Shown: positions 1-25,859 of the stretch, piece after piece | Numbering within the stretch: the first letter of the stretch is position 1 | How the letters are laid out: each line of letters begins with the position of its first letter | Virus record (IMG/VR): IMGVR_UViG_3300020205_002701 | Location: 1-25,859 of that record | DNA length: 25,859 bases | Source of the DNA: a virus | Direction: 5' to 3' (one strand) | Program-made: the position numbers and the translations under genes | The notes under the pieces: model-generated | Database searches by the model: none | Told to the model about the DNA's origin: nothing | The model's input: the letters and a program-made list of their open reading frames with translations, nothing else

Positions 1-2856
1 CGCGAAGGTGACGTTTACACTTCTCCGGCATTCGGAACACGAGTGACGTTAGACCTTGATGCAATCAAGACAGCTAACCTTACTCTTGCTGGCGCTGTAA
101 CTGGTAGCATGATGGAAGCGCTTAAGCTACGCGCTGAAGGCAAAACCATTCTACTCGAAGCAAACGACGCTGCACTTCGTTGGGGTCCGGTTCTTTTAGG
201 TGAAGTCAAGTGTATGTTAAAGCTAACAGCTAACCACACTGGCCGAATCAGAAACGGAATTTTCCCACAATTTGGACCAGCTACACAAATTGGCTTGATT
301 CACTCCCTTCCAGCTTTTGGCGGACGTCCTGCTCTAGTTGAAAACGAAGGCTTGTCACACCGTGGACTTGCTAAGAGAAACAACTATCGTGGTGACCACG
401 AATACTTGAACAACCCAATTTCTCTTTGGTCTGCAAAAGACGGAAGCGGGCAGCCACTAATGCAACTCGGTGTTAACTCCGAGATCCGCATGTGGGGTGA
501 AGATCAAGTTATCGACTTGAACGGCTTCTCAATCGGCGCTCACGAACGTCCTAACCGCGTTGCTGCTTTCAGCTCAATCATCGACTTGTCCAACGGACAC
601 TTTGCTGGCTTGACAAGCAAGTCTGCAAAAGGCGCTCACATTTTTTCTAGCCAAGGCGTGGGGAGATTGGCCAGGAACAACCACTTCGCCATTCGCGGGC
701 ATCGAGTCTCTGGACTTTTGGTGGAGGGTATCGTTTCCGGTAAGTCTGGAACTCTTAACCAAGGTTCTTACTTCGGATCTTGCATCTTGAACGACTCTTC
801 TGAAATCGTATTCAAGAGCTTCAAGCAAGAGATGATCAACAAAGCTGTATCTAACAGCTCTATGGCATTAAGCCACTATGCTCAGTTGTTCTCCGTAGAA
901 CTAGGGCAAGGTTACTATCAGCGTCCTTCAGTTTGGAGCCAAGTGTCTGCTGCTTATCCTTGGATGAAGTGGGAAGACGTGCCTGCTGGCGCAACTGACA
1001 ACATGGGACTTGGCAAGCAAACTGCTTTCCCAGTGATCAAGTCTGTTGAAGAGCTAGTCGCTGCTGGAATCCCAACTGAAGCCGAAGCACTAAAAGTCCG
1101 CAAGGCTCTTTTAGCGATGCAAGCCGCTCACAAGAAGTCCATGAAATCTGCTGATGACACTTACATCCAAGTTAACACTGGACACGGCATCATTGGCAAG
1201 ACTTTCCCAATGGTCAATGACGAAATGACTGCTGCTAACCAGATCCCACGTTCTATCAACTTGATAGCACAGAACCCACTATCTGATGCAGATGGCGTTC
1301 GCTACCCGGACAGTGTCGCCTACGGATTCCGCGTTGGTAAATCGGCAGAGGGCGTGGGCAAGCTAGCTGAAGCGACTATTACTGACGGTACGCCAAGCGA
1401 TCCATTCCACACTTCACCGGAAAAGTCCATTTCTTACGGAGCCACTGTTAAAGATGTCTATATCCTTGATTGTGAATTCTCAGGAATGCACTTATCTCCA
1501 ATGGAAACCATCGCATTTGCAACTCCAGAACAAGGCAAGATGAACACGTTTAACGGTAACGGACTACGTCCTTACGGTTACACTAACGGCAACACTGCTG
1601 CTGCTTCTATTGCACCTGCCTCCATGCTTGTTTCTAAAGAAGCCCTACTCGAAGCCATGTCTTCTAAAGACGTTGGTCCTTACGAGTCTATCGACACGGC
1701 TGCAAAAGCTGTTGCGAACACTTCTGCACTTGGTTGGACAGCTAAAAAAGCACACGGTCTATACAAAGGCAACGACGTTGTCGAAGCTGGACTTGCTGCT
1801 GCTGAAGCTTTCAAACTTCTTAAGAAGTATTTCACAACTGGTTTTGCTGCTCAGGTTCTTAGCGGCGTAGATAACAGCTCACTTGACCTAGGCGTACTCG
1901 CATGGCGTAAATCCATGATGGCGGCCCTTGGCGCTCAAACAGCTAACCACGTTGGTCTAAAAGGTGGATTCAAGGGCGACATCATCCAAGGTCACTTGGC
2001 TGATGGAACACTTGTTGACACTTACGCACACGGCGAGATCTATCCTTGGTTCGTATCTGAAGACGGAAGCGTAAGCATTGACAAGGACGTTATCCTTGCT
2101 CAGCCTGCTGTTGCTGCAAGTGCGACTAAAGATCGTACTCTTTCTTCACCTTACCTCGGCGTTCAATTGCCTGCACCTTCTGCTTCTTTATTCAGATTCA
2201 AGCAACTAAGTGACTCAAGCGTTCAACTTGTCAAGTGTGACGAGTTCGACACTGCTGTTACTTACCAAGACTGTATCGACCTACTTGGATTCGGTTCAGT
2301 TCCTGCTGGAAAAACTGGAAGCAGCCCAGTGATCTATGATCTTCTAAGAAACCTTGACGGACAGCATCACGTACACAAGGGCGCGTTCGGTGTACGACTT
2401 GACAGCACAGAGGGCTTTGCTGTTGAGAAGTTGAAAGTTCAAGATTTCGACCTAACCAAGGTGGACCCAGGAACTATCGCTATAGGAAGCGTTGCTAAGC
2501 AAATTTCTTACGGTGTCAACGATGACGCTGAAACTGAGCGCGGCGTGACCAAAGCTAGAGCAGTAGTAATATCTGCTTCTACTGAAGGTAGAATCGAAGA
2601 AGTTTATGCTAAGCAGCTTGAATCTGCTACTTACGTAAACGGCGTTGAAATCCGCGGTGGATCAAGCGCAATTCTAGTCGATAAAGTTCTCTCTGAAGAC
2701 TTGACGGGTGGAAAAAAAGCCGTAGGTGTTAAAGTTGCTTTCGATTGCCAAGACATTGCTCTTAAGTCAATCGCAGGAAAAGGCATATCTGCTGAGTCTC
2801 CAAGCCAAGCTTTGGTTGTAGAGATCGAAGCTGAAGACACTGTTTTAGTAAAGTAA
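1..2856 (+). CDS. Large virion appendage protein, probably beta-helical (5' truncated by window)
   Basis: The frame is open from the first base, so the true start lies outside the window; at least 951 residues are visible. I do not recognise a named family. The C-terminal half has short repeating strands with Gly/Asn/Val-rich turns (for example around the VNGVEIRGGSSAILVDKV stretch at 2635-2690), which suggests a right-handed beta-helix as in tail spikes and fibres. The middle contains Ala-rich helical stretches. No enzyme motif, signal peptide or membrane segment is visible. The gene ends at TAA 2854-2856 and is followed directly by a terminator. It lies on the strand opposite to the main virion operon at the right of the window, so it belongs to a different transcription unit. 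A tail spike or capsid decoration protein is inference. Confidence 0.55.
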   Translation, partial: REGDVYTSPAFGTRVTLDLDAIKTANLTLAGAVTGSMMEALKLRAEGKTILLEANDAALRWGPVLLGEVKCMLKLTANHTGRIRNGIFPQFGPATQIGLIHSLPAFGGRPALVENEGLSHRGLAKRNNYRGDHEYLNNPISLWSAKDGSGQPLMQLGVNSEIRMWGEDQVIDLNGFSIGAHERPNRVAAFSSIIDLSNGHFAGLTSKSAKGAHIFSSQGVGRLARNNHFAIRGHRVSGLLVEGIVSGKSGTLNQGSYFGSCILNDSSEIVFKSFKQEMINKAVSNSSMALSHYAQLFSVELGQGYYQRPSVWSQVSAAYPWMKWEDVPAGATDNMGLGKQTAFPVIKSVEELVAAGIPTEAEALKVRKALLAMQAAHKKSMKSADDTYIQVNTGHGIIGKTFPMVNDEMTAANQIPRSINLIAQNPLSDADGVRYPDSVAYGFRVGKSAEGVGKLAEATITDGTPSDPFHTSPEKSISYGATVKDVYILDCEFSGMHLSPMETIAFATPEQGKMNTFNGNGLRPYGYTNGNTAAASIAPASMLVSKEALLEAMSSKDVGPYESIDTAAKAVANTSALGWTAKKAHGLYKGNDVVEAGLAAAEAFKLLKKYFTTGFAAQVLSGVDNSSLDLGVLAWRKSMMAALGAQTANHVGLKGGFKGDIIQGHLADGTLVDTYAHGEIYPWFVSEDGSVSIDKDVILAQPAVAASATKDRTLSSPYLGVQLPAPSASLFRFKQLSDSSVQLVKCDEFDTAVTYQDCIDLLGFGSVPAGKTGSSPVIYDLLRNLDGQHHVHKGAFGVRLDSTEGFAVEKLKVQDFDLTKVDPGTIAIGSVAKQISYGVNDDAETERGVTKARAVVISASTEGRIEEVYAKQLESATYVNGVEIRGGSSAILVDKVLSEDLTGGKKAVGVKVAFDCQDIALKSIAGKGISAESPSQALVVEIEAEDTVLVK

Positions 2857-2868
2857 GTTTTAAGGTTT

Positions 2869-2904
2869 AAAAAAAAGAAGGCGGGACTTGTTCCCGTCTT
2901 TTTT
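2869..2904. terminator. Bidirectional intrinsic terminator
   Basis: Arms 2880-2886 (GGCGGGA) and 2892-2898 (TCCCGTC) form a 7-bp stem with one G-U pair and a 5-nt loop. Six T follow on the + strand (2899-2904). An A-rich run at 2869-2876 gives a T-run for - strand transcripts. It closes the large + strand gene. Confidence 0.85.
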
Positions 2905-2917
2905 CATGCGGTAAAAT
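2888..2917 (+). promoter_or_regulatory. Candidate promoter of the metalloprotease gene
   Basis: TTGTTC (2888-2893) is separated by 18 nt from TAAAAT (2912-2917), a 5/6 match to the -10 consensus. Only six bases separate the -10 from the ATG at 2924, so the message would start at or next to the start codon. No SD precedes that ATG. The -35 match is weak and overlaps the terminator stem. Confidence 0.4.
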
Positions 2918-2923
2918 AGAATT

Positions 2924-3295
2924 ATGAAAACATTTCTAATTTTATTTGTCTTAGGCGGCTGCTCACAAATTTCTGAAGTACAGGAATTTGAAATCGAAGC
3001 AAAGAATCGAGGCTGTACGTATCTGCCGACGACGATACACTTCACTCAATTTTTAAAACCTAAAACGGCTGGGTACTGCTTGCCTGGATTTGGCGTTTTT
3101 ATCAATAAAAAATATTGGGAGGAGTACGGAAAATATCAGAGGCTTGAACTGATTTTCCACGAAATGGGACATTGCGGGCTTGGGTATCAGCACAGCGATA
3201 CGGATGGGATTATGTCACCCACGATGCATTTTGAAGAGGAAATAGAAGCATCATGGGCGATATGGGTAGATGAATTTTTTGAAGAATGCAATTAG
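2924..3295 (+). CDS. Putative lipoprotein zinc metalloprotease
   Basis: 123 residues. A short hydrophobic N-terminus (residues 2-12) ends in LGGC with Cys13, which fits a short type II (lipoprotein) signal. Residues 79-90 read HEMGHCGLGYQH. This is HExxH with a further His seven residues on, one residue longer than the metzincin spacing HExxHxxGxxH. It is followed by GIMSP (95-99), resembling a Met-turn. Small phage proteins with this HE.GHC...H...IM arrangement are known as putative peptidases, but their substrate is not established. If the signal works, the protein would act at the cell envelope, for example in superinfection exclusion or envelope remodelling (inference). The gene has no SD and its stop overlaps that of the convergent gene at 3292. 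Confidence 0.6.
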   Translation: MKTFLILFVLGGCSQISEVQEFEIEAKNRGCTYLPTTIHFTQFLKPKTAGYCLPGFGVFINKKYWEEYGKYQRLELIFHEMGHCGLGYQHSDTDGIMSPTMHFEEEIEASWAIWVDEFFEECN

Positions 3296-3549
3296 CGTTT
3301 GAATGCAACCATCAAAGCGTCTATTAACTCAACCGCTTCTTTGAACTCTAGTTCTTTCAACTCGCTAGGAATCTTGTCATAACCTTTTGCACCAGCCTCT
3401 AATACAGCGCGGAACTCGGCATCTGAAAACAATTTACCGGCAAGTGCCGCAAGGTCTGAAAGATCCGCACCATCGGTTAAACGCTTACAAACAAATCCAC
3501 CTACTGCCATGACTGCTGCGATTGCTTCTTTTGTTTCTTTGATGTCCAT
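3292..3549 (-). CDS. Small conserved phage protein, function unknown
   Basis: 85 residues, start ATG at 3549 with AGGGA about 6 nt upstream. It is mostly alpha-helical, with an N-terminal DIKETKEA segment and a central KIPSELKEL segment, a pattern I associate with small proteins next to phage lysis genes. No catalytic motif or clear membrane helix is visible. It lies 25 nt downstream of the 3575-4210 gene, so the two are probably co-transcribed. Its stop overlaps the stop of the convergent metalloprotease by two bases, and there is no terminator between them. Confidence 0.7.
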   Translation of the reverse strand: MDIKETKEAIAAVMAVGGFVCKRLTDGADLSDLAALAGKLFSDAEFRAVLEAGAKGYDKIPSELKELEFKEAVELIDALMVAFKR

Positions 3550-3574
3550 GATGTTTCCCTTTATTTAAAAATGA

Positions 3575-4210
3575 TTATTTGAAAAACGCGCCAATCGTCC
3601 ATGACACGGCTTTGATAATTGCCTTGACTGCTGCATTAACTGGCAACTTGTCAGCTATGTAGCCGATGGCCAAAGCTATAGCTCCAATTGCTTTTTTTGT
3701 GGTGCCTTGAGTTGTGGGTAATTCTGTTTTTTCCACAGGTTTTTCCACCTTTTTTTTTATTTCCACAGGTTTTTCCACAGGTGCCGGTTTTGTCTCGACT
3801 TTTATCGGCTCATGGACAGGCTCAGACTTTTTTAAGCCTTTCAATTCTGCGTAACGGTTGAGCATGACAATAGCTTGATGCCAGATCAGTTCCATGATGA
3901 CTTTTTTATCATCGTCAAGATTTGGCATGAGGCGAATGTCTTTTACTTCTGCAAATTTCTTAGCATGCATTTCTGCAAACCGCATCTGATCGACATTATC
4001 TTTTGGAGCATCGACAAACCAGCGAGTTTGTGCAGCGCAATAACACCATAGGGCAAGCCAATTCTGAATTTTTTCTTGCTCACAACAAAAAGCAATTTCA
4101 CTCGCAAGCATTTGATCACGCGGCGCACGATCGGAACCACGTTCCGTTGACCACTCGTTAAGCTTGCGGCTATCTTGCCAATCAAATTTTTCAGACGAAA
4201 AATAAAGCAT
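3575..4210 (-). CDS. Hypothetical protein with Lys/Pro linker and hydrophobic C-terminus
   Basis: 211 residues from ATG 4210, where AAGGG lies close upstream. A TTG at 4264 would extend it, but that extension would run through a strong hairpin. An N-terminal helical domain rich in Trp, Cys and charged residues (about 1-125) is followed by a low-complexity KPVEK/KPAP linker (about 130-165) and a C-terminal hydrophobic or amphipathic stretch (about 170-211). The linker DNA contains a duplicated block (TTTCCACAGGTTTTTCCAC, about 3729-3747 and 3768-3788). The layout of domain, Pro/Lys linker and membrane-seeking tail recalls envelope-spanning lysis proteins, but no spanin or holin signature is visible. 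Function unknown. Confidence 0.6.
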   Translation of the reverse strand: MLYFSSEKFDWQDSRKLNEWSTERGSDRAPRDQMLASEIAFCCEQEKIQNWLALWCYCAAQTRWFVDAPKDNVDQMRFAEMHAKKFAEVKDIRLMPNLDDDKKVIMELIWHQAIVMLNRYAELKGLKKSEPVHEPIKVETKPAPVEKPVEIKKKVEKPVEKTELPTTQGTTKKAIGAIALAIGYIADKLPVNAAVKAIIKAVSWTIGAFFK

Positions 4211-4230
4211 ATGCCCTTCGAGAGAAAGAT

Positions 4231-4254
4231 GGCCAAGCCGTCCTTGGCTCGGCC
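4231..4254 (-). promoter_or_regulatory. 5' leader hairpin upstream of the 3575-4210 gene
   Basis: Arms 4231-4239 (GGCCAAGCC) and 4246-4254 (GGCTCGGCC) form a 9-bp, GC-rich stem with one G-U pair and a 6-nt loop. It sits 20 nt before the ATG at 4210 in the leader. No T-run follows, so it is not an intrinsic terminator. Confidence 0.5.
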
Positions 4255-4297
4255 ACCGAACCAACTAACTTACAGGAGTGTAAATGGTATTTAGCTT

Positions 4298-4326
4298 ATT
4301 TTACTGTGATAAGGCAAAAAAAGCAA
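4298..4326 (-). promoter_or_regulatory. Possible leftward promoter
   Basis: On the - strand, TTGCTT (4326-4321) and TAAAAT (4303-4298) are 17 nt apart. The -10 is 5/6 and the -35 is 3/6. It overlaps the T-run of the terminator at 4316-4343 and would serve the two leftward genes ending at 3292. Confidence 0.3.
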
Positions 4327-4343
4327 GGGGGGCGACCCCTTGC
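4316..4343 (-). terminator. Intrinsic terminator for leftward transcripts
   Basis: GCAAGGGG (4323-4330) and CCCCTTGC (4336-4343) form a perfect 8-bp stem with a 5-nt loop. Seven A on the + strand (4316-4322) become the T-run on the - strand. There is no T-run in the + direction. It lies beyond the amidase and HNH genes, so their transcript would run antisense through 4520-5085 before stopping here. Confidence 0.8.
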
Positions 4344-4345
4344 CT

Positions 4346-4440
4346 GCCGTTGTCCCCGCTAGGCTAAAGCCTGCATAGTCGGCGGCTTGCGAATTTCGCA
4401 ATTTTATTAATTATAACCCTAGTAGCCTCTCTTAATAAAG
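4346..4440. other. Gene-free structured stretch
   Basis: GCCG 4346-4349 pairs with CGGC 4380-4383 around an inner AGGC/GCCT hairpin (4361-4364 / 4369-4372). A separate near-perfect palindrome, TTGCGAATTTCGCAA, lies at 4387-4401 and is followed by TTTTATT. It could be a small RNA end, a weak + strand terminator or a protein-binding site. No coding frame is apparent. Confidence 0.3.
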
Positions 4441-4519
4441 CTATTCCTAAAATCTTCTTTACCGCCAAATACGAGTTTGATATGGGGGTGCGGTGGTTAA
4501 TTTTCACAGGAGTACCGAA

Positions 4520-4822
4520 ATGGACAAAGTGACAGTAAATGGCGTTGATTATTTCAAGAAAGAAACTGGATCAATTAAGATTGCAATCCTTCAAAGAGGG
4601 TGGGTCATGGTCGGCTATTTTAGTCGAGAAGGCAACGACTGCACATTAACAGATGCAAGCGTCATTAGAACTTGGGGGACGACTAGGGGACTAGGGGAAA
4701 TTGCGCTAGGTGGCCCAACTTCATCGACAAAATTAGACAAAGCCGGAACCGTTCAATTTGATTACTTGACGGTTGTTGCGCTGGTAAGTTGTGAGGAGTT
4801 GAAATGGAAAAACGCACTATAA
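4520..4822 (+). CDS. DUF6948-like small protein
   Basis: 100 residues from ATG 4520, preceded by AGGAG at 4508-4512. A GTG at 4493 would add nine residues but has no SD. The segment at residues 48-80, with VIRTWGTTRGLGEIALGGPT and a TVQF motif, matches the pattern of small phage proteins I know as DUF6948: compact, beta-rich, function unknown. The gene overlaps the next one (4804) by 19 nt, with that gene's GAGGAG SD inside its own 3' end. The two are therefore translationally coupled and probably work together. Confidence 0.6.
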   Translation: MDKVTVNGVDYFKKETGSIKIAILQRGWVMVGYFSREGNDCTLTDASVIRTWGTTRGLGEIALGGPTSSTKLDKAGTVQFDYLTVVALVSCEELKWKNAL

Positions 4823-5085
4823 ATTTTGAAGATTCGCAATCCTCATTTGGGAAATGGGACGAGTACGGGAACGGGAACGGGTACGGGTACGGGTACGGGA
4901 ACGACGGGAACGGGAACGGGGACGGGTACGGGTACGGAACCGGGAAAGGGAGCGGGGACGGGTACGGGTACGGAACCGGGAAAGGGAGCGGGTACGGGAA
5001 CGGGGACGGGTACGGGTACGGGAACGACGGGAACGGGAACGGGGACGGGGACGGGGACGGGAAAGAGAACGGGAACGGGTACTAG
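4804..5085 (+). CDS. Gly-Tyr/Asn/Asp repeat protein encoded by a hexanucleotide array
   Basis: 93 residues. This frame is chosen because ATG 4804 has GAGGAG 6 nt upstream (4793-4798) and is coupled to the preceding gene. After 21 ordinary residues the protein is almost entirely G-x dipeptides (GN, GY, GD, with GT, GK and GS blocks) and ends in GY at a TAG. The other two forward frames are also open across the array (Gly-Thr and Arg-rich dipeptides) but lack a good start. No structure or enzyme can be predicted; a flexible or phase-separating low-complexity protein is possible. Its TAG touches the TAG of the convergent HNH gene (TAGCTA at 5083-5088). Confidence 0.6.
4867..5082 (+). repeat. GGGNAC hexanucleotide array (telomere-like, G-quadruplex-prone)
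   Basis: About 35 consecutive six-base units, mostly GGGAAC, GGGTAC or GGGGAC, interrupted twice by GAC (4903 and 5026) and by GGAACC, GGGAAA, GGGAGC and GAGAAC variants. By my count 32 GGG tracts fall on one strand, mostly 3 nt apart. Higher-order copies exist: a 36-bp unit at 4924-4959 and 4960-4995 (one base different), and a 39-bp unit at 4885-4923 and 5008-5046. This indicates growth by duplication or slippage, with reading frame kept. Confidence 0.9.
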
Positions 5086-5424
5086 CTACTTGATCCGCAA
5101 AAGAAAGATACGCCGAATTGCAGAAATTGATTCATTAATCGACCGATTTGCTTTTTTGTAATCACCCAGATGGCCGACAAATAGGTGGCAGTTGATGCCA
5201 CTTTTTTTGCTTTCGCATAGTGCCAAAAGGTTTGACGGATCTAGCTCCCTTTCGGGAGCCTCATGAAACGGCACAACATGGTGAGCCTCTAACTTGTCGA
5301 TACCTCCGCACACAGCACAACATGCATCTTTTAAAAAATCATTTCTAAACTTGCGCCATTTTGGAGAACGACGTTTGAAGTTTTTGGTTTTGCCAAGCAG
5401 TTGATCTTTTAAAATGCTTATCAT
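5086..5424 (-). CDS. HNH endonuclease
   Basis: 112 residues from ATG 5424, which overlaps the amidase stop (ATGA) and has GAAGAG about 8 nt upstream. A longer start at 5448 has no SD. Motifs: CxxC at Cys36/Cys39; the HH pair at 48-49 in [17 protein letters not shown] with Asn65 and Cys70; NCH at 78-80; His85. This is the zinc-stabilised beta-beta-alpha-metal HNH fold with all key residues. The basic N-terminus could bind DNA. A phage HNH protein of this size may assist packaging or act as a free-standing homing nuclease. Its position behind the endolysin rather than near a terminase argues slightly against packaging. Confidence 0.85.
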
Positions 5425-6308
5425 GTTTTCGGCTCTTCTTTGCGCCATAAAAAGAAATCTTCAATGCCTCTGCTGATTGCCTTGACACTTTTATCCACCA
5501 TTAAATCAACACTGACAGGCAAAGGCCCGTCGATGAAAAAGCATTCTACGAGGCAGCAAGGGATTTTTGAAGGCACACCACGAAGCACGCCAAGGCTTTG
5601 CTCTTTAACGCCACGATTTGGGATTTCATGGAAAGCTTTTAAACCGGCAAGAATTTTCCCAGCTAGAATTTTGTCAGCCTCTGACGCTTGATTTTGATTC
5701 AGAACGAGTGTCTCAAAGCCTTGAGCCTTAAGATTAAAAGCATTGTGGTGGATTGAGACAAAGCAATCATGGCCAGCAGCCTTGCTTCCTTTTTGTCTTA
5801 AAGTTAGTTTCAGGTTTGGATTGTCGTAATAATAGACATCCACCGTCGCGCCAAGTTTTTCCAAAGCTTCCTTAACGCCGAGGCCAGTGCGGTGATTAAG
5901 ATCAACTTCTTTTACGCCGTTGCCCGTAGCTCCAACGTCAAACGTGGCTAGAGAGGCATCAAACCCGTGACCGCAATCAATCGCTATTTTCATTCCAGTT
6001 AAAGTTCTGTCCACTCTTGCCTGCATTTGTGAGATGTTTACGAGCGCGTTCTCTCGTCTTTCCGCGACGATCACACCTTTTGAATATCCTACGATTCTTA
6101 TCTTGCGCTCGCCGGAGCCTTTAAATTCATAGGCACATTCCCATGCACCGTCTTTTATTTTTGCTTCACCAAATTTATAAGTCTCGGCGTATAGTTCGAT
6201 CTTATCAACTGTCTTTCCGCACTCGCCGCGAAAAAGGTAGTTAGTCTTTAAGGCGATTGGCCTTGCGAAATTATTTTCGACCGTTAAAAAATTTGCGTCG
6301 CTTGGCAT
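5421..6308 (-). CDS. N-acetylmuramoyl-L-alanine amidase (endolysin, Amidase_3 type)
   Basis: 295 residues, ATG 6308 with AAGGTGAG just upstream. Residues about 105-285 form a zinc amidase of the AmiA/CwlV (Amidase_3) family: DCGHG with His114, Glu134 in VKEVDLNHR, the SIHHN motif with His187, and the catalytic Glu255 in CLVECFF. It cuts the bond between muramic acid and L-alanine in peptidoglycan. Residues about 8-95 look like a beta-sandwich (Ig-like) domain, possibly for substrate or wall binding. There is no signal peptide, so release would need a holin or similar. The HNH gene follows with a 4-bp overlap. Role in lysis is inferred from the family. Confidence 0.9.
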   Translation of the reverse strand: MPSDANFLTVENNFARPIALKTNYLFRGECGKTVDKIELYAETYKFGEAKIKDGAWECAYEFKGSGERKIRIVGYSKGVIVAERRENALVNISQMQARVDRTLTGMKIAIDCGHGFDASLATFDVGATGNGVKEVDLNHRTGLGVKEALEKLGATVDVYYYDNPNLKLTLRQKGSKAAGHDCFVSIHHNAFNLKAQGFETLVLNQNQASEADKILAGKILAGLKAFHEIPNRGVKEQSLGVLRGVPSKIPCCLVECFFIDGPLPVSVDLMVDKSVKAISRGIEDFFLWRKEEPKT

Positions 6309-6341
6309 AGCTCACCTTATTCATTCATTGTTTTATTGGTC

Positions 6342-6367
6342 GATTCCTTGATTTTATAGGATTCCTT
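6342..6367 (-). promoter_or_regulatory. Direct repeat around a TATAAA box upstream of the amidase
   Basis: GATTCCTT occurs at 6342-6349 and again at 6360-6367, 18 bp apart, about 35-60 bp upstream of the amidase start. Between the copies the - strand reads TATAAAA. No good -35 is visible. It may be an activator-dependent promoter or an operator. Confidence 0.3.
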
Positions 6368-6416
6368 TCTAAAATGCCAGATATCCGCTTCGACCTATTT
6401 TTAAAATTTTAAAATG

Positions 6417-6441
6417 AAAAAAACAGAGCTAGGCCCTGTTT
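6417..6441 (-). terminator. Intrinsic terminator after the HTH operon
   Basis: On the - strand ACAGGGC and GCTCTGT pair (one G-U pair, 3-nt loop; + strand 6423-6429 and 6433-6439) and are followed by seven T (6423-6417). It ends the leftward unit 7078-6464 before the amidase. Confidence 0.75.
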
Positions 6442-6463
6442 AAAATGTTTTCTATGCTTGTGG

Positions 6464-6577
6464 TTATTTTCTACCGATGAGCCTAGCTAGAGCGGCGTTA
6501 TCGATGGTTATGCCGTCGTACTTCGTAGGAAGATCCCACGACTTCAGGTAATAGTAAATTTTTAGCAAGCCTCTCAC
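6464..6577 (-). CDS. Small 37-residue protein
   Basis: GTG start at 6577, overlapping the HTH gene stop (GTGA), with AAGGGG 5 nt upstream; TAA at 6466-6464. The protein begins MRGLLKIYYYLKSWDLP and ends NAALARLIGRK. It is basic, with aromatic residues near the N-terminus and no recognisable motif. The SD, the coupled start and the terminator placed shortly after its stop support a real gene. It might be a cofactor of the HTH protein or a small host-takeover peptide (inference). Confidence 0.55.
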   Translation of the reverse strand: MRGLLKIYYYLKSWDLPTKYDGITIDNAALARLIGRK

Positions 6578-6789
6578 AGTGTCCCCTTAAGATTTGCAAG
6601 TTCCGTCTTGAGTTTTGAGGCGTCGATTCCTTGACGGCCCCAGATACGGTATTTCCAATTACTGCCTTTTTTTACAAAATGGTGGATATAGGCAGGCGTA
6701 CATCCGAGGATTCTCGCGGCACCACGGGCAGTAGCCGCTTCATAAATAGCGGCTATAATCATGTGGTCTGTGAATTTCTTAGGTCTCAT
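6574..6789 (-). CDS. Small helix-turn-helix DNA-binding protein
   Basis: 71 residues from ATG 6789. Residues about 17-40 (EAATARGAARILGCTPAYIH) have the A..G..AARILG.....I pattern of a helix-turn-helix such as in Fis-like or transposase-type HTH proteins. The tail is basic and aromatic (KKGSNWKYRIWGRQ). It is a likely transcription regulator acting on the nearby control region at 7079-7505. There is no SD; a promoter-like sequence ends only seven bases before the ATG, so it may be made from a leaderless message as well as from the upstream gene's transcript. Confidence 0.65.
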   Translation of the reverse strand: MRPKKFTDHMIIAAIYEAATARGAARILGCTPAYIHHFVKKGSNWKYRIWGRQGIDASKLKTELANLKGTL

Positions 6790-6796
6790 AGGGGCG

Positions 6797-6824
6797 AATT
6801 TAGCAGAAAAAAATCGCTAGTCAA
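6797..6824 (-). promoter_or_regulatory. Sigma70-like promoter of the HTH gene
   Basis: On the - strand TTGACT (6824-6819) and TAAATT (6802-6797) are 16 nt apart. Seven bases separate the -10 from the ATG at 6789, placing the start site at or beside the start codon. The -35 overlaps the stop codon of the 6821-7078 gene. Confidence 0.5.
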
Positions 6825-7078
6825 AGCCTTTTGTCATCTGAGTTCTCTAACTCATCGACCCGCTTCTCAAGCCGAAGTAAGTCTCGGCGAACGTCTTCAA
6901 TGCCTTTTGTGATAAAATTAGTGGCGGCTTCAAGCTTGAAAAACCCCTCTAACAGGCGGTCAACCTTCTTTATGAGTTCCTTGTCTACTCTCTCAACTCC
7001 TCTTATTTTGTCAGTAACTAGCCAAGCGCACCCGCCGACTAGGATCGATACAACAATGTCCGGCATGTTCGTAAGCAT
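6821..7078 (-). CDS. Small membrane protein with coiled coil (holin-like)
   Basis: 85 residues from ATG 7078, with GGAGAG 6 nt upstream. One hydrophobic segment (residues 7-22, IVVSILVGGCAWLVTD) is followed by a long charged heptad-like helix (about 25-80, ending LLRLEKRVDELENSD). This resembles XhlA-type or other small phage lysis accessory proteins, with the membrane segment at the N-terminal end. Its place upstream of the amidase region fits a holin or holin accessory, but with a single membrane segment the call stays tentative. It is the first gene leftward from the control region. Confidence 0.6.
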   Translation of the reverse strand: MLTNMPDIVVSILVGGCAWLVTDKIRGVERVDKELIKKVDRLLEGFFKLEAATNFITKGIEDVRRDLLRLEKRVDELENSDDKRL

Positions 7079-7138
7079 CGAAGTCTCTCCGCAGGTCTAA
7101 TTATGGGGTGGGGGATATATAATTTTATCATGAGTTTC

Positions 7139-7167
7139 TTGACGGCGGAAGAGCCCTCCGGTATAAA
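7139..7167 (+). promoter_or_regulatory. Sigma70-like rightward promoter
   Basis: TTGACG (7139-7144) and TATAAA (7162-7167) are exactly 17 nt apart, each 5/6 to consensus. The start site would be near 7174. GCCCTC at 7153-7158 and GAGGGC at 7176-7181 form an inverted repeat flanking the -10, which could be an operator. Confidence 0.6.
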
Positions 7168-7174
7168 AGTCGTC

Positions 7175-7195
7175 AGAGGGCAAGGTCCCTCTTTT
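7175..7195 (+). terminator. Terminator-like hairpin at the start of the 7139 promoter transcript
   Basis: AGAGGG (7175-7180) and CCCTCT (7187-7192) form a 6-bp stem with a 6-nt loop, followed by TTTTG. It begins at the predicted start site, so it could be a 5' stabilising hairpin, a very early attenuator, or a terminator of readthrough from elsewhere. Confidence 0.4.
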
Positions 7196-7373
7196 GTCGT
7201 GTCCATTTTTTAGGTGCTGTATACTATATAGGCTAAATAATATATATCCTGAACTACCCCAGTATAGATTTGTATTTTATATTTAATATATATATATGGG
7301 GTGGACTTGTTTGGGATATATGATTTTTTGGTATATATTTTATACAGCACAAGAAATGGGCAAAGGCAAGGTC

Positions 7374-7413
7374 GGGGAACGGAGTCCCCATTGGGTATGT
7401 TCCACGAATGGGG
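7374..7413 (+). promoter_or_regulatory. Mutually exclusive hairpins in the leader
   Basis: GGGGA (7374-7378) can pair with TCCCC (7385-7389). Alternatively, CCCCATT (7386-7392) can pair with AATGGGG (7407-7413), a perfect 7-bp stem with a 14-nt loop. Only one can form at a time. No T-run follows either. Confidence 0.35.
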
Positions 7414-7439
7414 CTTCAGTGTCAATAGGGTATTTTTAT

Positions 7440-7468
7440 TTGACAGACGCAATATTTACTAATTACAT
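7440..7468 (+). promoter_or_regulatory. Promoter of the 7506 gene
   Basis: A perfect TTGACA (7440-7445) is 17 nt from TTACAT (7463-7468, 3/6). The start site would be near 7475, at the CAGCAGTAA sequence (7476-7484). The arrangement is repeated at 8167 with identical -35 to CAGCAGTAA spacing. Confidence 0.5.
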
Positions 7469-7470
7469 GT

Positions 7471-7501
7471 CACCTCAGCAGTAATTTTTAACAAAGAGGT
7501 G
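7471..7501 (+). promoter_or_regulatory. Inverted repeat covering the SD of the 7506 gene
   Basis: CACCTC (7471-7476) is complementary to GAGGTG (7496-7501), which contains the SD. The left arm lies at about -4 to +2 of the predicted start site. Readthrough RNA could therefore hide the SD while RNA from the local promoter could not. Confidence 0.5.
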
Positions 7502-7505
7502 GAAT

Positions 7506-8069
7506 GTGGAAGAGTCGTTAGAGGATAAGATTTACGGAGAGATTGTAGACATAGATAGGTTTGACGCTTGGGTGACGGCTGAGGGCAAATTCGTGAGTAG
7601 GGGCAACAAAGAGATAGGGGTCTATGAGCTAGTAAAATTCTTGACGGAATTTACAAATGGGGATTGGGATCTAGAGGACGCTATTAGATTTCTCAGCACA
7701 TACAACACCAGACAGAAAATCGAGGACTTAATAGAAACTTTAAAAGCCAGGTTAGACCCACGACCTAAAATGTTTAAGAAACAAGTACAAGGAATTTACG
7801 TCCCATGCTCTTATGACCAAATAAAAATATGGCGCAGTAGTTGCAAATCAAAACACGCTTTTATAATTTACCCAGGCGGGGCATCTCTTCGGCACCATTA
7901 CCCATCTCTAAAAATCGAACTGCGCCAAGACTTAAAACGGTTCACTGAAGCATTCATTAAATCTAGAACTGAAATTGGCGGAGAAACCCCGGTAGAAGTT
8001 TTGGCGTGTGCTGAGTGGCACTCGAACAATAGTTTCGATAAAAAGCCCTTGACGTATTGGCTTAGATAA
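7506..8069 (+). CDS. Early protein of unknown function
   Basis: 187 residues. GTG 7506 is the start: GAGG (7496-7499) lies 6 nt upstream, whereas the overlapping ATG at 7504 meets a stop after five codons. The N-terminal half is acidic (MEESLEDKIYGEIVDIDRFD), and the central and C-terminal parts are basic with several Trp and His. I recognise no family and no catalytic motif. It has its own promoter and leader and is followed by a strong terminator, so it forms a one-gene unit ahead of the replication operon. It shares its leader design with the helicase gene, which suggests co-regulation and perhaps a role in replication initiation or host takeover (inference). Confidence 0.7.
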   Translation: MEESLEDKIYGEIVDIDRFDAWVTAEGKFVSRGNKEIGVYELVKFLTEFTNGDWDLEDAIRFLSTYNTRQKIEDLIETLKARLDPRPKMFKKQVQGIYVPCSYDQIKIWRSSCKSKHAFIIYPGGASLRHHYPSLKIELRQDLKRFTEAFIKSRTEIGGETPVEVLACAEWHSNNSFDKKPLTYWLR

Positions 8070-8129
8070 GGCAAAAATAAGTTGTCAACCACTTCCCCTA
8101 AAAAGGATTTTGTTAAGACTGCTAGAATC

Positions 8130-8165
8130 CCCCGGCTTATGAAAGTAAGCCGGGGAATTTTTTTT
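8130..8165 (+). terminator. Strong intrinsic terminator
   Basis: CCCCGGCTTA (8130-8139) and TAAGCCGGGG (8146-8155) form a perfect 10-bp stem with a 6-nt loop, followed by AA and eight T (8158-8165). It separates the 7506 gene from the replication operon. Confidence 0.95.
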
Positions 8166-8166
8166 A

Positions 8167-8195
8167 TTGACGGCGTAGTTCGTCGTGTGGCTTAC
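8167..8195 (+). promoter_or_regulatory. Promoter of the replication operon
   Basis: TTGACG (8167-8172) follows the terminator T-run directly. At 17-18 nt the -10 candidates are GCTTAC or CTTACT, both weak (3/6 at best). Support comes from the match to the 7440 cassette: CAGCAGTAA begins exactly 36 nt after the first T of the -35 in both. The poor -10 suggests an activator or a different polymerase specificity. Confidence 0.4.
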
Positions 8196-8234
8196 TCCCC
8201 CACAGCAGTAAACAAAATTATTTTTGGGAGTAAG
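8191..8234 (+). promoter_or_regulatory. Inverted repeat covering the SD of the helicase gene
   Basis: CTTACTCCC (8191-8199) is perfectly complementary to GGGAGTAAG (8226-8234), which contains the SD of the 8237 gene. The 26-nt loop holds CAGCAGTAA and AACAAA. The stem sequence differs from that at 7471-7501 while the loop motif is shared. Confidence 0.55.
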
Positions 8235-8236
8235 AT

Positions 8237-9649
8237 GTGCTAGACGTTTTAGCTAAAATTGGATTTAAACTTTCTGACGGCCAATTGAAGTTCAAAAGAA
8301 CTGTAGTGAACGACAATAATTTAGGCCAAATACTCATCGACAATTTAGGTTCCTCCTCCCACCCCGCAGTAATTGATTACTATCAAAACTATTCTGGGGC
8401 CGAGAGAACTAAAAAACTCCTAGATGAATACGTCTCTAAAAACTACAAGCCTACAACTCTAGACCTAAGCAAGGTCAAGTACCGAGATGAACTCCCTTGG
8501 ACTTTAGACCAAATAAAAATTGTCTTAGATCAAGGCAATCCGAGAATGTCTTGGCTAGTTTTTCCTAAAGGCCCAGCAGACGAAATAAATACTGAGGTGT
8601 TGGAGCGTGAAATAGCTAAAAATCTAGGCGATCAAACTGAGGAGTTTTTAGCTAAGTATAGGTTTACTGGTAGAGTTGGGTACTTCCCTAAAAATACAGA
8701 CTACAAAGTTGTAAAAGACAACTCCGTATACGTAAACCTCTGGACTCGCCCAGAGTGGGAGACTTGCGAGGCCCCCTTGTACGACGTCGAGAAGTTCGAG
8801 GAATTTATGAATCACTTTTTCCCAGAGGAAAAAGATAGAAAGTTTATGTACGCATTCGGTAGAGATGTCGTAGACAGTAGGGCCGGGGCCGCTGTTATCT
8901 TAGCTGGGGTTCCAGGGACAGGTAAGAACACTTTTGTGGATTTTATACTGGGGGGCCTAGTTGGGGATGCAAATTTCAGGAAAGCTGTAATGGGTGAAGG
9001 GCGTGGCGGTGGAGCTAAGTTTCATAGTGGTGTTGAGAAATGCCGCCTTAGATTCTACGACGAGATAAATCTTACAGGCCCCATAAGGAATGACATTAAG
9101 GGGTTTATGAATAAAGCCGCTGCGGTTGAACTTAAAGGGGTGAATGTCAGCGCCCCGTATACTATGCATGCCTCATTTGTACTGGCCAATAACTCCCCTT
9201 CTAAAATAGAACTCGAGTACGATGACAGAAAGTTCTTTGTGCCTAGACTATCTACTGTAAAGCTAGAGGATGTTTTTGGGGATGATTGGGTCACAGATTT
9301 TATTGAAGAAGTCCAAACTCCAGCGGCTATAAAATCTATCTACCACATGTGTGTAGAAAAGGGGTTTGGCGTAGATACCAAGAAGCCCCATAAGACTCCA
9401 GAGTTTTACAAATATTGCCTTAACAGTATGCCCTACGACATTAAAATAATTTTAGGGGTCTTAGAAAAGAAGCCCTATGTAGAAATTAAAAAACCTAAGT
9501 ACAAGATAGAAGGCTCTGAGATACAACAAAAATTTGATGAGTACTTTGAGAAGTCCGGGGTTGTCCTAGGTAAAGTAATATTCGAAGGTCGAAGGTGTAT
9601 TGTAACTAGGCCAGACTATGACCCCAGTGCAGAGTTGGCCGCCCTATGA
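8237..9649 (+). CDS. SF3-type replicative helicase (primase-helicase C-terminal type)
   Basis: 470 residues from GTG 8237, with GGGAG 6 nt upstream; the overlapping ATG at 8235 meets TAG two codons on. Walker A is GVPGTGKN at 224-231, Walker B is FYDE at 273-276, and the sensor or motif C region is LANNS at 316-320. This is the AAA+/SF3 arrangement of phage DUF5906-like (D5-type) helicases that unwind DNA at the fork. Basic GRGGGAK around 255 may contact DNA. The N-terminal 200 residues show no primase catalytic motif I can identify, so priming may be done by another protein or by the host. The polymerase follows with an ATGA overlap. Confidence 0.8.
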   Translation: MLDVLAKIGFKLSDGQLKFKRTVVNDNNLGQILIDNLGSSSHPAVIDYYQNYSGAERTKKLLDEYVSKNYKPTTLDLSKVKYRDELPWTLDQIKIVLDQGNPRMSWLVFPKGPADEINTEVLEREIAKNLGDQTEEFLAKYRFTGRVGYFPKNTDYKVVKDNSVYVNLWTRPEWETCEAPLYDVEKFEEFMNHFFPEEKDRKFMYAFGRDVVDSRAGAAVILAGVPGTGKNTFVDFILGGLVGDANFRKAVMGEGRGGGAKFHSGVEKCRLRFYDEINLTGPIRNDIKGFMNKAAAVELKGVNVSAPYTMHASFVLANNSPSKIELEYDDRKFFVPRLSTVKLEDVFGDDWVTDFIEEVQTPAAIKSIYHMCVEKGFGVDTKKPHKTPEFYKYCLNSMPYDIKIILGVLEKKPYVEIKKPKYKIEGSEIQQKFDEYFEKSGVVLGKVIFEGRRCIVTRPDYDPSAELAAL

Positions 9650-11625
9650 AAACACTATACTTAGACTTTGAATTTACAAATATCAACGAACAAGACTTTA
9701 AACTCGTCTGCGCTTGTTCAGTCCTTTACGACGGTGGAGTTTTATTAGAAAAAAGGTCGTTTTGGTTTTACAACGGCGAAGACACTAAGCTAGCTCAAAA
9801 CTACTTTCACGACCTCATGGACGAGGGAGTCACTTTCGTGGCTTACGTCATGGAAGCCGAGGCTCGCGCTTTATTCACCCTATTCGGCACCGCCAATATT
9901 GATATAAACGCCATAGACCTCTACCTCGAATACAGATGCCTAACTAACCATTGGGAAGACTACGCTTATGGACAACAACTCATTAACGGTAAAGTGGTTA
10001 AGACGACTCCTCCGCCTCTATACACAGAGATTGACGAGGAAGACGACGAGAAGCATCACAAACCCCAACACTCCCTCGCCGCATGTACGTTCAAACTCTT
10101 AAATAAAATTATCGACACTGAGGAGAAAAAAGATGTTCGGGATATCATTATACTCGAAAGAGATATTGAACTTCATCGTCAGAGGATTCTTGATTACTGT
10201 ATGTCTGATATCCTTAATTTACGTGACATTTTTAGGGCGATTGGAATGGCTCATCTCAAAAGTGGTTTCGCTTTTGATGAGTTTATTGGCGCTGCCCGTT
10301 GCCGGGGTAGTTATTCTGTCTACGCGGCTAGAATGTCGCGTCTTGGGTACCCAGTCAACATGGAAAAAATCAGAAGATTCTCAACCTCTGTCACAGAAAT
10401 CTTAAACGAATCCGCCAAAGATGTTATCGCCGCTTCTGAAACTCCCTTATTTAGAAAAAATCTAAAGACGGGCCTTTACTCCATGCACATCGCCTCTATC
10501 CGCGAGTTAATTCTAACGACCCCCTACGCGGACAAGTGGCTTAGAACCGATAAAGATCAACTATCATATTCGCGGAAGGCGTTTGACAAGTTTTACAGTA
10601 AAGAAACTCCCGGAGCCATTGGAGCCTTCATCCGTTACTTAAGCCTAAAGCAATCCCTCAACGGCTTTCTCCCTTCGAAAGGCGCTAAGACTAAAAAGTT
10701 TTTCGACTTTGTGGGAACCGACGACCGCGTTAGATATTTTCAAGGCATTTACGGTTCTCAGAGTTCCCGTAGTCAGCCCGGCGCTTCAGGGTTTATTCCG
10801 CTGAAGGCTCATTGGATGAGAAATTTTATAGAGGCCCCCAAAGGTAGGGCAATCGCAGGCATCGACTACGCCTCGCAAGAGTTCCTACTCGCTGCCGTTC
10901 TAGCTCAGGATAACGCCATGATCGCTGCATACGCTTCTGGCGACATTTATCTTGCGTTTGCGAAGTTAGCTAGACTTTGCCCGCCTGACGCGACTAAGAC
11001 GAGCCACAAGGCCGTGAGAGACGCCTGCAAGGCCCTAGTCCTCGGTATGAGTTATGACATGGGAAAAGACGGACTAGCCGCTCGTATGACTGCCGATTCG
11101 GGTAAGGTCTACACTTCAGAAGACGCCGAGAAATTTATCGAAATGTTTTTTGAAACTTACCCCGATTATGCCGAGTGGAAGAGGGATAACTTACGTACCT
11201 ACCGCGAGGAAGGAAGACTTCAACTCCCTGACGGTTGGGTAATGTGGGGCGATAACCCCAATTTCCGAAGCGTAGGCAATTTTCCTGTGCAAGGTTTAGG
11301 CGCTGTTATTATGAGAGAGGCAGTGAAACTCGCCTTCGCCCGCGGACTCGACGTAATTTTCACCCTTCATGACGCTCTGTACATCGAATACGATTCTGGA
11401 GATTTCAGTGCTATTAAAACACTTATTGATTGCATGGCAGAGGCGTTTACCGCACAAGCTAGTAAATTTGGGCGCTTCATACCTATTCGCCTAGAGGGCG
11501 AAACATGGTCTAGGGACTATACGAGTGATACGGATAGTGGCATCCCCGGCGTACACTGCATGAGCGAGTACATCGACGAGCGAGGCAGGAGAGATTACTT
11601 ACGGTTTAAAAAATATTTTGTTTGA
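9646..11625 (+). CDS. Family A DNA polymerase with 3'-5' exonuclease domain
   Basis: 659 residues, start in the ATGA overlap. The exonuclease domain has motif I LDFEF (Asp7, Glu9) and motif III YCMSD (Tyr184, Asp188). The motif II region reads AYVMEAEAR (66-74), with Glu where most enzymes have Asp. Polymerase motif A is IDYASQEF (406-413, Asp407), motif B spans Arg458/Lys462 to Tyr470, and motif C is LHDALYIE (His575, Asp576). There is no 5' nuclease domain, as usual for phage enzymes. The set supports a replicative polymerase with proofreading. A second ORF with hydrophobic product is overprinted at 10133-10405, where wobble base use changes sharply. Confidence 0.95.
   Translation: MKTLYLDFEFTNINEQDFKLVCACSVLYDGGVLLEKRSFWFYNGEDTKLAQNYFHDLMDEGVTFVAYVMEAEARALFTLFGTANIDINAIDLYLEYRCLTNHWEDYAYGQQLINGKVVKTTPPPLYTEIDEEDDEKHHKPQHSLAACTFKLLNKIIDTEEKKDVRDIIILERDIELHRQRILDYCMSDILNLRDIFRAIGMAHLKSGFAFDEFIGAARCRGSYSVYAARMSRLGYPVNMEKIRRFSTSVTEILNESAKDVIAASETPLFRKNLKTGLYSMHIASIRELILTTPYADKWLRTDKDQLSYSRKAFDKFYSKETPGAIGAFIRYLSLKQSLNGFLPSKGAKTKKFFDFVGTDDRVRYFQGIYGSQSSRSQPGASGFIPLKAHWMRNFIEAPKGRAIAGIDYASQEFLLAAVLAQDNAMIAAYASGDIYLAFAKLARLCPPDATKTSHKAVRDACKALVLGMSYDMGKDGLAARMTADSGKVYTSEDAEKFIEMFFETYPDYAEWKRDNLRTYREEGRLQLPDGWVMWGDNPNFRSVGNFPVQGLGAVIMREAVKLAFARGLDVIFTLHDALYIEYDSGDFSAIKTLIDCMAEAFTAQASKFGRFIPIRLEGETWSRDYTSDTDSGIPGVHCMSEYIDERGRRDYLRFKKYFV
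10095..10128 (+). repeat. 34-bp exact direct repeat, copy 1 (in polymerase gene)
   Basis: Identical to 14228-14261. It encodes LLNKIIDTEEK in both genes, in the same frame, and carries GAGGAG (10120-10125), which sits 7 nt before the ATG of the overprinted ORF at 10133. In the polymerase the peptide fits its surroundings (SLAAC..LL...IDTE.K...RDII, a pattern I associate with related phage polymerases), so this is probably the donor copy. Confidence 0.95.
10133..10405 (+). CDS. Possible overprinted two-TM (holin-like) gene inside the polymerase gene
   Basis: 90 codons in the +1 frame of the polymerase. ATG 10133 has GAGGAG exactly 7 nt upstream, one of the best SD sites in the window. The product has two hydrophobic segments (about residues 11-34 and 40-63) and a polar, charged C-terminus, the layout of class II holins. 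By my hand count, pyrimidine-ending polymerase codons end in C about 57 of 91 times before this ORF but 15 of 54 times inside it. T at that position makes the overprinted codons hydrophobic. Alternative: a recombined segment with other codon use. Expression is unproven. Confidence 0.35.
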   Translation: MFGISLYSKEILNFIVRGFLITVCLISLIYVTFLGRLEWLISKVVSLLMSLLALPVAGVVILSTRLECRVLGTQSTWKKSEDSQPLSQKS

Positions 11626-11691
11626 CCGCGGGTAAATAACTAGTGTATTCCACGTATGTAAAAAAAATTTTAAACCTTAAGGACTTTAAGC

Positions 11692-12072
11692 ATGAAAAAA
11701 GTATTCGCTGCTAGAACCTACGTAAAGTATGCAGAGTGTCAGCCCGGACAAGTGTTAGTTGAAAATGGAATTTATTTAAAATCAGAGATGGGAAACTTCG
11801 ACAAAGAACACCACATCTTTAAAACCTCCGGCGGCGAGACGGTATTAAATTCTTCCGGCAAATTAGACTGGCTAGTCGGCAGCTATTTGACGGCTGGAAT
11901 GACTTGCCGAGTCGTATATCTTGGAAAAATTGTTTTACTTAAAGGAAAATATAAGGGCAAAGAGTCCCACGACTTTGAACTCTATGTTGACGATAGCGCC
12001 GAAGCTGTACTATCTCCCGATGAATACGTTTTACGCGCTGATACTTCCGCGCTGCCGGAGATGTCAATCTAA
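11692..12072 (+). CDS. Probable OB-fold / single-stranded DNA-binding-like protein
   Basis: 126 residues, ATG 11692 with AAGGA about 8 nt upstream, 66 nt after the polymerase. It is rich in predicted beta strands, with GQVLVENGIYLKSEMG at the start and the basic KIVLLKGKYKGKESHDFELYV segment near the end. This strand pattern and its place in a replication operon fit a small OB-fold DNA-binding protein, though no diagnostic motif or acidic C-terminal tail proves it. The nuclease gene follows at a TAATG junction. Confidence 0.5.
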   Translation: MKKVFAARTYVKYAECQPGQVLVENGIYLKSEMGNFDKEHHIFKTSGGETVLNSSGKLDWLVGSYLTAGMTCRVVYLGKIVLLKGKYKGKESHDFELYVDDSAEAVLSPDEYVLRADTSALPEMSI

Positions 12073-12926
12073 TGACACAACTTTCGCCGTCATCATTCGG
12101 AGAATTTTCCGCATGTCAGAGAAAATATTTCTACCGCAAGGTCATGAAATACGAAAATGACCCTGATTGCCCGGAAGACAATGAACCCTTCCAAGTTGGT
12201 AAAGCGTTCCATCAAGTGTTGGAAAACAGAAGGCACGACCTTAAAGGTTTGACTCTCAAAGAGGTGGCGCTAGTCGCCGCCGCTGAGGGAATCGAAGACG
12301 AAGACACGTGGGCCATGATTTTTGCAATGCTCGGCGCTTACAAAAAAGTTTTTGACCGAGAGGGCCTCAAGGTCGCAGGGTGCGAGATTCAAATTACGTC
12401 CAATAACTTCACCGGTTTCGTAGATGTTGTTCTCCAAGACTCTTACGGCCACTGGTGGATTGGCGATATGAAGACGGTTGGATTGTGGAGCGATTCCACA
12501 ATCCAAACCCTTCCGAGTCACCCCCAATTAAACCTGTATGCTAAACACTATGAACTTATTGCTTATGCTACCGATCTTGACCCGAATAAATTTCTGGGAG
12601 TCGCATACCTCGCCACTACTAAGTCGCGGATAAAGAGGAAAGCCAAAGAACTTTTAGAGGATTTTGTCGGTCGTCTCTCTGAGTCAGTAAAGTCTATATG
12701 GGTATATATCCCCAGATCGGTTTTAGTGATTAAAGAAGTTTCTGAAGCCCACGGCATCGCCGCTAGTTTCATAGGGAGCCACGCCGCAGAAGACAAAGAA
12801 GAGTTATTCAATAGAAACTACGGAAACTGCATGAGCTATTTTAAGCCCTGCCAATTCTATAGTCGGTGTCATACTCGTCTATTCACCGAAGATGTCGGAG
12901 TCAGAGTTGAGACTAGCGAGCATTGA
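12072..12926 (+). CDS. PD-(D/E)XK exonuclease, Cas4/RecB-like, probably with Fe-S cluster
   Basis: 284 residues, start in TAATG. RecB-family nuclease motifs: GKAFH (His47), Glu105, GFVD (Asp118), GDMKT (Asp132, Lys134) and the helical QLNLY (152-156). Cys15 near the N-terminus and Cys253, Cys260 and Cys266 near the C-terminus have the layout of the 4Fe-4S site of Cas4 and AddB, although the C-x6-C-x5-C spacing is wider than the usual CxxC. It likely trims DNA ends for recombination or replication together with the SNF2 helicase, whose start lies 35 nt inside this gene. An 11-bp inverted repeat lies just after the DMKT codons. Confidence 0.85.
   Translation: MTQLSPSSFGEFSACQRKYFYRKVMKYENDPDCPEDNEPFQVGKAFHQVLENRRHDLKGLTLKEVALVAAAEGIEDEDTWAMIFAMLGAYKKVFDREGLKVAGCEIQITSNNFTGFVDVVLQDSYGHWWIGDMKTVGLWSDSTIQTLPSHPQLNLYAKHYELIAYATDLDPNKFLGVAYLATTKSRIKRKAKELLEDFVGRLSESVKSIWVYIPRSVLVIKEVSEAHGIAASFIGSHAAEDKEELFNRNYGNCMSYFKPCQFYSRCHTRLFTEDVGVRVETSEH
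12479..12505. repeat. Perfect 11-bp inverted repeat inside the nuclease gene
   Basis: TGGATTGTGGA (12479-12489) and its exact complement (12495-12505) flank a 5-nt loop; one more T-A pair extends the stem. It is an unusually strong hairpin for coding DNA and has no T-run. Confidence 0.8.
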
Positions 12927-14175
12927 ACATTTAAATTTATATCCGTTCCAAAAAGCCTCCGCAATTTTTCACGCCGAAAGACGCTATTCAATGAATTGTA
13001 GCGAAATGGGCCTTGGGAAGTCGCGGATGGCTCTTGCGGCTGCAATCCTTGCAGGGGCGAAAGAAGTCGCTGTATTCGCCCCAGCTTTCCTCCGTAGAAC
13101 TTGGGAAGTTGAGGGCGCTGTATGTGGCGTCAAAATTCAATTTATGTCTTACTCAATTATAACGTCGATTACGGCGTTAGAATGGGAGATTCTTTCACAT
13201 AAAGATTTTTGGATTTTTGACGAAGCTTCGTATCTCAAGAATCCCATGGCTAAAAGGACGAAAACCCTCAATTACGCTCTTAGGACGTACAGGCCGGGCC
13301 ACTTAGTTATGCTTACGGGTACCCCGATACGAAACAAGGTGTTTGACTTTTGGACGCTCCTTGCTTACATCGACGCTAACCCGATTCCAAATTTAGATGA
13401 GAAGCCTTTAATCGGCAACCTCCGCACTTACACAGGCTTTGCTAGAAATTTCTGTAACATAAAAGAAATTAAACTCCCTGGAAGGCCCGTGATAGTAAAG
13501 TACTTGGGTCTTAGAGAAGACAAGGTAGGAGAGATTAAAGAACTTTTAAAAGGGAAGTACATCCGGCATACGATAGAGTCGGTTAAACTCCAGCTTCCAG
13601 AAATGATAAATAAAGATGTCGTTTTTGACCTTAAAGAGATGCCCGAGACGGAAGAAGTTTTTAAGGCATATATTGAGGGAAGGAAAGTGTCTCCTACGGG
13701 TAAGGAACACTCTGCAAGGATAAAAGTACCGCACACGATAGCGTATGTTGATTTTTTATTTGAGTCGGAAGGCGTCAAACAAATCGTTATTTTCACCGAT
13801 CACATTTTACCGGCGCAAGAGATTGCCAGAGGTTTAAAAAAGTACGGGTCTTTTGAAATTACTGGAGCCACTGACGCCGAAGATAGGTCATTTGCGGTGG
13901 ATCAGTTTCAACGAGGCGGCATTAGGATTTTAGTGTGTACGATTGGGAGTATGTCTGTAGGCGTAACTCTTACAGCGGCGCAAGATGTCGTATTCAATGA
14001 TTTGTCGTGGGTGCCCGCCGACAATATGCAAGCACGAAAGAGGATTCACCGGATCGGGCAGTCAAAGAAATGTCGCTGCCACCATATGATTTCAGGGCCT
14101 ACAGATGCTTATATAAAAGCGGTTTTAGAAGAAAAAGAAAAAACAATTAACTCAGTTTTAGAGGACACGAAATGA
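12892..14175 (+). CDS. SNF2-type DEAD/H helicase (DNA-dependent ATPase)
   Basis: 427 residues. Motif I is EMGLGKS (38-44), motif II DEAS (110-113), motif III LTGTP (141-145) and motif VI QARKRIHRIGQ (380-390), with a motif V region GVTLTAAQDVVF before it. These are the hallmarks of SNF2/Rad54 family DNA translocases. At 427 residues it is the compact phage form without extra domains. It probably remodels DNA during recombination or replication with the neighbouring nuclease. ATG 12892 overlaps the nuclease gene by 35 nt; the SD is weak (GAAG), so translation is likely coupled. Confidence 0.9.
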   Translation: MSESELRLASIEHLNLYPFQKASAIFHAERRYSMNCSEMGLGKSRMALAAAILAGAKEVAVFAPAFLRRTWEVEGAVCGVKIQFMSYSIITSITALEWEILSHKDFWIFDEASYLKNPMAKRTKTLNYALRTYRPGHLVMLTGTPIRNKVFDFWTLLAYIDANPIPNLDEKPLIGNLRTYTGFARNFCNIKEIKLPGRPVIVKYLGLREDKVGEIKELLKGKYIRHTIESVKLQLPEMINKDVVFDLKEMPETEEVFKAYIEGRKVSPTGKEHSARIKVPHTIAYVDFLFESEGVKQIVIFTDHILPAQEIARGLKKYGSFEITGATDAEDRSFAVDQFQRGGIRILVCTIGSMSVGVTLTAAQDVVFNDLSWVPADNMQARKRIHRIGQSKKCRCHHMISGPTDAYIKAVLEEKEKTINSVLEDTK

Positions 14176-14672
14176 CAAAAGCTAGTAAGAAGAAAGTGGT
14201 TAAGAAGGCGAAAGCAAAAACCGCGGCACTCTTAAATAAAATTATCGACACTGAGGAGAAAGCAAAAATGGCGGCTAAAGTGGTTAAAATAAAACCAGCC
14301 CCCAGCGACTTAGGGGATATTGTGTTCACAAACGCCGTATTCACGCCTCATCTTTCAGAAGTTATGGCGGTTGTGGCGAATAGTAGAAATTTAAAAGGCC
14401 CAGTGGCGTATAAAGTATTTTTACTGTGCAGTAAATTAGACGCTCTAGCTCCGGTGGTTAGGGAGTCAATCACGAAGATCATGATGTCTCACGCTAAGAA
14501 CCCAGACCCGACGGTTAAATTTGAGGTTTTAGACAAGGTTGCCTACGAGGCAGAAGTTAATGAGTTTTTAAGTATTAAAAATTATACGGATATCGCTAAA
14601 TTTAGTGTGGAAGATTTCGCCAATATCGGATTGTCCCCCAACGACTACGCCACTCTCGCCTTCATATTCTAG
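14172..14672 (+). CDS. Small phage protein with basic N-terminal extension
   Basis: 166 residues, start in the ATGA overlap with AGAGGA upstream. Residues 1-37 are Lys/Ala/Val-rich and contain LLNKIIDTEEK (20-30), encoded by the exact copy of polymerase DNA. An internal ATG at 14268 (Met33) has its own GAGGAG 9 nt upstream, so a shorter 134-residue form may also be made. The remainder (HLSEVMAVVANS... to LSPNDYATLAFIF) has the helical layout of a widespread class of small phage proteins of unknown function found near replication genes. The basic extension could bind nucleic acid (inference). Confidence 0.6.
   Translation: MTKASKKKVVKKAKAKTAALLNKIIDTEEKAKMAAKVVKIKPAPSDLGDIVFTNAVFTPHLSEVMAVVANSRNLKGPVAYKVFLLCSKLDALAPVVRESITKIMMSHAKNPDPTVKFEVLDKVAYEAEVNEFLSIKNYTDIAKFSVEDFANIGLSPNDYATLAFIF
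14211..14275 (+). repeat. 34-bp repeat copy 2 flanked by 17-bp direct repeats
   Basis: 14228-14261 equals 10095-10128. It is bracketed by imperfect 17-bp repeats, 14211-14227 and 14259-14275 (AAAGCAAAAAnnGCGGC, 15 of 17 identical). This looks like an insertion or template switch within a Lys/Ala codon tract. Confidence 0.8.
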
Positions 14673-14684
14673 GCATGCCAAGCA

Positions 14685-14714
14685 ATCGGGAGGGGCTTAT
14701 TCACCCCTTCCGAT
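14685..14714. terminator. Shared hairpin between convergent operons
   Basis: ATCGGGAGGGG (14685-14695) pairs with CCCCTTCCGAT (14704-14714), 11 bp with one G-U and an 8-nt loop. It has no T-run on either side but lies between the convergent stops at 14672 and 14714. It may block readthrough or protect the 3' ends. Confidence 0.5.
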
Positions 14715-15007
14715 CAATCCTCTTCCTCATCACCAGCTAGTATATTTGCTTTACTCTGAGCCTTCATCTTTATCTTGTCAAGCCCGACCATTGCGTCCTT
14801 TTGAGGGTTAATAAAGAGTTGGTCAACCATCTTAGCTTTTGAGATTGCGTAGTTTTTTAAAAGTCGAACAACTTTCTCGTCGCTTTGAATCTCTTTAGCC
14901 TTCATCACCGTTTCAAGCATCTCCCCTAAATCTTCTTGAGTATACTCTCCAGGGCCGCTTTCGGTGCCTGTGTCTTCACTTGATTTCATGTCTGATTCTA
15001 TTTTCAT
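14714..15007 (-). CDS. Small acidic protein, last gene of the virion operon
   Basis: 97 residues, ATG 15007 in an ATGA overlap with the 839-residue gene and AAGG about 8 nt upstream. It has an acidic N-terminus (SSEDTGTESGPGEYTQEDLGE) and C-terminus (AGDEEED), with a helical middle. No family is recognised. A chaperone or minor virion component for the ejection proteins is possible. Confidence 0.65.
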   Translation of the reverse strand: MKIESDMKSSEDTGTESGPGEYTQEDLGEMLETVMKAKEIQSDEKVVRLLKNYAISKAKMVDQLFINPQKDAMVGLDKIKMKAQSKANILAGDEEED

Positions 15008-17523
15008 TTGCCATACCTTTCTTTAAGGAGGTCTCTGTTTTGTCTCTGATCGGTGTTATCTAAGTTCATCCAAGGAGAACCTACCATTGTGGCGGTAGAT
15101 ACTGGGTTCCAGTCTCCTCCGGCCCTGCCATAAACTTGGTCAAGGAAGTTTCCAAGTCTAGCGGCTCTGCGAACTGCGGCACTCGATCCAGCCATGCCGC
15201 CCGCGACCTCTCCGGCCCCTTGGATTGCCTCCTTAGCCGCCCCCCCAATCCCGAGTAATCCTGCCGCGCTACCTGCGGCGTTTCTAAGCATGTTTGAGCC
15301 TTGGTTATTTATGCCTGTGGAAGTAGCGCCAGAGGCGCTCACGGGGAACCATTCGCCTTTAGTTCCAAAGTCTTTAGCAACTGAAAGAACTTCAAGTTGA
15401 TCTAACATGTTAGTACCGTAAAGGTCGTCGTATTCTTTAATGGCTGTTCTTATATGATGGCCCTTGTCTGTGAAAGCTTTTCCGGCAGTAGATAGCCCTC
15501 GATCTATACTTGTCAGTAGCTTAGAGGTGTCTTCATCGCCCCTAACGTATATTTTGTACTGCTTGCTTAAATCTTTACCGGCGACGCCGTTTATTTCGTT
15601 GTACATTTTTTTGTCAAGAGACCTCTCAGCCCTATTGGCGATATCCATTAGAGCGCCATTGACTAAATCGGCGTTATTATCGCCTCGTTTGAATAGGCCG
15701 CCCATCTCTTTTAGCGTTAGAAATTTACTCCATGCAATGTCTGGGTCTACTTTGGCGCTTTTGCCCGGGTACTGCCCGGTAGCCTCTATCAGTTCGGAGC
15801 GAGTCATTTTTTGAGCGTTACTTACAGCCCATTCTCTCACTGATTTAGCATCCGAGCCTGCCGGGGCTTCAGAGCGTGGCTTGGTTCCAAACATTTTATA
15901 GTATGTATTTTCTACAATTTTAGCTTTGGCTTCTTTGCTTAACGGAGGGGGAGTCATCGGAGTACCCATGATGTCCCTCACTACAGGAAGACCCGCAGCG
16001 GCTTGAAGTTCTTCAGGAGACATACTGTCTACCGCCTCGATGGCCGTTTTAAGTCTTCCAGTTGCCGCCTCAGCCGTAGAGTATAGTTCATCCCCCGCCT
16101 TGGCTGCTGACGGCCTAGCCATGCCTTTGGCGTACATGTTATTTGCCGCCTGTTTCCTCAACTCATCAAGCGGTACGGATTCTTCTGGGGCCCCGAATAC
16201 GCTTTCTCTGGCTTTTCTTATGGCTGCTATGAGTTTGTCACTCTGAGTAGCCTCCATAGGGTCTCTTTTTTTCTTCTCTTCTAAAGCACTAATAGCGTCG
16301 TCGAAAATATTCCTTTCGTCTGAGAGGTCTATTTTGTTTGTGACTTTAGATAGGGCGTCTTCAATCTCTGCGCCTGCTGAAGATAGTTTTTCTTCTCTAG
16401 CTTTCCTTGCGCCCTCGGTTATTACTTTCACCATTTCACCGGCTCGACCTTGAGTGGACACAAATGGCGCTGCCTCTGCTAAAGTTTTTGGAGGCTTAAC
16501 CCCAGCGCCAAACTTGACTCCAGATTTTTCTAAAATATCCAGGGCTGCTGGCTTTATCTTAGAAAATGCTCTTGCTTTTATGTCGGGCGTCATCCTACTG
16601 ACGCCTTCCCACGCCCAAGCGCCAGCGGCGGGTATAAAGCCTTGAGTGTTTTCTTTAACTTGTCTCACCGCTTCAGGCACTAATTCGGCTGGCAGTTTTG
16701 GGTCTGTCAAACCTTGTTTGGCCTTGTTTAAAATTTGTACCCCTAAGTCGGGGGACACTTTGCCAGTCATGGCATCCCAAGCGGCAGTCAAAGGCCCCCG
16801 CTTTGCTACGGCGGCCTCTATTTGGTTTTTAGAGAGTCCACTACCTAGAAGTAGGGGAGTTGTGGCGTCTATTCCCGCCTGCATCGCTATCTGGCCGGGC
16901 TCGAAGCGTTCTCTAAAGCCTGTAGCTTTGCCTAAGACTTGCCTAGCTCCCTCGCCAAGACCCCCAGCCAATCCGCCCATAAACGTTGCACCTGGAAGAC
17001 CAAAAGCAAGCCCGCCTGCCCCTTGGGCCGCGCTTGTTGCCACGCCTTGGGCTATGTCGGGAGCCACGTCAGCTACGTCTTGGGCAAACTCTACCGGGTC
17101 GCCAGTGTACATTTTGTTAGGAACTAATCCGCCTAAAGAAGTTATATTACTTGTGTCTCGCACTCCCGGATCAAGGCGACTCCATTTAGGGGAGTCTTTA
17201 GACTTGAATACGATGTCTCCTTCAGTAGATTGGCTGAACGCCAAACCCTGGGGAGAATATTTTTCTTTTAATTTTTTAAACACGCCCGATGGGTCGCCGA
17301 CGTTAAGGGCAAGAACCCTATCGAGAGTACTTATTTTTTTAGACTCTGCGTCGTCTATTTCGTCTGGGTAAACTATTTCCGGCCCTTCGGGTTTTATGAA
17401 CCCAAGCTTTTGCATAGCCTGCTCTCTAGTAGAGCCGCCAGACGGTGCTTCGGGCGCGGCAGTCGGCTGATCTTCTGGAAGAAACCCCAACTGCTGCATA
17501 GCTTTTTTTCTGGCTTCACTCAC
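15004..17523 (-). CDS. Large internal virion / DNA ejection protein
   Basis: 839 residues. GTG 17523 is chosen because GGAGG lies 5 nt upstream, inside the last codons of the preceding gene. The N-terminus carries two similar motifs (ARKKAMQQLGFL, TREQAMQKLGFI) separated by a Pro/Ala linker. Residues about 154-192 are a Gly/Ala-rich hydrophobic stretch (from APDIAQGV to GGLGEG) that could insert in membranes. The rest is long, charged and helical. Size, low complexity and place downstream of the adaptor and nozzle genes match ejection proteins of podoviruses, which leave the virion to form a channel across the envelope. No lytic transglycosylase motif is seen. Confidence 0.6.
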   Translation of the reverse strand: MSEARKKAMQQLGFLPEDQPTAAPEAPSGGSTREQAMQKLGFIKPEGPEIVYPDEIDDAESKKISTLDRVLALNVGDPSGVFKKLKEKYSPQGLAFSQSTEGDIVFKSKDSPKWSRLDPGVRDTSNITSLGGLVPNKMYTGDPVEFAQDVADVAPDIAQGVATSAAQGAGGLAFGLPGATFMGGLAGGLGEGARQVLGKATGFRERFEPGQIAMQAGIDATTPLLLGSGLSKNQIEAAVAKRGPLTAAWDAMTGKVSPDLGVQILNKAKQGLTDPKLPAELVPEAVRQVKENTQGFIPAAGAWAWEGVSRMTPDIKARAFSKIKPAALDILEKSGVKFGAGVKPPKTLAEAAPFVSTQGRAGEMVKVITEGARKAREEKLSSAGAEIEDALSKVTNKIDLSDERNIFDDAISALEEKKKRDPMEATQSDKLIAAIRKARESVFGAPEESVPLDELRKQAANNMYAKGMARPSAAKAGDELYSTAEAATGRLKTAIEAVDSMSPEELQAAAGLPVVRDIMGTPMTPPPLSKEAKAKIVENTYYKMFGTKPRSEAPAGSDAKSVREWAVSNAQKMTRSELIEATGQYPGKSAKVDPDIAWSKFLTLKEMGGLFKRGDNNADLVNGALMDIANRAERSLDKKMYNEINGVAGKDLSKQYKIYVRGDEDTSKLLTSIDRGLSTAGKAFTDKGHHIRTAIKEYDDLYGTNMLDQLEVLSVAKDFGTKGEWFPVSASGATSTGINNQGSNMLRNAAGSAAGLLGIGGAAKEAIQGAGEVAGGMAGSSAAVRRAARLGNFLDQVYGRAGGDWNPVSTATMVGSPWMNLDNTDQRQNRDLLKERYGK

Positions 17524-17524
17524 C

Positions 17525-18949
17525 TCAGCCTCCGCCTTTTTCTATCTTGTCTACTTCTAGTTTTTGTTCCGGGGTTAATTTGTCGTATGCTTCGTCTATG
17601 CTTGATTTTGACCTACTTTGACCTTTGCCTTTTCCAGTCCTAGATGCCTCCATATCTTGTATCGCTGGTAAGACTCGCTTCTCTGTACTGTCTATCATCT
17701 TGAGTACGGAAGGGTAGTCGCTGTAGACATCCCTCACGTCTTTCAGTCTCTCAAGACTTTTGGCCTTCATCTTATCTTGAAACCTCTGCACCGCTTCCAT
17801 TAGCCCTGCTGGGCTGTAAACAGACTGCAAGTACTCTCCTGCGGCTTCTCCAGTAAATCCTAGAGATTTTTTTAAGTACTCCGAGTCTGCGGCGGCGAGT
17901 GCGCCCAAGTCTGCGTCATACTGGTTTACAAGGTAAATCAGTTCTGCTGCGGCTTGCGCAAATTGCTTGGCATCTTCTGTACCAGGAAGAGGAGCGGTTC
18001 CGCCCCTCGCATAAAGCACTTTATTTATGTTGGCAGAAGCTTGGAAGATTTTGTCGTGAGCGTCGAGAGTTTTGCCAAACTCTTTTGTGGTCATGTACTC
18101 TTTCTTAGCTGCCTTTTCATCTCGCTTAAGTTGGTCTTTGAATTTTTCGTCACCTAGGCCAGTGCCCGCATTTTTCTGTTTCAATAATTCTAGATTAAGT
18201 AATTTATCGGCGGTGGTCTCGCTCTTACTTGTAGTGTCTTGGAGCCCCATACGCGCTTTAAGGTACTGCATCTCTGTATCAGATAAGCCGGTTTTTGCCT
18301 TTGCGATGTTTTCTTCAAGTTTGTCTTGCATTCCTACAAGTTCATTAAGCCCTGAAGGCTTTTGATACCCCTTTAAGTAGTCGCGCCCAAGCTGACTTCC
18401 AAAAAAAGAAAGCAAAGAACTCATGTCAGTTCTAGGCTGATACGAAGTTATGAAATCTCTACTCGCCGCTTCATTGGCGGCTATCTGGTCTAGTCTCTGA
18501 TTTTTCAAAAGTTCGAAAGCCGCCACGTCTGCCGGAGGCAAGTTTGCCATTCTAGAAGTTCTAGTACTAATAGTGTTGCTTTTCGACTCTTCCGCAGGCG
18601 CTAGACCTGGTGCCCCAGCCGCCCCAGCCGGGATAAGATCGCCATTTGTCGGGGCTGCGTTGACGGGCTTAAGAGGCTCTTCCGTATGCTTGGCCTTTTC
18701 AATCTTTTTGCCGTCAGGCGTAGTCGTCGTAGTCACTTCCTTAGTAATTTTTGGCATTGAAGTAGCAGTCGGAGCCAAGATGTTCGCCACCGGATTCATG
18801 GGCGGCACCTCCAAAGGAATCTCAGAGGCCCCTTTGCTTAATGAGTCAATACTCTGCTGAGTCACCGGCTCCGAGCCGGGTCGGTTCTTGATACTTAGGA
18901 AGTTTCGCAAGTTCGCAAGGTCGCTACCGCTTAGAGGTTGCCCAGCCAT
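17525..18949 (-). CDS. Internal virion protein, helical
   Basis: 474 residues, ATG 18949 in a TAATG junction. Residues about 40-130 are a Pro/Thr/Ala-rich, probably disordered region (with VTTTTTPDG). The remainder is helical and charged, with a coiled-coil-like stretch near DEKFKDQLKRDEKAAKKEY. The C-terminus ends in GGG, whose codons supply the SD of the next gene. No enzymatic motif is visible. It is probably a second ejection or core protein that assembles with the 839-residue protein (inference from order and composition). Confidence 0.55.
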   Translation of the reverse strand: MAGQPLSGSDLANLRNFLSIKNRPGSEPVTQQSIDSLSKGASEIPLEVPPMNPVANILAPTATSMPKITKEVTTTTTPDGKKIEKAKHTEEPLKPVNAAPTNGDLIPAGAAGAPGLAPAEESKSNTISTRTSRMANLPPADVAAFELLKNQRLDQIAANEAASRDFITSYQPRTDMSSLLSFFGSQLGRDYLKGYQKPSGLNELVGMQDKLEENIAKAKTGLSDTEMQYLKARMGLQDTTSKSETTADKLLNLELLKQKNAGTGLGDEKFKDQLKRDEKAAKKEYMTTKEFGKTLDAHDKIFQASANINKVLYARGGTAPLPGTEDAKQFAQAAAELIYLVNQYDADLGALAAADSEYLKKSLGFTGEAAGEYLQSVYSPAGLMEAVQRFQDKMKAKSLERLKDVRDVYSDYPSVLKMIDSTEKRVLPAIQDMEASRTGKGKGQSRSKSSIDEAYDKLTPEQKLEVDKIEKGGG

Positions 18950-19272
18950 TACTTACCCCCGCCGTCGGAAGAAATTAGAGCCAACTTTTTACGCTCTTCG
19001 GGGTTCATATCAAGCCACGCCGTCCTTTTAGCAAGGTAATCTCTCTGCATATCTCGATCTTTTTGGGCTTGTTCGTATTCCATGCCCTTAACATACCCGC
19101 CAGCCGCCTCCATTATGGGAGCATTAGGCAAAGGGACGACGCTGCCATGCATGCCCGTCCAAGGTGAAAAACGCATTTTAGCCGTTTCCGCCCCTTGTTG
19201 GTTTGCAGCCCTTTGGGATTGGTCTACGGCATTCAGGCCGCCGATTATCGCCATTATTGTAGACGCTTCCAT
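18949..19272 (-). CDS. Small virion-operon protein
   Basis: 107 residues. ATG 19272 is the start: GGAGG lies 5 nt upstream. A TTG at 19284 would place that SD inside the coding region. It begins MEASTIMAIIGGLNAVDQSQ, with a short hydrophobic stretch, and has a basic helical C-terminal half. No family is recognised. It is coupled to both neighbours. Confidence 0.65.
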   Translation of the reverse strand: MEASTIMAIIGGLNAVDQSQRAANQQGAETAKMRFSPWTGMHGSVVPLPNAPIMEAAGGYVKGMEYEQAQKDRDMQRDYLAKRTAWLDMNPEERKKLALISSDGGGK

Positions 19273-19286
19273 ACTATCCTCCAAAT

Positions 19287-20075
19287 TTACTTAAACCAGT
19301 TTCCTACAGTGCGAAAGGGGCTCGTAAGTAGCGTAGGCTTGTTAGACGCCTCAGCTTGCATTCTTGAAGCGTAGTCTGCCCCCTTTTGTTTCATGAGTTC
19401 GGTGTACGTAGTCAAGGCTCCGGTGTTTTTAAGCTGCTCGCGGTTCAACATATTGCCAGCGTTTTGCAAAGCGGCTTGTTGTTGATAGCCGGAGTTGGTT
19501 TTGGCGATGTCCATAGACATGTCTTGCGCCTTCATACCTACTCCAGCCCTGTCCGCTACGCCCTGCCCTAGAGTCATCTGATTGCCCATGATGTTAGCTT
19601 CGTTAGCCTGTGCTGCCATTCTCTCGCCTGCGCCGCCTCTTAAACCGCCCCTCATGGCAAGCCCTGAACGTGCTTGTGCGAGTCCAGAGTTAGCAAGGCG
19701 TCCTTGCTTATCCATTTGCATAGACTCTTCTTCGCGTTGCTTGCGCTCCGCCAATTGTTGCCACGCGCCGGAGGTATCCGCCATTTGCGCCGGAGTAGCC
19801 ATTGCGCCCGATTCGGTGATGTATTCGGGGGGTTTTTCGTAAGCTGGGGCACCGCCTCCGCCGCCTCCGCCGCCTCCGCCGCCTCCGCTGCCCTTTTTAT
19901 TGGCCATCGCTCCGCCTGCGTATAGAGTGCCAGCCGCCGCCGCACCCGCTGGCCCGCCTAGGACGAATCCCGCCGTTCCTGCCGCCGCAGTGCCTAGAGC
20001 ATCTCTAAGACCTAATTTACTACCGCCCGTCCAAGCATTGCTTATGCCTTTGCCAGCTTTTTGAAGTAGGCCCAT
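19287..20075 (-). CDS. Gly/Ala-rich internal (ejection) protein with poly-Gly linker
   Basis: 262 residues, ATG 20075 in TAATG with GGAGG 7 nt upstream. Residues about 27-57 are a glycine-zipper-like hydrophobic segment (GTAAAGTAGFVLGGPAGAAA), followed by 12 consecutive Gly (64-75). The C-terminal part is helical and Gln/Met/Ala-rich. The hydrophobic head, flexible linker and helical tail suggest a membrane-active virion protein released with the DNA. Similar Gly/Ala-rich proteins lie next to adaptor genes in many podovirus-like genomes. Confidence 0.6.
   Translation of the reverse strand: MGLLQKAGKGISNAWTGGSKLGLRDALGTAAAGTAGFVLGGPAGAAAAGTLYAGGAMANKKGSGGGGGGGGGGGGAPAYEKPPEYITESGAMATPAQMADTSGAWQQLAERKQREEESMQMDKQGRLANSGLAQARSGLAMRGGLRGGAGERMAAQANEANIMGNQMTLGQGVADRAGVGMKAQDMSMDIAKTNSGYQQQAALQNAGNMLNREQLKNTGALTTYTELMKQKGADYASRMQAEASNKPTLLTSPFRTVGNWFK
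19852..19887. repeat. Four exact 9-bp units encoding poly-Gly
   Basis: CCGCCTCCG is repeated four times without change on the + strand. This encodes the Gly run of the 262-residue protein and is prone to length change in steps of three residues. Confidence 0.95.
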
Positions 20076-20407
20076 TAAATACCTCCCGTCGGCTGCATCC
20101 CGCCGCTTAAACTTCCGCGCCCTCTTCCCATCCTATCCCATGCCGACCCGCGACTTTGAAGTGCCGCTTGTTGGTCTGAAGTTTGTACTTGGTCGGCCAA
20201 TCCGGGAACTTGAGGCCCGCCGGAACTTGGAGGAAGCATGCCGCCCCACGCTCCGCCGGACTCCATCGGAGGAGGCTGCCGCTGCATATTGATTTGAGGC
20301 GGCGGCGGTTCCGGCGTTGGTTGCCCCGGCGTTGGTTGCGCCGGAAGTGCCTTAGCCATTTCTCTGGCACGTGCTAGAACCATACCCGGCCTTCTGAACC
20401 CTATCAT
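20075..20407 (-). CDS. Pro/Gly-rich small virion-operon protein
   Basis: 110 residues, ATG 20407 in an ATGA overlap. It has a basic N-terminus (MIGFRRPGMVLARAREMAK), then QPTPGQPTPEPPPP encoded in part by a duplicated 14-bp block, and a Gly/Ser-rich C-terminus. It is likely disordered. Location suggests a minor virion or assembly protein. Function unknown. Confidence 0.6.
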   Translation of the reverse strand: MIGFRRPGMVLARAREMAKALPAQPTPGQPTPEPPPPQINMQRQPPPMESGGAWGGMLPPSSGGPQVPGLADQVQTSDQQAALQSRGSAWDRMGRGRGSLSGGMQPTGGI

Positions 20408-21093
20408 AAACTCTCCGTATAAAATGTATAGTCAGGCTCAAGTTCGGTTTCGTTGTTCGGGAACATCTCAGATAAATCGGCAATAGTGTCCGCTAAGACG
20501 ACCGCAAGGTCGGCCTTAGCTGATTCGAGAAGGGGGTGAAGTTCCTTCTGCATAATTTTAACGCTGCAATATTTTGTCACATACGTCGCCGCTTCTGGAA
20601 TATCTAAAATAGAGGTTCCGTCAATAAACTCATTCGCGTTTCGAATGTACCATATCTTAAGAATGCCCGACTCTACAGGTTTAGGAGTCAATATTAGTTT
20701 AGGAGACCCCGCGACGCTGTTGATTATAAAATACTTGTATGAGTTAGTTGCGATCGGCCCGGCAGCGATGTCGTCCTCATAGCGGGCGAATTTTCGCCAA
20801 TTTTTAAGTTGCGTGACGGGGTAAGCTTGGCCTCCGGTGACATAGATGACTTCTCGAATTTTCATCGCGTAAATGTCGCTGGGGAGAGTTACTTCCTCGA
20901 CTCCAGGAGTTACGGGAACCGTAGTCCTCGTTACAAAATAATCTTCGCAAAGCGTGTGTATTTTCTTCTCGATGTCATCGACTGCTTCGTTGCCGTAACC
21001 AATGAGTTCCTTCGGAGTTATAAATAACTCGTCCTCGGTATCGAGGTCTCTTTCAATTTTTTGAGAGAGTTCCTCCCAAGTCCAGTATTTCAT
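20404..21093 (-). CDS. Head-tail adaptor protein (P22 gp4 / T7 gp11-like role)
   Basis: 229 residues, ATG 21093 in ATGA with GGAGG about 8 nt upstream. The N-terminus (LDTEDELFITPKELIGYGNEAVDDIEKKIHTLCEDYF) and the later LPSDIYAMKIREVIY and KLILTPKP segments follow the pattern of phage adaptor proteins: an N-terminal helical bundle, a beta core giving an IWYIRNANE strand, and a long C-terminal helix. The protein would bind below the portal and connect it to the tail nozzle. Its place next to the nozzle-like gene supports this. Confidence 0.7.
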   Translation of the reverse strand: MKYWTWEELSQKIERDLDTEDELFITPKELIGYGNEAVDDIEKKIHTLCEDYFVTRTTVPVTPGVEEVTLPSDIYAMKIREVIYVTGGQAYPVTQLKNWRKFARYEDDIAAGPIATNSYKYFIINSVAGSPKLILTPKPVESGILKIWYIRNANEFIDGTSILDIPEAATYVTKYCSVKIMQKELHPLLESAKADLAVVLADTIADLSEMFPNNETELEPDYTFYTESL

Positions 21094-21407
21094 TGTTCAT
21101 ACCTCCCGACGATGAATCTAAGCGTAGTCCTTGCCGAAGAATTTACATATAAAAAATTTTCCGTAAATTTCGAGTAATTAAAAGATACAGTAGCATTACT
21201 GCTGTTGTGAAGTAGTACTATATCTTTTGGCGTAAACGACAAATTGTGGGGTATTTTTATATCCACCCCCGGCCCTATATCAACTTCTCTGAATTCACCT
21301 GACATTTTACCGAAAGGGTCTTTATTGTGGAAGTCATTTAGCCGTAAAAAGTTAATGGACGCTTGAGGGTCTACAATTTCTTTGAAGATTAGTTTGGGAG
21401 GTTTCAT
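21090..21407 (-). CDS. Small beta-rich structural protein
   Basis: 105 residues, ATG 21407 in ATGA. It contains VDIGPGVDIKIPHNLSFTP, VLLHNSSN and a closing ARTTLRFIVGRYE strand. This matches a recurring type of small phage protein with an xxHxLxxxPxxIV segment near adaptor and fibre genes. Likely a minor tail component or decoration; the exact role is unknown. Confidence 0.55.
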   Translation of the reverse strand: MKPPKLIFKEIVDPQASINFLRLNDFHNKDPFGKMSGEFREVDIGPGVDIKIPHNLSFTPKDIVLLHNSSNATVSFNYSKFTENFLYVNSSARTTLRFIVGRYEQ

Positions 21408-23698
21408 GACCCGACCTCACCAGATTGTGAGGCGGCGTATACGCCTTGAGTCGGCCCGAACATTTCAAAATTCATTGTTGCGTTAAGTAAATTAAGTACC
21501 TCACCTTTGGGGTACCCCCTAACGACCCAAGCCATATTAGTGGCATTGACGAGTCTTTCGAGGGGGTCTAAGAGAACTAACTGCCCGCCTGAGACTCCAG
21601 ATATTTCAAATTCAAGGACGTAACCGTCTTGAGCTAGGGCTACAAAGTATCCTGGGGAAGACGGCGAAAAAGACAGACCTCCGTTTAGCGTCAGCGTCTT
21701 TAGAGAGCCGTTGATGGAAGCAAGCCCTAATTTGTCTGAAGACACTAGAGCGACTTTAGCATTCGTGAATATCAGAGATTTATAATTGCAGCGAAGATTA
21801 CCGTGAGGCATCCGGCGCTTTTCGTGAATGAGGCCCCCGACGTTCCAAGGAATCCCTAAGTCGCCCCAGTAGACAGTGTCTACTCCCCATGGGAGGATAG
21901 CCTTTGACCTAACCGGGCGTAGGTCTCCGTAAATCCTTCCGGTGTCAGAGTCGGAAGTAATTTGTAGACTTAGGTTAGTCGTTGCGTCGCAAGCCACTGT
22001 CACTAGGGGGACGTATTTTCTAGTGACGGACGTGCCGAAATCGTAGTCAACCGTCGTGATGTTGTAGATGATCGTCTGAGTGTTCCAAGAAGTTGGAGGC
22101 ACTGAAGTGTTTATATGTAAGTCAGTAAATACGGCGTCGTCGTGATAGAGAACGTATCCTCTAGAATCGCCTCGAATTAGGGAGCCGTTCACATATGTGA
22201 AGGCGGTGGGGGCGAAAGAAGCGCCGCCACTCCAAGTTGTGAAAGACGAATTTTCTCTTATGCCGTAAGTTAAGTCTAAGATGTATAGGGTGTCTAAATC
22301 ACTCAAACCCTTCTGAACCGACCAAGTAATCGTGTTAGCTTGTTTGTTATATTGCCCTTGGATTTTCGACGATTTCGTAAAATCAACATCGCCGTTTTCG
22401 TCGTGCGTCCATGTCTTGTATGTCTTGTCGTACTCGCGGTTAAGTTTCTTAACCTCATAGCCGTCGGTATAGTATATTCCATCAAACCCCGCCCAGAAAA
22501 CGCCGTAGAGTGTTTGTACAACCCCAGCGCCGGAAGCGCAAGAAGCGGTATCAGAAATTCTTTCGTAAGTGATTAGTCCTTGACCAAGTTCGTCTTGGTT
22601 GTTTTGAACCCGGTACGTCGTGTATCGGCATAAGACTACTACGTTCGATTTTGTTGACGATATGCCGATTATTTTATCATCTAAATCGACGTAAAAGCTG
22701 CCGGGTACGGAGTCGATATCTGAAGGCACCGAAGCCATAAGGCGGTACTCTAAAAATTGCGTTCCGTCATAGACGCCGCCGTAGTAGGCCACTTCGTCTA
22801 CGACGTGAACAACTTCCGAAGGCAGGGGGGAAGAATTCCCTACCACTCCGCCGGATGTGTATAAAACCGGAAGAAGCGCAAGAGATTCGTCTTTTGCCGG
22901 TTGGTTGGCTCCAGGAGGGTTAATTACAATAGTCCCTGCGCTGTTAGCCACTTCTCCGGCTTTAAAAAAAGTCGTTCCGTTGTCTACGGTACAATATGCC
23001 TCGACTTTGATGTTGGCTGTGTCGTAGTTAAAAGATGTTGAGTTAGATATCGGAGTATACCCGACTGTTACCGGGTAATCGCCGACGTAAGTGTTGTTAT
23101 TGAGAAGAGGGTCAAGAAGTGACGGCTCACTGTAGTCTAGGAACTTGATGTTGCCGCTTGTCGTATACTCGGTTCTAAAAACTAATTTTATAACTCTACT
23201 GTGTCCGGCTCCTGAGCCTGAAATACTTGTGATGACTGGAGTAGGTAGCCCGGCTTCGACAATTTTCGGGACTCCTGAGTTATTTATGTAAACTTTTTTC
23301 GGCTTCCCGTAAGACGTGTGAGTGAGAAGGACGTGAAAGTTCCAAGTCCCGTAAGTAAATCTCGAAGATGTTGTAGCTTGCGGGAAAGCATTATTGCCAG
23401 TGGGGCCGAGGATGTCTTCCCAAGTGTGAGTAGACTTTTTGTACCAAAAAAGTTTTTGGGAACTTTGGGCAAATAGAAATCCTTTGTATTCAAACAATGT
23501 CGAAATTCTTTGATTGCCAGTCGGCAATTGCGGCGCGAGTGAGTCGAATAGGACAGAGCCCGGGCGTGTGAAAGGCTTACCGCCCCCTTCGTATTGACGA
23601 AGAAGGACGTTATCTAGAGCCTTACATTTATTTTTCCCTGCGTTGAGGGGGTAGTCTGTAAGGCCGCCGGAAAAGTCTTCAAATGCCACACTCTGCAT
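21404..23698 (-). CDS. Tail nozzle-like protein (T7 gp12-type role)
   Basis: 764 residues, ATG 23698 with AGGAGG 4 nt upstream. The N-terminal FEDFSGGLTDYPLNAG...LDNVLLRQYEGGGKPFTRPGS segment, followed by repeated beta strands with Trp/Tyr/Gly turns (LFEYKGFLF, GYEVKKLN, GDSRGYVLYHDD), fits the beta-propeller tail proteins of short-tailed phages that form the distal nozzle. No membrane segment. Adjacent adaptor, fibre and ejection genes agree. Confidence 0.7.
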   Translation of the reverse strand: MQSVAFEDFSGGLTDYPLNAGKNKCKALDNVLLRQYEGGGKPFTRPGSVLFDSLAPQLPTGNQRISTLFEYKGFLFAQSSQKLFWYKKSTHTWEDILGPTGNNAFPQATTSSRFTYGTWNFHVLLTHTSYGKPKKVYINNSGVPKIVEAGLPTPVITSISGSGAGHSRVIKLVFRTEYTTSGNIKFLDYSEPSLLDPLLNNNTYVGDYPVTVGYTPISNSTSFNYDTANIKVEAYCTVDNGTTFFKAGEVANSAGTIVINPPGANQPAKDESLALLPVLYTSGGVVGNSSPLPSEVVHVVDEVAYYGGVYDGTQFLEYRLMASVPSDIDSVPGSFYVDLDDKIIGISSTKSNVVVLCRYTTYRVQNNQDELGQGLITYERISDTASCASGAGVVQTLYGVFWAGFDGIYYTDGYEVKKLNREYDKTYKTWTHDENGDVDFTKSSKIQGQYNKQANTITWSVQKGLSDLDTLYILDLTYGIRENSSFTTWSGGASFAPTAFTYVNGSLIRGDSRGYVLYHDDAVFTDLHINTSVPPTSWNTQTIIYNITTVDYDFGTSVTRKYVPLVTVACDATTNLSLQITSDSDTGRIYGDLRPVRSKAILPWGVDTVYWGDLGIPWNVGGLIHEKRRMPHGNLRCNYKSLIFTNAKVALVSSDKLGLASINGSLKTLTLNGGLSFSPSSPGYFVALAQDGYVLEFEISGVSGGQLVLLDPLERLVNATNMAWVVRGYPKGEVLNLLNATMNFEMFGPTQGVYAASQSGEVGS

Positions 23699-23706
23699 AA
23701 TGCCTC

Positions 23707-24081
23707 CTAAGTCGTATAGTAGGCGACTAAGCCAAGTGTGGAGTCGTTAGAGTAAATCGTATAAGTCGTCGAAGAAGTCTTAACAGGGGATATAAATACG
23801 ATTTCCCCGGAAGAAGTCTTAAACTGAATAGCGTATTTGTCGTAGAGTTCCCCTCCTGGGATAGTTACGATTTGAGAGTAGATAGCCCCCGAAGGGGCCC
23901 AATTTGTATTTGGCAAACTTTGGGTTAAGGCGTTTACGTCTTTTGTAGAAAGTTTCGAAGAGTTCACGCCGTTGTGATTGTGGTCATTTGTCTTCTGCAT
24001 ATTTTCTGAAATCTCATCAAACCACAAGTTGGACAAGTCTCCGTCCTGGGGTTTTTTGAATCCATAAGATAGCGTTAGCAT
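23707..24081 (-). CDS. Small fibre-associated structural protein
   Basis: 124 residues from ATG 24081, with GGGAG 6 nt upstream. A TTG at 24111 gives ten more residues but has no SD. It starts LTLSYGFKKPQDGDLSN and has NDHNHNGVNSSKL, a motif with DHxHxGxxS that recurs in phage fibre and tail proteins. The remainder is beta-rich. It lies between the fibre and nozzle genes and may join them (inference). Confidence 0.65.
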   Translation of the reverse strand: MLTLSYGFKKPQDGDLSNLWFDEISENMQKTNDHNHNGVNSSKLSTKDVNALTQSLPNTNWAPSGAIYSQIVTIPGGELYDKYAIQFKTSSGEIVFISPVKTSSTTYTIYSNDSTLGLVAYYTT

Positions 24082-24125
24082 TTCATACTCCCAAAGTTTT
24101 TTTAAAAGCAATTTGCCCCGTGCAG

Positions 24126-25859
24126 TTAGTTGATGCGGATGGCGCGGATTGAGCCGCGCCGTAATGGAGTTCCCGATGAGAATACAGAATAAGTATTTAA
24201 ATATATTATTTTGGAAGTTGTCGTGGAGTAAATAAAACTAGGATGCGTTACAGATGACTGCGTAGTATTGTTGGGAGGCCATGCGCCTAAATCATTACCA
24301 CCAGCACCAAGACCTGTAATTGTATTTCCTGTAGCTGATACATCGGACAATACACTTGATAACGCTGTTCCGGTTGAACCATTTTGTACAACACTCTGCG
24401 AAGCGGATATTAACCAAGTGCCTGGCGTTAACGTGATATTTAAAAGACCAACCGTGGCACCATTGGTTAATCCTGATGTGAACGAATTTTGCTCGGACGA
24501 AACAACCTCCCCCACATACCCACTCGGTATCGCCGCACCTGTCTGCGCTCCCAATATTGGCCCTTGGACGTACAGGGCTGAGGTTGATTTTCCGTCCAGA
24601 GGCTCGAGGGTGAATAATACTTCGGTATCGTCTTGTACTTTACACTCCCCAGTCCCAGAAAATCTTTTACCCCACAAGGCAAATGTCTTGCTTTGGATCT
24701 TAGAATTTTGATAAATGCCATAAATTAACGGGTTGTATTGTAGTCCATGGCTATCTTGCCCAGCGATAAAGTTAGTGCCGTCGTGAAGTGCCCAACCGCA
24801 GAAAGTGGTTGACGTTGAACCAACCATCATACCTTTGAATGACACTTTATAATTTCCGACCGGCAAGGATGGAACGGTCAAAACAAAACGGTCAGATATG
24901 TCCGCACTTGCTTTTCCGTAAAAATTCCTACTTACGGAATCAAGGACGGGATATTGAACGTAAGCAGAGCTAATGACTCCACCAACTGCATCGTAATAGC
25001 CAGTCTGCCTCATCGCCGCCCAGTAATTTTCCTGATTTTCAGGCTTCACGACAAGTTCGGAACTGGAGGGGAAGCGGTAGACATCTGCGCGAAGGAATCC
25101 ATGACTTTGTGTGTCATTTGCAACGACTAACGTATTCAATGCGTTAGACGTAGCAAACTTCAATTGGATTGTTCGTGTTCCCGATGTTGTCCAGTTAAAT
25201 GTGTGTTGATTTGCAATATTTGCACTATTTACGTTTGGTGGATTTATACTTGTTGGTGCGCTTTGCTCTGTACCGTCTGTTAAAACAACGCTAATTGGGG
25301 CACCAACTGTGCCGTTTTTTTGCAGATTAACAGTGGCAATTATAAAATATCGTCCAGGCTTTTGTGCATTAACAGTAAATTGTGGAGTCTTTTCTTGACC
25401 AACAACAGCGGCAACACTTCCTTCAACGGTTGGCGTCGGACAATCTGCATCTGATGTTGTGAATGCAACATATGACGTTGATGATGTTTGAAAGTTACAA
25501 CTTGTTGCCGAACCTAACGTAAAGGCACCAACAAATTCAGCCTGAGCCACGTTTGCCATATTTGTGGCAAGGCCAACATAAATTCCACCTATTTCATTTG
25601 TCCCAGATAAAGTTGCAATGGTTCGGCTGATTCTAAAAGAAGTAGCTTGAGTCAAGTCGCCGCAAGGGAAGTTGATTGATACTTGCTTCGGATCGGTTGA
25701 AGAAAGTAAATCAAGTGTCGCCACAGTGTTTGCGCCTTGAACTACTTGCGCTTTTGTTGTCCCGCCTGTAAAGCCTCGGTAAGTAAATCTTGCTTCACAG
25801 TTTTGACCTTTCATCCCAGCGTCAAACGCTCTTGTCGCCCAGTCAATTGTCCCAGTTGC
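24126..25859 (-). CDS. Tail fibre / receptor-binding protein (5' truncated by window)
   Basis: The frame stays open past the ATG at 25814 to the window end, reading ATGTIDWATRAFDAG before it, so the true start is outside the window; at least 577 residues are visible. It is beta-rich, with repeated jelly-roll-like strand patterns: one set at the N-terminal end (EARFTYRGFTGG, ATSFRISRTIAT, GGIYVGLATNM) and two related modules, around PGRYFIIATVNLQKNGTVGAP and TPGTWLISASQSVVQNGSTG. Those two modules look like internal duplicates. The composition is typical of host-recognition fibres. The two modules are best explained as repeated carbohydrate- or receptor-binding folds (inference). Confidence 0.65.
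   Translation of the reverse strand, partial: ATGTIDWATRAFDAGMKGQNCEARFTYRGFTGGTTKAQVVQGANTVATLDLLSSTDPKQVSINFPCGDLTQATSFRISRTIATLSGTNEIGGIYVGLATNMANVAQAEFVGAFTLGSATSCNFQTSSTSYVAFTTSDADCPTPTVEGSVAAVVGQEKTPQFTVNAQKPGRYFIIATVNLQKNGTVGAPISVVLTDGTEQSAPTSINPPNVNSANIANQHTFNWTTSGTRTIQLKFATSNALNTLVVANDTQSHGFLRADVYRFPSSSELVVKPENQENYWAAMRQTGYYDAVGGVISSAYVQYPVLDSVSRNFYGKASADISDRFVLTVPSLPVGNYKVSFKGMMVGSTSTTFCGWALHDGTNFIAGQDSHGLQYNPLIYGIYQNSKIQSKTFALWGKRFSGTGECKVQDDTEVLFTLEPLDGKSTSALYVQGPILGAQTGAAIPSGYVGEVVSSEQNSFTSGLTNGATVGLLNITLTPGTWLISASQSVVQNGSTGTALSSVLSDVSATGNTITGLGAGGNDLGAWPPNNTTQSSVTHPSFIYSTTTSKIIYLNTYSVFSSGTPLRRGSIRAIRIN

Follow-up and report, generated by a model that had tools for sequence, protein, structure and literature searches.

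We suggest, as an overall reading that we hold to be probable, that the GGGNAC array of this phage is the body of a cassette gene for a (Gly-x)n protein, that this gene is hypervariable and selected for its peptide, and, more tentatively, that its product would be the disordered partner of an Sm-like protein. The component claims on coding, codon register, cassette and hypervariability, taken together, are very likely to be correct. The window, i.e. the whole stretch of DNA that was analysed, spans the whole of an IMG/VR virus record (25,859 bases), the single record for its own phage; the following features carry the argument.

4520..4822, plus strand: partner gene, DUF6948-like with a predicted Sm/LSm-like fold, 100 aa; GTG at 4493 is an alternative possible start
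4793..4798, plus strand: GAGGAG within the partner gene, likely the site at which ribosomes bind for the repeat gene, from the sequence
4804..5085, plus strand: (Gly-x)n gene, 93 aa, overlapping the partner stop by 19 bases, from the list of open reading frames and the same layout in relatives
4804..4866, plus strand: non-repeat N-terminus of the (Gly-x)n gene, 21 residues
4867..5082, plus strand: GGGNAC array, 216 bp with 32 GGG tracts, body of the open reading frame 4804-5085
4885..4923, plus strand: 39-bp block, first exact copy
5008..5046, plus strand: 39-bp block, second exact copy, 123 bp downstream of the first
4924-4959 and 4960-4995, plus strand: 36-bp higher-order tandem copy, one mismatch
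5183..5203, plus strand: terminator-like hairpin and T run after the gene pair, from a pattern scan only

The first-pass annotation had described a GGGNAC array with about 32 GGG tracts in a coding gene, and this description is borne out: the plus strand of 4867-5082 holds 32 tracts inside the open reading frame 4804-5085, 26 of three G and six of four, with 23 overlapping G4-type motifs and a G4Hunter score of 1.43. Elsewhere in the window, such runs, of G or of C, number at most 11 per 216-bp stretch. Tandem Repeats Finder places a period-6 array at 4865-5079, the strict period being interrupted locally by NDG, TGKGSG and KENG. The higher-order copies of 36 bp and 39 bp that had been reported are real, the former with one mismatch and the latter exact and extending to 44 bp. 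Glycine is encoded by GGG in 33 of the 35 glycine codons of the gene, which is far from chance because the other genes of the window use GGG at 18% (binomial P ~1e-22).

Judged by its sequence, the frame that opens at 4804 is coding: it has a ribosome-binding site, with AGGAG 5 bases ahead of the ATG, a recurring N-terminus (16 residues) and counterparts in relatives, among which the N-terminal motif INFE[DE]SQ.S recurs. The remaining five frames are also stop-free across the array as a result of the GGGNAC unit. The earlier claim of open forward frames thus holds for the window array; it does not extend to the family, as another forward frame is interrupted by stops in 27 of the 80 homologous arrays. 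Programmed frameshifting to the +1 frame, which is open, was rejected, since relatives show, by eye, nothing equivalent to the +1 extension of the window gene (to 5161). Likewise, a stable non-quadruplex RNA fold of the array was no better than shuffles (z +1.78), and no sigma-70-type promoter-like site was found in 4200-5500. The pair forms a plus-strand island amid minus-strand genes at 3575-4264, 5086-5448 (HNH-type) and 5421-6308 (endolysin), and this layout (window 3575-5448) is typical of accessory cassettes. Separately, the window contains at 19852-19892 a 9-bp CCGCCTCCG repeat with 4.6 copies, which forms a poly-Gly stretch in the minus-strand open reading frame 19287-20075.

The same two-gene arrangement recurs in many phages. 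Scans of viral contigs with the partner gene, and then with an alignment of its relatives, gave some 85 loci; bacterial genome contigs contributed only four loci to the partner scans. In 80 distinct cases a (Gly-x)n gene directly follows the partner gene, mostly overlapping its stop and often with a related N-terminus; the x residue in these arrays is chiefly one of Tyr, Asp, Asn and Ser. The reverse search identified coding arrays by DNA pattern alone in two registers, and is thus a sample. Among the pattern matches listed, a DUF6948-type gene lies within 1.2 kb of 162 of the 173 coding arrays that have 500 or more bases upstream, and, whatever the upstream length, 163 of the 175 arrays that have a DUF6948-type match have it upstream. 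Part of these array-linked partners are canonical DUF6948 proteins. Named phages with the pair are the Rheinheimera Barba phages, Eggerthella phage PMBT5 (gp37/gp38), two Manatee Spring phages and a Rhodobacteraceae phage. In L011, the closest relative found, the partner protein is 82% identical to that of the window and the array is GGC-NAT; the 5.5 kb of L011 hold no counterpart for ten tested window genes outside the pair.

Variants of the arrangement also occur. At L074 (1947-2420) no stop separates the partner frame from a short Gly-x stretch that follows in frame; this single case is possibly a fusion of the partner and the repeat gene. L106 (1120-2246) has a tandem alternation of two array-partner modules in which the array stands ahead of the partner. 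Related Gly-rich frames follow the partner gene at L115 (2269-2960) and have a common C-terminal stretch like RLLADDYDINFYICQL. The genes near the pair are mixed and include DNA methyltransferases, annealing proteins and nucleases, with no family in more than three of the 99 proteins scanned; the genomic neighborhood was therefore rejected as a clue to function. The partner had no match in plasmids, and DUF6948 had none in 398 bacterial genomes, in which the control likewise matched nowhere. A tblastn search with an invented generic repeat peptide gave no matches, low-complexity masking being the probable cause.

Sequence and model comparisons place the partner near DUF6948. The window protein matches DUF6948 (PF22253) with 19.6 bits and E 0.001, below the Pfam gathering cut-off of 27 bits, and 20 of the 40 members of the partner alignment match PF22253 at E 0.01 or better. 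The profile of the partner family matches that of canonical DUF6948 members (hhalign E 2.8e-6, probability 88), and the partner model matches a DUF6948 protein in BFVD with TM ~0.8. These comparisons argue that the partner is a divergent, distant relative of DUF6948. Its AlphaFold model is confident (pLDDT 93.9) and the top solved fold matches of this model are mostly Sm/LSm proteins, the best being 3by7 (Foldseek E 2.7e-4, VIA Z 8.6, TM ~0.5). The predicted structure thus suggests that the partner carries an Sm barrel fold, the resemblance being moderate. Sequence searches gave no LSm or Hfq profile and only DUF6948, for the window protein at E 1 and for the 40 members at E 0.01, and for this reason we treat the Sm likeness as a resemblance of fold and not as membership. 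Against the PDB, sequence profiles gave matches at chance level only.

The variation within arrays is concentrated on one base per unit. A single Gly codon makes up at least 95% of the units in 57 of 80 arrays, and the third base of the Tyr, Asn, Asp and His codons is equally uniform (>=95%) in 65 of 80. In contrast, none of the 80 is uniform at the first base of these x codons. Accordingly, mean entropies are 0.23 and 0.13 bits at the synonymous positions versus 1.36 bits at the first base of x. The order of x residues has no excess of like neighbors (lag-1 z -3.1), and long repeated strings of x are few (12 of 71).

Comparisons between close relatives reveal recent changes. The array-holding span among 115 Rheinheimera phages differs by +0, +6, +30 and +42 bp, and the haplotypes of the main Rheinheimera phage species differ solely by units and by x-base states. 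Across near-isogenic pairs, ten SNPs fall within recognised array units, every one of them on the first base of x, and array indels are of 6, 6, 12 and 30 bp; some of the adjacent SNPs may represent single events. For L104/L105, L055/L061, L059/L061 and L150/L184 the array changes are the sole differences over 2.4-4.8 kb, and in L059/L061 one 30-bp indel is the sole difference in 3.27 kb. L285/L308 differ additionally just beyond the recognised units, and L131/L189 and L106/L107 differ outside the array only. The active expansion that the first-pass annotation had read from the higher-order copies is thereby supported, as a gain and loss of units in relatives, in which near-isogenic phages differ by 6, 12 or 30 bp in the homologous array. 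From these alignments we class the array as a phage minisatellite that is in frame and hypervariable, its whole-unit length change being seen in relatives and not in the phage of the window. Because synonymous bases are almost uniform, the x base varies and several near-identical pairs differ only in the array, this minisatellite appears to be kept for its peptide.

In an opposing explanation, selection acts on the array as nucleic acid: a G-quadruplex would block forks, stimulate recombination or repress translation, with the peptide as a by-product. The window array, with its 32 GGG tracts and G4Hunter score, has the layout expected of a quadruplex, at least four G3 tracts separated by short loops, and GGG-register arrays are not rare, counting ten of 80 homologues and at least 119 stretches by DNA pattern; a quadruplex may still form physically in such arrays. 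The tracts are not conserved in homologues, however. The main Gly codon over the 80 arrays is GGC in 62, GGG in 10, GGT in 6 and GGA in 2, so that GGG tracts are few or absent in 70 of the 80; the frame, the N-terminus, the mixture of residues and the partner are all kept despite the codon change. GGG has been gained and lost along the tree of partner proteins, with eight changes of which at least five are forced by well-supported branches. The register has no simple relation to G+C (L019 is all GGC at 31% G+C and L024 nearly all GGA at 71%), and the mixture of residues at x is nearly equal across all registers. The first-pass annotation had allowed for a role of the G-quadruplex layout as DNA, RNA or protein and had asked whether homologues conserve the GGG periodicity or the peptide alone; the relatives keep the peptide and use other Gly codons, the outcome that it had named as a refutation, and we reject the G-quadruplex as a conserved feature. 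Selection of the array as a nucleic-acid element is, in our assessment, highly unlikely. Comparison of these sequences indicates instead that the peptide is conserved and GGG is not, GGG being one of four interchangeable Gly-codon registers.

As a minisatellite, the array changes in two ways, by gains and losses of 6n bp and by substitutions at the first x base. For this pattern we propose that slippage, together with recombination among units, would far outpace point mutation, and synonymous differences would consequently be wiped out array-wide as intra-array recombination homogenises the units; selection on the peptide, i.e. for the residue mixture and for few runs, would maintain the diversity of x. 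The data are nearly reproduced by a toy simulation, its selection rules having been chosen, in which slippage greatly exceeds mutation while selection acts on composition and disfavors runs. Slippage with selection on composition only yields runs and was rejected, as was neutral slippage alone, which homogenises x as well. The latter result bears on the idea that the array is neutral junk expanding by slippage with no selected function. Length and order do differ between near-identical phages and the repeat protein has no predicted structure, as this idea would have it, but selection-free slippage strong enough to homogenise the synonymous sites would also homogenise x, and none of the 80 arrays is uniform at x. 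Moreover, diverse phages maintain the start, the frame, the N-terminal motif and the linkage to the partner, and frame-broken arrays next to intact partner genes are scarce, making neutrality very improbable. Alternatively, the x base could be diversified by dedicated targeted mutagenesis as in diversity-generating retroelements, which would fit the restriction of all in-array SNPs of near-isogenic pairs to the first base of x, the near-random order of x and the frozen synonymous sites. Against this, a search of 11 phage records, of which several are fragments, detected no reverse transcriptase (RVT_1), with three control genomes positive; the second base of x is mostly a fixed A, unlike the outcome of adenine mutagenesis of the whole codon; and several changes resemble swaps or shifts of adjacent units. 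Recombination of units that differ at one base leaves an identical signature with no mutator, and it shows only at the x base because the units are otherwise alike, which supports the recombination reading. Targeted mutagenesis is thus not needed to explain the data and we consider it unlikely.

The link between DUF6948 and the repeat gene provides a first context for both and a testable function. Text searches on the array-partner pair found nothing in the open literature, and DUF6948 is named in no paper of the open literature searched, most subscription papers lying outside the scope of both searches. The pair is nameless and occurs in phages with named hosts as different as Rheinheimera and Eggerthella; its annotation is piecemeal, with labels such as 'lamprin', 'adsorption protein' or hypothetical, and in one case follows a wrong frame. 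Annotated arrays lie at L117 1803-2093 (MW202566.1), L009 1755-2069 (MW202613.1) and L129 2731-3057 (NC_048022.1); in L117 the annotated frame over the array is wrong (MVKVMVMV...) and the Gly-x frame is open, and outside L117 the labels are 'lamprin' or 'adsorption protein'. The array is among the fastest-changing spots seen in these phages. With synonymous bases nearly frozen, one amino-acid-changing base variable and recent events visible by comparing near-identical phage genomes, it offers a clean natural system for the study of phage repeat evolution.

As for function, the repeat protein is predicted to be unstructured (pLDDT 42, single-sequence prediction). By analogy we tentatively suggest that it is a disordered chain with regularly spaced tyrosines that would work with the Sm-like partner, probably in a multivalent manner, in binding or in assembly in the course of infection; a joint role of this kind is favored because an Sm-type core with a Gly-rich disordered partner recalls Acinetobacter Hfq. 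More speculatively, the pair might be a widespread, so far undescribed two-protein phage system, in which an Sm-like protein and a reshuffled, disordered Gly-x chain with spaced tyrosines assemble with host or phage RNA or protein. If so, each phage would have a lineage-specific, fast-changing low-complexity chain, since intra-array recombination would continually reshuffle its sequence.

The pair can be compared with several known systems. Canonical DUF6948 genes also precede (Gly-x)n arrays and the window partner is distantly related to them; it lies under the Pfam cut-off, however, the Pfam description names no function and the repeat gene is outside the family. The solved metagenomic protein 3by7, described as Sm/LSm-like, matches the partner model in fold better than any other solved structure, yet identity in the structural alignment is ~20% and the sequence profile does not find 3by7. 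Silk genes are an example of concertedly evolving protein minisatellites, with which the array shares uniform codons per array, whole-unit length change and a Gly-rich low-complexity product; unlike in these, mainly one base per unit varies here, the order is near random and the codon register switches between related phages. In Acinetobacter Hfq, a Gly-rich tail with GGFGGQ repeats works with the Sm core and repeat number matters (PMC11617691). The likeness lies in an Sm-type core combined with a glycine-rich, repetitive, disordered segment (PMC11617691), whereas Hfq is one polypeptide and a proven RNA chaperone with GGFGGQ repeats, and the phage pair consists of two genes with an alternating Gly-x chain and an Sm likeness by fold only.

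What the first reader, a model, noticed from the sequence alone, without database searches (positions are those of the whole stretch)
10133..10405. Overprinted two-TM ORF in the DNA polymerase gene, with a matching switch in polymerase wobble bases
A +1-frame ORF of 90 codons has GAGGAG 7 nt before its ATG and encodes two hydrophobic segments plus a polar tail. In the polymerase frame, C-ending pyrimidine codons fall from about 63% upstream to about 28% inside the ORF, then C again becomes common downstream (hand counts). Polymerase third positions are second positions of the overprinted ORF, where T gives Phe, Leu, Ile, Val or Met. Selection for a membrane protein would leave just this trace. 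A holin embedded in a polymerase gene would be new to me.
Basis: partly seen in the sequence, partly recalled or inferred. Interest (0 to 1): 0.8.

Follow-up and report, generated by a model that had tools for sequence, protein, structure and literature searches.

The report
Hydrophobic ORF on T-ending codon patch
A phage DNA polymerase gene holds a short stretch of unusual codon choice that opens a membrane-protein-like reading frame in the next frame; it is most likely a side effect of that stretch, though a real hidden gene, of a type already annotated in phage T7, is not excluded.

Summary
A 90-codon +1 ORF (10133-10405) lies inside a family A DNA polymerase gene (9646-11625). GAGGAG ends 7 nt before its ATG; it has two hydrophobic segments and a polar tail; the polymerase wobble base turns to T over the segments (C share of C+T: 62% upstream, 22% in codons 162-222, 53% downstream). 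The codon patch is unlikely by chance (P about 0.001; 3 of 174 genes reach P<=0.002).

Given the patch, the hydrophobicity follows from the genetic code. A sister polymerase (L015) has a stronger patch elsewhere without a two-segment ORF. Here T also rises at codons where it matters little to the second frame; in T7 gene 4.2, an annotated nested ORF of the same anatomy, it largely does not. 0 of 41 homologues (35-52% identical) keep the ORF, but that test is weak: gene 4.2 was absent in 8 of 8 sampled helicase genes below 70% identity.

Most likely a by-product of a codon-usage patch (0.66); a real overprinted membrane protein about 0.25. The idea has precedents (phiX174 E, leviviral lysis genes in replicase, T7 4.2). 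A 34-nt exact repeat carrying the GAGGAG recurs at 14228-14261, unexplained.

The parts
9646..11625 (+). DNA polymerase gene, family A (host frame of the ORF)
   Evidence: PF00476 E 7.8e-17; phrog_17 E 5.4e-43
10133..10405 (+). +1-frame ORF, 90 aa, two hydrophobic segments and a polar tail; expression unknown
   Evidence: no hit in Pfam or PHROGs, no relative in viral contigs or the phage collection
10162..10317 (+). best segment of T-ending polymerase codons (32 of 52 against 162 of 607)
   Evidence: support interval start 10102-10174, end 10312-10348
10120..10125 (+). GAGGAG, Shine-Dalgarno-like, also two Glu codons of the polymerase
10095..10128 (+). 34-nt exact repeat, copy 1 (encodes LLNKIIDTEEK in the polymerase; contains the GAGGAG)
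14228..14261 (+). 34-nt exact repeat, copy 2, in the same reading frame inside gene 14172-14672

Best explanation
The polymerase gene carries a patch of about 50-60 codons whose third bases are T far more often than in the rest of the gene. No stop codon has T at its second base, and codons with T there encode only Phe, Leu, Ile, Met or Val; so such a patch tends to keep the +1 frame open and makes it hydrophobic. An ATG and a purine-rich Glu-Glu codon pair precede it. The ORF is a by-product with no selected product. Shown: the patch, its significance, and that it accounts for the hydrophobicity. Inferred: that no selected product is made, and the cause of the patch (for example a short recombination tract from an unsampled relative with T-ending codons).
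For: Redrawing codons for the same protein with the patch's third-base bias gives hydropathy 1.51 +- 0.32 (observed 1.64), without it 0.12. L015, a homologous polymerase, has a stronger T patch (LR 32.2, 0 of 600 shuffles) at another place (residues 499-568 in this protein's numbering), with an open +1 frame of 72 codons but no two-segment ORF. T rises as much at codons with G in the middle (8:2 against 22:33), where it only turns Ala/Gly-type outcomes such as Ala into Val, as at the others (27:8 against 132:158); difference in ln odds +0.27 +- 0.87, L015 0.00 +- 0.84, while T7-like gene 4.2 is negative in 10 of 10 phages. Nested ORFs of at least 60 aa with two hydrophobic segments are not rare: 7 in 146 host genes of window and relatives, one of them low-complexity, and 5 in 61 genes of T7, lambda and N4; 6 of these 12 sit on host codons with T excess at P<0.05. 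0 of 41 homologues keep the frame.
Against: The patch is significant and has no shown cause. Even given the patch, an ORF of at least 90 codons is expected in only 2.6% of draws (17% for at least 60). The ATG with GAGGAG at 7 nt is a good start signal, and several other genes of this virus have similar upstream motifs. No shift of ancestry towards T-ending relatives is visible in the patch. The class test rests on 10 codons with G in the middle.
Confidence: 0.66

Rival explanations
1. A real, lineage-specific overprinted membrane protein: ribosomes start at ATG 10133 using GAGGAG and make a 90-aa two-segment membrane protein, and selection for hydrophobic residues fixed T at polymerase third positions. 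Its role could be holin-like, superinfection exclusion or another membrane function; nothing here distinguishes these.
For: T patch P about 0.001 confined to the hydrophobic part, with C back in the tail. T7 gene 4.2 has the same anatomy and T trace and is kept open with its ATG in 10 of 10 T7-like phages picked by 4.2 matches and in 4 of 5 phages above 70% helicase identity picked by the helicase. Its loss in 8 of 8 sampled below 70% means that absence in relatives at 52% or less says little. No other polymerase of 41 has the frame open, as hydrophobic a +1 product, or as large a T shift.
Against: Hydrophobicity is explained by the patch alone; T gain not confined to codons that matter to the second frame; 0 of 41 homologues; no family or sequence relative. 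The T7 yardstick is imperfect: one phage (Titus) keeps a T excess without the ORF (25 of 55 against 65 of 200), and synonymous sites under the hydrophobic part of 4.2 are hardly more conserved than upstream (0.57 against 0.51 fourfold; 0.68 against 0.70 twofold).
Confidence: 0.25
2. The T-ending codons are selected for the polymerase or its mRNA itself (slower translation, RNA structure or another nucleotide-level signal), and the ORF is incidental to that.
For: The T gain is alike in all codon classes and confined to one stretch.
Against: Relatives show no T patch at the homologous place (largest shift -0.17, here -0.34). No unusual RNA fold at the ORF start, 10085-10165 (z 0.76); the patch itself was not folded.
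Confidence: 0.07

Closest known systems
T7 gene 4.2 (NC_001604 12988-13326; PHROG 5140, unknown function), nested in primase/helicase gene 4
   Same: +1 frame inside a replication gene of a tailed phage; two hydrophobic segments then a polar tail; host T-ending codons raised over the segments and low over the tail.
   Different: No sequence similarity found; the 4.2 frame runs past the end of gene 4; T gain there is weak or absent at codons with G in the middle; kept in near relatives, which cannot be tested here.
phiX174 E, nested in D
   Same: About 90 aa, +1 frame, T at host third positions becomes second positions and feeds a membrane segment (annotation; PMC8227390, section read).
   Different: D is T-rich also outside E (28 of 59 codons before, 36 of 93 within), so there is no local patch (P 0.14); E is a proven lysis protein (review).
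Leviviral single-gene lysis (sgl) genes in the replicase gene
   Same: Small lysis genes wholly inside a polymerase gene in the +1 frame: 21 of 33 active candidates (PMC7693330, passages).
   Different: ssRNA phages, RNA replicase, function tested there; here a DNA polymerase gene of a DNA phage and nothing tested.
Rz1 (lambda) and 18.7 (T7) nested in Rz / 18.5
   Same: Nested out-of-frame envelope protein in a dsDNA phage (annotations).
   Different: The host gene is itself a lysis gene next to the endolysin; Rz1-type proteins are outer-membrane lipoproteins (PMC6139136, abstract opening in listing).

Membership tests
T7 gene 4.2 / PHROG 5140 | sequence similarity to the family | tested here: not met
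   P0001 has no PHROGs hit at E<=1, T7 4.2 hits phrog_5140 at 4.8e-46
T7 gene 4.2 / PHROG 5140 | +1 ORF with two hydrophobic segments and polar tail inside a replication gene | tested here: met
T7 gene 4.2 / PHROG 5140 | host T gain confined to codons where it matters to the second frame | tested here: not met
   difference +0.27 +- 0.87 here, -0.47 to -2.19 in 10 T7-like phages; wide error
T7 gene 4.2 / PHROG 5140 | frame and ATG kept in near relatives | tested here: inconclusive
   no relative above 52% identity found
phage holin | match to a holin family | tested here: not met
   no Pfam or PHROGs hit
phage holin | one or more membrane segments in a small protein | tested here: inconclusive
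   two hydrophobic stretches by a simple hydropathy window; no transmembrane predictor was run
phage holin | encoded with the endolysin | tested here: not met
   endolysin 5421-6308 on the minus strand, ORF at 10133 on the plus strand inside the replication genes; not obligatory for holins (recalled)
phage holin | timed permeabilisation of the inner membrane | not testable with these tools
   needs expression in a laboratory strain

The most novel reading that the evidence does not exclude
A de novo two-segment membrane protein overprinted in the N-terminal part of a family A DNA polymerase gene of a dsDNA phage, started from its own ribosome site on a 34-nt stretch that is also copied into a neighbouring gene, with the polymerase's synonymous sites reshaped locally to make the product hydrophobic.
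Probability: 0.2. Interest if true: 0.6.

Novelty: new member of a known kind. Interest (0 to 1): 0.3.

Why it matters
If real, it would extend nested membrane genes from the primase/helicase gene (T7 4.2) and RNA replicase genes to a DNA polymerase gene. Even as a by-product it is useful: it shows how a patch of T-ending codons makes a membrane-like ORF, and it suggests two checks for such claims: whether the T gain is confined to codons that matter to the second frame, and whether homologues above about 70% identity keep the frame.

Tried and rejected
Recombination block of visible ancestry: identities of the patch to 36 distinct homologues show no move towards T-ending relatives; to the 8 nearest the mean is 0.34 (0.40 among those 8), and in the next segment 0.34 against 0.44, so the patch is not singled out. 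An unsampled donor is not excluded. Polymerase change under the patch: 0 of 9 conserved positions changed, as in 24 of 36 homologues.

The 34-nt repeat as a promoter or leader family: no third copy of a 17-base core with up to 3 mismatches in the window, no exact 21-base match in viral contigs, no shared 16-mer in the loci held then, which are stretches of contigs, not whole genomes. RNA fold at the ORF start: ordinary. Repeat-bearing protein 14172-14672: no tblastn match in the relatives' loci; a weak match of its C-terminal part to a protein after the helicase in L016 (E 7e-4 for that one comparison).

Controls that do not help: phiX174 D/E fails the local T test (P 0.14). The T excess under the whole of T7 4.2 has P 0.097, though the segment scan on that gene gives 0.027. 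Among 12 nested two-segment ORFs three have T excess at P<=0.0025 (this one, a low-complexity one in L048, one in N4), so this one is not unique. A Shine-Dalgarno-like motif of 5 bases also precedes the nested ORFs of L052 and L054 and one of N4. Chance-found nested ORFs also tend to negative values in the class test, so a negative value there is no proof of selection; only the positive value here is informative, and weakly.

Rows dropped: one search counts all 41 homologues; five (L027, L035, L037, L038, L070) repeat the values of others and were dropped and the gene scans (36 left). L005 is partial, L015 ends at its contig end, L018 is interrupted. For the helicase-based sample I fetched 13 of 60 listed hits out of 2792 records. 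The T7-like ten were picked by 4.2 matches and are biased; one of them, BP12A, keeps the ORF at 69% identity over the whole protein.

Full report
What is there. The window is a 25,859-base IMG/VR virus record. The finding lies in a family A DNA polymerase gene, 9646-11625, with a primase-like gene before it and exonuclease and helicase genes after it; homologues of these lie in the same order in relatives such as L001, L003, L008 and L012. In the +1 frame an ORF of 90 codons runs from ATG 10133 to 10405. GAGGAG ends 7 nt before the ATG. The product has two hydrophobic stretches and a polar tail.

The codon switch. The C share of pyrimidine-ending polymerase codons is 60/97 upstream, 21/61 over the ORF, 130/247 downstream, and 10/45 over codons 162-222. 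The best T-rich segment is 10162-10317. Shuffling synonymous codons within the gene reaches it in about 1 of 1000 (four window sizes give 0 to 0.004). In 174 genes of at least 250 codons (61 from the window, T7, lambda and N4 1-50000; 113 from stretches of 36 relatives) three reach P<=0.002: this one, a lambda A stretch of 15 codons, and the sister polymerase L015. Eight reach P<=0.05, about what chance gives.

What the patch implies. A T at the polymerase third base is the second base of the +1 codon, so the patch makes the +1 frame hydrophobic and removes many stops. Drawing codons for the same protein with the patch's third-base bias gives hydropathy 1.51 +- 0.32 (observed 1.64); without it 0.12. 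An ORF of at least 90 codons follows in 2.6% of draws, of at least 60 in 17%; without the bias 0.5% and 6.7%. Hydrophobicity is thus no independent evidence; the length is mildly unusual. Nested ORFs of at least 60 aa with two hydrophobic segments turn up 7 times in 146 host genes of window and relatives and 5 times in 61 control genes, and half of these 12 lie on T-enriched host codons (P<0.05).

Homologues. Searches gave 41 homologous polymerases, 35-52% identical. None keeps the frame (2 to 14 stops in the region), none has as hydrophobic a +1 product (next 0.71 against 1.64), and none as large a T shift (next -0.17 against -0.34). Of two genome-contig scans the first found none, the second one locus. 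The ORF product has no relative in viral contigs or in the phage collection at E<=1.

Calibration with T7. The T-segment test also flagged T7 gene 4 (P 0.027), over annotated gene 4.2, a 112-aa +1 ORF with two hydrophobic segments and a polar tail. In ten T7-like phages (T7 and nine picked by 4.2 matches, so biased) all keep ATG and frame (98-138 aa), and 23-31 of the first 55 host codons end in T, against 4-9 of the 37-39 after them. In 13 phages picked by the helicase protein, the ORF is kept in 4 of 5 above 70% identity and 0 of 8 below. Three Pseudomonas phages without it show T 5-7 and C 21-26 of 55 there; but Titus keeps a T excess (25 of 55) with the frame broken. Two lessons: such nested ORFs do persist in tailed phages, and absence at 52% identity or less is weak evidence.

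A test between the two causes. If second-frame hydrophobicity drives T, the gain should be weak at host codons with G in the middle, where C to T only turns Ala into Val in the second frame. In gene 4.2 the difference in ln odds is negative in 10 of 10 phages (-0.47 to -2.19, standard errors about 0.8). Here the gain is as strong at those codons (8:2 against 22:33) as elsewhere (27:8 against 132:158), difference +0.27 +- 0.87; L015's patch gives 0.00 +- 0.84. The ten phages are related, the error here is wide, and chance-found nested ORFs also tend to negative values, so this leans towards a plain codon patch without deciding it.

The repeat. The 34 bases 10095-10128 recur exactly at 14228-14261, in frame in gene 14172-14672. 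The encoded stretch is native to the polymerase family (KLL..IID..EK in the five aligned), so copying from polymerase to the other gene is the likelier direction (inferred). Both copies are followed by an ATG, 7 and 9 nt after GAGGAG; three GAGGAG-N(4-10)-ATG sites occur in the window against 0.94 expected, 9 of 100 shuffles having at least 3. No stretch of a relative held then has the repeat. This is unexplained; it shows that the start signal lies on a copied piece of DNA, not what the ORF does.

Lysis. The endolysin (Amidase_3) is at 5421-6308 on the minus strand; a minus-strand ORF 6821-7078 upstream of it has a moderately hydrophobic N-terminus (below my cut-off) and no family hit. Nothing links the 10133 ORF to lysis. 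The record may be a fragment, so other lysis genes may be missing.

Precedents. PMC8227390 (the section on discovery of overlapping genes read in full; other passages) describes for phiX174 D/E the same shift of T from third to second position feeding a transmembrane part. PMC7693330 (passages) reports 21 of 33 active leviviral lysis genes wholly inside the replicase gene in the +1 frame. PMC7084103 (abstract and opening) reports that hydrophobicity profiles of many proteins survive frameshifts. PMC8365609 and PMC4283147 (passages) discuss T7-like lysis genes; I saw no mention of gene 4.2 there as a lysis gene. I saw no report of a nested membrane gene in a dsDNA phage DNA polymerase gene in searches; these are few searches of a library that lacks most subscription papers.

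Verdict. A real codon patch; the ORF is most likely its by-product (0.66). A real overprinted membrane protein of the gene 4.2 kind remains possible (0.25), and only near relatives or translation data can settle it.

Noticed in passing
window 10095-10128 and 14228-14261: Exact 34-nt direct repeat, in the same reading frame in the polymerase gene and in gene 14172-14672 (peptide LLNKIIDTEEK), each copy followed by an ATG 7-9 nt after GAGGAG.
   Followed up: partly
L015 3953-5857, polymerase codons 519-589: A homologous polymerase with an even stronger patch of T-ending codons (32 of 70 against 84 of 565) at another place.
   Followed up: partly
L052 4016-4294, L054 4727-4930, L031 from 4496: Nested +1 ORFs with two hydrophobic segments near the 3' end of three other polymerase genes; two begin with ATG after a Shine-Dalgarno-like motif.
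   Followed up: no
L072 12988-13326 (T7 gene 4.2) and L075-L088: Gene 4.2 is missing from the gene tables of 7 of the 9 T7-like records picked by 4.2 matches although all 9 keep the frame open.
   Followed up: partly
window 4854-5094: Array of 12-base-spaced repeats (ACGGGN units) in ORF 4804-5085, giving a Gly/Asn/Tyr/Asp-rich protein.
   Followed up: no
window 6821-7078 (-): 85-aa ORF upstream of the endolysin gene with a moderately hydrophobic N-terminus and charged remainder, no family hit; possible holin or spanin.
   Followed up: no
window 2924-3295: 123-aa protein with a weak match to a phage metallopeptidase family just below its cut-off (23 against 23.7 bits) and an HEMGH motif.
   Followed up: no
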